Source of the DNA: Brassica napus | Lineage: Eukaryota; Streptophyta; Magnoliopsida; Brassicales; Brassicaceae | Reading direction: 5' to 3' | Length of the DNA: 64,000 bases | NCBI RefSeq assembly: GCF_020379485.1 | Contig: NW_026014713.1 | Location: 124,001-188,000 of the forward strand | Shown here: one piece after another, positions 1 through 64,000 of the stretch | How the letters are laid out: each line of letters starts with the position of its first letter | Position numbering within the stretch: position 1 is the first letter of the stretch | Notes under the pieces: generated by a model | Told to the model about the DNA's origin: nothing | The model's input: the letters and a program-made list of their open reading frames with translations, nothing else | Database searches by the model: none | Translations under genes and position numbers: made by a program

Positions 1-384
1 AGATTGAAGAGATTAAGAGAATAAGTAGAGAGAGAATAGAGAGAATACTCAAAACTCCATTGATTAATTTAATGTCTCAGATACAAGTTATATATGAAGA
101 GATAAGGATAATACAAAGAGGATTTCGAAATCATAAGCATGTGAAGTCAAGGGATAGGCTGTAAAGATGCTTCACATGCTTGGACAGGCTGTAAAGGTGC
201 TTTACCTTTCCAGCTATGACCAGACTTCCTCTTGGGCGTGATCCACTCTCCAAAGGGATGCAAAGTAACTTCCTAAGCTTTTAACTTAGTTACCACAGTC
301 AAACCGAAGTTACTGTGGTAAAACTCCAAAGTTACTATCTGCCCCAATACTCTCCCTCTATCAATGTATCACCTCTTCTCAACA
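1..384 (-). repeat. E1 3' LTR (partial, cut by window edge)
   Basis: Matches 4868-5282 except for a 31-bp segment missing after about position 220. On the minus strand the LTR begins TGTTGAG at 384, directly after the polypurine tract. Confidence 0.95.
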
Positions 385-494
385 CTCCCCCTCAAGCTTG
401 ACCATGTAGAACAAGTCAAGCTTGGAATCCATGAAGACCTCCCTCATTAAAAACCTCACCAAGGAAAACCCATTGGGATAAAACCTTGATGAGG
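385..494 (-). promoter_or_regulatory. E1 polypurine tract with two upstream stem-loops
   Basis: The polypurine tract GAGGGGGAG (minus strand) occupies 385-393 and abuts the LTR; it should prime plus-strand DNA synthesis. Stem-loop 2 pairs 393-402 with 415-424 (CAAGCTTGAC/GTCAAGCTTG). Stem-loop 1 pairs 454-464 with 484-494 (CCTCATCAAGG/CCTTGGTGAGG on the minus strand) and encloses a small inner CCC/GGG stem. The same module is found in every element whose 3' end is visible. Confidence 0.8.
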
Positions 495-526
495 GAAAAA
501 GAGTGGAGACTCCATGGTTAAGGGGC

Positions 527-3500
527 TCAGCTCCTTGGAGTAAGATCAATGAGTCCAAGCCTTGATAGTATGGACTCCATTGTCTTTAATCTCGCTGCCT
601 TAGTAAACACATCTGCAAGCTGGTCTTCACTTCTTGTATAACATGGCAGTATCACTCCTAAGATAATCATCTGCCTCACCTTATGACAATCCACCTCTAT
701 GTGCTTTGTTCTCTCATGAAACACTGAGTTGGAGGCAATGTGGATAGCTGCTTGATTGTCACAATGCATAGTCATAGGAGTAGTCTGCTCAATCTCTAGA
801 TGCTTCAAGATCCCCTTGATCCACACCAACTCGTTTGTCAGCTTCAACATGGCTCTATACTCAGCTTCAGCACTTGAACAGGAGATAACCTTCTGCTTCT
901 TACTCTTCCAAGTTACCAAGTTCCCTCCAATGAATGTACAATACCCAGTAGTTGATCTCCTGTCCACTCTATCTCCTGCCCAATCAGCATCACAATAACC
1001 AACCACTTCTGTACTGCCATTGCAGCCCATCCAAACTCCTTGTCCAGCCGTCCCACTTAAATACCTCAGTATCCTATCAACCATCTTCCAATGATGGACC
1101 TTTGGCGCCTGCATATGTTGACTCACTTGATTCACAGCGAAGCATATATCTGGCCTAGTAATTGTCAAGTAGATCAGCTTGCCAACCATCTTCCTGTATA
1201 GCTTAGGATCCTCAAACAGCTGCTTCTCTTCAACCTCCCCCTCACGCAGAACCTTATATCCCTCCTCGAGGGGTGTCTTAGCTATCTTTCCTCCAAGCAC
1301 ATCAGTCTCCTTCAACATATCCATAGTATACTTCCTTTGAGACATAAACAAACCCTCCTTTGATCTGCATATCTCAATGCCCAGAAAATACTTCATCTCT
1401 CCCAAATCCTTGATGTCAAACACAGATTTGAGAAACTCCTTAGTAGCTTGAATCCCTGCCTTATCACTCCCTGTGATAATCAAATCATCCACATACACTA
1501 GAATCACAATGATCCCTGAAGGTCCTGTCAAGGTGAAGAGAGTGTGATCTAATTCAGACTTCCTAAAGCCTCTCCCATTGAGTGTTGTACTCAGCTTCCT
1601 GTACCAAGCTCTAGGTGATTGTTTCAGCCCATATATTGCCTTCTTCAATCTCAAAACATTCCCTGGCTTTACTAGATGCTCAAGACCAGGAGGAGGAAGC
1701 ATGTATACCTCATCTTCTAGCTCACCTTGTAAGAAAGCATTCTTCACATCCATCTGCCACAAATCCCACTCCAAGTTTGTTGCAATGGACAACACAATCC
1801 GAACTGTATGTAGCTTAGCTACTGGTGCAAAGGTATCAATGTAATCCTCTCCATAGGTCTGTGTAAATCCTCTTGCAACCAATCTGGTCTTCTTCCTATC
1901 AATCTGTCCATTTGCTAGATACTTGATTGTGAAGATCCATCTACTAGATACAGCCCTCTTTCCCTTAGGCAGCTCACTCTCATACCATGTATCATTTTTG
2001 ATCATAGCACCTGCTTCAGCTCCCACTGATTCTTTCCATTCCTTGTCTAACATAGCTTCTTCATAAGTCCTTGGTACATAACTCTCATCCAGACTAATCA
2101 TAAAGGCATAATGCTCCTCTGGAAACTCAGCAAAGGAACACACGGCTTGAGAAGGATGCTCCACAGCCTGGGCATTGTAGTACACTCTCGTGTTTACCCA
2201 GTTGGAAGGATCCCTCTTTATCCTTGTGCTCCTCCTCAAAGCTTGAACCTGATCTTCAGTTTGCACACTAGCCGGCTCCACTTGCTCTTCTTCTGAACTG
2301 GCCGGTCTGAGTTGTTCTTCTACACTAGACTGAACCTCATCCACTTCTCCACTAGACTGAACCTCATTGTTCTCAACTTCTTGTGATGTATCTTGATCAT
2401 GAAGACCTGAATCCTCTTGGTTTTGCTCTTGCTCACCAGATTCAGTTCCATTCCCCCTCTCATGATCAAGAGGAGTTGTTCTTCCAGCTCCACCACTCTG
2501 ATTGGAAGACTCTCTCCTTCCGGTTTCCTGATCCTGGGATAATCCTATCCCAAGCTTCTCTAACAACACTCTCAGTATTGTTGCCTTATCAGATGGAGCT
2601 TGAGACAAATCCTTCAGATTTTCCCACTCCTTTTCTTCATAATAACCTTTTGTTTCAACAAACTTCACTTCTCTAGATACCATCACTCTCCTTGCTTCAG
2701 GATCATAGCACTTGTACCCCTTCTGAGTGATAGAGTAACCAATGAACATAGCCTTAGTACTCTTTGCCTCCAGCTTGTTTCTCTGCTCTCCTGGAACCAT
2801 GACATAGCACACACACCCAAAGACACGTAGATGATCAATGACAGGTTTACTCTTGTTCAATACCTCAAATGGAGACAGATTCTTCAATATCTTGGTTGGA
2901 ACCCGGTTGATGAGATAGCAAGCAGTCTGCACAGCATCACTCCAAAAGCGTTTTGGGACATTTGCATGAAACATCATTGATCTAGCAACCTCCATCAAGT
3001 GCCTGTTCTTCCTCTCAGCTACCCCATTCTGCTGTGGTGTGTAAGGGCAGCTAGTCTGATGCACAATCCCATGCTTGGCTAGATGACTCTTGAAGGCATT
3101 GCTGATGTATTCACCTCCATTATCTGATCTCAGTACCTTCACAGTAGCATTGTATTGATTAGATACATATGCTTGGAAGTTCATAAATGCTTCTAGCACC
3201 CTATCTTTAGATGGAAGCAATGTAAGCCAAGTATACTTAGACTTCTCGTCAATGAATGTCACAAAGTACTTCTGGCTATCTCTAGACAAACAAGGAGCAG
3301 TCCACACATCTGAATGAACTAGATCAAAGCAATGCTCATAAGTAGTTTCTGATGTTGGAAAAACAGTCCTACAATGCTTCCCTAATATGCATGCTTCACA
3401 CTCCAAGTGACTAAATGACATATTAGGAATTATCAATTCAATAGCACGAGCATGAGGATGTCCCAATCTAGCATGCCAAGTAATACTATCAATCTTCTCA

Positions 3501-4657
3501 TAAGTACTACTCAAACACATAGAATCAAAGGGTTTAGAGATCTTAGCCAATTGGAGCTGATATAGATTATTCTTGCTGTCTCCTCTCCCAATGACCCTTC
3601 CAGTCTTCAAATCTTGGAACTCAACATCATCTGGCCTGAATACTACTTGACAGCCAAGATCAATTGTGGCTTTCCTCACAGATAGCAAATTTGAAGCAAA
3701 CTGTGGCATGTAGAAGGCATCTGAGTCTTTATCAAATAGCTTGAGCTTTCCAACTCCTTCTATTGGAATCCTATCACCATTAGCTATCATCACACCCCCA
3801 GTGGCTTTCTTTACATCACTCATTAAGCTTCTATCACTAATCATGTGATGACTTGCTCCAGAATCAACAATGATGGGTTTGTTGGATGTGGATGCTTTGG
3901 CAGGAGCACCTTGTCTCCGGGTCGTAGCCAAAGCATACACATACTTGACAAACTCATCCCATTCCTCCTTTGTGACTCGCTCATCTGCTCCTTTGGTCTC
4001 TAGCTTCCTCATAACCCCACTGCTCTCTACAGATTCTCCCATGTAAGCTGAGTAGAAACACTCTCCTACTTGCATACTCTCCTTGATACCCTTCCTCCAT
4101 AATCTGCTCATCATGACCCACATCTTAGAAAGTTTTCTCAACTTTCCCTTCTTGCAGCTTGTACCTCTCTTCCATCTACCTGGCTTCTTGTTTATCTCCC
4201 ACACATCACAAATGTGTTCAACCAACTCACATATCTCTCCCATAAGAAAGCTAAAGATCACATCTTGCTTCCTCCTTCCTGTATGAGTTTTCACCATACC
4301 CAACTCTGATTCTACTTCTCTCAGCCTCCCCACAAGCTGATACAACTCGTCCTTCCTTTGTCTTAGACTATAGATCACGCCCTTGGCTTCATGACCCTCC
4401 AACCTTGCTGTCTGACCTTCTTCAGCAGCTACCTCCTTTAAAGGTTCTACCTTTACTTGAATCTCCTTCAAACTTGCTGTCTGATCTTTCTCAGCAGCTC
4501 TCACCTTTAAAGGCTCTTCCTTTACATGATTACTCCAAATCCCACAGCTTTCCAAAGCTGTCTCTACCCAATCTGACCAGATCCACTTGTTTTCTCTCCC
4601 TTTCTTCACTTGATAACTTGATCTTGTCTTCATCTCTCTGCTCACGTTTGACTCCAT
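527..4657 (-). CDS. E1 gag-pol polyprotein (Ty1/Copia), intact frame, unusual gag
   Basis: Single 1376-residue frame coding capsid-like gag, protease, integrase, reverse transcriptase and RNase H in Copia order. Visible landmarks: protease DSGASHHM at about residue 265; integrase zinc-binding HARLGHPH and CEACILGKH; catalytic D450, D512 and E548 (D-x35-E spacing); RT YVDD at 1055-1058; RNase H DADW, SSAEAEY and CDNQAA near the end. No stop or frameshift is seen. The gag part is short (protease Asp at 265, against 392-416 in E4, E6, E9 and E10) and has no CCHC zinc knuckle; a Lys/Arg-rich stretch around GTSCKKGKLRK stands in its place. Residues 45-67 and 68-90 are a 23-residue tandem duplication absent from E5. 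Starts at M1 or M9 are both possible. Probably translated from genomic RNA of the 5' LTR at 4814-5282. Confidence 0.93.
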   Translation of the reverse strand: MESNVSREMKTRSSYQVKKGRENKWIWSDWVETALESCGIWSNHVKEEPLKVRAAEKDQTASLKEIQVKVEPLKEVAAEEGQTARLEGHEAKGVIYSLRQRKDELYQLVGRLREVESELGMVKTHTGRRKQDVIFSFLMGEICELVEHICDVWEINKKPGRWKRGTSCKKGKLRKLSKMWVMMSRLWRKGIKESMQVGECFYSAYMGESVESSGVMRKLETKGADERVTKEEWDEFVKYVYALATTRRQGAPAKASTSNKPIIVDSGASHHMISDRSLMSDVKKATGGVMIANGDRIPIEGVGKLKLFDKDSDAFYMPQFASNLLSVRKATIDLGCQVVFRPDDVEFQDLKTGRVIGRGDSKNNLYQLQLAKISKPFDSMCLSSTYEKIDSITWHARLGHPHARAIELIIPNMSFSHLECEACILGKHCRTVFPTSETTYEHCFDLVHSDVWTAPCLSRDSQKYFVTFIDEKSKYTWLTLLPSKDRVLEAFMNFQAYVSNQYNATVKVLRSDNGGEYISNAFKSHLAKHGIVHQTSCPYTPQQNGVAERKNRHLMEVARSMMFHANVPKRFWSDAVQTACYLINRVPTKILKNLSPFEVLNKSKPVIDHLRVFGCVCYVMVPGEQRNKLEAKSTKAMFIGYSITQKGYKCYDPEARRVMVSREVKFVETKGYYEEKEWENLKDLSQAPSDKATILRVLLEKLGIGLSQDQETGRRESSNQSGGAGRTTPLDHERGNGTESGEQEQNQEDSGLHDQDTSQEVENNEVQSSGEVDEVQSSVEEQLRPASSEEEQVEPASVQTEDQVQALRRSTRIKRDPSNWVNTRVYYNAQAVEHPSQAVCSFAEFPEEHYAFMISLDESYVPRTYEEAMLDKEWKESVGAEAGAMIKNDTWYESELPKGKRAVSSRWIFTIKYLANGQIDRKKTRLVARGFTQTYGEDYIDTFAPVAKLHTVRIVLSIATNLEWDLWQMDVKNAFLQGELEDEVYMLPPPGLEHLVKPGNVLRLKKAIYGLKQSPRAWYRKLSTTLNGRGFRKSELDHTLFTLTGPSGIIVILVYVDDLIITGSDKAGIQATKEFLKSVFDIKDLGEMKYFLGIEICRSKEGLFMSQRKYTMDMLKETDVLGGKIAKTPLEEGYKVLREGEVEEKQLFEDPKLYRKMVGKLIYLTITRPDICFAVNQVSQHMQAPKVHHWKMVDRILRYLSGTAGQGVWMGCNGSTEVVGYCDADWAGDRVDRRSTTGYCTFIGGNLVTWKSKKQKVISCSSAEAEYRAMLKLTNELVWIKGILKHLEIEQTTPMTMHCDNQAAIHIASNSVFHERTKHIEVDCHKVRQMIILGVILPCYTRSEDQLADVFTKAARLKTMESILSRLGLIDLTPRS

Positions 4658-4797
4658 CAGATGTCCTCAATAAAACCCAGCAAATGAAGAACAGAGCTCA
4701 AAACCACCAAGAACACTCAAGAACATCAAGAACAGCTCAAGAACACAAAACCAGATTTTTTAAGAACATGAATAACACACTTCCACCCTTTTAGTAA

Positions 4798-4813
4798 CCT
4801 GGCTCTGATACCA
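4798..4813 (-). promoter_or_regulatory. E1 primer-binding site (initiator tRNA-Met)
   Basis: Minus-strand TGGTATCAGAGCCAGG directly after the 5' LTR, complementary to the 3' end of plant initiator tRNA-Met. Unlike most other elements here, no stem-loop is formed with the bases just downstream. Confidence 0.92.
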
Positions 4814-5282
4814 TATACACTTTTGTGTATTAGAGTGTGTTTAAGAACAATCAGATTGTTTTGTGTAAGATTAAAGAGATTAAGAGAATAAGTAGAGAGA
4901 GAATAGAGAGAATACTCAAAACTCCATTGATTAATTTAATGTCTCAGATACAAGTTATATATGAAGAGATAAGGATAATACAAAGAGGATTTCGAAATCA
5001 TAAGCATGTGAAGTCAAGGGATAGGCTGTAAAGATGCTTCACATGCTTGGACAGGCTGTAAAGGTGCTTTACCTTTCCAGCTATGACCAGACCTTATCCA
5101 AACTACTCCTTCCTTATCCAGACTTCCTCTTGGGCGTGATCCACTCTCCAAAGGGATGCAAAGTAACTTCCTAAGCTTTTAACTTAGTTACCACAGTCAA
5201 ACCGAAGTTACTGTGGTAAAACTCCAAAGTTACTATCTGCCCCAATACTCTTCCTCTATCAATGTATCACCTCTTCTCAACA
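4814..5282 (-). repeat. E1 5' LTR (469 bp)
   Basis: Direct copy of 1-384 plus the part outside the window. It starts TGTTGAG and ends GTATA on the minus strand, so termini are TG...TA. A TATA-like run lies at 4955-4962 with TTTCGAAA about 25 bp upstream of it. It lacks the GTAC-core cluster seen in the other LTR families. Confidence 0.93.
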
Positions 5283-8200
5283 ATAGTAAGGCTGGAATTG
5301 AGCATTGCATTGATAAAAATGCTAGGATGAATGCATATAGATCAAAATGTATCTGCCATCATGCTAGCAATGCATCCAAACCATTGATTATAGATTCAGG
5401 TGCATCTCATCATATGATTAGTGACACCAACCTGATTAAAGATATAGAACCTACTAATGGATGTGTGATGATTGCAAATGGTGATAAGATACCTATTAAG
5501 GGAATAGGAAACCTAAAGCTATTTGATAAGAACACTAGAGCATTTTATATTCCTGAATTCACATCAAATCTACTTTCAGTTAAGAAATGCACTACTGATT
5601 TGAATTGCAATGTTATATTCAGTCCTAATGATGTGAAGTTTCAGGATATTGAGAGCAGCCAATTGATTGGAAAAGGAGTGACAAAGGGAGAGTTATACAT
5701 GCTTGAGAAGCTTGATCCTGTTTCCAATCATAACTGCTCATTTACTTCTGCTTCTAGTTTGAATAAAAATGCATTGTGGCATGCTAGACTAGGTCATCCC
5801 CATGAGAGGGCTTTAAACTTGATGTTACCAGGTGTGGTTTTTAAAAATGATAAGTGTGAAGCTTGCATTTTAGGCAAGCATTGTAAGAATGTGTTTCCAA
5901 GAACATCTACTGTTTATGAAAATTGCTTTGATTTGATTCATACTGATGTGTGGACTGCACCTAGTTTCTCTAGAGACAATCATAAGTATTTTGTCACATT
6001 CATTGTTGAAAAATCTAAATACACCTGGTTAACACTAATTCCATCAAAAGATAGGGTGATAGATGCATTTAAGAACTTTCAAGCTTATGTGACTAACCAT
6101 TATCATGCTAAGATTAAAATTTTGAGATCAGATAATGGAGGAGAGTACACAAGCTATGCGTTCAAAAGTCATCTAGATCATCATGGAATACTTCATCAAA
6201 CAAGCTGTCCCTACACACCACAACAGAATGGTGTAGCGGAGAGGAAGAACAGGCACTTGATGGAGGTGGCTCGGTCATTAATGTTCCAAGCCAATGTACC
6301 TAAGAGATTCTGGAGTGATGCTGTATCCACTGCTTGCTATCTAATCAACCGAATGCCTACAAGGGTGTTGAAGGATCAAGCACCATTTGAAGTCCTAAAC
6401 AAGCGCAAGCCATCCTTGGCATACATGAGAGTTTTGGATGCTTATGCTATGTGTTGGTGCCAGGAGAGTTGAGGAACAAGCTAGAAGCAAGAAGCAGAAA
6501 GGCAATGTTCATTGGCTACTCAACAACTCAAAAAGGATATAAGTGTTATGATCCAGAAGCTAGAAGGGTACTTGTATCTAGAGATGTGAAGTTTATTGAA
6601 GAAAGAGGATACTATGAAGAGAAGAATCAAGAAGACTTGAGGGATCTTACATCAGATAAGGCTGGAGTCTTAAGGATTATTTTGGAAGGTCTCGGTATCA
6701 AGATGAACCAGAATCAGTCCACAAGAAGTGGACAACCAGAAGAGAGCTCAACTGAACCAAGTAGAGCTGCTCAAACACCTCACCTTGATCATGAGGGGGG
6801 AAGTGAACCTGAAACTCAAGAAAATGGCCAAGAAGGAGTCGGCTTGAGTGAAGAAGGAGAAGAGTTCAACTCAGGTTCTCATCATCAAGGTGAGCAAGAC
6901 CGAGGAGATGAAGAACATCAAAGTGAAGCACAAGAACCACATACACAAGATGAGCCAGTTCAAGTGCAAGAACAACCAGTATTGAGGAGAAGCACAAGGC
7001 TTAGAAAGGATCCTTCCTCTTGGGTAAACACGCGAGTGTACTACAATGCCCAAGCTGTGGAGCGTCCTTCTCAAGTTGTGTGTTCCTTTGCTCAATACCC
7101 TGAAGAACATTGTGCATTCATGGTTAACTTGGATGAGAACTATATTCCAAGAAGCTATGAAGAAGCTATCATGGATAAAGAATGGAAGGAATCAGTTGGA
7201 GCTGAGGCAGGAGCCATGATCAAGAATGATACATGGTATGAAAGTGAGTTACCAAAAGGGAAGAAGGCTGTGAGTAGTAAATGGATATTCACAATCAAGT
7301 ATAAGGCTGATGAAAAGGTTGAGAGGAAGAAGTCAAGGCTAGTAGCAAGAGGTTTCACTCAAACTTATGGAGAAGATTACATAGAAACCTTTGCACCAGT
7401 AGCTAAACTACATACAATACGGATTGTATTAAGCTTGGCTGTGAATCTTGGATGGGGGTTATGGCAAATGGATGTGAAGAATGCATTCCTACAAGGTGAA
7501 CTTGAGGATGAAGTATATATGCATCCACCTCCAGGCCTGGAAGCAATCACCAAGAGCTTGGTACAACAAGCTGAGCACTACTCTGAATGGCCGAGGCTTC
7601 AAGAAGTCTGAACTAGACCACACTCTCTTCACACTCACGACTCCCTCAGGTATGATTGCACTTCTTGTGTATGTTGATGATATCATTATCACAGGAAGTG
7701 ATAAGGAAGGTATCATAGCAACCAAGGAGTTCCTTAAATCCATGTTTGAGATTAAAGATTTGGGAGAAATGAAATACTTTCTTGGAATTGAGATATGTAG
7801 ATCCAAGGAAGGTTTATTCATGTCCCAAAGGAAGTATACACTTGATCTTTTGAAAGGTGCAGGTGCTTATGGAGGCAAGACAGCAAGGATGCCTATGGAG
7901 GATGGTTACAAAGTCCCACGAGAGGGGGAGATTGAAGACAGCAAACCTTATCAGGATCCTAAACTCTATAGAAAACTAGTTGGCAAATTGATTTATCTTA
8001 CCATAACTAGACCTGACATTTGTTTTGCTTTGAATCAGGTGAGTCAACACATGCAAGTTCCTAAGGAGCATCATTGGCGCATGGTGGAGAGGATCTTGAT
8101 GTATCTCAACGGCTCACCTGATCAAAGAGTATGGATGGGTTGCAATGGAAGCACTGAAGTGGTTGGATACTGTGATGCAAATTGGGCTGGTAATAGAGCA

Positions 8201-8641
8201 GACAGGAGATCAACCACAGGCTATTGCACATTCATTGGAGGCAACTTGGTGACATGGAAGAGTAAGAAGCAGAAGGTGGTCTCTTGCTCAAGTGCAGAAG
8301 CTGAGTATAGAGCTATGCTGAAGCTTACCAACGAGTTGGTGTGGATCAAAGGCATCTTGAAGCATTTGGAGATTGATCAAGCCACGCCAATGACAATGCA
8401 TTGTGATAACCAAGCAGCCATTCACATTGCATCCAACTCGGTGTTTCATGAGAGAACCAAGCACATTGAAGTTGATTGCCACAAGGTGAGGCAAATGATC
8501 ATTCTAGGAGTCATCTTGCCATGTTACACGAGGAGTGAAGATCAGTTGGCTGATGTGTTCACCAAGGCTGCAAGACAGAAGACAATGGAGTCCATTCATA
8601 TCAGGTTGGGCCTCATTGATCTTGGGAAGAGAAGGAGCTGA
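5283..8641 (+). pseudogene. E2 pol remnant (protease to RNase H), frameshifted
   Basis: Continues an E4-like polyprotein from the gag/protease spacer: protease DSGASHHM (Asp codon 5393), integrase HARLGHPH, CEACILGKH, SDNGGEY and NGVAERKN, RT YVDD near 7672, and an RNase H region. Compared with E4 there is a 1-bp loss in a T run near 6434, shifting frame, and a net 56-bp deletion near 7547, between GLE and QSPRAWY, removing about 19 RT codons and shifting frame again. Two conserved Asp are changed to Asn in RNase H (CDANWAGN instead of CDADWAGD), and FIDEK is FIVEK in integrase. The stop at 8639-8641 is the family's normal end. Not functional. Confidence 0.92.
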
Positions 8642-8673
8642 TCCTCTTGTCTGTGAGGTCTTTACTCTTTTTC

Positions 8674-8781
8674 CCTCATCAAGGTTTTGTCCCAATGGGT
8701 TTTCCTTGGTGAGGTTTTTAATGAGGAAGATCTCATAGCCATCCAAGCTTAGACTTTCACAAAGCTAAGCCTGAGGGGGAG
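8674..8781 (+). promoter_or_regulatory. E2 3' module: two stem-loops and polypurine tract
   Basis: Stem-loop 1 pairs 8674-8684 (CCTCATCAAGG) with 8704-8714 (CCTTGGTGAGG), with an inner CCCAATGGG hairpin in the loop. Stem-loop 2 pairs 8744-8752 (CAAGCTTAG) with 8765-8773 (CTAAGCCTG, one mismatch). The polypurine tract GAGGGGGAG is 8773-8781, directly against the LTR. Confidence 0.8.
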
Positions 8782-9383
8782 TGTTGAGATGAGTTGATAC
8801 ATTTGAAGTAAAGACACAAAGGAGTTGAGAACATAAAGAGAGCAAAGGAGTTAAGAGGAGGAATGGGTTGATAGAGATGGTACGGACGGAGAGGCCGTAC
8901 CAGGCCGTACAAGTGATCATCCGTACAAGGTAAAAGAGACCAAGTAACTATCCAAGTAACTTCTATGTACTGAGCTTAAGTTACACTTGGCCAAGACCTT
9001 ATCCGAACGTTGAGAGGATAAGGGAGACGCGGCTTGACAGCTAGGACAGGCTGGCAAGAGCTGGAAAGGAAGAGCATCTAGTCTTGGATCAAGAAGATGC
9101 TCCAAACGTGTGGAGACACTCATTGGTCGGTTCAAATTAAAGCTTAGGCTCCCCTTTGACTCTACATGCTTACTTATCTTTATGAGTTCGAAAACCCTAA
9201 GTGTATGAACCTATATATATGTAATCTCATCCATTAATAAAGATTAGACAGTTCTAAACAATCTCTCTCTTTACTCATTTCATTATGATTCTCCATTAGT
9301 CTCTAATCTGTCTCTTAATCTCTTATTCTCCGTCTATAATCCTTTCTAAACTCAGATAATCATTTACATCCTTAAATCTCATA
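8782..9383 (+). repeat. E2 3' LTR (602 bp)
   Basis: Starts TGTTGAG and ends CTCATA (TG...TA). It is similar throughout to the E4 LTRs. It contains a GTAC-core cluster (about 8880-8930), TTCGAA near 9186, a TATA run at 9212-9219 and AATAAA near 9236. Confidence 0.93.
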
Positions 9384-10263
9384 CCTATGAGATTTATTCC
9401 ACTTCCTGGTGATTCTCCACTTCTTTATGTATCCAAATACATTTTCTTAGATCGCGATTCATCCTGGTTTGATCAGAATGACGAGGAAGTTTTCATATTC
9501 CCAAACAGGAAAACTGGGATCACCTGATTTGAAAGTGGGATAACTTCTTCATCCTAATTCCTATGAGAATTATTCCACTTCCTGGTGATTCTCCACTACT
9601 TTTTGTATACAAATACATCTTCTTACATCGCGATTCATCCTGATTTGATTAGAATGACGAGGAAGTTGTCATATTCCCAAACAGGAAAACTGGGATCACC
9701 TGATTTGAAAGTGGGATAACTTCTTCATCCTAATTCCTATGAGAATTATTCCACTTCCTGGTGATTCTCCACTACTTTTTGTATACAAATACAGCTTCTT
9801 ACATTGCGATTAATCCTGATTTGATTAGAATGACGAGGAAGTTGTCATATTCCCAAACAGGAAAACTGGGGTCACCTGATTTTAAAGTGGGATAACTTCT
9901 TCATCCCAATTTCTATGAGATTAATTCCACTTCCTGGTGATTCTCCACTTCTTTATGTATCCAAATACATCTTCTTACATCGCGATTCATCCTGGTTTGA
10001 TTAGAATGACGAGGAAGTTGTCATATTCCCAAACAGGAAAACTGGGATCACCTGATTTGAAAGTGGGATAACTTCTTCATCCTAATTCCTATGAGAATTA
10101 TTCCACTTCCTGGTGATTCTCCACTACTTTTTGTATAGAAATACAGCTTCTTACATCGCGATTCATCCTGATTTGATTAGAATGACGAGGAAGTTGTCAT
10201 ATTCCCAAACAGGAAAACTGGGATCACCTGATTTGAAAGTGGGATAACTTCTTCATCCTAATT

Positions 10264-11495
10264 CCTATGAGATTTATTCCACTTCCTGGTGATTCTCCAC
10301 TTCTTTATGTATCCAAATATAGCTTCTTACATCACAATTCATCCTGGTTTGATCAGAATGACGAGGAAATTGTCATATTCCAAAACAGGAAAACTGGGAT
10401 CACCTGATTTGAAAGTGGGATAACTTCTTCATCCTAATTCCTATGAGATTTATTCCACTTCCTGGTGATTCTCCACTTCTTTATGTATCCAAATACATCT
10501 TCTTACATCGCGATTCATCCTGGTTTGATTAGAATGACGAGGAAGTTGTCATATTCCCAAACAGGAAAACTGGGATCACCTGATTTGAAAGTGGGATAAC
10601 TTCTTCATCCTAATTCCTATGAGAATTATTCCACTTCCTGGTGATTCTCCACTACTTTTTGTATACAAATACAGCTTCTTACATCGCGATTCATCCTGAT
10701 TTGATTAGAATGACGAGAAAGTTGTCATATTCCCAAACAGGAAAACTGGGATCACCTGATTTGAAAGTGGGATAACTTCTTCATCCTAATTCCTATGAGA
10801 TTTATTCCACTTCCTGGTGATTCTCCACTTCTTTATGTATCCAAATACATCTTCTTACATCGCGATTCATCCTGGTTTGATTAGAATGACGAGGAAGTTG
10901 TCATATTCCCAAACAGGAAAACTGGGATCACCTGATTTGAAAGTGGGATAACTTCTTCATCCTAATTCCTATGAGAATTATTCCACTTCCTGGTGATTCT
11001 CCACTACTTTTTGTATCCAAATACATCTTCTTACATCGCGATTCATCCTGGTTTGATTAGAATGACGAGGAAGTTGTCATATTCCCAAACAGGAAAACTG
11101 GGATCACCTGATTTGAAAGTGGGATAACTTCTTCATCCTAATTCCTATGAGATTTATTCCACTTCCTGGTGATTCTCCACTTCTTTATGTATCCAAATAC
11201 ATCTTCTTACATCGCGATTCATCCTGGTTTGATTAGAATGACGAGGAAGTTGTCATATTCCCAAACAGGAAAACTGGGATCACCTGATTTGAAAGTGGGA
11301 TAACTTCTTCATCCTAATTCCTATGAAAATTATTCCACTTCCTGGTGATTCTCCACTACTTTTTGTATACAAATACAGCTTCTTACATCGCGATTCATCC
11401 TGGTTTGATTAGAATGACGAGGAAGTTGTCATATTCCCAAACAGGAAAACTGGGATCACCTGATTTGAAAGTGGGATAACTTCTTCATCCTAATT
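10264..11495. repeat. Satellite higher-order repeat, copy 1 (7 monomers)
   Basis: Order of diagnostic variants: [ATAGC + GATC], [ACATC], [TATAC/ACAGC + CCTGA], [ACATC], [CTACTTTTTGTATCC hybrid], [ACATC], [TATAC/ACAGC + CCTGG]. The same seven-step order follows immediately in copy 2. Confidence 0.75.
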
Positions 11496-12726
11496 CCTAT
11501 GAGATTTATTCCACTTCCTGGTGATTCTCCACTTCTTTATGTATCCAAATATAGCTTCTTACATCGCGATTCATCCTGGTTTGATCAGAATGACGAGGAA
11601 GTTGTCATATTCCCAAACAGGAAAACTGGGATCACCTGATTTGAAAGTGGGATAACTTCTTCATCCTAATTCCTATGAGATTTATTCCACTTCCTGGTGA
11701 TTCTCCACTCTTTATGTATCCAAATACATCTTCTTACATCGCGATTCATCCTGGTTTGATTAGAATGACGAGGAAGTTGTCATATTCCCAAACAGGAAAA
11801 CTGGGATCACCTGATTTGAAAGTGGGATAACTTCTTCATCCTAATTCCTATGAGAATTATTCCACTTCCTGGTGATTCTCCACTACTTTTTGTATACAAA
11901 TACAGCTTCTTACATCGCGATTCATCCTGATTTGATTAGAATGACGAGGAAGTTGTCATATTCCCAAACAGGAAAACTGGGATCACCTGATTTGAAAGTG
12001 GGATAACTTCTTCATCCTAATTCCTATGAGATTTATTCCACTTCCTGGTGATTCTCCACTTCTTTATGTATCCAAATACATCTTCTTACATCGCGATTCA
12101 TCCTGGTTTGATTAGAATGACGAGGAAGTTGTCATATTCCCAAACAGGAAAACTGGGATCACCTGATTTGAAAGTGGGATAACTTCTTCATCCTAATTCC
12201 TATGAGAATTATTCCACTTCCTGGTGATTCTCCACTACTTTTTGTATCCAAATACATCTTCTTACATCGCGATTCATCCTGGTTTGATTAGAATGACGAG
12301 GAAGTTGTCATATTCCCAAACAGGAAAACTGGGATCACCTGATTTGAAAGTGGGATAACTTCTTCATCCTAATTCCTATGAGATTTATTCCACTTCCTGG
12401 TGATTCTCCACTTCTTTATGTATCCAAATACATCTTCTTACATCGCGATTCATCCTGGTTTGATTAGAATGACGAGGAAGTTGTCATATTCCCAAACAGG
12501 AAAACTGGGATCACCTGATTTGAAAGTGGGATAACTTCTTCATCCTAATTCCTATGAGAATTATTCCACTTCCTGGTGATTCTCCACAACTTTTTGTATA
12601 CAAATACAGCTTCTTACATCGCGATTCATCCTGGTTTGATTAGAATGACGAGGAAGTTGTCATATTCCCAAACAGGAAAACTGGGATCACCTGATTTGAA
12701 AGTGGGATAACTTCTTCATCCTAATT
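11496..12726. repeat. Satellite higher-order repeat, copy 2 (7 monomers)
   Basis: Repeats the subtype order of 10264-11495 in register, with a 1-bp loss in the second unit and CTCCACAAC in place of CTCCACTAC in the last. Confidence 0.75.
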
Positions 12727-14465
12727 CCTATGAGAATTATTCCACTTCCTGGTGATTCTCCACTTCTTTATGTATTCAAATACATCTTCTTACATCGCGA
12801 TTCATCCTGGTTTGATTAGAATGACGAGGAAGTTGTCATATTCCCAAATCGGAAAACTGGGATCACCTGATTTGAAAGTGGGATAACTTCTTCATCCTAA
12901 TTCCTATGAGAATTATTCCACTTCCTGGTGATTCTCCACTACTTTTTGTATACAAATACAGCTTCTTACATCGCGATTCATCCTGATTTGATTAGAATGA
13001 CGAGGAAGTTGTCATATTCCCAAACAGGAAAACTGGGATCACCTGATTTGAAAGTGGGATAACTTCTTCATCCTAATTCCTATGAGAATTATTCCACTTC
13101 CTGGTGATTCTCCACTACTTTTGTATACAAATACAGCTTCTTACATCGCGATTCATCCTGATTTGATTAGAATGACGAGGAAGTTGTCATATTCCCAAAC
13201 AGGAAAACTGGGATCACCTGATTTGAAAGTGGGATAACTTCTTCATCCTAATTCCTATGAGATTCTCCACTTCTTTATGTATCCAAATACATCTTCTTAC
13301 ATCGCGATTCATCCTGGTTTGATTAGAATGACGAGGAAGTTGTCATATTCCCAAACAGGAAAACTGGGATCACCTGATTTGAAAGTGGGATAACTTCTTC
13401 ATCCTAATTCCTATGAGAATTATTCCACTTCCTGGTGATTCTCCACTACTTTTTGTATACAAATACAGCTTCTTACATCGCGATTCATCCTGATTTGATT
13501 AGAATGACGAGGAAGTTGTCATATTCCCAAACAGGAAAACTGGGATCACCTGATTTGAAAGTGGGATAACTTCTTCATCCTAATTCCTATGAGATTTATT
13601 CCACTTCCTGGTGATTCTCCACTACTTTTTGTATCCAAATATAGCTTCTTACATCGCGATTCATCCTGGTTTGATCAGAATGACGAGGAAGTTGTCATAT
13701 TCCCAAACAGGAAAACTGGGATCACCTGATTTGAAAGTGGGATAACTTCTTCATCCTAATTCCTATGAGATTTATTCCACTTCCTGGTGATTCTCCACTT
13801 CTTTATGTATCCAAATATAGCTTCTTACATCGCGATTCATCCTGGTTTGATTAGAATGACGAGGAAGTTGTCATATTCCGAAACAGGAAAACTGGGATCA
13901 CCTGATTTGAAAGTGGGATAACTTCTTCATCCTAATTCCTATGAGAATTATTCCACTTCCTGGTGATTCTCCACTACTTTTTGTATACAAATACAGCTTC
14001 TTACATCGCGATTCATCCTGATTTGATTAGAATGACGAGGAAGTTGTCATATTCCCAAACAGGAAAACTGGGGTCACCTGATTTGAAAGTGGGATAACTT
14101 CTTCATCCTAATTCCTATGAGATTAATTCCACTTCCTGGTGATTCTCCACTTCTTTATGTATCCAAATACATCTTCTTACATCGCGATTCATCCTGGTTT
14201 GATTAGAATGACGAGGAAGTTGTCATATTCCCAAACAGGAAAACTGGGATCACCTGATTTGAAAGTGGGATAACTTCTTCATCCTAATTCCTATGAGAAT
14301 TATTCCACTTCCTGGTGATTCTCCACTACTTTTTGTATACAAATACAGCTTCTTACATCGCGATTCATCCTGATTTGATTAGAATGACGAGGAAGTTGTC
14401 ATATTCCCAAACAGGAAAACTGGGATCACCTGATTTGAAAGTGGGATAACTTCTTCATCCTAATT

Positions 14466-15521
14466 CCTATGAGATTTATTCCACTTCCTGGTGATTCTCC
14501 ACTTCTTTATGTATCCAAATATAGCTTCTTACATCGCGATTCATCCTGGTTTGATCAGAATGACGAGGAAGTTGTCATATTCCCAAACAGGAAAACTGGG
14601 ATCACCTGATTTGAAAGTGGGATAACTTCTTCATCCTAATTCCTATGAGAATTATTCCACTTCCTGGTGATTCTCCACTACTTTTTGTATACAAATACAG
14701 CTTCTTACATCGCGATTAATCCTGATTTGATTAGAATGACGAGGAAGTTGTCATATTCCCAAACAGGAAAACTGGGATCACCTGATTTGAAAGTGGGATA
14801 ACTTCTTCATCCTAATTCCTATGAGATTTATTCCACTTCCTGGTGATTCTCCACTTCTTTATGTATCCAAATACATCTTCTTACATCGCGATTCATCCTG
14901 GTTTGATTAGAATGACGAGGAAGTTGTCATATTCCCAAACAGGAAAACTGGGATCACCTGATTTGAAAGTGGGATAACTTCTTCATCCTAATTCCTATGA
15001 GAATTATTCCACTTCCTGGTGATTCTCCACTACTTTTTGTATCCAAATACATCTTCTTACATCGCGATTCATCCTGGTTTGATTAGAATGACGAGGAAGT
15101 TGTCATATTCCCAAACAGGAAAACTGGGATCACCTGATTTGAAAGTGGGATAACTTCTTCATCCTAATTCCTATGAGATTTATTCCACTTCCTGGTGATT
15201 CTCCACTTCTTTATGTATCCAAATACATCTTCTTTCATCGCGATTCATCCTGGTTTGATTAGAATGACGAGGAAGTTGTCATATTCCCAAACAGGAAAAC
15301 TGGGATCACCTGATTTGAAAGTGGGATAACTTCTTCATCCTAATTCCTATGAGATTTATTCCACTTCCTGGTGATTCTCCACAACTTTTTGTATACAAAT
15401 ACAGCTTCTTACATCGCGATTCATCCTGGTTTGATTAGAATGACGAGGAAGTTGTCATATTCCCAAACAGGAAAACTGGGATCACCTGATTTGAAAGTGG
15501 GATAACTTCTTCATCCTAATT
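14466..15521. repeat. Satellite higher-order repeat, copy 3 (6 monomers, second unit missing)
   Basis: Same order as copies 1 and 2 but without the second monomer. The last unit carries the CTCCACAAC variant also found in copy 2. Confidence 0.7.
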
Positions 15522-16041
15522 CCTATGAGAATTATTCCACTTCCTGGTGATTCTCCACTACTTTTTGTATACAAATACAGCTTCTTACATCGCGATTCAT
15601 CCTGATTTGATTAGAATGACGAGGAAGTTGTCATATTCCCAAACAGGAAAACTGGGATCACCTGATTTGAAAGTGGGATAACTTCTTCATCCTAATTCCT
15701 ATGAGAATTATTCCACTTCCTGGTGATTCTCCACTACTTTTTGTATACAAATACAGCTTCTTACATTGCGATTAATCCTGATTTGATTAGAATGACGAGG
15801 AAGTTGTCATATTCCCAAACAGGAAAACTGGGGTCACCTGATTTTAAAGTGGGATAACTTCTTCATCCTAATTCCTATGAGATTAATTCCACTTCCTGGT
15901 GATTCTCCACTTCTTTATGTATCCAAATACATCTTCTTACATCGCGATTCATCCTGGTTTGATTAGAATGACGAGGAAGTTGTCATATTCCCAAACAGGA
16001 AAACTGGGATCACCTAATTTGAAAATGGGATAACTTGTTCA

Positions 16042-16998
16042 TGTTGAACTGAAGAGAAGATAGAGCTTGTACAATAATAGGGCAAGCTCTAGAAGATGTC
16101 CAGAAGAGTTCAATAAAGCTTCAGAAGTGTTCTGAAGTAGTTATCTTGTGAAGTTAAGTCTAGGAAAGACTTAGACTGATCATGTGAAGGGTTTGGAGGA
16201 GTTAGAGAGAAGATGGCCATAGGTGCAAAGCTAGGGCGAGTGGTACAGCCATGGTACGGCCTTGTACGGTCTAGGGTGAATCATGAAGGTGTTTGGGGAC
16301 AGTCAAGAAGGAGATAAGGCATTGTGCATAGTTAGGGATAGTGGTACGGACAGGAGGTCCGTACCATCAACCGTACGGCCACTCCACACGCCCAAGTCAC
16401 CCGGTTCAGCTTAAATCAAAGATGAGCAATGTGAGGGCGGTTTACTCGGATCCAATCCTATCTTAAGTGACCGTTGGAGGCTTATGGAGGGAAGGAATAT
16501 ACCTGAGCATCTTGTGGTCCAAGAGACAGGCTGGAAAGGGAAAAGAAGCTTTACCTTTACAGCCAAGACTCATCTCCTCCCTTCATTCAAAAGAAGCAAT
16601 CTGAGCCTCCCATTTGAATCAGCCACGCCAGCTAGCACCAGAAACATCAAGACCAGTCTTCTCTCATCCTTACCATCCATTCTATCTTTTATTTACAGCC
16701 TTAGGATCTAGGTTTGTGATCTGAGTTGTGTAAAGGCATATATAAGCCTCTTATGATCATTTTGTAATCTTTAAGTGAGTAAGGGGGGAAACCCTTCTCC
16801 TTCATGTTTTATGAAAGTCTGTTCTTGATACTAAGTCTCTAATCTATTCTCTAAGTCTCTCAGTCTCTTTAATCTTGTTACCTAGTCTCTTTCATACTCT
16901 AAATCTCTCCCCATACTCCTAAGTCTCAAATCTGTTCACATAAACTCTCCTAAACACTTTCTCACACACACCTTGAGTGAATCCTTATAAAAGTCTCA
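16042..16998 (+). repeat. E3 5' LTR (957 bp)
   Basis: TGTTGAA...GTCTCA, followed without gap by the primer-binding site. Contains GTAC-core repeats (about 16250-16270 and 16340-16375) and a TATATAA box at 16739-16745. A 75-codon open frame inside has no support as a gene. Confidence 0.88.
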
Positions 16999-17029
16999 TG
17001 GTATCAGAGCCAGGTTCATCAGAACCTGG
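16999..17029 (+). promoter_or_regulatory. E3 primer-binding site with overlapping stem-loop
   Basis: TGGTATCAGAGCCAGG (16999-17014) complementary to initiator tRNA-Met. Its last bases CCAGGTT (17010-17016) pair perfectly with AACCTGG (17023-17029). Confidence 0.85.
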
Positions 17030-19263
17030 TATCTAACTTCCGCAAAGCTCAAGCCCACTTCCATGGCTGTTTGAAGCAAAGAAGAAGCTCTTTGGTCCAG
17101 CCAACGTTTGCTCATCTTCAGGAGGAAGATAAACACATCCGAGGTGCTTAAGAAGCTGTATGTGCTCTATCCTGACCTATCAAGCTCGACCTGAAGAAAG
17201 GAGACCCTGAAGAACAAAGCCTTGAAGGGGTTTGACAACACTCTTCAAGAGCTAGATCCTTGAGTCTTAGTGGTGGTTCAAGAAGAAAGGTGACAGCTTT
17301 CTACTTGGGACTGGTTTTGGCGACTTGATAGGGAGGAAAGGAGGTGTCTCAGCCATGGTGGGTTCAAGAGGATGGTTCATGAAAGAAGAAGGGGTGTTAT
17401 ACGACACCAAGAGCTCAACATCTGGCCATGAACCATGGAGATTCAAGGAACTAGTAAAAGTTCCTTGGCTGTAAGCTGGATCTCTTTCCCTCTTTATTAA
17501 AAAGCTTGAGTATAGAAATGTTGAGGTGGTGTGGTGATTGATATGCTGTGTATATCCCAGGATGCTTTAAAGGCTTGTTTAGTGTTTTGAAGAATAAAGT
17601 GATTGCTCTAGTTCAGTCATGAGTTTGCTATGATATTAAAACTTATTGTTTGAATCCTGTGCTCATGAACTGAAATTGATTGAAGTAATGCTGAGAACTG
17701 TGTAGTCCCGGATATAATGATGCTTGTCAGGAAGTTAGTAGACGTCTAAACCTGATTGTTTTTCATGAAATGAATCCGCTGGCTGTCTGACATTGAAGCA
17801 TTAGATTCATGTCTAAGTGCTGAGTAAAGAAGCTCTTAAGAGTGCCTAAGTAACTTGTCTTGAATCTGTTAGGATCATGCTTGTACTTAGAGAGTTAGCT
17901 TGCAAAGAATAGAACTTGATAATGCCTTGTGTCTATCTGTTGCATTGCTTGTGATAGTAGGAATCAAACTTGATAAGTTATTAATCAAGGTTTGACATCA
18001 ATAAGATTGAAAATGGTTAAATGCTTAATGTCAGTTCTAAATTAAAATTGTCTTGTTAAGATGATAGATTATATTATCATGCTTGCTGTTATGAGTTAGA
18101 AACTGATTAAGATTAATGCATACTGTCTTGTATTGTTGCATTTAGATTAAAGTCTAAGTTGCATTTTAAGGAGTGTTTAAAAGTGCCTAAATACTTTGAC
18201 TTGAATCTGATAAGGTCTTGCTTAGTATTTAGAGAATGGTTGCTTGCATAGATAAGAACTTGACATTGTCTTGATTCTATCTAATGCTATAAAGCTTGAG
18301 ACATTGGTGATCAAACTTGATGAAGTCAAGGATTGATCCCAATGCAATTGTGTCTTATCTTTCCTAGAGTTTGAGTGATGTTTCAGGTTCACAAAAGGTG
18401 TTCCTAGTTCATCATCAAATCCGAGTTGAAAGAGAAAGAATGATGCCCATTGTGTGTACAATGGAGAGGTGTTACAAGAAGGGAGAAGCACAGATGGTTG
18501 TAAAACTCACTGGTGTTCTTCTTCTTAACATTGCAAGTACCAGAAGAAGAAGCCAACCGGGTCTAGGCAGTGGCGTGTCTATTCAAGAGGGTGCTCAAAC
18601 TAAGACAGAGCACTCTTGGCTGTGGGAAGAAGAAGGCTACTCTATCAAGGCGGCTTCTATTGTGAGGTGATTGAAGAAGTAGCTGAAGCATCCACAAGCA
18701 TTCCATCATGGTGGTGAATTCAGAAGGGTGATTGCAATAAGAGAAGAAGAAGAAGTAAGGATTCAAGTGGCAACTTTGAGAACCACTCCTTATCATCTTA
18801 ACCAAGGGAGTAAACCTAATCTCATCTATCTTAATATGTCTTGATAGGTTTATCTCCTGATTATACTATGTGCTTTCCCTAATTCCATTAAGAGTTTATA
18901 GCTTCTAGTAGAATGTCTAGGCTAATTGCACTGAAATTGTTTTGCTGCTGCATTGTCTTATTGATAGTAATGAATGTCTAGAGTCCCAGAATCTCACGGT
19001 CTGTTTATTGCATTGTTTTGGGTGTGGTCATAAACTTGAATCATCATGAATGTGTTGTAGAATTGAGTAGAATGTCTCTGCTACTTGCATCATGATTGAT
19101 AAGTTATTTTGCAGACATAAGCATATCTCATACTGTCTAAGTTCAATCCTAGTGTTATCTGATGCTATTGCCTATGTTTAATCCATCAATGAAAGTCTTG
19201 CATCAATTAGAAATTGTCTAAGTTGCTTGCATCATTGGTTCTGATTGAAACTGTTGTGCATAG
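17030..19263 (+). other. E3 internal region, part 1, non-coding
   Basis: About 2.2 kb with no convincing gene; frames are short and unrelated to gag or pol. From about 17800 it holds degenerate tandem repeats of roughly 340 bp (for example TTAGATT...GTCTAAG at 17801 and again at 18142). Parts align in reverse with E7 (57900-60500) and E11. The duplication catag at 19259-19263 marks the E4 insertion. Confidence 0.8.
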
Positions 19264-19855
19264 TATGAGATTTAAGGATGTAAATGATTATCTGAGTTTA
19301 GAAAGGATTATAGAAGAGAATAAGAGATTAAGAGACAGATTAGAGACTAATGGAGAATCATAATGAAATGAGTATAGAGAGAGATTGTTTAGAACTGTCT
19401 AATCTTTATTAAGGGATGAGATTACATATATATAGGTCCATACACTTAGGTTTTTCGAAATCATAAGCATGTAGAGTCAAAGGGGAGCCTAAGCTTTAAT
19501 TTGAACCGGCCAATGGGTGTCTCCACACGTTTGAAGCATCTTTCTTATCCAAGACCAGATGCTCTTCCTTTCCAGCCCTTGCCAGCCTGTCCTAGCTGTC
19601 AAGCCGTGCCTTCCTTATCCTCTCAACGTTCGGATAAGGTCTTGGCCGAGTGTAACTTCTCCTCAGTACATCAAAGTTACTTGGATAGTTACTTGACCGC
19701 TTTCACCTTGTACGGCCTGGTCACTTGTACGGCCTGGTACGGCCTCTCCATCCGTACCATCCCCTTCACCTTATTCAGCCTCTTAACCCTTTTGCTCTCC
19801 TTATGATCTCAACTCCTTTGTGTCTTTACTTCACATGTCTCAACTCATCTCAACA
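19264..19855 (-). repeat. E4 3' LTR (592 bp)
   Basis: Minus-strand TGTTGAG...CTCATA (TG...TA). Appears identical by eye to 24725-25316. It has a GTAC-core cluster at about 19710-19760. Confidence 0.95.
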
Positions 19856-19963
19856 CTCCCCCTCAAGCTTAGCTTTGTAAAAGCCTAAGCTTGGATGGCT
19901 ATGAGATCTTCCTCATTAAAAACCTCACCAAGGAAAACCCATTGGGACAAAACCTTGATGAGG
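19856..19963 (-). promoter_or_regulatory. E4 polypurine tract and two stem-loops
   Basis: Polypurine tract at 19856-19864. Stem-loop 2 pairs 19864-19872 with 19885-19893 (CAAGCTTAG/CTAAGCTTG). Stem-loop 1 pairs 19923-19933 with 19953-19963. Confidence 0.8.
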
Positions 19964-19995
19964 GAAAAAGAGTAAAGACCTCACAGCCAAGAGGA

Positions 19996-22900
19996 TCAGC
20001 TCCTTCTCTTCCCAAGATCAATGAGGCCCAACCTGATGTGAATGGACTCCATTGTCTTCTGTCTTGCAGTCTTGGTGAACACATCAGCTAACTGATCTTC
20101 ACTCCTCGTGTAACATGGCAAGATGACTCCTAGGATGATCATTTGCCTCACCTTGTGGCAATCAACTTCAATGTGCTTGGTCCTCTCATGAAACACCGAG
20201 TTGGATGCAATGTGAATGACTGCTTGGTTATCACAATGCATTGTCATTGGTGTGGCTTGATCAATCTCCAAATGCTTCAAGATGCCTTTGATCCACACCA
20301 ACTCGTTGGTAAGCTTCAGCATAGCTCTATGCTTACTCTTCCATGTCACCAAGTTGCCTCCAATGAATGTGCAATAGCCTGTGGTTGATCTCCTGTCTGC
20401 TCTATCACCAGCCCAATCTGCATCACAGTATCCAACCACTTCAGTGCTTCCATTGCAACCCATCCATACTCCTTGATCAGGTGAGCCGTTGAGATACATC
20501 AAGATCCTCTCCACCATGCGCCAATGATGCTCCTTAGGAACTTGCATATGTTGACTCACCTGATTGACAGCAAAACAAATGTCAGGTCTAGTTATGGTAA
20601 GATAAATCAATTTGCCAACTAGTTTTCTATAGAGTTTAGGATCCTGATAAGGTTTGCTGTCTTCAATCTCCCCCTCTCGTGGGACTTTGTAACCATCCTC
20701 CATAGGCATCCTTGCAGTCTTGCCTCCATAAGCACCTGCACCTTTCAAAAGATCAAGTGTATACTTCCTTTGGGACATGAATAAACCTTCCTTGGATCTA
20801 CATATCTCAATTCCAAGAAAGTATTTCATTTCTCCCAAATCTTTAATCTCAAACATGGATTTAATGAACTCCTTGGTTGCTATGATACCTTCCTTATCAC
20901 TTCCTGTGATAATGATATCATCAACATACACAAGAAGTGCAATCATACCTGAGGGAGTTGTGAGTGTGAAGAGAGTGTGGTCTAGTTCAGACTTCTTGAA
21001 GCCTCGGCCATTCAGAGTAGTGCTCAGCTTGTTGTACCAAGCTCTTGGTGATTGCTTCAGCCCATAGATAGCTTTCTTCAATCTCAACACATTCCCTCTC
21101 TTCACTAAGTGTTCTAGGCCTGGAGGTGGATGCATATATACTTCATCCTCAAGTTCACCTTGTAAGAATGCATTCTTCACATCCATTTGCCATAACCCCC
21201 ATCCAAGATTCACAGCCAAGCTTAATACAATCCGTATTGTATGTAGTTTAGCTACTGGTGCAAAGGTTTCTATGTAATCTTCTCCATAAGTTTGAGTGAA
21301 ACCTCTTGCTACTAGCCTTGACTTCTTCCTCTCAACCTTTCCATCAGCCTTATACTTGATTGTGAATATCCATTTACTACTCACAGCCTTCTTCCCTTTT
21401 GGTAACTCACTCTCATACCATGTATCATTCTTGATCATGGCTCCTGCCTCAGCTCCAACTGATTCCTTCCATTCTTTATCCATGATTGCTTCTTCATAGC
21501 TTCTTGGAATATAGTTCTCATCCAAGTTAACCATGAATGCACAATGTTCTTCAGGGTATTGAGCAAAGGAACACACAGCTTGAGAAGGATGCTCCACAGC
21601 TTGGGCATTGTAGTACACTCGCGTGTTTACCCAAGAGGAAGGATCCTTTCTAAGCCTTGTGCTTCTCCTCAATACTGGTTGTTCTTGCACTTGAACCAGC
21701 TCATCTTGTATATGCGGTTCTTGTGCTTCATCTCCTTGGTCTTGCTCACCTTGATGATGAGAACCTGAGTTGAACTCTTCTCCTTCTTCACTCAAGCCGA
21801 CTCCTTCTTGGCCATTTTCTTGAGTTTCAGGTTCACTTCCCCCCTCATGATCAAGGTGAGGTGTTTGAGCAGCTCTACTTGGTTCATTTGAGCTCTCTTC
21901 TGGTTGTCTATTTGTGGACTGATCCTGATTCATCTTGATACCAAGACCTTCCAAAATAATCCTTAAGACTCCAGCCTTATCTGATGTAAGGTCCCTCAAG
22001 TCTTCTTGATTCTTCTCTTCATAGTATCCTCTTTCTTCAATGAACTTCACATCTCTAGATACAAGTACCCTTCTAGCTTCTGGATCATAACACTTATATC
22101 CCTTTTGAGTTGTTGAGTAGCCAATGAACATTGCCTTTCGGCTTCTTGCTTCTAGCTTGTTCCTCAACTCTCCTGGTACCAACACATAACACAAGCATCC
22201 AAACACTTTCATATATGCCAAAGATGGCTTGCGCTTGTTCAGTACCTCAAATGGTGCTTGATCCTTCAACACCCTTGTCGGCATTCGGTTGATTAGATAG
22301 CAAGCAGTGGATACAGCATCACTCCAGAATCTCTTAGGTACATTGGCTTGGAACATCAATGACCGAGCCACCTCCATCAAGTGCCTGTTCTTCCTCTCAG
22401 CTACACCATTCTGTTGTGGTGTGTAGGGACAGCTTGTTTGATGAAGTATTCCATGATGATCTAGATGACTTTTGAACGCATAGCTTGTGTACTCTCCTCC
22501 ATTATCTGATCTCAAAATTTTAATCTTAGCATGATAATGGTTAGTCACATAAGCTTGAAAGTTCTTGAATGCATCTATCACCCTATCTTTTGATGGAATA
22601 AGTGTTAACCAGGTGTATTTAGATTTTTCATCAATGAATGTGACAAAGTACTTATGATTGTCTCTAGAGAAACTAGGTGCAGTCCACACATCAGTATGAA
22701 TCAAATCAAAGCAATTTTCATAAACAGTAGATGTTCTTGGAAACACATTCTTACAATGCTTGCCTAAGATGCAAGCTTCACACTTATCATTTTCAAAAAC
22801 CACACCTGGTAACATCAAGTTTAAAGCCCTCTCATGGGGATGACCTAGTCTAGCATGCCACAATGCATTTTTATTCAAACTAGAAGCAGAAGTAAATGAG

Positions 22901-24462
22901 CAGTTATGATTGGAAACAGGATCAAGCTTCTCAAGCATGTATAACTCTCCCTTTGTAACTCCTTTTCCAATCAATTGGCTGCTCTCAATATCCTGAAACT
23001 TCACATCATTAGGACTGAATATAACATTGCAATTCAAATCAGTAGTACATTTCTTAACTGAAAGTAGATTTGATGTGAATTCAGGAATATAAAATGCTCT
23101 AGTGTTTTTATCAAATAGCTTTAAGTTTCCTATTCCCTTAATAGGTATCTTATCTCCATTTGCAATCATCACACATCCATTAGTAGGTTCTATATCTTTA
23201 ATCAGGTTGGTGTCACTAATCATATGATGAGATGCACCTGAATCTATAATCAATGGTTTGTATGCATTGCTAGCATGATGGCAGATACAGTTTGATCTAT
23301 ATGCATTCATCCTAGCATTTCTATCAATGTACTGCTCAATTCCAGCCTTACTATCAGTCCTAGCAATCTCAGCCTCACCGTGAGTCATTTCTATAGTTCT
23401 AGCAATCAAAGAAGCACCAAATGAATGCCCATGAATGTTACCATTATCCTTGAGCATTTTGATGAGTGCATCCATCTCGGACCTCCTGATGAAGTCTTGA
23501 TCATTGCCTCGGGGATTGCTAGCTCCAGTATAGGTCACCAAAGCTTTTCCATTTCCTTCACGGTTCTCCACCTCAGCTCCTTTGTTGGATGGCCCTGCTC
23601 CGCTTGATCCTTCAGTCATATGAGCTCTTGCCTCTCTCTCCTTTATGAACTTGGCCGGCTTCAAGTGGGGATGGAGTATCCAGCACTGAATCTTCTTGTG
23701 CCCATACCTCTTGCAATGATCACAGTTCCCATTGAACTTCTCATACTTGTTGTAGCCAGCTTTGTTAGCTTGTGGAGGCTCTTCTCGGTCAGATTGCACA
23801 GCATTTGCAAGAGATAAGTCTCCCTTGCCTCCAAACAAACCCATTGAGCCCTGCTCCCTCTGTATCTGAGCACAAACATCCTCAAGGTCAGGTAGCTTCT
23901 CGGACCTTAGCATGTGTTGAATGAGACCATTGTAGCTTGCGTTCAATGTGAGCAACAACCCAAAGACCTTGTCCTGCTCACGCCTCTCATTTAGAAGCTC
24001 TGGATCAACCGTGCTTGGTCTCAACATCTCCAGCTCAGACCACAGTGTCCTGAACCTCCCCAAGTGCTTAGTAAACTCCATGTCATCTTGGGTTAACTCG
24101 TTGATTGCCTTCTTGACTTCAAACACTCGGTTCAGGTTAGAAACGTTTCCATATACCTTCTTCAGCGTGTCCCACAGCTCCTTGGCTGTCTCACAGTAGC
24201 TGTAAGCATCTAGGATAGCCGGCTCCAAGGAGGCATGAAGGACTGACATTACCATCATGTCTTCTTGTTGCCACTTCTCCACAACACTCTCCTCGGAGCT
24301 CTCTGCGTCACCCTCTTGAGTAATCGCCTTTGGAGCTTCACCAGACGTGATATGCCTCCACAAACCCTTGCTTCCCACAGCAGTCTTCACCATCCTAGAC
24401 CAGACTAGGTAGTTGCTTCCTTTGAATGTCACCGCGACCTTCATCTTCATAATACTTTCCAT
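19996..24462 (-). CDS. E4 gag-pol polyprotein with RNase H deletion
   Basis: Single 1488-residue Copia frame. Gag has a CCHC zinc knuckle (CDHCKRYGHKKIQC, from residue 247); protease DSGASHHM at 407; integrase HARLGHPH, CEACILGKH, HTDVW, SDNGGEY and NGVAERKN; RT YVDD at 1179-1182; RNase H DADW and CDNQAV. At about residue 1377 (20329-20334) the sequence reads WKSKHRAM where all relatives have 13 more residues including the SSAEAEY motif. That in-frame 39-bp loss removes the Glu expected in the RNase H active site, so the RNase H is probably dead although the frame is open. The rest looks intact. The start at 24462 (MESIMKMKVAV) aligns with E10. Confidence 0.93.
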   Translation of the reverse strand: MESIMKMKVAVTFKGSNYLVWSRMVKTAVGSKGLWRHITSGEAPKAITQEGDAESSEESVVEKWQQEDMMVMSVLHASLEPAILDAYSYCETAKELWDTLKKVYGNVSNLNRVFEVKKAINELTQDDMEFTKHLGRFRTLWSELEMLRPSTVDPELLNERREQDKVFGLLLTLNASYNGLIQHMLRSEKLPDLEDVCAQIQREQGSMGLFGGKGDLSLANAVQSDREEPPQANKAGYNKYEKFNGNCDHCKRYGHKKIQCWILHPHLKPAKFIKEREARAHMTEGSSGAGPSNKGAEVENREGNGKALVTYTGASNPRGNDQDFIRRSEMDALIKMLKDNGNIHGHSFGASLIARTIEMTHGEAEIARTDSKAGIEQYIDRNARMNAYRSNCICHHASNAYKPLIIDSGASHHMISDTNLIKDIEPTNGCVMIANGDKIPIKGIGNLKLFDKNTRAFYIPEFTSNLLSVKKCTTDLNCNVIFSPNDVKFQDIESSQLIGKGVTKGELYMLEKLDPVSNHNCSFTSASSLNKNALWHARLGHPHERALNLMLPGVVFENDKCEACILGKHCKNVFPRTSTVYENCFDLIHTDVWTAPSFSRDNHKYFVTFIDEKSKYTWLTLIPSKDRVIDAFKNFQAYVTNHYHAKIKILRSDNGGEYTSYAFKSHLDHHGILHQTSCPYTPQQNGVAERKNRHLMEVARSLMFQANVPKRFWSDAVSTACYLINRMPTRVLKDQAPFEVLNKRKPSLAYMKVFGCLCYVLVPGELRNKLEARSRKAMFIGYSTTQKGYKCYDPEARRVLVSRDVKFIEERGYYEEKNQEDLRDLTSDKAGVLRIILEGLGIKMNQDQSTNRQPEESSNEPSRAAQTPHLDHEGGSEPETQENGQEGVGLSEEGEEFNSGSHHQGEQDQGDEAQEPHIQDELVQVQEQPVLRRSTRLRKDPSSWVNTRVYYNAQAVEHPSQAVCSFAQYPEEHCAFMVNLDENYIPRSYEEAIMDKEWKESVGAEAGAMIKNDTWYESELPKGKKAVSSKWIFTIKYKADGKVERKKSRLVARGFTQTYGEDYIETFAPVAKLHTIRIVLSLAVNLGWGLWQMDVKNAFLQGELEDEVYMHPPPGLEHLVKRGNVLRLKKAIYGLKQSPRAWYNKLSTTLNGRGFKKSELDHTLFTLTTPSGMIALLVYVDDIIITGSDKEGIIATKEFIKSMFEIKDLGEMKYFLGIEICRSKEGLFMSQRKYTLDLLKGAGAYGGKTARMPMEDGYKVPREGEIEDSKPYQDPKLYRKLVGKLIYLTITRPDICFAVNQVSQHMQVPKEHHWRMVERILMYLNGSPDQGVWMGCNGSTEVVGYCDADWAGDRADRRSTTGYCTFIGGNLVTWKSKHRAMLKLTNELVWIKGILKHLEIDQATPMTMHCDNQAVIHIASNSVFHERTKHIEVDCHKVRQMIILGVILPCYTRSEDQLADVFTKTARQKTMESIHIRLGLIDLGKRRS

Positions 24463-24694
24463 CTTGAACAGCTTGACGTCTACAGCTTGAACAACCGGCT
24501 AGATCTTGTACTGAGAACCCACACTGCCCTCTAGAACAAAGATTTACTCTTGAGTCTTCAAATGAACCTCCCACGGATCACCAAGACACACGCAAAGTAC
24601 CTTGAGCTTTTGAACTCTCAAGAAACTCTCAAACACACTCACTTGTTCTCTTAAAGTTTCAAACTTGAATCCTTAAGAGAGTCACTCACGAACT

Positions 24695-24724
24695 CAGATT
24701 TCAATCAACCTGGCTCTGATACCA
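24695..24724 (-). promoter_or_regulatory. E4 primer-binding site with overlapping stem-loop
   Basis: Minus-strand TGGTATCAGAGCCAGG at 24709-24724. CAGGTT pairs with AATCTG (24695-24700), including one G-U pair. Confidence 0.83.
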
Positions 24725-25316
24725 TATGAGATTTAAGGATGTAAATGATTATCTGAGTTTAGAAAGGATTATAGAAGAGAATAAGAGATTAAGAGACAGA
24801 TTAGAGACTAATGGAGAATCATAATGAAATGAGTATAGAGAGAGATTGTTTAGAACTGTCTAATCTTTATTAAGGGATGAGATTACATATATATAGGTCC
24901 ATACACTTAGGTTTTTCGAAATCATAAGCATGTAGAGTCAAAGGGGAGCCTAAGCTTTAATTTGAACCGGCCAATGGGTGTCTCCACACGTTTGAAGCAT
25001 CTTTCTTATCCAAGACCAGATGCTCTTCCTTTCCAGCCCTTGCCAGCCTGTCCTAGCTGTCAAGCCGTGCCTTCCTTATCCTCTCAACGTTCGGATAAGG
25101 TCTTGGCCGAGTGTAACTTCTCCTCAGTACATCAAAGTTACTTGGATAGTTACTTGACCGCTTTCACCTTGTACGGCCTGGTCACTTGTACGGCCTGGTA
25201 CGGCCTCTCCATCCGTACCATCCCCTTCACCTTATTCAGCCTCTTAACCCTTTTGCTCTCCTTATGATCTCAACTCCTTTGTGTCTTTACTTCACATGTC
25301 TCAACTCATCTCAACA
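24725..25316 (-). repeat. E4 5' LTR (592 bp)
   Basis: Copy of 19264-19855. TATA run at 24888-24895 (minus-strand promoter), with TTCGAA near 24916. GTAC-core cluster at about 25170-25220. Confidence 0.95.
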
Positions 25317-25623
25317 CATAGCTTTAATATTAATCATGGATTGAACCTGTTGCATTCATATAGCTAATGATTTAAGATTGTGCATTCATGTAGTAATGCA
25401 TTTAAAAATGAGCCTAAATTTCAAATGTACTGATGTAAGCTTGCATTGCATTTAGAGAACTTAATAATCATAATAACCTAGGATGTCAATGTAGTGTCTA
25501 GAACTTGAATTGTCATTGTTAGAGATTGAAATCTACTTGTCTTGACTCAGTCCAGTTCTGAGTGTTGCTATGCCATAGTTAAATCCATCAGTGATGTCTT
25601 ATAAGCATTTAGAAGTATGTCTA
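25317..25623 (+). other. E3 internal region, part 2, non-coding
   Basis: About 300 bp of E3 between E4 and E5, bounded by target duplications catag (25317-25321) and gtcta (25619-25623). It aligns in reverse with E7 near 57960-58270. No gene. Confidence 0.85.
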
Positions 25624-26125
25624 TGTTGAGATGAAGACCAAGAAGTGAAGAGATGAAGCTTTGGGGATGAATGAAGTGAGACAGTAACTTTGGAGTTTTT
25701 ACCACAGTAACTTTGGAGTTTCACCATTTCTGGATAAAGGTAACTAAGTTAGAGCTTGGGAAGTTACCTTACATCCATTTGGAGAGTAAAAACGTCCAAG
25801 GGTATTTGGAGAGGATAAGGAGCACATGGACAGGCTGTCTTGAGCTGGAAAGGGGAAAATGCTTTATTACTATAGCAACCATGTGAGGAAACACAGCCAA
25901 GCATTTCAAAAGGAGTTCCAGCCTGTCCATTGACTCCACATGCTTATGGATTTCGAAATACACTTTATCAGCCTTATCTCTTCATATATATCTTGTATCT
26001 GAATCATTAAATCAATTAATAGAGTTTTGAGTCTCTCTCTCTCTAGAATCTCTCTATTCTCTCTAATCTTTACTCTAATCTTCTCTGATTATTATTAAAC
26101 ACACTCTAAAACACAAAAGTGTTTA
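25624..26125 (+). repeat. E5 5' LTR (502 bp)
   Basis: TGTTGAG...GTTTA (TG...TA). TATA run at 25984-25990, with TTTCGAAA about 30 bp upstream. No GTAC-core cluster; instead two copies of CAGTAACTTTGGAGTTT-like sequence. Confidence 0.95.
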
Positions 26126-26141
26126 TGGTATCAGAGCCAGG
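26126..26141 (+). promoter_or_regulatory. E5 primer-binding site (initiator tRNA-Met)
   Basis: TGGTATCAGAGCCAGG directly after the 5' LTR. As in E1, the following bases do not form the stem-loop found in the other elements. Confidence 0.92.
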
Positions 26142-26307
26142 TTGCTAAAAAGGGGGTGAGTGTGTGATTTATTTTTCGCAAATCTGGGTTCTTTCTTGAG
26201 TGTTCTTAGTGTTCTTGGTGTTCTTGAGTGTTCTTGGTGAGTCTGGGTTATGTTCTTCAGTCACAAGGCTCGTTTGGATCTTTCTGTTGGAAACAAACAA
26301 CCTAGTC

Positions 26308-27385
26308 ATGGAGATGAAGCACAGATCTAGTATTCCATTGAAGCTTGAAGAGGAAACTGGTGGAAGTTGGTCAAGATGGGCAAAGGCAGTGTTGAGGAGC
26401 TGTGTGTTGTGGAGTAGTCATAAAAAGGGGAGGCCTTTAAGAAGAATGGCTATAGAAGCAGGTCAGGCGTGGAGTCTGAGGTATGTAGATAGAGTTGTTC
26501 AAGAAAACCCTACAAGATGTGGGATTGAAGCAGCTCATGGGAGTAGATCCGATCTGAAGAAGGTTTGTGGAGTCAAGAGAGCTAACACAGACCTGAGAAG
26601 AGGAAAGGAAGAACTCCATCAGCTTGTGGGCAAGCTGAAATACTTGAGGAGAGAGTTGGATTTGTTGAGATCAAGAACATCAGATCCGGAGGTGATTCAA
26701 GAAAGGCTGGAGCAAGATGTAGTCTTGAGCCTTCTAGTGAGCTTAAACTCATCATATGGTCAGCTGATTATACAAGTAGCCAAAGATGATGAGCGAGTAG
26801 ATGTGGATGGGTTGTGTGAGCTTGTTCAGTCTTCATATAAAGTATATGAGAAGAGCAAGAGACTGATCAGGATCAGAGATGGTACAAGTTGTAAGAAGGG
26901 ACGGCTTAGAAAGCTTTCTAGAGTGTGGCTTAAGATGGGAAAGGCTTGGAAGAAGGACAGGGAGTCTGGGTATCTAAGTGATAAGATGAGCTTGAAGATG
27001 ATCAAGGAGGTGGCTCAACAAGTGGTAAGAGGAGAGTGTTCTTACTCTGCCTATATGAGTAACTCAGTGGAGGATAGTATGGTTATGAAGGAGCAGGAGA
27101 TCAAAGGAGCAGATGACCCTATCACAAAGAAAGAATGGGATGAGTTTGTCAAGTATGTGTATGCTTTGGCTACGACCCGGAGACAAGGTGCTCCTGCCTT
27201 AGCATCCACATCCAAACCCATTATCATTGATTCTGGAGCAACACATCATATGATCAGTGATAGAAGTCTGATAAGTGAAGTCAAGGCTGCAACAGGGAGT
27301 GTCATGATAGCTAATGGTGCTAGGATCCCAATAGAAGGCGTGGGAAACCTCAAGCTGTTTGAGAAGAGCTCAGCTGCGTTCTATT
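26308..27385 (+). pseudogene. E5 gag and start of protease, cut by E6
   Basis: Starts at MEMKHRSS (an upstream in-frame ATG at 26200 would add 36 residues not shared with E1). It encodes an E1-type gag of about 300 residues. A remnant of the usual Copia gag core is visible (LDLLRSRTSDPEV, EQDVVLSLLVSLNSSY), but there is no CCHC knuckle; a basic run around CKKGRLRKLSR follows. Then comes protease DSGATHHM (Asp codon at 27229, residue 308), and the frame is broken in ...AFY by E6. The bases ctatt (27381-27385) are the E6 target duplication. Confidence 0.9.
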
Positions 27386-27875
27386 TATGGTACGGCAGGC
27401 CGTACAAGGCCGTACAAGGCCGTACAAGGCCGTACCATCCAAACCTCAACCAAAACTTACCATACCTTATCCAAGTGAGACGGTAACTAAGGAGGAGTGA
27501 CTTGGGTAGCTTAGGGAGAGGATCAGACCGTTGAGAGGATAAGGGAACGCGGTGCCAGGCTGGAACAGGCTGGAAAGCTGAAGCACCTTTAGTCCAAGAT
27601 GCCATAAGCGTGTGAGCCATCCTGACCAATCATTCAAAAGGCGCCCTTGACTCCACACGGTTGAATAGTGCTCAGTTCCCTTCTTGTAAACCCTTGTGTC
27701 TCTCTTATAAATATGTAACCTCACTCATTAATAAGATTAAGCAAGTTATGAGTCTCTCTTAGTCTTTCTAAAACTCTCTCTAGACTCCAAATCTTATTTC
27801 AGACTTTAATCTTTTATAAACTCATTCTAATCTTCTCTAAACACTCAGATTACTCTTAACATCATTAAACTATCA
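27386..27875 (+). repeat. E6 5' LTR, first 86 bp missing (490 bp)
   Basis: Corresponds to 32921-33400 of the 3' LTR. It has four copies of the 10-bp unit AGGCCGTACA near 27394-27435, where the 3' LTR has three. TATA box TATAAATA at 27706-27713. Ends ACTATCA (TG...CA type). Confidence 0.93.
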
Positions 27876-27905
27876 TGGTATCAGAGCCAGGTTAGTGAGA
27901 GCCTG
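27876..27905 (+). promoter_or_regulatory. E6 primer-binding site with overlapping stem-loop
   Basis: TGGTATCAGAGCCAGG at 27876-27891. CAGGTT (27888-27893) pairs with AGCCTG (27900-27905), including one G-U pair. Confidence 0.8.
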
Positions 27906-28123
27906 AGGTCGTGTGAGATTCTTTGAAGTTACAAGTTTGAAGCTTTGAAGAAACTCTTGTGTGTTCTTGGGTGTTTGAGAGGTTCCGGGTACATTTCAAG
28001 TTCAAGACTAGTTGTGGTGTGTTGTCTGAAGCTGCGTGGGTTGAAGATCGAGGCTGTGAGGGTTTCTACAAGTCATTCAACTCAAGATAGAGTTCCTGAA
28101 GCTTAGAGAGTTCATCATTCAAC

Positions 28124-31100
28124 ATGGAGAGTGGGATGAACATGAACATGAAGGTAGCCGTGTGTTTCAAGGGAAACAACTACTTGGTATGGTCAAGGAT
28201 GGTGAGAACCACGGTGGGAAGCAAGGGGTTGTGGAAGCATATCAACCCCGGAGAAGCTCCAAAACTCATCACTCAAGGAGAGGATGATGGTGAGGCTGCA
28301 AGCAACGCGGCTGAGAAGTGGTATCAAGAGGACATGCTGGTGATGTCAGTGCTTCACGCATCCCTTGAGCCAGCAATCTTAGATGCCTACAGCTACTGTG
28401 AGTCTGCTAAGGAACTGTGGGACACACTGAAGAAGGTGTATGGGAATACATCAAACTTGAGCAGGGTGTTTGAGGTGAAGCAAGCGATTAACAACCTGGT
28501 ACAAGAGGATATGGAGTTCACTAAACACCTTGGGAGATTCAGATCACTATGGTCCGAGATGGAGATGTTAAGGCCAAGCACTACAGATGCAGATGAGCTC
28601 AACAAGAGAAGAGAGCAAGACAAGGTCTTTGGCCTACTTCTCACCCTCAACCCGGCGTATAATGGTCTCATCCAGCACCTGCTTAGAGAAGACACTCTAC
28701 CTGACCTTGAGGATGTGTGTGCGCGGATTCAGAAGGAGCAAGGCTCCATTGGGTTGTTTGCCAAGAAAGGAGACCTTTCCCTTGCAAGCCAAGCGACTCA
28801 AGAGGAAGGGAATGAAGCTACACAAGCAAATAAGGCTGCTGCGCATGGGAAGTATGAGGAGAGGAGGTTCAATGGGAACTGTGATCACTGCAAGAAGCAT
28901 GGCCACAAGAAGAGTCAATGCTGGATCCTTCACCCACATCTCAAACCGGCAAAGTTCATGAAGGACCGTGAGGCAAGGGCTAATGTATCAGATGGAACGA
29001 GTGGAGCTGGTCCAAGCAAAGGAAAGGAGATAGATGGGCGTGAAGGAGGTGATGGGAAGTCTCTTGTAGCCTACACTGGAGCCCCAAGCAACCGTGGGAA
29101 CTATGATCAAGAGTATCTAAGGAGATCCGACCTGGATGCTCTCATCAAGCTCTTTAAAGAGCATGGTAACACATTTGCTTATTCCTTTGGTGCTAGGGCT
29201 ATAGAGAATGATGAGAATCTAACTAGAACTGATAGGATGCATGAAAGTGTGATTGAGATGTTAAACCAATCTAGAACGGCTAGTTTTGCTAGGAATGATC
29301 ATGTATTCAAACCATCTAGTATCCTTGCTCATATTGCTAGTTCACATACCATTAAGCCTTTAGTAGTTGATTCTGGTGCATCTCATCATATGATAAGTGA
29401 CACTAGTTTAATTAAAGACATTGTACCAATGAATGGTAATGTGATGATAGCTAATGGAGATAAGATACCTATTAGAGGAATAGGAAGTCTTAAACTGTTT
29501 GGTAAGGAGACTAAAGCCTTTTATATGCCTGAATTTACTTCAAACTTGTTATCTGTTAAGAAATGTGCTACTGATTTGCAATGCAATGTCATATTCAGTC
29601 CTAATGATGTGAAGTTTCAGGATATTAAAAGCAGCAAGATGATTGGAAAGGGAGTGACTAAAGGAGAATTGTATTTGCTCAAAGATCTTGCTCCTGTTTC
29701 TAGTTATAGCTGCTCGTTTACTTCTGTTTCTGGTTCTAGTTTAAGTAAAAATGCATTGTGGCATGCTAGATTAGGACACCCTCATAATAAGGCTTTAAAA
29801 CTGATGTTGCCAGGTGTTTCCTTTGAGAATAATGAGTGTGAAGCTTGCATCTTAGGCAAGCATTGTAGAACTGTCTTTACCAAGTCTACTACTGTTTATG
29901 AAAAATGTTTTGATCTTATTCATTCTGATGTTTGGACTGCACCTTGCCTTTCTAGAGACAATCATAAGTACTATGTAACTTTCATTGATGAAAAATCCAA
30001 ATACACCTGGTTAACTTTAATTCCAACCAAAGATAGGGTACTTGATGCATTTAAAAACTTTCAAGCCTATGTGACTAACCATTACAATGCCAAGATAAAA
30101 ATTTTTAGGTCAGATAATGGAGGAGAGTACACGGGACAAGCATTCAAGCTACATCTATCTCAACATGGAATACTTCATCAGACAAGCTGTCCCTATACAC
30201 CACAACAGAATGGTGTGGCTGAAAGGAAGAACAGGCACTTGATGGAAGTAGCCAGGTCCATGATGTTTCAATCCAATGTGCCTAAGAAGTTTTGGAGTGA
30301 TGCAGTTGCTACGGCTTGTTATCTCATCAACAGGACACCAACTCTGATCCTTCAAGGACAATCACCATTTGAGGTATTGAATCAGTACAAACCTTCACTC
30401 GAGCATATGAAGATCTTTGGATGTTTGTGTTTTGTGATGGTGCCTGGAGAGATAAGAAACAAGCTAGAAGCTAAGAGTTCAAAGGCAATGTTCATTGGAT
30501 ACTCATCAAGTCAGAAAGGATACAAGTGCTATGATCCTAACACAAGGAGAGTGTTAGTATCTAGAGAAGTAAAGTTTGTTGAAGAAAAAGGATATTATGA
30601 AGAGCAGATTCAAGAAGATTTGAAGGATCTTACATCTGATAGAGCTGAAACCTTGAGGTTGATCCTAGAAGGGCTTGGAATCAACATGAATCAAGGACAT
30701 CAGGGGGGGAGAAGCACAACTCCAGCACCGGATCATCAGACTTCCAACCTTGAGCATGAAGGGGGGAATGAAACAAGAACTCCAAACCTTGAGCGTGAAG
30801 AAACAAGTAGAGAAGAGAGTTCTGGCTCTCATGATCAAGCTGTGGAATCAGATGATCAACAAGAAGAAGCTAATGATCAGCTAAGGGAAGAGGGAGCTGA
30901 AGCAAGTCAGCTAGGAGAAGAAAGATCCGAAATGTTGTCACAAGAAGAAGAACAAGAGATGGCACAAGAAGGGCCAATGTTAAGAAGAAGTACAAGGCTG
31001 AGAAAGGACCCTTCCAGTTGGGTAAACACGAGAGTGTACTACAATGCCCAAGCTGTGGAGCATCCTACTCAGGCCGTGTGTTCTTTCAGTCAATATCCAG

Positions 31101-32694
31101 AAGCACATTGTGCATTTATGGTAAACTTGAATGAGAATCACATTCCAAGAAGCTATGAAGAGGCAATGGAGGATAAGGAGTGGAAGGAATCAGTAGGAGC
31201 TGAGGCAGGAGCTATGATAAAGAATGATACATGGTATGAGAGTGAACTACCAAAAGGGAAGAAGGCAGTGTCTAGTAGATGGATCTTTACAATCAAGTAC
31301 AAGGCTGATGGGTCGATTGAGAGGAAGAAAACTAGACTAGTAGCAAGAGGGTTTACTCAGACATATGGAGAGGATTACATTGAGACATTTGCACCAGTAG
31401 CCAAGCTACACACAATTAGAATTGTTTTAAGCTTGGCTGTGAACCTTGGATGGGGATTGTGGCAAATGGATGTGAAGAATGCATTTCTACAAGGAGAACT
31501 TGAGGATGAAGTCTATATGTATCCTCCACCAGGTCTTGAACATCTAGTGAAGAGAGGGAATGTACTGAGGCTAAAGAAGGCTATCTATGGGTTGAAACAA
31601 TCACCAAGAGCATGGTACAACAAGTTGAGCACAACTCTGAACGGCCGAGGCTTTAGGAAGTCAGAATTGGACCATACTCTCTTTACCCTTACTACTCCCT
31701 CAGGTATGGTTGCTCTCCTTGTGTATGTGGATGATATCATTATCACAGGAAGTGATAAAGAAGGTATCAAAGCAACCAAGGAGTTTCTAAAGTCTATGTT
31801 TGAAATAAAAGACTTGGGAGAAATGAAATACTTTCTTGGAATTGAGATTTGTAGATCCAAGGAAGGTTTGTTCATGTCCCAAAGGAAGTATACACTTGAT
31901 CTTTTGAAAGATGCAGGTGCTTATGGAGGCAAGACAGCAAGGATGCCAATGGAGGATGGCTACAAAGTACCAAGAGAGGGGGAGATTGAAGACAGCAAGC
32001 CATTTCATGATCCTAAACTCTATAGAAAACTTGTTGGCAAATTGATTTATCTAACCATCACAAGACCTGATATATGCTTTGCTGTGAATCAGGTGAGTCA
32101 ACACATGCAGCTTCCCAAGGAACATCACTGGCGTATGGTGGAGAGGTTGCTGATGTATCTAAATGGCTCGCCGGATCAAGGTGTATGGATGGGGTGCAAT
32201 GGAAGCACAGAAGTGGTGGGCTATTGTGATGCTGATTGGGCAGGTGATAGAGCTGACAGAAGATCAACAACCGGCTATTGCACATTCATTGGAGGCAACT
32301 TGGTGACTTGGAAGAGTAAGAAACAGAAGGTGGTGTCATGCTCTAGTGCAGAAGCTGAATATAGAGCCATGCTGAAGCTTACAAACGAGCTAGTTTGGAT
32401 CAAGGGCATCTTGAACATTTGGAGATAGCACAAGACACTCCAATGACAATGCATTGTGACAACCAGGCCGCCATTCACATAGCCTCCAACTCGGTGTTCC
32501 ATGAGAGAACAAAGCACATTGAGGTTGATTGCCACAAGGTGAGGCAGATGATTGTCCTAGGAGTCATCTTGCCATGTTATACTAGGAGTGAAGATCAGTT
32601 GGCTGATGTATTCACCAAGGCTGCGAGGCAAAAGACAATGGAGTCCATTCATATCAGATTGGGCCTCATTGATCTTGGGAAGAGAAGCAGCTGA
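28124..32694 (+). pseudogene. E6 gag-pol, one frameshift near the end of RNase H
   Basis: Open for 1434 codons: gag with zinc knuckle (CDHCKKHGHKKSQC from residue 253), protease DSGASHHM at 416, integrase HARLGHPH, CEACILGKH, HSDVW, SDNGGEY and NGVAERKN, RT YVDD at 1201-1204, RNase H DADW and SSAEAEY. A 1-bp loss near 32414 (relatives read GILKHLE) shifts the frame before the last RNase H Asp motif. The remaining residues to LGKRSS are readable in the next frame up to 32694. Otherwise intact, so this is a recently disabled copy. Confidence 0.92.
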
Positions 32695-32726
32695 TCCCCT
32701 TAGTCATGAGATCTTTACTCTTTTTC

Positions 32727-32834
32727 CCTCATTAAGGTTTTGTCCCAATGGGTTTTCCTTAGTGAGGTTTTTAATGAGGAAGATCTCATGGCTGTCCAAG
32801 CTTAGTCTTTCACAAAGCTAAGCTTGAGGGGGAG
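32727..32834 (+). promoter_or_regulatory. E6 3' module: two stem-loops and polypurine tract
   Basis: Stem-loop 1 pairs 32727-32737 (CCTCATTAAGG) with 32757-32767 (CCTTAGTGAGG); here the seventh pair is T-A where other elements have C-G, a compensatory change. Stem-loop 2 pairs 32797-32805 with 32818-32826. Polypurine tract at 32826-32834. Confidence 0.82.
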
Positions 32835-33400
32835 TGTTGAGATGAGCTGAGTATATGGAGATGAAGAGATAAGGAGTTGAAGAGAAGAGGAGATGAAGTA
32901 CTTAGGGAAGTTTGGGAGAGTATGGTATGGCAGGCCGTACAAGGCCGTACAAGGCCGTACCATCCAAACCTCAACCAAAACTTACCATACCTTATCCAAG
33001 TGAGACGGTAACTAAGGAGGAGTGACTTGGGTAGCTTAGGGAGAGGATCAGACCGTTGAGAGGATAAGGGAACGCGGTGCCAGGCTGGAACAGGCTGGAA
33101 AGCTGAAGCACCTTTAGTCCAAGATGCCATAAGCGTGTGAGCCATCCTGACCAATCATTCAAAAGGCGCCCTTGACTCCACACGGTTGAATAGTGCTCAG
33201 TTCCCTTCTTGTAAACCCTTGTGTCTCTCTTATAAATATGTAACCTCACTCATTAATAAGATTAAGCAAGTTATGAGTCTCTCTTAGTCTTTCTAAAACT
33301 CTCTCTAGACTCCAAATCTTATTTCAGACTTTAATCTTTTCTAAACTCATTCTAATCTTCTCTAAACACTCAGATTACTCTTAACATCATTAAACTATCA
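32835..33400 (+). repeat. E6 3' LTR (566 bp)
   Basis: TGTTGAG...ACTATCA, followed by target duplication ctatt at 33401-33405. GTAC-core cluster at about 32930-32961. Confidence 0.95.
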
Positions 33401-36400
33401 CTATTTGCCTCAGTTCACTTCAAATCTGATATCAGTGAAGAAGGCCACAATTGATCTTGATTGTCAAGTAGTATTCAGGCCAAATGAGGTTGAGTTTCAA
33501 GACTTGAAGACTGGGAGAGTTATTGGTAGAGGGGACAGCAGGAATCAGTTGTATCATCTCCAAACAGCTAAGACCTCTAATCCTATTGATTTTGTATGCT
33601 TGAGTAGTACTGCTGATAGGTGTGACAGTATTACTTGGCATGCTAGATTAGGACATCCTCATGCTCGTGCAATTGAATTGATTAAACCTAATATGTCATT
33701 CAATCACTTGGAATGTGAAGCTTGCATCTTAGGGAAGCATTGTAGAACTGTTTTTCCCACATCAGAGACCATATATGCAAATTGCTTTGATCTTGTTCAT
33801 TCTGATGTGTGGACAGCCCCTTGTATGTCCAGAGAAAACCAGAAGTACTTTGTGACATTCATAGATGAGAAGTCTAAGTATACATGGATCACATTGCTGC
33901 CATCTAAGGATAGAGTGTTTGAGGCTTTTGTCAACTTCCAAGCATATGTAACTAACCATTACAATGCTACTGTGAAGGTACTACGGTCTGATAATGGAGG
34001 AGAATACACCAGTCATGCCTTCAAGAATCACTTGGCTAAACATGGGATAGTGCATCAGACCAGTTGTCCTTACACACCACAGCAGAATGGGGTAGCTGAG
34101 AGGAAGAATAGGCATCTGATGGAGGTGGCTAGATCCATGATGTATCATGCTAATGTTCCAAAGAGGTTTTGGGGTGATGCTGTTCAGACTGCATGCTATC
34201 TTATCAATCGGATTCCAACTAAGGTATTGAAGAATCTGTCTCCTTTTGAGGTGCTGAACAAGAGCAAGCCATACATAGATCATCTGCGTGTCTTTGGATG
34301 TCTATGTTATGTCTGGGTTCCAGGAGAACAGAGAAACAAGTTGGAGGCAAAGAGCACTAAAGCAATGCTCATTGGATACTCAGTGACTCAGAAGGGGTAC
34401 AAGTGCTATGATCCAGCAACCAGGAGAGTGTTGGTGTCTAGAGAGGTTAAGTTCATAGAGACCAAGGGGTATTATGAAGAAAAGAATTGGGAAGACTTGG
34501 AAGATCTGTCTCAAGAACCAAGAAACATGGCAGAGAATCTGAGGAACATATTGGAAAGGCTTGGGGTAAACATGTCCTAGGATAAAGTTAGAGAACCTGA
34601 AAGAACAACTCCCCTTGATCATGAGGGGGGAAATGAGTCTGAATCAAGAGTGCCAGAGCAGCACCAAGGGGATTCAGGTCATCATGATCAAGTGGTGACA
34701 CAAGAAGTAGAGAATTTTCCTCAGGTCAGTGTGGATGAGCAAGGAGAGGTTCATGATCAAGAGGAGGTGAGTGAGACAGAAACAGAGGTTCAAGCAGAGG
34801 TTCATACTGAGGATCAGGTTCAACCATTGAGGAGGAGCACAAGGATAAAGAGGGATGCTTCCAACTGGGTAAACACGAGAGTGTACTACAGTGCCCAGGC
34901 TGTGGAGCATCCTTCTCAAGCCGTGTGTTCCTTTGCAGAGTTTCCAGAAGAGCATTATGCCTTTATGATTAGTCTGGATGAGAGTTATGTACCAAGGACT
35001 TATGAAGAAGCTATGTTAGACAAGGAATGGAAAGAATCAGTGGGAGCTGAAGCAGGTGCTATGATCAAAAATGATACATGGTATGAGAGTGAGCTGCCTA
35101 AGGGAAAGAGGGCTGTATCTAGTAGATGGATCTTCACAATCAAGTATCTTGCAAATGGACAGATTGATAGAAGAAGACCAGATTGGTTGCAAGAGGATTT
35201 ACACAGACCTATGGAGAGGATTACATTGATACCTTTGTACCAGTAGCTAAGCTACATACAGTTCGGATTGTGTTGTCCATTGCAACAAACTTGGAGTGGG
35301 ATTTGTGGCAGATGGATGTGAAGAATGCTTTCTTACAAGGTGAGCTAGAAGATGAGGTATACATGCTTCCTCCTCCTGGTCTTGAGCATCTAGTAAAGCC
35401 AGGGAATGTTTTGAGATTGAAGAAGGCAATATATGGGCTGAAACAATCACCTAGAGCTTGGTACAGGAAGCTGAGTACAACACTCAATGGGAGAGGCTTT
35501 AGGAAGTCTGAATTAGATCACACTCTCTTCACCTTGACAGGACCTTCAGGGATCATTGTGATTCTAGTGTATGTGGATGATTTGATTATCATAGGGAGTG
35601 ATAAGGCAGGGATTCAAGCTACTAAGGAGTTTCTCAAATCTGTGTTTGACATCAAGGATTTGGGAGAGATGAAGTATTTTCTGGGCATTGAGATATGCAG
35701 ATCAAAGGAGGGTTTGTTTATGTCTCAAAGGAAGTATACTATGGATATGTTGAAGGAGACTGATGTGCTTGGAGGAAAGATAGCTAAGACACCCCTCGAG
35801 GAGGGGTATAAGGTTCTGCGTGAGGGGGAGGTTGAAGAGAAGCAGCTGTTTGAGGATCCTAAGCTATACAGGAAGATGGTTGGCAAGCTGATCTACTTGA
35901 CCATCACTAGGCCAGATATATGCTTTGCGGTGAATCAAGTGAGTCAACATATGCAGGCGCCAAAGGTCCATCATTGGAAGATGGTTGATAGGATACTGAG
36001 GTATTTGAGTGGCACGTCTGGTCAAGGAGTTTGGATGGGTTGTAATGGCAGTACAGAAGTGGTTGGATATTGTGATGCTGATTGGGCAGGAGATAGAGTG
36101 GACAGGAGATCAACTACTGGGTATTGTACATTCATTGGAGGGAACTTGGTCACTTGGAAGAGTAAGAAGCAGAAGGTTATCTCATGTTCAAGTGCTGAAG
36201 CTGAGTATAGAGCCATGTTGAAGCTGACAAACGAGTTGGTGTGGATCAAGGGGATCTTGAAGCATTTGGAGATTGAGCAGAGTACTCCTATGACAATGCA
36301 TTGTGACAATCAAGCAGCTATCCACATTGCTTCTAACTCAGTCTTTCATGAGAGGACGAAGCATATAGAAGTTGATTGCCACAAGGTGAGGCAGATGATT

Positions 36401-36538
36401 ATACTTGGAGTGATATTGCCATGTTATACAAGAAGTGAAGATCAGCTTGCAGATGTGTTTACTAAAGCAGCGAGATTAAAGACAATGGAGTCCATACTAT
36501 CAAGACTTGGACTCATTGATCTTACTCCTAGGAGCTGA
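33401..36538 (+). pseudogene. E5 pol, right of E6: integrase, RT and RNase H with two lesions
   Basis: Resumes the E5 frame at FYLPQF and matches E1 closely: integrase HARLGHPH, CEACILGKH, HSDVW, SDNGGEY and NGVAERKN, then the acidic spacer, RT and RNase H. Lesions: an in-frame TAG at 34578-34580 where E1 reads CAG, and a 1-bp loss near 35170 (E1 reads IDRKKTRL). After that the frame is open to the normal end at 36538. Two RT motif changes are visible (VPVAKL for APVAKL, and IIGSDK after YVDDL for ITGSDK). Confidence 0.9.
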
Positions 36539-36570
36539 GCCCCTTAACCATGGAGTCTCCACTCTTTTTC

Positions 36571-36680
36571 CCTCATCAAGGTTTTATCCCATTGGGTTTT
36601 CTTTGGTGAGGTTTTTAATGAGGGAGGTCTTCATGGTTTCCAAGCTTGACTTGTTCTACATGGTCAAGCTTGAGGGGGAG
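36571..36680 (+). promoter_or_regulatory. E5 3' module: two stem-loops and polypurine tract
   Basis: Stem-loop 1 pairs 36571-36581 (CCTCATCAAGG) with 36601-36611 (CTTTGGTGAGG), with a G-U wobble at the tenth pair. Stem-loop 2 pairs 36641-36650 (CAAGCTTGAC) with 36663-36672 (GTCAAGCTTG), perfect. Polypurine tract at 36672-36680. Confidence 0.82.
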
Positions 36681-37182
36681 TGTTGAGATGAAGACCAAGA
36701 AGTGAAGAGATGAAGCTTTGGGGATGAATGAAGTGAGACAGTAACTTTGGAGTTTTTACCACAGTAACTTTGGAGTTTCACCATTTCTGGATAAAGGTAA
36801 CTAAGTTAGAGCTTGGGAAGTTACCTTACATCCATTTGGAGAGTAAAAACGTCCAAGGGTATTTGGAGAGGATAAGGAGCACATGGACAGGCTGTCTTGA
36901 GCTGGAAAGGGGAAAATGCTTTATTACTATAGCAAGCATGTGAGGAAACACAGCCAAGCATTTCAAAAGGAGTTCCAGCCTGTCCATTGACTCCACATGC
37001 TTATGGATTTCAAAATACACTTTATCAGCCTTATCTCTTCATATATATCTTGTATCTGAATCATTAAATCAATTAATAGAGTTTTGAGTCTCTCTCTCTC
37101 TAGAATCTCTCTATTCTCTCTAATCTTTACTCTAATCTTCTCTGATTATTATTAAACACACTCTAAAACACAAAAGTGTTTA
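36681..37182 (+). repeat. E5 3' LTR (502 bp)
   Basis: Same length as 25624-26125; I noticed two substitutions. Followed by gtcta (37183-37187). Confidence 0.95.
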
Positions 37183-37552
37183 GTCTAAGCTACTTGAATC
37201 ATTGGCTGTGATAAAACTAGTGAGCATAAGCATGAATTGAGTCACACTTATTGCCTTGATTGCATGAGTATCATCTAGTCTTGTGTTCATTTGGATTGAA
37301 TCTGGTTCATTCATATGGTTAGTGTGTAATCTAATGCATTCATCTATTGTTGCATTTAAAAAAAACTGAATTGAACCTAAAGGGATCAGTGTATTGTTGA
37401 AAGCATACATTGTCTTTGCATATTCTTGTCTTGATTGTCTAGCTTGTTTCAAGTATCATATATTATTGTGGCATTGGTGATCAAACAGGATGGATGATCT
37501 TGGTTTGATCCCAATGGGATGATCTGATCTTGCATTGAGTTGTGGTGGTGTT
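37183..37552 (+). other. E3 internal region, part 3, non-coding
   Basis: About 370 bp of E3 between E5 and E7, matching in reverse the E7 segment near 57880-58000 (GCATTGGTGATCAAAC, TTTGATCCCAATGGGA). No gene. The duplication gtgtt (37548-37552) marks the E7 insertion. Confidence 0.85.
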
Positions 37553-38550
37553 TGTGATTTTTAAAGAGATCTCTACTCTGGTTGTATGTGTGTGTGTATA
37601 AACTCCAATGGAGAAAGATGAGAGCTTGTTCTAGGTGATTTAAGAACAGAGATTGATGAGAGTATTTAAGTGTTTATGAGACTAAAGAGAATGAGATTAA
37701 GAGACTGAGAGACTAAGAGAATAAGTGTTTAGAGATTAGAGTTTCAGATTCAAGAACTAGTTTTTCATTTCCATGAAGGAGAGAGGAAATCCCCCTAACT
37801 CTCTTAAGAGTTACAATTTCGTCCATACATCTGTTTATATAGGCTGTTACAATCTGAGACATCATAAACCTATATCTAATGGCTGTAAATCACTTAAGAG
37901 GAATGGATGGTGTAGATGATCTGGTCTTGTTGCAATCTGAGTAGTTGATGCTGATTGGTTAAGAGGAGATGGAGCCTGATTGGTTTAATTCAAAATGGGG
38001 AAGGCTGAACTGTGATTGGCTCTCCTTAGGCTCCTCCTAATCTGTCCACAGATCAGTCCAGGTTCATGGTCGTGGCTCCCCTTGTCTTTACAGCTAAGGC
38101 CAGCCTGTCCCATGACCAAACTAGCCAATCACACTCCAATGGCATCTTCTTGATTCTCCTTTGATGCCATCTGATCAGAACCTTATCCACATGACTGGGA
38201 CCACTTTTATAACTCCCAAACCTTGCCCAGACATTGCACAAGCATTCCCAGGATGTCAGGTTCGCCCTATTTTTGCACCAACTCCAAAACTTCTCAAATG
38301 GCCGAGTTATGCAAATCTGGGTCGCCCTGGTCCGTACGGATCTGTACTGTCCGTACACGTCCGTACTGCCTCGCCCTATCTTTGCACACTCGCCCATTTG
38401 CTCCCAAATACACTTCTAAGTCTCTCCTAGACTTTGCCCTAACTTTGCACATCCATCAGGACACTTCTGGACACCTTGCCCTATCTTTTGCACAAGCCCC
38501 AACTAAACTCAACACTTTTAGTTTCTCCATTTCTTCTCTTTAAGTTAACA
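37553..38550 (-). repeat. E7 3' LTR (998 bp)
   Basis: Minus-strand TGTTAAC...ATCACA (TG...CA). It differs from 60537-61534 at roughly seven positions by eye. GTAC-core cluster at about 38331-38370. Open frames of up to 114 codons occur in both LTRs because the LTRs are copies; no support as genes. Confidence 0.94.
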
Positions 38551-38662
38551 CTCCCCCTCAAGCTTGACTTTAGTTGATCCTAAGTCAAGCTTGGAACCTT
38601 GAAGAACTTCCTCATTAAAAACCTCACCAAGGAAAACCCTTTGGGACAAAACCTTGATGAGG
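38551..38662 (-). promoter_or_regulatory. E7 polypurine tract and two stem-loops
   Basis: Polypurine tract at 38551-38559. Stem-loop 2 pairs 38559-38570 (CAAGCTTGACTT) with 38582-38593 (AAGTCAAGCTTG), 12 perfect pairs. Stem-loop 1 pairs 38622-38632 with 38652-38662. The module is the same as in the coding elements. Confidence 0.82.
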
Positions 38663-39005
38663 GAAAAAGAGTAAAGTCTCCAAGGCCTAGGGATTGGCCA
38701 GTGAGTCTTTGTGCCTTACCAACAATGTAAGGGATGCAAAGACTCTGGATCATGGCCTCTTCATTCTCCCCACGCCTTGTACTCTCCTTACTGCCTGATC
38801 TTGGTCTCTCCCCCTTTCACCTAACCTCTTGTTAGGTTAAAGTGCTTGGACACACCAGATTAGCCTCTTCTTGGAGATACAACACTCTTGCTGAGTCTTG
38901 GCTGCTTCTTCATCCTTCATCATACTTCCCAACAGGTTGCTTCCTCTTCTAGAATAACCACCAAGCTCATTCTGATCATATAAGCTTCAACACTTCTTAG
39001 CCTCT
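38663..39005 (-). other. E7 internal region near its 3' end, non-coding
   Basis: No gene seen. Closely similar to 62974-63390 of E11, which has extra sequence. The duplication cctct (39001-39005) marks the E8 insertion. Confidence 0.8.
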
Positions 39006-39597
39006 TGTTGAGATGAGCCAAGTATATGTGGAGCAAGTGAGGAGTTGAGACTAAGGAGATGAGTTGAAGCTTGGAAAGGTTTGGGTAAGGTCCGTACTGT
39101 CCGTACATGACCGTACCATCCGTACACATGGAGATGGGTAAAACCTTGACAAGAGTAAAGAAGTTACTTGGGGTAACTTATGGGAAGGGAAGGAACTTAC
39201 CTGGATGGATCAGACCGTTGAGGGATAAGGAAGAGCGCGCCTTGACAGGCTGGAACAGCTGGAAAGGCAAGAGCATCTCGGTCCAAGATGCTAGATGCTC
39301 CGCGCATGTGGAGAAGCTAATTGGCTAGTTCAAATGAGCTTATCCTTTCTACATTGACCTCACATGCTTCAGTCTTCTCTTGATTTCGAAAACCCTTGTA
39401 TGCTCACACTATATATTGTAACTCATGTTGTTAATAAAGATTAGACAGTTCTTGACACTAAAACAATCTCTTAGACTCAAAGGCTCTCAATCATGATCAT
39501 ACACTAAACTCTTAGCTAAACTCGTCCTAAATAACCTCTAGACTCTTTCTAATCTCTTTCTTTCCTTATATCAAACTCAGATTCTCTAAAACTTATA
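39006..39597 (+). repeat. E8 5' LTR (592 bp)
   Basis: TGTTGAG...CTTATA (TG...TA). GTAC-core cluster at about 39092-39127, TTTCGAAA near 39384, TATA run at 39409-39416. Confidence 0.95.
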
Positions 39598-39628
39598 TGG
39601 TATCAGAGCCAGGTTCATCATAATCTGG
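39598..39628 (+). promoter_or_regulatory. E8 primer-binding site with overlapping stem-loop
   Basis: TGGTATCAGAGCCAGG at 39598-39613. CCAGGTT (39609-39615) pairs with AATCTGG (39622-39628), with one G-U pair. Confidence 0.83.
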
Positions 39629-39692
39629 GTTTGAGTACTAAGAACACTCAAGAACACATCAGCCGCTTAGCTTTCATCCGAGTGATTCTGAA

Positions 39693-39904
39693 ATGGAAAG
39701 CAACAAGGCAGTGGTTCCGGTTACTCTCAAGGGGGGTAACTACCTTTTGTGGTCTCGTTTGGTGAAGACAGCAGTGGGGAGTAAGGGTTTATGGGGACAC
39801 ATCACACAGAGTGAAGCCCCAAAGCTCATTACTTATGAAGGCGACAAGGAGGTCGTCGAGTGCGATGAAGAGAAGTGGGAGCAAGATGATCAGCTGGTGA
39901 TGTC
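39693..39904 (+). pseudogene. E8 gag, N-terminal fragment (cut by E9)
   Basis: Begins MESNKAVVPVTLKGGNYLLW and reads 70 residues up to QLVMS, matching the start of the E9 and E10 gag proteins. Interrupted by E9; atgtc (39900-39904) is the target duplication. The frame resumes at 45773. Confidence 0.9.
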
Positions 39905-40487
39905 TGAAAGATTAAGAGAATGAAATGATTTAGAGAAGATTAAGGAACAGAATGAGAGATTATGAAGAGATTAGACTAGAATCATGATTAAGAGAGTATG
40001 AACTTAGAGAGATAAACTCAGAACTGTGTATCTTATTATTAATGACCAGAGTTACAATATATAGTGTGAGATCATAAGGGTTTTCGAAATCAAAGAGCCT
40101 AGCTAAGCATGTGAAGTCAACAAGGAGAGGATAAGCTTTCTTTAGACCGGCCAATCAGCTTCTCCACATGCTTGGAGTATCTGGCATCTTGGACCAAGAT
40201 GCTCTTGCCTTTCCAGCTGTGCCAGCATGTCAAGCCGCGCCTCTTCTTATCCTCCAACGGTCTGATCCATCAGCCAAAGCCTCTCCTTTCCACATGAGTT
40301 ACTCGGGTAACTTCTTGTGACCGTGTGGTCGAGGTTTCACTTATCTGAATGTGTACGGACCGTACGGCCTTGTACGGCCTTGTACGGTCAGGCCATTGTG
40401 AACCTCTCCCATCACACCAATGCTTAACATACTCCCTTCAGTCTTAACCCCTTTGTGCTTCACATCTTTATACTTAACTCTTCAACA
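39905..40487 (-). repeat. E9 3' LTR (583 bp)
   Basis: Minus-strand TGTTGAAG...CTTTCA (TG...CA). A few differences from 45189-45772. GTAC-core cluster at about 40350-40390. Confidence 0.95.
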
Positions 40488-40593
40488 CTCCCCCTCAAGC
40501 TTAGCTTTGTGAAGTCTAAGCTTGGACACTATGAGATCTTCCTCATTAAAAACCTCACCAAAGAAAACCCATTGGGACAAAACTTTGATGAGG
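40488..40593 (-). promoter_or_regulatory. E9 polypurine tract and two stem-loops
   Basis: Polypurine tract at 40488-40496. Stem-loop 2 pairs 40496-40504 with 40516-40524. Stem-loop 1 pairs 40553-40563 with 40583-40593; its tenth pair is A-T where E2, E4 and E7 have G-C. Confidence 0.82.
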
Positions 40594-40624
40594 GAAAAAG
40601 AGTAAAGACCTCATAGTAAGGGGC

Positions 40625-43600
40625 TCAGCTCCTAGGTGAAAGATCAATGAGTCCCAACCTGATGTAGATGGACTCCATTGTCTTCATCCTTGCCGCTTTT
40701 GTGAACACATCAGCCAGTTGATCCTCACTCCTTGTATAGCATGGCAGAATCACTCCCAAGACTATCATCTGCCTCACCTTGTGACAATCCACTTCAATGT
40801 GCTTGGTTCTCTCATGGAAGACTGAGTTGGAGGCAATGTGGATTGCGGCTTGGTTATCACAATGCATTGTCATTGGCGCCACTTGCTCAATCTCAATGTG
40901 CTTCAAGATCCCCTTGATCCATACCAACTCATTAGTGAGCTTCAGCATTGCTCTATACTCTGCCTCCGCACTAGAACATGAGACCACCTTCTGCTTCTTG
41001 CTCTTCCAAGTCACAAGGTTCCCTCCAATGAAGGTGCAGTAGCCGGTTGTAGATCTTCTGTCTGCTCTATCTCCAGCCCAATCTGCATCACAGTAGCCAA
41101 CAACTTCTGTACTCCCATTGCATCCCATCCAGACTCCTTGGCCTGGTGATCCGTTGAGGTAGCTTAGCACTCTATCTACCATTCTCCAATGGTGATCCTT
41201 TGGAGCTTGCATGTGTTGACTCACCTGATTCACAGCAAAGCAGATATCAGGTCGTGTGATTGTTAGGTAGATTAGCTTACCCACTAGCTTCCTATAAAGC
41301 TTAGGGTCATGGAACAGCTTGCTGTCTTCAAGCTCCCCCTCTCTTGGTACTTTGTACCCATCCTCCATTGGCATTTTCGCGGTTTGTCCTCCAAATTTAC
41401 CTGCATCTTTCAAAAGATCAAGTGTATATTTTCTTTGGGACATGAATAATCCTTCCTTGGATCTACAAATCTCAATCCCAAGAAAGTATTTCATCTCTCC
41501 AAGATCTTTAATCTCAAACACAGACTTGAGATAGTCTTTGGTTTCTTGTATTCCAACCTTATCACTCCCAGTAATGATAATGTCATCAACATAGACCAAT
41601 AGACAGATGATACCTGAGGTTGTGTTTAGAGTGAACAAGGTATGGTCCAGTTCAGACTTCCTGAAGCCTTTTCCATTCAGTGTAGTACTCAGCTTGTGGT
41701 ACCAGGCTCTAGGTGATTGCTTCAATCCATAGATAGCCTTCTTCAATCTTAGGACATTCCCTGGCTTCACAAGACTCTCAAGACCCGGAGGAGGCTGCAT
41801 ATACACCTCATCTTCAAGTTCCCCTTGTAGAAATGCATTCTTCACATCCATTTGCCACAATCCCCATTCAAGGTTAGTAGCAATTGATAAGATGATTCTG
41901 ATGGTGTGAAGCTTAGCTACTGGAGCAAATGTGTCTATGTAGTCCTCTCCATATGTCTGTGTAAACCCTCTAGCCACAAGCCTGGTCTTCTTCCTATCAA
42001 CCGTCCCATCTGGTCTATACTTGATTGTAAATATCCATTTACATGATACTGCCTTCTTCCCTTGAGGCAGCTCACTCTCATACCAGGTTCCATTCTTAAC
42101 CATAGCATCAGCCTCATCCGCAACTGAGTTTCTCCACTCTTTGTCTTTCATTGCCTCCTCATATGTCCTTGGTATGTAGCTTGTATCCAAACTTGTCATA
42201 AAGGCACAATGCTCGTTTGGGAACTCGGCAAATGAACAGACAGCTTGACTAGGATGTGCAACGGCTTGAGCATTGTAATAGACTCTGGTATTGGTCCAGT
42301 TAGATGGATCCTTCCTTACTCTCGTACTTCTTCTTAATGGCACTGTCTCCATAAGTGGCTCACTGACCACATCAGGCTCTATAGCCGTTTCATTCAGTAC
42401 CTCTTCCCTTTCTTCAGGTTGTATCTCCATCTGATCTCTTCTTTCTTCAGTTGCATCTTCATTGTGCATCACTTGTTGATCAGGACTTGAGCTCCCTTCA
42501 TTCTCATGAGCTGTATCAGACTTGTTTCCCCCTTCATGATCAGCATGGGATGTGTCTTCAGCTTCATTTTGAACTGGTGCTTCTCGCCCTTTTGGATCCT
42601 GGGTTGTATTGATCCCAAGACCATCCAAGATCATCCTAAGACTCGCGGCCTTATCAGATGGTTGAGCTAGATCTTCCAGATCTTCCCAGCTCCTTTCTTC
42701 ATAGTAACCTTTAGTTTCTATGAACTTTACGTCCCTTGAAACTAGAAGTCTTCTTGTTTGCGGATCAAAGCATTTGTATCCTCTTTGTGTTGTTGAGTAT
42801 CCCACAAACATGGCTTTGGTACTCTTAGGCTCCAACTTGTTCCTCATGTCTCCTGGAATCAGCACATAACATAGGCTTCCGAACACTCTCAAATGGCTTA
42901 GAGATGGCTTGACCTTATTCAGTACTTCAAACGGTGATTGATCTTCCAAGACTCTTGTAGGAATTCGGTTGATCAAGTAGCAGGCTGAGATCACAGCATC
43001 ACTCCAAAATCTCTTTGGGACATTGGTTTGAAACATCATTGATCTTGCAACCTCCATTAGATGTCTGTTCTTTCTCTCAGCCACACCATTTTGTTGTGGA
43101 GTGTAAGGACAGCTAGTTTGATGAAGGATTCCGTGTAAGGCTAGATGTTGCTTGAAGGCATTGCTTGTATATTCCCCACCATTATCTGATCTGAAAATCT
43201 TAAGCTTGGCATTATAATGGTTAGATACATAAGCTTGAAAGTTTTTAAATGCTTCAAGAACTCTATCCTTAGTTTTAATGAGTGTTATCCAGGTGTATTT
43301 GGATTTTTCATCAATGAATGTTACAAAGTACTTATAATTTTCCCTAGACAAGCAAGGAGCAGTCCAAACATCAGAATGCACAAGATCAAAGCATTTCTCA
43401 TATATAGTAGTTGAGTTTTTAAAGACTGTCTTACAATGTTTGCCCAAGATACATGCTTCACATTCATTATTTTTAAACATGACACCTGGTAACATTAAGC
43501 TTAAAGCCCTAACATGTGGATGACCTAATCTAGCATGCCATAATGCATCATTATTCAAACTAGAGATAGAACTAAACGAGAAACTTGAATTTGAAATGGG

Positions 43601-45097
43601 AGCTATGTCTTCTAGCATATAAAGCTCTCCTTTGGTAACTCCCTTGCCAATCATCTTTCTTGTGTCAATATCCTGAAACTTCACATCATTAGGACTAAAG
43701 ATAACATTACAATGTAGATCAGTAGTACATCTTTTAACAGATAATAAATTTGATGTGAATTCAGGCATATAGAAAGCTTTAGACTCCTTATCAAACAGAT
43801 TTAGATTTCCTATCCCTTTAATTGCAATTCTATCACCATTTGCAATCATCACATTTCCACAAGCAGGTTCTATATCCTTAATGAGACTAGTGTCACTAAT
43901 CATGTGATGTGATGCACCTGAATCTACAATCAAAGGTTTTATCACATTTTTAGCAGCAAGTGTTCTAGGCAAATCATTCAAGCTGTTTAGAAATCTAGAT
44001 GCATCATTTATCTCACTGTTATGACTTAGATAACCATGAGTTCTATCTATGTATGATGCAGCAAGAGAATATCCTAGAGGAGTGTTCATACAGTTACCAT
44101 TCTCCTTGAGAGCTTTGATAAGGGCATCAATGTCTGATCTCCTTATCATCTCACCATCAGTGCTCTTCCCCGGAGTGTGCTGAGTGGTTAAGGCCTTCCC
44201 TTCACCTTCTCGCATGGCCTGTCCAGCTCCGGATGTTCCAGCTTCACTAGCTCCATCAGACAGATGCGCCCTTGCCTCTCTATCCCTCATGAACTTGGTA
44301 GGCTTGAGGTGAGGGTGTAGAATCCAGCATTGGCTCCTCTTATGGCCCTGCTTCTTGCAATGATCACACTTTCCTCCAAACTTCCCTTCATTGTAAGCCG
44401 CTTTGTTTGCTTGGATAGCATCAGCTTGATTTGCGAGTGTAAGCTCCCCCTTTCCTCCAAACAACCCAACTGATCCCTCCTCTCTTTGTATCTGCGCACA
44501 TACATCTTCAAGGGAAGGGAGCTTTGGTGATCTCAAGATGTGCTTGATGAGGTCATTGTAGACCGGATTCAAGGTGAGCAACAACCCGAACACTTGATCC
44601 TGCTCTCTTCTCTCCATGAGAACATCTTGATCAGTGGTGTTAGGCCTCAGCATCTCTAGCTCAGACCATAAGGCTCTGAACTTTCCCAAGTGTTTAGTAA
44701 ACTCCACCTCTTCTTGCACAAGTGTGTTGATTGATCTCTTCAACTCAAACACACGGCTCAGATTAGAGATGTTACCGTAGACCTTTTGGAGCGTATCCCA
44801 CAGGTCCTTTGGCGTCTCACAGTAGCTGTAGGCTTCCAGGATTGAAGCTTCAAGTGACCCATGTAGTACAGTAAGCACCTTCAAGTCATCTTGATCCCAC
44901 TTCTCTTGATCTACCACCATCAGCTCTTGACCGCCTTCTCCTTCTTTAGCAACTGGTTTCGGAGCTCCATCTGAGATATGGCTCCATAAACCCTTGCTCC
45001 CAACTGCCGCTTTCACCAAGCGAGACCACAACAGGTAGTTAGTACCACCCTTCAACGTAACCGCAACCGAGAGAGCCTTGCTCTTGCTTTCTTCCAT
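40625..45097 (-). CDS. E9 gag-pol polyprotein, intact
   Basis: One 1490-residue Copia polyprotein. Gag core FTKHLGKFRALWSELEMLRP and CCHC zinc knuckle CDHCKKQGHKRSQC (from residue 244); protease DSGASHHM at 392; integrase zinc motif HARLGHPH and CEACILGKH; catalytic Asp of HSDVW at 576, followed by SDNGGEY and NGVAERKN; RT YVDD at 1169-1172; RNase H DADW, SSAEAEY and CDNQAA all present; ends LGLIDLSPRS. No stop or shift. The proteins would form a virus-like particle and copy and insert the element; there is no envelope gene. The first ATG at 45097 lies about 75 bp after the primer-binding site and aligns with E8 gag. Confidence 0.96.
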   Translation of the reverse strand: MEESKSKALSVAVTLKGGTNYLLWSRLVKAAVGSKGLWSHISDGAPKPVAKEGEGGQELMVVDQEKWDQDDLKVLTVLHGSLEASILEAYSYCETPKDLWDTLQKVYGNISNLSRVFELKRSINTLVQEEVEFTKHLGKFRALWSELEMLRPNTTDQDVLMERREQDQVFGLLLTLNPVYNDLIKHILRSPKLPSLEDVCAQIQREEGSVGLFGGKGELTLANQADAIQANKAAYNEGKFGGKCDHCKKQGHKRSQCWILHPHLKPTKFMRDREARAHLSDGASEAGTSGAGQAMREGEGKALTTQHTPGKSTDGEMIRRSDIDALIKALKENGNCMNTPLGYSLAASYIDRTHGYLSHNSEINDASRFLNSLNDLPRTLAAKNVIKPLIVDSGASHHMISDTSLIKDIEPACGNVMIANGDRIAIKGIGNLNLFDKESKAFYMPEFTSNLLSVKRCTTDLHCNVIFSPNDVKFQDIDTRKMIGKGVTKGELYMLEDIAPISNSSFSFSSISSLNNDALWHARLGHPHVRALSLMLPGVMFKNNECEACILGKHCKTVFKNSTTIYEKCFDLVHSDVWTAPCLSRENYKYFVTFIDEKSKYTWITLIKTKDRVLEAFKNFQAYVSNHYNAKLKIFRSDNGGEYTSNAFKQHLALHGILHQTSCPYTPQQNGVAERKNRHLMEVARSMMFQTNVPKRFWSDAVISACYLINRIPTRVLEDQSPFEVLNKVKPSLSHLRVFGSLCYVLIPGDMRNKLEPKSTKAMFVGYSTTQRGYKCFDPQTRRLLVSRDVKFIETKGYYEERSWEDLEDLAQPSDKAASLRMILDGLGINTTQDPKGREAPVQNEAEDTSHADHEGGNKSDTAHENEGSSSPDQQVMHNEDATEERRDQMEIQPEEREEVLNETAIEPDVVSEPLMETVPLRRSTRVRKDPSNWTNTRVYYNAQAVAHPSQAVCSFAEFPNEHCAFMTSLDTSYIPRTYEEAMKDKEWRNSVADEADAMVKNGTWYESELPQGKKAVSCKWIFTIKYRPDGTVDRKKTRLVARGFTQTYGEDYIDTFAPVAKLHTIRIILSIATNLEWGLWQMDVKNAFLQGELEDEVYMQPPPGLESLVKPGNVLRLKKAIYGLKQSPRAWYHKLSTTLNGKGFRKSELDHTLFTLNTTSGIICLLVYVDDIIITGSDKVGIQETKDYLKSVFEIKDLGEMKYFLGIEICRSKEGLFMSQRKYTLDLLKDAGKFGGQTAKMPMEDGYKVPREGELEDSKLFHDPKLYRKLVGKLIYLTITRPDICFAVNQVSQHMQAPKDHHWRMVDRVLSYLNGSPGQGVWMGCNGSTEVVGYCDADWAGDRADRRSTTGYCTFIGGNLVTWKSKKQKVVSCSSAEAEYRAMLKLTNELVWIKGILKHIEIEQVAPMTMHCDNQAAIHIASNSVFHERTKHIEVDCHKVRQMIVLGVILPCYTRSEDQLADVFTKAARMKTMESIYIRLGLIDLSPRS

Positions 45098-45157
45098 TCC
45101 AAATGCTTAAGAACAACCGTAAATGAAATGAAGCTGAAGATTACTGAGATTTAGAAA

Positions 45158-45188
45158 CCAGGAAATGGGCAACCTGGCTCTGATACCA
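45158..45188 (-). promoter_or_regulatory. E9 primer-binding site with overlapping stem-loop
   Basis: Minus-strand TGGTATCAGAGCCAGG at 45173-45188. CCAGG pairs with CCTGG (45158-45162), five pairs without wobble. Confidence 0.82.
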
Positions 45189-45772
45189 TGAAAGATTAAG
45201 AGAATGAAATGATTTAGAGAAGATTAAGGAACAGAATGAGAGATTATGAAGAGATTAGACTAGAATCATGATTAAGAGAGTATGAACTTAGAGAGATAAA
45301 CTCAGAACTGTGTATCTTATTATTAATGACCAGAGTTACAATATATAGTGTGAGATCATAAGGGTTTTCGAAATCAAAGAGCCTAGCTAAGCATGTGAAG
45401 TCAACAAGGAGAGGATAAGCTTTCTTTAGACCGGCCAATCAGCTTCTCCACATGCTTGGAGTATCTGGCATCTTGGACCAAGATGCTCTTGCCTTTCCAG
45501 CTGTGCCAGCCTGTCAAGCCGCGCCTCTTCTTATCCTCCAACGGTCTGATCCATCAGCCAAAGCCTCTCCCTTCCACATGAGTTACTCGGGTAACTTCTT
45601 GTGACCGTGTGGTCGAGGTTTCACTTATCTGAATGTGTACGGACCGTACGGCCTTGTACGGCCTTGTACGGTCAGGCCATTGTGAACCTCTCCCATCACA
45701 CCAATGCTTAACATACTCCCTTCAGTCTTAATCCCCTTTGTGCTTCACATCTTTATACTTAACTCTTCAACA
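45189..45772 (-). repeat. E9 5' LTR (584 bp)
   Basis: Copy of 39905-40487. TATA-like run at 45341-45347 and TTCGAA near 45367. GTAC-core cluster at about 45636-45675. Confidence 0.95.
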
Positions 45773-46588
45773 ATGTCCATACTCCAACGGTCTCTTGAAG
45801 TGTTTATCCTAGAGGCATACAGCTACTGTGAGACAGCAAAGGATCTTTGGGACACGCTAAAGAAGGTTTATGGTAACATCTCAAACTTGAGCCGTGTGTT
45901 TGAAGTGAAACGTGCTATCAACAGCTTGACACAGGAGGACATGGAGTTTACTAAGCACCTTGGGAGGTTCAGAGCCTTGTGGTATGAACTGGAGATGCTG
46001 AGGCCAGGCACAACCAACCTAGATGAGCTGGCTGAGAGACGTGAGCAGGACAAGGTGTTTGGGTTGCTACTCACGTTGAATCCAAGCTACAATAGCCTCA
46101 TCAAACACATCCTGAGGTCCGGGAAGTTACCTGACCTTGAGGACGTGTGTGCACAAGTTCAGAAGGAGGAAGGTTCTATTGGTCTCTTTGGAGGGAAAGG
46201 AGAGATCACACTTGCAAACCAAGCTGAGGTTCCGCAAGCAAACCGTGCAAGCTCTAACCAGTATGATGCAAAGAAGTTCACGGGAAATTGTGATCATTGC
46301 AAGAGACAAGGTCACAAGAAGAACCAGTGCTGGATCTTGCATCCTCATCTGAAGCCGGCCAAGTTCTCAAGAGAAAAAGATGGGAGAGCCAATGTCTCGT
46401 ATGCTGGAAGTGAGCCGGGAAGTTCAAGTGTTGCTGGGAGCTCAGGCCAAGCTGGAGAGGGCGGGACACGTGAGCCTGGAGATAGCAAGGCCCTGGTGAC
46501 TTACACACCTCAGCCAAGCCTTCAGAACAACCGTGAGAACGAGTACCTAAGGAGATCAGACATTGACTCCCTCATCAAAATGCTAAAG
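45773..46588 (+). pseudogene. E8 gag, middle fragment with zinc knuckle (between E9 and E10)
   Basis: Continues E8 gag after the E9 target duplication. Reads ...EAYSYCETAKDLWDTL, FTKHLGRFRALW and zinc knuckle CDHCKRQGHKKNQC, then a Gly/Ser-rich linker to DSLIKMLK. Broken by E10 in the gag/protease spacer; taaag (46584-46588) is the target duplication. An apparent start at 45704 lies inside the E9 LTR and is an artefact of the insertion. Confidence 0.9.
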
Positions 46589-47201
46589 TGTTGAGATGTG
46601 TTGAGGTATATGTGAAGGCATTGAGGAGTTAAGGACATGAGAAAGCTAAGGAGTGAAAGGAAAGGGAGTTAAGAGTAAACTAAGGCATGGTACGGACGGG
46701 CCATCCGTACACTGACCGTACCAAGGTAAAACTAGGATGGTAACTTCACCGAGTAACTCTTATGGACCGAGGTGAAGTTACACTCGACCAAAAGCTTATC
46801 CAGACGTTGGAGTGGATAAGGGAGGCGCGGCTTGACAGCTAGGACAGGCTGGCAAGGGCTGGAAAGGAAGAGCATCTTGGACCAGGATCAGGAAGATGCC
46901 CGAACGTGTGAAGCTAGTCATTGGCCGGTTCAAACAAAAGCAAAGGCTCTTCCCTTGACCTCACATGCTTATCTACTCTTGTGTTTCGAAAACCCTAATG
47001 TCTAGAACAATATAAATATGTAACCTCACTCATTAATAAGATCATACAGTTCTGAGTCTCTCTCTAATTTCCTAAGTCACCATGATTCTCTCTTAGACAC
47101 TAAACAGCTCTCAAGTCTCTTAATCTTTCATAATCTCTTCCTAATCTCTACTTAAACTCTTACTTATATTCTAGTTACTCTAAGGATCTCTAAATATCAT
47201 A
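46589..47201 (+). repeat. E10 5' LTR (613 bp)
   Basis: TGTTGAG...TATCATA (TG...TA). GTAC-core cluster at about 46687-46722, TTTCGAAA near 46984, TATAAATA at 47011-47018. Confidence 0.95.
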
Positions 47202-47232
47202 TGGTATCAGAGCCAGGTTCATTAGAATCTGG
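47202..47232 (+). promoter_or_regulatory. E10 primer-binding site with overlapping stem-loop
   Basis: TGGTATCAGAGCCAGG at 47202-47217. CCAGGTT (47213-47219) pairs with AATCTGG (47226-47232), with one G-U pair. Confidence 0.83.
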
Positions 47233-47418
47233 GGTTTGATCTTTAGAGAGTTACAAGCTGAAGGCTTTGAAGCTACACGCGAGTGGCTTTGAAGGTGTTT
47301 GGGCTGTGCTACGTTCAGTGTGTGTTTACGCGATCCTAGACTCAAGATTGGTGTGTGTACGTGATTCAAGACTCAAGATTTCATCAGATTCAAGCTGTTC
47401 AAGTCAAGCTGAGCAAAG

Positions 47419-50400
47419 ATGGAACATGGTATGAACATGAGGATGAAGGTAGCGGTTACTTTCAAAGGTAACAACTACCTTGTGTGGTCTCGGATGGTGA
47501 AGACTGCGGTGGGAAGTAAGGGTTTGTGGGGGCACATCACAACAGGGGAGGCTCCGAAACTCATTACTCAGGGAGGAGATCAAGAAGAGGTCTCCAATGA
47601 AGTGGCTGTAGAGAAATGGCAACAAGAAGACATGCTGGTGATGACGGTTTTACACGCATCCTTGGATCCAGCTATCTTGGATGCCTACAGCTACTGTGAA
47701 TCAGCCAAGGAGCTGTGGGACACGCTGAAGAAGGTGTATGGGAACATCTCCAACCTCAGCCGTGTGTTTGAAGTGAAGCAAGCTATCAACCGTCTAGTAC
47801 AAGAGGATATGGAGTTCACTAAGCACTTGGGAAGGTTCAGGTCCTTATGGTCAGAACTGGAGATGCTGAGGCCGAGCACAACTGATCCTGATCAGTTGAA
47901 TGAGAGGCGTGAGCAAGATAAGGTCTTTGGGCTGCTTCTCACGTTGAACCCGGCCTACACTCAACTCATCCAGCACATGTTAAGGGCTGACAAGCTTCCG
48001 GACCTTGAGGATGTGTGTGCGCAAATCCAAAGGGAGCAAGGGTCTATGGGGTTGTTTGGAGGAAAGGGGGAGCTCTCTCTTGCCAATCAGGCAGCTCATG
48101 AGGACTTAACCGAAGCTCCACAAGCTAACAAGGCATCTCACGGGAAGTATGAGGACAGGAAGTTCAATGGTAACTGTGATCATTGCAAGAAGCATGGTCA
48201 TAAGAAGAGCCAATGTTGGATACTACACCCACACCTCAAGCCGGCCAAGTTCATGAAGGAGCGTGAGGGAAGGGCAAATGTGACTGAAGGATCAAGTGGA
48301 GCTGGCACCATCAAGACAAGTGAGGTGGATGGTCATGGAGGCAATGATGGGAATGGGAAGTCTCTGGTGGCTTACACAGGCGCCTCAAGCTCATGCAGCA
48401 ACAATGACTACATCAGGAGATCAGACCTTGATGCACTCTTCAAAATGCTAAAGGAAAACGGTAACACTTATGGTTATTCCTTTGGAGCCTCTATGATTGC
48501 ATATAAGGATGATCACTTGATTAGAGAACTAGTAGAACGGTTAGAAGCTAGGAATGAGTATAGATATGCACACATTGCTAGAAATGATAGGATGTCTCCA
48601 TCACTTAGTAATCTATGTCATAATGCTAAACGAGTAGATAAACCATTGATTATTGATTCTGGTGCATCACATCATATGATAAGTGATGAGAAACTGATTA
48701 AGGATATAGAACCTACTCATGGGCATGTAATGATAGCAAATGGAGATAAGATACCTATTAAGGGAATAGGGAAGCTTAAGTTGTTTAACAAAGAATCTAA
48801 AGCTTTTTACATGCCTGAATTCACATCAAACCTATTATCTGTAAAGAAATGTACTAATGATTTACAATGCAATGTTATCTTTAGTCCTAATGATGTGAAA
48901 TTTCAGGATATTGAGAGCAGTAGATTGATTGGGAAAGGAGTGACTAAAGGAGATCTCTATATGCTTGAAGAACTCACTTCTGTTCCTGATTATAGTTGCT
49001 CGTTTACTTCTGCTTCTTTGTTGAATAAACATGCATTGTGGCATGCTAGAGTAGGACACCCTCATGTTAAAGCTTTGAACTTAATGGTACCAGGTGTTGT
49101 GTTTGAAAACAAAAATTGTGAAGCTTGCATTTTAGGCAAGCATTGTAGGAATGTGTTTCAAAAGTCTACTACCGTTTATGAGAATTGCTTTGATCTAGTT
49201 CATTCAGATGTGTGGACTGCCCCTTGCTTATCTAGAGATAGCTATAAGTATTTTGTCACATTCATTGATGAAAAATCCAAATACACCTGGTTAACCTTAA
49301 TTCAGACCAAAGATAGGGTGCTTGATGCATTTAGGAACTTTCAAACTTATGTGACTAACCATTATCATGCTAAGATTAAAATTTTGAGATCAGATAATGG
49401 AGGAGAGTACACAAGCAATGCATTCAAGCAACACTTATCACAATATGGGATTCTACATCAAACAAGTTGTCCGTATACTCCACAGCAAAATGGAGTGGCT
49501 GAGAGGAAGAATAGGCACCTCATGGAGGTGGCAAGGTCACTTATGTTTCAGAGTAACGTTCCAAAGAGATTTTGGAGTGATGCGGTTGCCACTGCTTGTT
49601 ACTTGATCAATAGAACTCCAACCAAGATTCTGAATGAGAAGGCTCCATTTGAAGTTCTAAACAAGTACAAGCCAGTTCTTGATTACTTGAAAGTCTTTGG
49701 ATGTCTATGCTTTGTGCTCAAGCCAGGAGAGATGCGCAACAAGCTAGAAGCAAGAAGTACCAAGGCTGTATTCATAGGATACTCAGCTACACAGAAAGGA
49801 TACAAGTGCTATGATCCTATAGCAAGAAGAGTACTTGTATCTAGAGACGTGAAGTTCTTAGAAGATAGAGGGTACTATGAAGAAAAGAATCAAGAAGACC
49901 TGAAGGACTTAACATCAGACAAGGCCACCACCTTGCGGATCATCCTTGAAGGTCTTGGAATCAGTACATCCCAGGATCCAAGAGATCACACGACTACACC
50001 TCCTGAAGTTGGTTCACCATCCCACCTTGATCATGAGGGAGGAGAGGAGCATGAAGAGCCTATACAAGAGGCTAACCAAGATGAAGGAGGAGTAGAGAAC
50101 GAAGGAGAAGAGAGCATAGGTTCTGATGGTCATGGGCATGATCATGGTGTGATACAAACACCTTCTCAAAACGAAGTGGTAGAAGAAGCACAGGAAGAAG
50201 AACCGGTTGTGCAGCCACTAAGAAGGAGTACAAGGATAAAGAAGGATCCTTCTAGCTGGGTAAACACGAGAGTGTACTACAATGCCCAAGCTGTGGAGCA
50301 TCCTTCTCAAGCCGTGTGCTCCTTTGCTCAATATCCAGAAGCACATTGTGCTTTCATGGTAAACTTGGATGAGAATCACATCCCAAGAAGCTATGAAGAG

Positions 50401-51933
50401 GCAATGAAGGATAAGGAATGGAAGGAATCAGTAGGAGCTGAGGCAGGAGCTATGATAAAGAATGATACATGGTATGAGAGTGAACTACCAAAAGGGAAGA
50501 AGGCAGTGTCTAGTAGATGGATCTTCACAATCAAATACAAGGCTGATGGACAGATTGAGAGGAAGAAAACTAGATTAGTAGCAAGAGGGTTCACTCAGAC
50601 ATATGGGGAGGATTACATTGAGACATTTGCCCCTGTAGCTAAGCTACACACCATTAGGATTGTTCTAAGCTTGGCGGTTAATCTTGGATGGGGATTGTGG
50701 CAAATGGATGTAAAGAATGCATTCTTACAAGGGGAACTTGAGGATGAAGTCTACATGTATCCTCCGCCAGGTCTAGACCATCTAGTGAAGAAAGGGAATG
50801 TACTGAGGTTAAAGAAGGCTATCTATGGCTTAAAGCAGTCACCAAGAGCGTGGTATAACAAGTTGAGCACAACTTTGAATGGACGTGGCTTCAGGAAGTC
50901 AGAGTTAGATCACACACTCTTCACCCTCACTACACCCTCAGGTATGGTTGCTCTCCTTGTGTATGTGGATGATATCATTATCACAGGTAGTGATAAGGAG
51001 GGTATCAAAGCAACCAAGGAGTTTCTCAAATCCATGTTTGAAATCAAAGATTTGGGAGAAATGAAATACTTTCTTGGAATTGAGATTTGTAGATCCAAGG
51101 AAGGGTTATTCATGTCCCAAAGGAAGTATACACTTGATCTTTTGAAAGATGCAGGTGCTTATGGAGGCAAGACAGCAAGGATGCCTATGGAGGATGGCTA
51201 CAAAGTACCAAGAGAGGGGGAGATTGAAGACAGCAAGCCATTTCATGATCCTAAACTCTATAGAAAACTTGTTGGCAAATTGATTTACCTTACCATCACA
51301 AGACCTGACATATGTTTTGCTGTGAATCAGGTGAGTCAACATATGCAGCTTCCCAAGGAACATCATTGGCACATGGTGGAGAGGCTACTGATGTATCTGA
51401 ATGGCTCGCCAGATCAAGGAGTCTGGATGGGGTGCAATGGAAGCACTGAAGTGGTGGGCTATTGTGATGCTGATTGGGCAGGAGATAGAGCTGATAGGAG
51501 ATCAACAACCGGCTATTGCACATTCATTGGAGGCAACTTAGTTACATGGAAGAGTAAGAAGCAGAAGGTGGTCTCTTGCTCAAGTGCTGAAGCTGAGTAT
51601 AGAGCTATGCTGAAGCTTACCAACGAGCTGGTGTGGATCAAAGGCATCTTGAAGCATTTGGAGATTGATCAAGCCGCACCTATGACAATGCATTGTGATA
51701 ACCAAGCAGCTATTCACATTGCCTCCAACTCGGTGTTTCATGAGAGAACCAAGCACATTGAAGTTGATTGTCACAAGGTGAGGCAGATGATCATCCTAGG
51801 AGTCATCTTACCATGCTACACTCGGAGTGAAGATCAGTTGGCTGATGTGTTCACTAAGGCTGCAAGACAAAAGACTATGGAGTCCATTCACATTAGATTG
51901 GGACTCATAGATCTTGGGAAGAGAAGGAGCTGA
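47419..51933 (+). CDS. E10 gag-pol polyprotein, intact
   Basis: One 1504-residue Copia polyprotein. Gag core FTKHLGRFRSLWSELEMLRP; CCHC zinc knuckle CDHCKKHGHKKSQC from residue 253; protease DSG at 413; integrase zinc His and Cys at 542 and 567; catalytic D597, D659 and E695 (D-x35-E); RT YVDD at 1182-1185; RNase H D1350 (DADW), E1391 (SSAEAEY) and the later CDNQAA. Ends LGKRRS. No stop or shift. The start is MEHGMNMRMKVAV, about 200 bp after the primer-binding site. A strongly acidic linker (about residues 860-930) separates integrase from RT, as in relatives. Together with near-identical LTRs this looks like a potentially active copy. Confidence 0.97.
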   Translation: MEHGMNMRMKVAVTFKGNNYLVWSRMVKTAVGSKGLWGHITTGEAPKLITQGGDQEEVSNEVAVEKWQQEDMLVMTVLHASLDPAILDAYSYCESAKELWDTLKKVYGNISNLSRVFEVKQAINRLVQEDMEFTKHLGRFRSLWSELEMLRPSTTDPDQLNERREQDKVFGLLLTLNPAYTQLIQHMLRADKLPDLEDVCAQIQREQGSMGLFGGKGELSLANQAAHEDLTEAPQANKASHGKYEDRKFNGNCDHCKKHGHKKSQCWILHPHLKPAKFMKEREGRANVTEGSSGAGTIKTSEVDGHGGNDGNGKSLVAYTGASSSCSNNDYIRRSDLDALFKMLKENGNTYGYSFGASMIAYKDDHLIRELVERLEARNEYRYAHIARNDRMSPSLSNLCHNAKRVDKPLIIDSGASHHMISDEKLIKDIEPTHGHVMIANGDKIPIKGIGKLKLFNKESKAFYMPEFTSNLLSVKKCTNDLQCNVIFSPNDVKFQDIESSRLIGKGVTKGDLYMLEELTSVPDYSCSFTSASLLNKHALWHARVGHPHVKALNLMVPGVVFENKNCEACILGKHCRNVFQKSTTVYENCFDLVHSDVWTAPCLSRDSYKYFVTFIDEKSKYTWLTLIQTKDRVLDAFRNFQTYVTNHYHAKIKILRSDNGGEYTSNAFKQHLSQYGILHQTSCPYTPQQNGVAERKNRHLMEVARSLMFQSNVPKRFWSDAVATACYLINRTPTKILNEKAPFEVLNKYKPVLDYLKVFGCLCFVLKPGEMRNKLEARSTKAVFIGYSATQKGYKCYDPIARRVLVSRDVKFLEDRGYYEEKNQEDLKDLTSDKATTLRIILEGLGISTSQDPRDHTTTPPEVGSPSHLDHEGGEEHEEPIQEANQDEGGVENEGEESIGSDGHGHDHGVIQTPSQNEVVEEAQEEEPVVQPLRRSTRIKKDPSSWVNTRVYYNAQAVEHPSQAVCSFAQYPEAHCAFMVNLDENHIPRSYEEAMKDKEWKESVGAEAGAMIKNDTWYESELPKGKKAVSSRWIFTIKYKADGQIERKKTRLVARGFTQTYGEDYIETFAPVAKLHTIRIVLSLAVNLGWGLWQMDVKNAFLQGELEDEVYMYPPPGLDHLVKKGNVLRLKKAIYGLKQSPRAWYNKLSTTLNGRGFRKSELDHTLFTLTTPSGMVALLVYVDDIIITGSDKEGIKATKEFLKSMFEIKDLGEMKYFLGIEICRSKEGLFMSQRKYTLDLLKDAGAYGGKTARMPMEDGYKVPREGEIEDSKPFHDPKLYRKLVGKLIYLTITRPDICFAVNQVSQHMQLPKEHHWHMVERLLMYLNGSPDQGVWMGCNGSTEVVGYCDADWAGDRADRRSTTGYCTFIGGNLVTWKSKKQKVVSCSSAEAEYRAMLKLTNELVWIKGILKHLEIDQAAPMTMHCDNQAAIHIASNSVFHERTKHIEVDCHKVRQMIILGVILPCYTRSEDQLADVFTKAARQKTMESIHIRLGLIDLGKRRS

Positions 51934-51965
51934 TCCCCTAAGTCATGAGGTCTTTACTCTTTTTC

Positions 51966-52073
51966 CCTCATCAAAGTTTTGTCCCAATGGGTTTTCTTTG
52001 GTGAGGTTTTTAATGAGGAAGATCTCATGGCTGTCCAAGCTTAGACTATCATAAAGCTAAGCTTGAGGGGGAG
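51966..52073 (+). promoter_or_regulatory. E10 3' module: two stem-loops and polypurine tract
   Basis: Stem-loop 1 pairs 51966-51976 (CCTCATCAAAG) with 51996-52006 (CTTTGGTGAGG). Stem-loop 2 pairs 52036-52044 with 52057-52065. Polypurine tract at 52065-52073. Confidence 0.82.
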
Positions 52074-52686
52074 TGTTGAGATGTGTTGAGGTATATGTGA
52101 AGGCATTGAGGAGTTAAGGACATGAGAAAGCTAAGGAGTGAAAGGAAAGGGAGTTAAGAGTAAACTAAGGCATGGTACGGACGGGCCATCCGTACACTGA
52201 CCGTACCAAGGTAAAACTAGGATGGTAACTTCACCGAGTAACTCTTATGGACCGAGGTGAAGTTACACTCGACCAAAAGCTTATCCAGACGTTGGAGTGG
52301 ATAAGGGAGGCGCGGCTTGACAGCTAGGACAGGCTGGCAAGGGCTGGAAAGGAAGAGCATCTTGGACCAGGATCAGGAAGATGCCCGAACGTGTGAAGCT
52401 AGTCATTGGCCGGTTCAAACAAAAGCAAAGGCTCTTCCCTTGACCTCACATGCTTATCTACTCTTGTGTTTCGAAAACCCTAATGTCTAGAACAATATAT
52501 ATATGTAACCTCACTCATTAATAAGATCATACAGTTCTGAGTCTCTCTCTAATTTCCTAAGTCACCATGATTCTCTCTTAGACACTAAACAGCTCTCAAG
52601 TCTCTTAATCTTTCATAATCTCTTCCTAATCTCTACTTAAACTCTTACTTATATTCTAGTTACTCTAAGGATCTCTAAATATCATA
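52074..52686 (+). repeat. E10 3' LTR (613 bp)
   Basis: Nearly identical to 46589-47201. Followed by taaag (52687-52691), after which E8 resumes. Confidence 0.95.
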
Positions 52687-55600
52687 TAAAGGAGAATGGT
52701 AACACACTTGGTACTCTTGGTTACTCCTTTGGTGCATCATATGAATCGTGTAGTATTGCTAGAGAACCTGATCATTCAAGCATTGCTTATAAACCTACTA
52801 GCATACTAGGACAGTCTCATATTGCACACAATCTGTTTAAACCATTGGTAGTTGATTCAGGAGCTTCTCATCATATGATTAGTGATACTAGTTTGATTAG
52901 AGACATTGAACCTACAAATGGACATGTCATGATTGCAAATGGAGATAAAATCCCAATTAGAGGAATTGGCAAGCTAAAATTGTTTGATAAAGACTCTAAA
53001 GCATTTTATATGCCTGACTTCACCTCAAATCTATTATCTGTAAAGAAGTGTACTACAGATCTTAATTGCAATGTTATATTTAGTCCTAATGATGTGAAGT
53101 TTCAGGATATTGAGAGCAGCCAATTGATTGGAAAAGGAGTTACCAAGGGAGATTTATATTTACTTGAAGAACTAGCTCCTGTTTCTGATTACTTATGCTC
53201 ATTTACTTCTGCTTCTATGATGAATAAAAATGCATTGTGGCATGCTAGACTAGGTCATCCCCATGTTAGGGCTTTAAACTTAATGTTACCAGGTGTGGTA
53301 TTTGAAAATAAGGATTGTGAAGCTTGCATTTTAGGCAAGCATTGTAAAACTGTGTTTCCCATTTCATCTACTGTTTATGACAAATGCTTTGATCTAATTC
53401 ACTCTGATGTTTGGACTGCTCCTTGCTTGTCTAGGGATAGTTTTAAATACTTTGTCACATTCATAGATGAAAAATCGAAATACACCTGGATAACACTTAT
53501 TCAAACCAAAGATAGGGTGCTTGAAGCTTTTAAGAATTTTCATAACTACGTGACTAACCATTACAATGCCAAGATTAAAATTTTGAGATCAGATAATGGT
53601 GGGGAATACACTGGTCAAGCCTTCAAGCAACATCTAGCACAACATGGGATACTACACCAAACGAGTTGTCCTTATACTCCTCAGCAAAATGGAGTGGCTG
53701 AGAGAAAGAATAGGCATCTCATGGAGGTGGCAAGGTCAATGATGTTTCAAGCAAATGTTCCTAAGAGGTTTTGGAGTGATGCTGTGGCTACATCCTGTTA
53801 TCTAATCAACCGGATCCCAACTAAGATTCTACATGATCAGTCCCCTTTTGAAGCCTTGAACAAGTACAAGCCATCATTGAAGCATATGCGAATCTTTGGA
53901 TGTCTATGCTTTGTCCTTAGGCCAAAAGAGTTGAGGAACAAGCTTGAAGCAACCAGCACAAGAGCTATGTTTGTTGGCTACTCTACTACTCAAAAGGGTT
54001 ACAAGTGCTATGATCCTACTACTCGAAGAGTTCTAGTCTCTAGAGATGTAAAGTTCATTGAAGCTAAGGGGTTCTATGAGGAAAAGAATCAAGATGAGCT
54101 GCTAGAGTTGACAAGAGAGTCAGATAGAGCGGCCAGCCTTAGAAGTATTCTAGAGGGGCTTGGGATACATACTACCCAGGATCCGAAGGAGAGACGCAGT
54201 ACAACAACCACACAACCTACCGAGGCATCAAATGTAGATCATGGGGGGGAAAACACACCTGAACCAGCTGAAGTACATGTTGAAAGCCATGATCAAGAAG
54301 GCTCAGGTGATCATGATCAAAGTATGATGCAGGAAGATAGGGAGGTACCAAGCCAAGATCAAGAGGAGGAAACTAATGCAACTACAACTGAACCTAAACC
54401 AGAGCCGGCGGTGCAGCCATTGAGAAGAAGCACCAGAGTGAGAAAGGATAGTTCCAACTGGGTAAACACGAGAGTGTACTACAATGCCCAGGCTGTGGAA
54501 CATCCCTCTCAAGCTGTGTGTTCCTTTGCTCATTATCCAGAAGAACATTGTGCCTTTATGGTAAGCTTAGATGAGAGCCATGTACCAAAGTCATATGAGG
54601 AAGCCATGAAGGACAAGGAGTGGAGGGAATCAGTGAGAGCTGAATCCAATGCAATGATCAAGAATGACACTTGGTATGAGAGTGAGTTACCTAAAGGAAA
54701 GAGAGCAGTGTCTAGTAGATGGATCTTTACAATCAAGTACCAAGCAAATGGACAGATTGATAGAAAGAAGACTCGTTTGGTTGCAAGAGGATTCACTCAA
54801 ACATATGGAGAGGATTATATAGACACATTTGCGCCAGTTGCTAAGCTACATACCATCAGGATTGTCCTATCACTTGCGGTGAATCTTGAGTGGGGCTTGT
54901 GGCAAATGGATGTAAAGAATGCATTCCTACAAGGAGAACTAGAAGATGAAGTGTATATGTTACCTCCTCCTGGTCTAGAGCACTTGGTGAAGAAAGGGAA
55001 TGTTCTCAGACTAAAGAAAGCTATCTATGGTCTAAAACAATCACCACGGGCATGGTACAACAAGTTGAGCACAACTCTGAATGGAAGAGGCTTTAGGAAG
55101 TCAGAGCTTGATCATACTCTCTTTACACTCAACACACCTTCAGGTATTGTCGTTCTACTTGTGTATGTAGATGACATCATTATAACATGTAGTGATAAAG
55201 AAGAGATACAAGCCACTAAAGACTTTCTTAAATCTGTTTTTGAGATTAAAGACTTGGGAGAGATGAAATACTTCCTTGGGATTGAGATATGTAGATCCAA
55301 GGAAGGTTTGTTTCTATCCCAAAGAAAGTATACACTTGATCTGTTGAAAGATGCAGGTAAGCTTGATGGAAAGACGGCCAAGACTCCCTTGGAAGATGGA
55401 TACAAGGTTCCACGTGAGGGGGAGATTGAAGACAGTCCACCATTCAAGGATGCAAAGCTTTATAGAAAGCTAGTGGGTAAGCTCATATACCTAACCATCA
55501 CACGTCCTGATATTTGTTTTGCTGTGAACCAGGTGAGTTAGCATATGCAAGTTCCAAAAGAACATCATTGGGGAATGGTGAACCGGATCTTGATGTATCT

Positions 55601-56132
55601 TAATGGCTCAGCGGATCAAGGAGTGTGGATGTGGTGTAATGGAAGTACAGAAGTTGTAGGCTACTGTGATGCAGATTGGGCAGGAGATAGAGCAGATAGA
55701 AGGTCCACAACCGGCTACTGCACATTCATTGGAGGGAACTTAGTAACTTGGAAGAGTAAGAAGCAGAAGGTGGTCTCATGCTCAAGTGCTGAAGCTGAAT
55801 ACCGAGCCATGCTGAAGCTGACTAATGAGCTTGTATGGATCAAAGGGATACTGAAGCACTTGGAGATTATTCAATCCACTCCAATGACCATGCATTGTGA
55901 CAACCAGGCTGCTATACACATTGCCACCAACTCAGTCTTCCATGAGAGAACCAAGCACATTGAAGTAGATTGTCACAAGGTGAGGCAAATGATTCTTCTT
56001 GGAGTCATCTTACCATGTTACACGAGAAGTGAAGATCAGCTAGCAGATGTGTTCACAAAGGCAGCAAGACAGAAGACAATAGAGTCCATTCATAGCCGGC
56101 TAGGACTCATTGATCTCACGAGAAGGAGCTAA
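52687..56132 (+). pseudogene. E8 pol: protease, integrase, RT and RNase H with a nonsense codon
   Basis: Resumes the E8 frame after E10. Protease DSGASHHM (Asp codon 52854), integrase HARLGHPH, CEACILGKH, HSDVW, SDNGGEY and NGVAERKN, RT YVDDIIITCSD (relatives read ITGSD). A TAG at 55539-55541 replaces the Gln codon of NQVSQHMQ, between RT and RNase H. The frame then stays open through DADW, SSAEAEY and CDNQAA to the normal stop at 56132. With two insertions in gag the gene is dead. Confidence 0.92.
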
Positions 56133-56164
56133 GCCCCTTGGCTATGAGGTCTTTACTCTTTTTC

Positions 56165-56272
56165 CCTTACCAAAGTTTTGTCCCAATGGGTTTTCTTTGG
56201 TGAGGTTTTTAATGAGGAAGATCTCATGGCTATCCAAGCTTAGACTTTCACAAAGCTAAGCTTGAGGGGGAG
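56165..56272 (+). promoter_or_regulatory. E8 3' module: two stem-loops and polypurine tract
   Basis: Stem-loop 1 pairs 56165-56175 (CCTTACCAAAG) with 56195-56205 (CTTTGGTGAGG). Compared with E2, one T-G pair became C-G, one C-G became T-G and one G-C became A-T, all still pairing. Stem-loop 2 pairs 56235-56243 with 56256-56264. Polypurine tract at 56264-56272. Confidence 0.82.
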
Positions 56273-56865
56273 TGTTGAGATGAGCCAAGTATATGTGGAG
56301 CAAGTGAGGAGTTGAGACTAAGGAGATGAGTTGAAGCTTGGAAAGGTTTGAGTAAGGTCCGTACTGTCCGTACATGACCGTACCATCCATACACATGGAG
56401 ATGGGTAAAACCTTGACAAGAGTAAAGAAGTTACTTGGGGTAACTTATGGGAAGGGAAGGAACTTACCTGGATGGATCAGACCGTTGAGGGATAAGGAAG
56501 AGCGCGCCTTGACAGGCTGGAACAGCTGGAAAGGCAAGAGCATCTCGGTCCAAGATGCTAGATGCTCCGCGCATGTGGAGAAGCTAATTGGCTAGTTCAA
56601 ATGAGCTTATCCTTTCTACATTGACCTCACATGCTTCAGTCTTCTCTTGATTTCGAAAACCCTTGTATGCTCACACTATATATTGTAACTCATGTTGTTA
56701 ATAAAAGATTAGACAGTTCTTGACACTAAAACAATCTCTTAGACTCAAAGGCTCTCAATCATGATCATACACTAAACTCTTAGCTAAACTCGTCCTAAAT
56801 AACCTCTAGACTCTTTCTAATCTCTTTCTTTCCTTATATCAAACACAGATTCTCTAAAACTTATA
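56273..56865 (+). repeat. E8 3' LTR (593 bp)
   Basis: Matches 39006-39597 with about four differences, including one extra A in AATAAAAG. Followed by cctct (56866-56870). Confidence 0.95.
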
Positions 56866-57472
56866 CCTCTTCATGTAGCCGGTTTGATAGTCCCCCTCTC
56901 AACTGACTTCTCAGCCATCTTAGAAAGGCTAGGATGCGGCCGGTTCATCTTTAAAACACCAGTGAGGCTGAGCAATACTTCAAACTAGGCTTGCCCTCTT
57001 GATAGACCTGATTTGAGTCTCCCCCTCTCAAAAGACTTCACAGCCACTTTAGAGAAGCTAGGAAACGACCAGGAACATCTTCAGTGAGGCTCAAGCGATG
57101 GTACCTGATACATTATCCCAAAGGTGCATCAGTACTTATCAAGACACATCACACAATCTATTCAAACATTTTAAGTATCATTTCTAGACTTTGATTTGAA
57201 ATGATGAATGTATTGAATTGAATTGAGCTTAGAACACTTCCCTTTTGTTTTGATGAGTTCCCACTCGGCCATTGCACCATCTCCATGGCACCATCAACTT
57301 CTTGGAAAAAGGCAGAATGGATTCATCAGCTTCTCATCAATCACTTCACCATAGAAGCCACTTTGATGAGTTCTCCTTCACCCTTAGACTGCCTAGACTT
57401 GTTCCAGCTGATGATCCTTTGTAGGAGTCTTTGCAAAGACATGTTACTGACCATGGATCATATGCATTAAGA

Positions 57473-57516
57473 CTCCCCCTCAAGCTTAGAACCGAGACTA
57501 GAAGGAGCTAAGCTTG
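57473..57516 (-). promoter_or_regulatory. Second polypurine-like tract with stem-loop inside E7
   Basis: CTCCCCCTC (minus GAGGGGGAG) at 57473-57481, followed by CAAGCTTAG (57481-57489) pairing with CTAAGCTTG (57508-57516). Same design as the 3' terminal module but about 1 kb inside the element (E8 excluded). It could act like a central polypurine tract or be a remnant of an older 3' end. Confidence 0.55.
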
Positions 57517-57654
57517 TGATGATCATATGCATCCCCATGGTCTTATAACTATCAGTCTTTCATGATAGCATTCTTCTTGTGAGTTTACTCTCTTCCTTAA
57601 CCAGGAACTAGGGTGTTTGAATCACCATAGAGAGCCTCACAAGACACACCTTCT

Positions 57655-57805
57655 CATTGCATAATTACCCATGCTACACTTCTTGTAGACTTTGGACTGG
57701 ATATGTCCAATGGTATTATGCAATGGCCATCTCTCATTGCATAATCAATCACACTACACTTCCTGTAGATTATGGACTAACATGTCCTAGTGATGATATG
57801 CAATG
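57655..57805 (-). repeat. Two 71-bp palindromic units in E7
   Basis: Units 57655-57725 and 57735-57805 each start CATTGCATA and end TATGCAATG (perfect 9-bp inverted repeats) and hold smaller inner stems (GGAC/GTCC and CTACA/TGTAG on the minus strand). E3 carries the same pair at 61608-61758. Confidence 0.75.
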
Positions 57806-58067
57806 GCACAAGATCTTTGTCTCTACATTCTTGGCTGTTGGCGAATTACATGTATCACCTTCCTTGTGTACCTAACACCACCACAACTCAATCCAAGATC
57901 AGATCATCCCATTGGGATCAAATCAAGATCATCCATCCTGTTTGATCACCAATGCCACAATAATATATAATACTTGAAACACGCTAGACAATCAAGGCAA
58001 GAACAAGCAGATTTCAATCTCTAAAATGACAATGAAAGCTCTAAACAATACATTGACATCCTAGGTT

Positions 58068-58092
58068 TATATATATATATATATATATATAT
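58068..58092. repeat. TA microsatellite
   Basis: About 12 TA dinucleotides followed by a short T run, within the E7 non-coding region. Confidence 0.95.
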
Positions 58093-60505
58093 TTTTTAAA
58101 GTTCTCTAAATGCAATGCAAGCTTACATCAGTACATTTGCAATTTAGGCTCATTTTTAAATGCATCACTACATGAATGAACAATCTTAAAGCATTATCTA
58201 TATTAATGCAACAGGTTCAATCCATGAGCAATATTAAAGCTATGCACAACATTTTCAATCAAAACCAATGATGCAAGCAACTTAGACAATTTCTAATTGA
58301 TGCAAGACTTTCATTGATGGATTAAACTTAGGCATTAGCATCAGACCACAATAGGATTGAACTTAGACAGAATGAGACATGCTTATGTATGCAAAACAAC
58401 TTTTTAAACATGATGCAAGCAGTAGAGACATTCTACTCAATTCTACAACACATTCATGATGATTCAAGCTATGGGAACACAGAAAACACTGTAATAAACA
58501 AGATATGAGATTCTGGGACACTAGACATTACTTAATGTCAACAAGACAATGCAGCAACAAAATATTTTCAGTGCAATTAGCCTAGACATTCTACTAGAAG
58601 CTATAAACTATTAATGGAACTTTCAATAGGGAAATCACAGAGCATAATCAAGATATAGACCTATCAAGACATATTAAAATAGATGAGACTAGGTTTACTC
58701 CCTTGTTTAAGATGATGAGAAGTGGTCCTTAATGTCGCCACTTGAATCCTCACTTCTTCTTCTCCTCTCATTGCAATCACCCTTCTGAATTTGCCACCAT
58801 GATGGAATGCTTATGGAATTTTCAGCTACTTCTTCAATCACCTCACACTAGAAGCCGCCTTGATAGAGTAGCCTTCTTCTTCACACAGCCAAGAGTGCTC
58901 TGTCTTAGTTTGAGCACTCTATTGAATAAGCACGCCACTGCGTAGACCCGGTTGGCTTCTTCTTCAATTACTTGCAATGGTAAGGAGAGGAACACCAGTG
59001 AGCTTAAGTGAGTTTTACAACCATCTGCGCTTCACCCTTCTTGTAACAACTCTCCATTGCACACACAAAGGGCACCATTCATTCTCTTTCAACTCGGATT
59101 TGATGATGAACTAGGAACATCTTTTGTGAACCTGAAACATCACTCAAACTCCAGCAAGGATAAGACACAATTGCATTGGGATCAATCCTTGACTTCATCA
59201 AGTTTGATCACCAATGTCTCAGGCTTTATTACACTAGACAGAATCAAGAAAATGTCAAGTTCTTATCTATGCAAGCAACATTTCTCTAAATACTAAGCAA
59301 GACCTTATCAGATTCAAGCCAAAGTATTTAGACAATTTTAACAACTCCTTAATATTCAACTTAGACTTTAATCTAAATGCAATAATACAAGGCAGCAACA
59401 AGACAGTATGCATTAATTAACCTTAATCAGTTTCTAACTCATGAAAGGAAGCATGATTAGATAATATAAACTATCATCTTAACAAGACAATTCAATTTAG
59501 AACTGGCATTAAGCATTTCAAACATTTTCAATTGTATTGATATCAATCCTTGATTGATAAATCATCAAATTTGATTCCCAATATCACAAGCAATGCAACA
59601 GATAGACACAAGGCATTATCAAGTTCTAATCTTTGCAAGCAAATCTCTAAGCACAAGCATGATCATAACAGATTCAATACAAGCTACCTAGGCAATTTTA
59701 AAGCTTCTTTACTCAGCAATTTAGACATGAATCTAATGCTTCAATGTAAGACAGCCACAAGATGATAACATGCATTAATCTTTATCAGTATCTAACACAT
59801 GAATGCAACCAGTTTTGACAGTACCATTTAGCACATTAATACACATTCATTTAGAGCTGGGATTAAGAAATAACATTATCAACCAACATCAGACACAATG
59901 CATAACCTTAGGTGATTTCATTTCATGAAAGCAATCAGGTTTAGACAACTTCTAACTCCCTAACAAGCCTCACTAGAATCAGGTTTAAGCATTTTTAAAC
60001 TTTTCAACCACCAAACAAGACTTTTTAAGCATTCTGGGACAGATTCTAAAATTCATTTAGCAATCTTTAAACAATCCTCAGGTTTTCAATCACATCACAA
60101 CATCACAACCAGTCAATATACTCAAGCTTTATACAAGAGAAAGAGGTTTCTTACAGCCAAGGAACTAGTGTCATGGCAAGACAGTGAGCTGTTGGTGTCA
60201 ACTCCAACTTCTCCTTCTCCCATGGACCTTTCTCTTGCACTCTCCATGTCAAAGACCACACCTTTCTTCATGTTGAATTCGCCACACCAGTACCAGCTGA
60301 AAGCTGTCACCTTTCCCATTGCTTCCAAGGTTCTTTCTTCTTCATGGGCTTCATGAGAGAGTGTAGATCAGCTAGAGACAGCTTTTGGACACCATGGATG
60401 AGCACACCTTCTTCTTGAAGAGTTGAACAGCCGGCTGGACCATGGAGCTTCTTCTTGGCTTCAAGCGACATGGAGGAGAGCTATGAGCTTCAGCGGAAGC
60501 AAGAA

Positions 60506-60536
60506 CCAAGTTCAGATGAACCTGGCTCTGATACCA
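60506..60536 (-). promoter_or_regulatory. E7 primer-binding site with overlapping stem-loop
   Basis: Minus-strand TGGTATCAGAGCCAGG at 60521-60536. CCAGGTT (60519-60525) pairs with AACTTGG (60506-60512), with one G-U pair. Confidence 0.83.
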
Positions 60537-61534
60537 TGTGATTTTTAAAGAGATCTCTACTCTGGTTGTATGTGTGTGTGTATAAACTCCAATGGAGAAA
60601 GATGAGAGCTTGTTCTAGGTGATTTAAGAACAGAGATTGATGAGAGTATTTAAGTGTTTATGAGACTAAAGAGAATGAGATTAAGAGACTGAGAGACTAA
60701 GAGAATAAGTGTTTAGAGATTAGAGTTTCAGATTCAAGAACTAGTTTTTCATTTCCATGAAGGAGAGGGGAAATCCCCCTAACTCTCTTAAGAGTTACAA
60801 TTTCGTCCATACATCTGTTTATATAGGCTGTTACAATCTGAGACATCATAAACCTATATCTAATGGCTGTAAATCACTTAAGAGGAATGGATGGTGTAGA
60901 TGATCTGGTCTTGTTGCAATCTGAGTAGTTGATGCTGATTGGTTAAGAGGAGATGGAGCCTGATTGGTTTAATTCAAAATGGGGAAGGCTGAACTGTGAT
61001 TGGCTCTCCTTAGGCTCCTCCTAATCTGTCCACAGATCAGTCCAGGTTCATCGTCGTGGCTCCCCTTGTCTTTACAGCCAAGGCCAGCCTGTCCCATGAC
61101 CAAACTAGCCAATCACACTCCAATGGCATCTTCTTGATTCTCCTTTGATGCCATCTGATCAGAACCTTATCCACATGACTGGGACCACTTTTATAACTCC
61201 CAAACCTTGCCCAGACATTGCACAAGCATTCCCAGGATGTCAGGTTCGCCCTATTTTTGCACCAACTCCAAAACTTCTCAAATGGCCGAGTTATGCAAAT
61301 CTGGGTCGCCCTGGTCCGTACGGATCCGTACTGTCCGTACACGTCCGTACTGCCTCGCCCTATCTTTGCACACTCGCCCATTTATTCCCAAATACACTTC
61401 TAAGTCTCTCCTAGACTTTGCCCTAACTTTGCACATCCATCAGGACACTTCTGGACACCTTACCCTATCTTTTGCACAAGCCCCAACTAAACTCAACACT
61501 TTTAGTTTCTCCATTTCTTCTCTTTAAGTTAACA
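60537..61534 (-). repeat. E7 5' LTR (998 bp)
   Basis: Copy of 37553-38550. Minus-strand TATATAAA box at 60818-60825. GTAC-core cluster at about 61315-61354. Followed by gtgtt (61535-61539). Confidence 0.94.
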
Positions 61535-61796
61535 GTGTTAGGTACACAAGAGAAGTGATACATGTAACTCGCCAACAACCAAGAATGTAAAGACAAGGGT
61601 CTTGCGCCATTGCATATCATCACTAGGACATGTTAGTCCATAATCTACAGGAAGTGTAGTGTGATTGAGTATGCAATGAGAGATGGCCATTGCATAATAC
61701 CATTGGACATATCTAGTCCTTAGTCTATAGGAAGTGTAGCATGGGTCATTATGCAATGAGAGGTGTGTCTTGTGAGACTCTCTATGGTGATTCAAA
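61535..61796 (+). other. E3 internal region, part 4, non-coding
   Basis: Last visible piece of E3, matching the reverse of E7 57610-57880. It ends abruptly at GATTCAAA where E11 begins. Confidence 0.82.
61608..61758 (+). repeat. Two 71-bp palindromic units in E3
   Basis: Units 61608-61678 and 61688-61758, each bounded by CATTGCATA and TATGCAATG. Inner stems GGAC/GTCC and CTACA/TGTAG (one U-G in the second unit) are kept although the loops differ between units. Confidence 0.75.
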
Positions 61797-62861
61797 TGTT
61801 GAGATGAGGAAGCTATGAGATTTAAGAGTCTAGGATGTGTGTGTGAAGAACAAGCCTCTTAGGGCAGAATAGAGTCTTGAAATGGTGAAGAAAGAATCTG
61901 ATGAACTAGTATGAACTTAGATCAGAAACAAAGAGACTTTGAGAGATTAAGAGATTAGAGACTAAGAAAGGGAGAGATTAAGAGAATCTGATCAAGAACA
62001 TACTTTATAATATGAAGGAGATGGGGAAATCCCCCATACTCTCTTAAGAGCTTTAATTTTCGTCCATACACATGCTTTTATAAGCTTTACACTTTGAAAC
62101 ATTAGAAACCCTTAATCTAATGGCTAGAAATGACTTGTGAAATGGATGGCTTGGATGTAGTCTTGTTTTGGTCTTTGCAATCTTGGTGATGGCTTCTGAT
62201 TGGTTAAGGAAGGCTGGCTGGTGATTGGTCCATTCAAACTGGTCAAGGCAAGGGCTGGCTTCTGATTGGTTCCTCAAAGGCTCCCATGAACCTTCCCACT
62301 TCTTTAGCTAGATACATGGTCCCCTTTGCTTTCCCTTTACACCTCTTGACAGCCTGTCCTTGTTGACCACGTCCCCTCTCTTCCTTATCCACAAATAGTC
62401 TGATTACAATCAGACAAGGTCGCCTAATCGCTCTCTAAACCGACGCCCTAAGTTTGCACAACTTCTGGTCGATCCTGGGTGAAGTACGGTTGATGGTACG
62501 TACCGCCTGTCCGTACCTCGCCCTATTTTTGCACATCTCACCCAAACATCTCCAATGGTTAGACCTGACTCGGTTTGGGTCGCCCTAAGATTGCCCGGCC
62601 CGTCCGGTTTTGTACCGTCCGTACCGTCTGATCATCTGGTCGCCCTATCTTTGCACCATCACCCATCTGTCTCCAAATGGTGTCTAAGTCCCTCCTGGAC
62701 TCAAACCCTATCTTTGCACAGCCTTCATGACACTTCTAGACTTCTCTAAACCTTCATGAAGCCTTGATAGACAATCTCTTAAGATCTTGTCCCTATTCTT
62801 GCTCAAGACCTAAACTCAACCCAACTCCTCCTTTGGCTCCATTTCTTTCTTCAAGTCAACA
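61797..62861 (-). repeat. E11 3' LTR (about 1065 bp)
   Basis: On the minus strand TGTTGA...TCAACA. TATA-like TTATAAAA (minus) at 62076-62083. GTAC-core repeats scattered over about 62485-62630. Related to the E7 LTR but clearly diverged. Confidence 0.75.
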
Positions 62862-62973
62862 CTCCCCCTCAAGCTTGACTTTAGCTGATCCTAAGTCAAG
62901 CTTGGAACCTTGAAGAACTTCCTCATTAAAAACCTCACCAAGGAAAACCCTTTGGGACAAAACCTTGATGAGG
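62862..62973 (-). promoter_or_regulatory. E11 polypurine tract and two stem-loops
   Basis: Polypurine tract at 62862-62870. Stem-loop 2 pairs 62870-62881 (CAAGCTTGACTT) with 62893-62904. Stem-loop 1 pairs 62933-62943 with 62963-62973. Confidence 0.8.
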
Positions 62974-64000
62974 GAAAAAGAGTAAAGTCTCCAAGGCCTA
63001 GGGATTGGCCAGTGAGTCTTTGTGCCTTACCAACAATGTAAGGGACACAAAGACTCTGGATCATGGCCTCTTCATTCTTCCCATGCCTTGTACTCTCCTT
63101 ACTGCCTGATCTTGGCCTCTCCCCCTTTCACCTAACCTCTTGTTAGGTTGAAGTGTTCGGACACACCAGATCAGCCTCTTCTTGGAGATACAACACTCTT
63201 GCTGAGTCTTGGCTGCTTCTTCTTCTTCTAGAGTCGCCACCTTGTTGCTGGAACTACATGAGGATGCTTCAGCCACTCTCCAATCACCTCAACACTTGAA
63301 GCCGCCTTGGACATTGCTTCTTCATCCTTCATCATACTTCCCAACAGGTTGCTTCCTCTTCTAGAATAACCACCAAGCTCATTCTGATCATGTAAGCTTC
63401 AACACTCCCCCTCAAGCTTGAGACTCTCACAGGAACAAGCTTGAACGGATGGCTTCATGATCAACACACACACACCATTGCAGCCTCTTCTTGAACTCGC
63501 CATCTTGAATGGAATGCTTGTGGAAGCCTCAGCTATCTCTTCAACCACCTCACACTAGAAGCCGCCTTGATAGAGTAGCCTTAATCTTCTCACAGCCAAG
63601 AGTACTCTGTCTTAGTTTGAGTACTCTCTTGAATAGACTCGCCACAGCCTAAACCCGGATGGCTCCTTCTTCAGGTGCTTGCAATGGACTTCTTGGATCG
63701 CCTAGGAAGCTCACTCAACTCCCCTCCTCAAGCTTGGCCTAATCTAGGTTCAAGCTTGAAGTGAGCTTCAGTGAGACTTCACACCAGTGGCGCCATATCA
63801 CACTAGTAACCACTCTCCATTGCACACACAATGGGCAACAAGTCTTCCTCTTATACTCGGATGGATGGTGAGCAAAGAACACTTCTTGTGAACCTGAAAC
63901 ATCACTCAAACTCCAGCAAAGATAAGACACAATAGTATTGGGATCAATCCTTGATTAATCATCAAGTTTGATTCCCAATATCACAAGCATTGCAACAGAT
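62974..64000 (-). other. E11 internal region, non-coding
   Basis: About 1 kb to the window end with no gene. Similar to E7 internal sequence (38663-39000, then 58730-59240). It contains a second polypurine/CAAGCTTG module at 63405-63443 and a weaker one at about 63722-63757. Confidence 0.75.

Follow-up and report, generated by a model that had tools for sequence, protein, structure and literature searches.

The window, i.e., the whole 64,000-nucleotide stretch of Brassica napus DNA that was analyzed, contains ten visible 3′ ends of Copia elements, each of which carries a predicted ~97-nt hairpin followed by a polypurine tract and then the start of an LTR (Table 1; copies are designated by the start of the 5′ arm of their 11-bp stem). 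In the one unbroken ORF tested, the Pfam domains Retrotran_gag_2, rve, and RVT_2 occur in the order of Ty1/Copia elements, and residues 1010-1504 of the protein are 97-98% identical to several B. napus and B. carinata proteins, with two others nearer still. In all eight copies with a readable pol end, the fold lies between the stop codon and the polypurine tract; the distance from the pol stop to the 5′ arm, given as 30-100 bp in an earlier note on this DNA, is 31-32 nt in these copies. The GGGGGAG of the tract starts 99-105 nt past the 5′ arm start in the window copies. The remaining two copies stand in non-coding elements and retain the stem, as previously claimed. The presumed internal stretches of the 38662 copy gave no pol match (tblastn, E 1e-3) and no stop-free run of >130 amino acids; for the 62973 copy, of which only ~1 kb (63005-64000) is in reach, no pol match was obtained at the same threshold and the longest stop-free run is 75 amino acids.

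The insertions in the window appear to be mostly young, judging by the likeness of their LTRs. The LTR copies of the 51966 element, at 46589 and 52074, are identical over the 400 bp compared, and LTR starts (up to 400 bp) are likewise 100% alike for the 19963 element and, over 303 bp, for the 32727 element, 99-99.5% alike for 36571, 38662, 40593, and 56165, and 92% alike for 494; no close LTR partner of the 8674 and 62973 elements was found within the window. In the 38662 element, ~23 kb separates the two LTRs, and further elements are nested in between. At 9384-16042, next to nested Copia elements, stand 38 copies of a 176-bp satellite, which resemble a centromere array of Brassica.

Table 1. 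Positions of the fold, its parts, and its copies in the window (ENE, element for nuclear expression)
Feature	Position	Strand	Basis or remark
Whole double-domain ENE-like fold, 8674 copy	8648..8744	+	Covariance-model match 1-97; fold z -5.6
Basal stem 5′ arm, unpaired A at 8664	8648..8667	+	Fold and covariation
Loop 1, 5′ side UUUUUC	8668..8673	+	Us invariant in 10 window copies
Middle stem 5′ arm (stem of the earlier note)	8674..8684	+	Fold and covariation
Loop 2, 5′ side UUUUGU; fifth base G or A within window	8685..8690	+	Copy comparison
Cap hairpin CCC-AAU-GGG	8691..8699	+	Fold and covariation
Loop 2, 3′ side UUUU	8700..8703	+	Copy comparison
Middle stem 3′ arm	8704..8714	+	Fold and covariation
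Loop 1, 3′ side UUUUUAAU	8715..8722	+	Copy comparison
Basal stem 3′ arm	8723..8741	+	Fold and covariation
Second covarying hairpin, directly 5′ of polypurine tract	8744..8773	+	
Polypurine tract GAGGGGGAG	8773..8781	+	3′ LTR begins 8782
Fold copy, 5′ arm start 32727	32701..32797	+	Fold and covariance-model match
Fold copy, 5′ arm start 36571	36545..36642	+	Fold and covariance-model match
Fold copy, 5′ arm start 51966; unbroken ORF 47419-51933	51940..52036	+	Covariance-model match
Fold copy, 5′ arm start 56165	56139..56235	+	Fold and covariance-model match
Fold copy, 5′ arm start 494 (element sense)	423..520	-	Fold and covariance-model match
Fold copy, 5′ arm start 19963	19893..19989	-	Fold and covariance-model match
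Fold copy in non-coding element, 5′ arm start 38662	38592..38687	-	Fold and covariance-model match
Fold copy, 5′ arm start 40593	40523..40619	-	Fold and covariance-model match
Fold copy, second element without readable pol end, 5′ arm start 62973	62903..62998	-	Fold and covariance-model match

Architecture of the 3′ fold

The earlier note described an 11-bp stem at 8674-8684 and 8704-8714, and these coordinates are correct, but, in the predicted structure, this stem-loop is the middle helix of a larger, ~97-nt fold of which only part had been noticed. From the outside in, all ten window copies comprise a basal stem of 19 pairs, loop 1 (UUUUUC opposite UUUUUAAU), the 11-bp stem, loop 2 (UUUUGU or UUUUAU opposite UUUU), and a CCC/GGG cap. 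Both U-rich internal loops thus lie within one hairpin, and in the centroid folds of all ten copies a U-rich internal loop is flanked by a helix on each side. The 11-bp stem recurs at every visible 3′ end, including the nine beyond the 8674 copy. Its tenth pair is G-C in six of the ten copies, A-U in three, and G-U in one, and its seventh pair in the 32727 copy is U-A, both as the earlier note gave them; the 56165 copy has further changes absent from that note, its fourth pair being U-G and its sixth C-G.

An alternative pairing of CCTCAT in the stem with a downstream ATGAGG, proposed in the earlier note as a switch, has a probability of 0.000 in all ten copies within a 550-nt context, and part of this ATGAGG is taken up by the basal stem. 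The second hairpin (8744-8773, and the same place in other copies) varies in step between its arms; its 26 distinct sequences average -13.7 kcal/mol, versus -3.1 for base shuffles. CCCC past the stop, ~30 nt before the arm in the window copies, could pair with the GGGGG of the polypurine tract, and with more context this pairing dominates in four of the ten copies only (32727, 36571, 51966, and 56165). A closed three-way junction formed by the tract and CCCC, although present in minimum-energy folds, is on this count not claimed.

Folding strength, U-tract conservation, and covariation

When 101 nt around each window copy were folded (ten copies, nine distinct sequences), every copy folded better than all 200 of its own dinucleotide shuffles, with z from -4.8 to -7.7. 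These shuffles, together with the zero matches of reversed patterns genome-wide (see below), rule out a chance hairpin. Minimum-energy folds shut two weak pairs in loop 1, between Us of the 5′ tract and the AA of UUUUUAAU; centroids keep loop 1 open. The weakest pair of the middle stem, evaluated in a 550-nt context, reaches a probability of 0.69 in the 38662 copy and 0.99 in the other nine. This longer context leaves the 5′ U tract of loop 1 unpaired with a probability of 0.71-0.76 in those nine; in the 38662 copy the value is 0.27, and the tract is mostly paired elsewhere.

The U tracts vary least. Since the search patterns preset the 5′ U tracts and the CCC for loci L009-L057 of the 57 fetched from the genome, tract conservation was judged only on the 3′ tracts and the ten window copies. 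All 18 tract Us are invariant in the window copies, which were located by their stem arms rather than by these tracts. The 3′ U tracts, fixed by no search pattern, deviate in 6 of 459 cells across 51 distinct rows; in the same rows, the cap loop deviates in 22 of 153 cells and six columns of the 3′ arm of the stem in 50 of 306. In one locus (L008), one U tract is shorter by one, and loop 2 tolerates G, A, or U directly after UUUU. Among the window copies, the fold region shows a mean identity of 87% across 45 pairs, or 88-89% when restricted to the 28 comparisons between the eight coding copies. Those 28 comparisons give 82% in the terminal 900 bp of pol, and the LTR averages 57% over its initial 300 bp (45 pairs).

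Covariation was assessed with a covariance model built from six window copies, a model that favors its own structure. Matches at E 1e-6 in the window and all 57 fetched loci numbered 76, giving 57 distinct rows in which 95.5% of cells are paired. The corresponding values are 82.8% for shuffles and 42.0-54.0% for slid versions; kinship among the rows inflates the shuffle tests, yet the slid controls retain this kinship and score far lower. Pairs changed on both sides amount to 23 of 33 (14.9 in shuffles), cells changed on both sides to 200 (47.8), and the covariation score to 0.388 (0.159), and none of the five measures was reached by any of 500 shuffles. Most of the covariation lies in the basal stem, which the earlier note overlooked and which has 16 of the 23 doubly changed pairs, the other seven being in the middle stem. 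At the four pairs that flank the loops, C-G or G-C is found in 55, 55, 55, and 53 of the 57 rows (columns 21-82, 29-72, 40-62, and 47-56, respectively).

The 57-locus count was taken as the headline because an intermediate count, on 39 of the 57 loci, although it too showed compensatory change in excess of its controls, omitted duplicates, L039, and four broken-arm copies (L042, L043, L047, and L048). A smaller count before it (the window and eight loci; 20 matches, or 18 places, since two of the eight loci overlap) gave 97.1% of cells paired and ten pairs changed on both sides versus 4.8 (0 of 500 shuffles); at least as many pair types were attained by 24 of 500 shuffles, and each of the other four measures by none. 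In the first count, of 18 rows, neither doubly changed pairs (53 of 500 shuffles as high) nor pair types (454 of 500) exceeded shuffles; eight of its 18 rows were weak reverse-strand matches, and the count was set aside.

The excess of compensatory change over both shuffle and slide controls agrees with the earlier claim that selection acts on structure rather than on protein. A purely DNA-level hairpin, either a cruciform or a copied hairpin insertion, would leave the RNA without a role and attribute the likeness of the copies to recent common descent, which would suit young copies whose LTR pairs are, for several elements, identical or at least 99% alike. Such an origin is, however, scarcely credible: many of the changed pairs are G-U, better suited to RNA (U-G occurs in 14 rows at each of two basal pairs, for example), the fold is kept across elements whose LTRs average the low identity given above, and the loops are retained in families with largely different stems.

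Genome-wide copies, variant stems, and a Ty3/Gypsy element

Exact matches to a 31-base core pattern number 1,225 genome-wide, compared with zero for the reversed pattern. The half pattern CTCTTTTTCCC-8N-GTTTTNTCCC, which specifies the 5′ half only and leaves the 3′ arm unconstrained, occurs at 4,886 places (2,411 + 2,475) in the 997-Mb genome, again with no match of the reversed control. Loci fetched from the pattern searches were the first places in contig order rather than a random sample. At the first 30 half-pattern places, the 3′ arm forms 11 of 11 pairs in 26 and 10 of 11 in four (the arm position could shift by -1 to +2, and three rows used +1); the inner eight pairs average 7.93, versus 5.16 with swapped arms. 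Arm position 3 is other than U at just 12 places, 11 of which each lack at least one pair. The twelfth, L039, also one of the 57 loci, proved to be a chance match of the pattern without such a fold.

Stems other than that of the window were also found. A different arm, CCTATCTTTGG, with its partner CCAAAGATAGG, occurs at eight of the 30 places and departs from the Copia arm in six of 11 pairs, five of them on both sides; the basal stem of these copies also differs, save for CTC/GAG beside the loop. A third stem, CCTCAATGTGG/CCATATTGATG, with 10 of 11 pairs, occurs in L051 and L052. These two loci have a Copia-like 3′ end and no pol match directly 5′ of the fold, and they may represent a further, non-coding family. 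No related locus was found in a viral contig set searched with the protein and two patterns, or in a genome contig set searched with the protein and one pattern. No Rfam family reached threshold in the window, the best loose-threshold matches on 8600-8800 having E values of 3 and above, and a known Rfam family was therefore dismissed as the identity of the fold.

One CCTATCTTTGG copy, in L031, lies after a Ty3/Gypsy-type integrase (Pfam H2C2, rve, and Tf2-1-like SH3) and within an ~830-bp repeat that recurs 5.88 kb away in L032; the fold stands near position 1500 of each locus. In L031, the repeat stands after the integrase frame and a purine-rich tract, and in L032 it is followed by TGGTATCAGAGC, which we take to be a primer site for initiator tRNA-Met; these positions indicate that the repeat is an LTR. 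The Gypsy frame continues across the purine-rich tract and terminates within the 3′ LTR, 38 nt short of the arm, so that the fold lies 3′ of the tract, inside the LTR. Loops, cap, and flank are those of the Copia copies, and the stems are largely different; in the Gypsy copies, the 5′ tracts and the CCC were set by the pattern, and the 3′ tracts, GGG, and flank were free.

The position and the loops of the Gypsy fold bear on two further readings. An aid to reverse transcription, in which the fold and the tract-adjoining hairpin shape the plus-strand priming site, would account for a covarying hairpin next to the polypurine tract and for a C-rich stretch past the stop that is able to pair with the Gs of the tract, and a role of this kind has been proposed in Sireviruses, where an inverted repeat adjoins the tract (PMC2829016). 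Yet the tract and the C-rich stretch pair predominantly in a minority of the window copies, the Gypsy fold stands on the other side of its purine-rich tract, and the U tracts would be left unexplained, making this reading highly unlikely. A packaging or dimerization signal, bound by Gag or pairing between two genomes, with the U-rich loops as mere spacers, is also very unlikely. Copies without pol retain the fold, as expected of a signal for borrowing Gag from a coding relative, and from its position the fold should be present in genomic RNA; on the other hand, it is the U tracts that vary least and the stem letters that change together with their partners, and the same loops occur with largely other stems in a Ty3/Gypsy LTR, where action of a Copia Gag is unexpected.

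The cassette common to Copia elements (with and without pol) and the Gypsy element consists of the U-rich loops, a cap that is most often CCCAAUGGG, and the flank AA(U/C)GAG, and this sharing is the least expected part of the results. It may reflect exchange, descent from a common source, or independent origins under constraint. Because the cap and flank seem to exceed what a triplex needs, a tentative proposal, to which we give somewhat less than even weight, is that the cassette was passed between the superfamilies by recombination or was rebuilt repeatedly to one optimum, and that it may help to explain which Copia elements fill Brassica centromeres.

Candidate double-domain ENEs and comparison with known systems

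In a double-domain ENE, two ENE domains are contained in one hairpin. ENEs (elements for nuclear expression) are 3′ UTR hairpins whose U-rich internal loops bind the poly(A) tail to form a triple helix (PMC12501189), and the term double-domain ENE is used in PMC10855403. Judged by anatomical likeness, the window fold is very probably a double-domain ENE in the 3′ UTR of Ty1/Copia elements, a reading carried by the fold, the pair counts, and the parallel with the Evade element discussed below. Against it stand the asymmetry of loop 2 (six versus four bases, the Us being interrupted by a G or A), the 3′ LTR that separates the fold from the tail, and both the weak pairs in loop 1 of the minimum-energy folds and the mostly paired 5′ tract of the 38662 copy. 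Packaging, dimerization, or reverse transcription, the roles suggested in the earlier note, which passed over the two U-rich internal loops, are not the best guess, since such loops mark an ENE and the same ones occur in a Ty3/Gypsy LTR.

If the window fold acts as an ENE, the transcript would form a long hairpin interrupted by two U-rich internal loops. The poly(A) tail, added past the 3′ LTR, would fold back and thread both loops, and in each of them it would join the two U tracts in U.A-U triples. The end of the tail would thereby be hidden from deadenylases, and the longer-lived RNA would give rise to more cDNA and new insertions. The triplex, the protection from deadenylation, and the gain in transposition are inferred from the literature on ENEs and on Evade. 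In the case of action as in Evade, the elements would guard their own RNA against deadenylation, and the fold would be a cis-acting part, retained also by elements without pol. The thousands of half-pattern places, some with replaced stems, constitute a natural mutant series for the rules of triplex formation, and the Copia/Gypsy pair offers a means of testing whether RNA parts are exchanged between superfamilies. ALE (Copia) and CRM elements are reported to have invaded the centromeres of B. rapa, where the Copia insertions are young (PMC10106856), so that RNA stability may bear on centromere change; Tal1, termed ATCOPIA93-related, inserts into centromere satellites (PMC5857280).

ENEs in LTR elements, including Evade, were already known, and the well-supported addition here is the Brassica Copia case; in the openly licensed literature, as far as titles and the beginnings of abstracts indicate, no paper on these Brassica copies was found. 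About 200 ENE motifs linked to LTR elements, the majority from plants and fungi, were described by Tycowski in 2016, as recounted in PMC12501189, and the Brassica fold resembles them in its association with LTR elements. The double-domain ENE of TWIFB1 sits in a rice hAT DNA transposon (PMC10855403), in contrast to the LTR elements that carry the Brassica fold. An inverted repeat at the polypurine tract is described for Sireviruses and many classic Ty1/copia elements (PMC2829016), and the second hairpin of the window resembles it in being a stem-loop at the tract. The Sirevirus repeat is distinct from the ENE-like fold; it includes part of the tract, and the description drawn on here mentions no U-rich internal loops.

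The closest parallel is Evade (Copia93) of Arabidopsis thaliana, in which a fold-back between the ORF and the 3′ LTR bears four U-rich tracts in internal loops (PMC12501189). With A20 in vitro, the Evade ENE forms a triplex with two-phase melting, for which the Us and the adjoining G-C pairs are required, and its deletion lowers RNA stability and half-life, linear DNA, and copy number (PMC12501189). The Brassica Copia fold shares with it the Ty1/Copia setting, the spacer between ORF and 3′ LTR, the four U-rich tracts, and the G-C pairs beside them (PMC12501189), a likeness of layout, and it differs in belonging to another host genus, Brassica. Furthermore, whereas Evade is termed the sole ENE bearer among the elements transcribed in ddm1 (PMC12501189), the Brassica pattern extends to thousands of half-pattern places and to two superfamilies.
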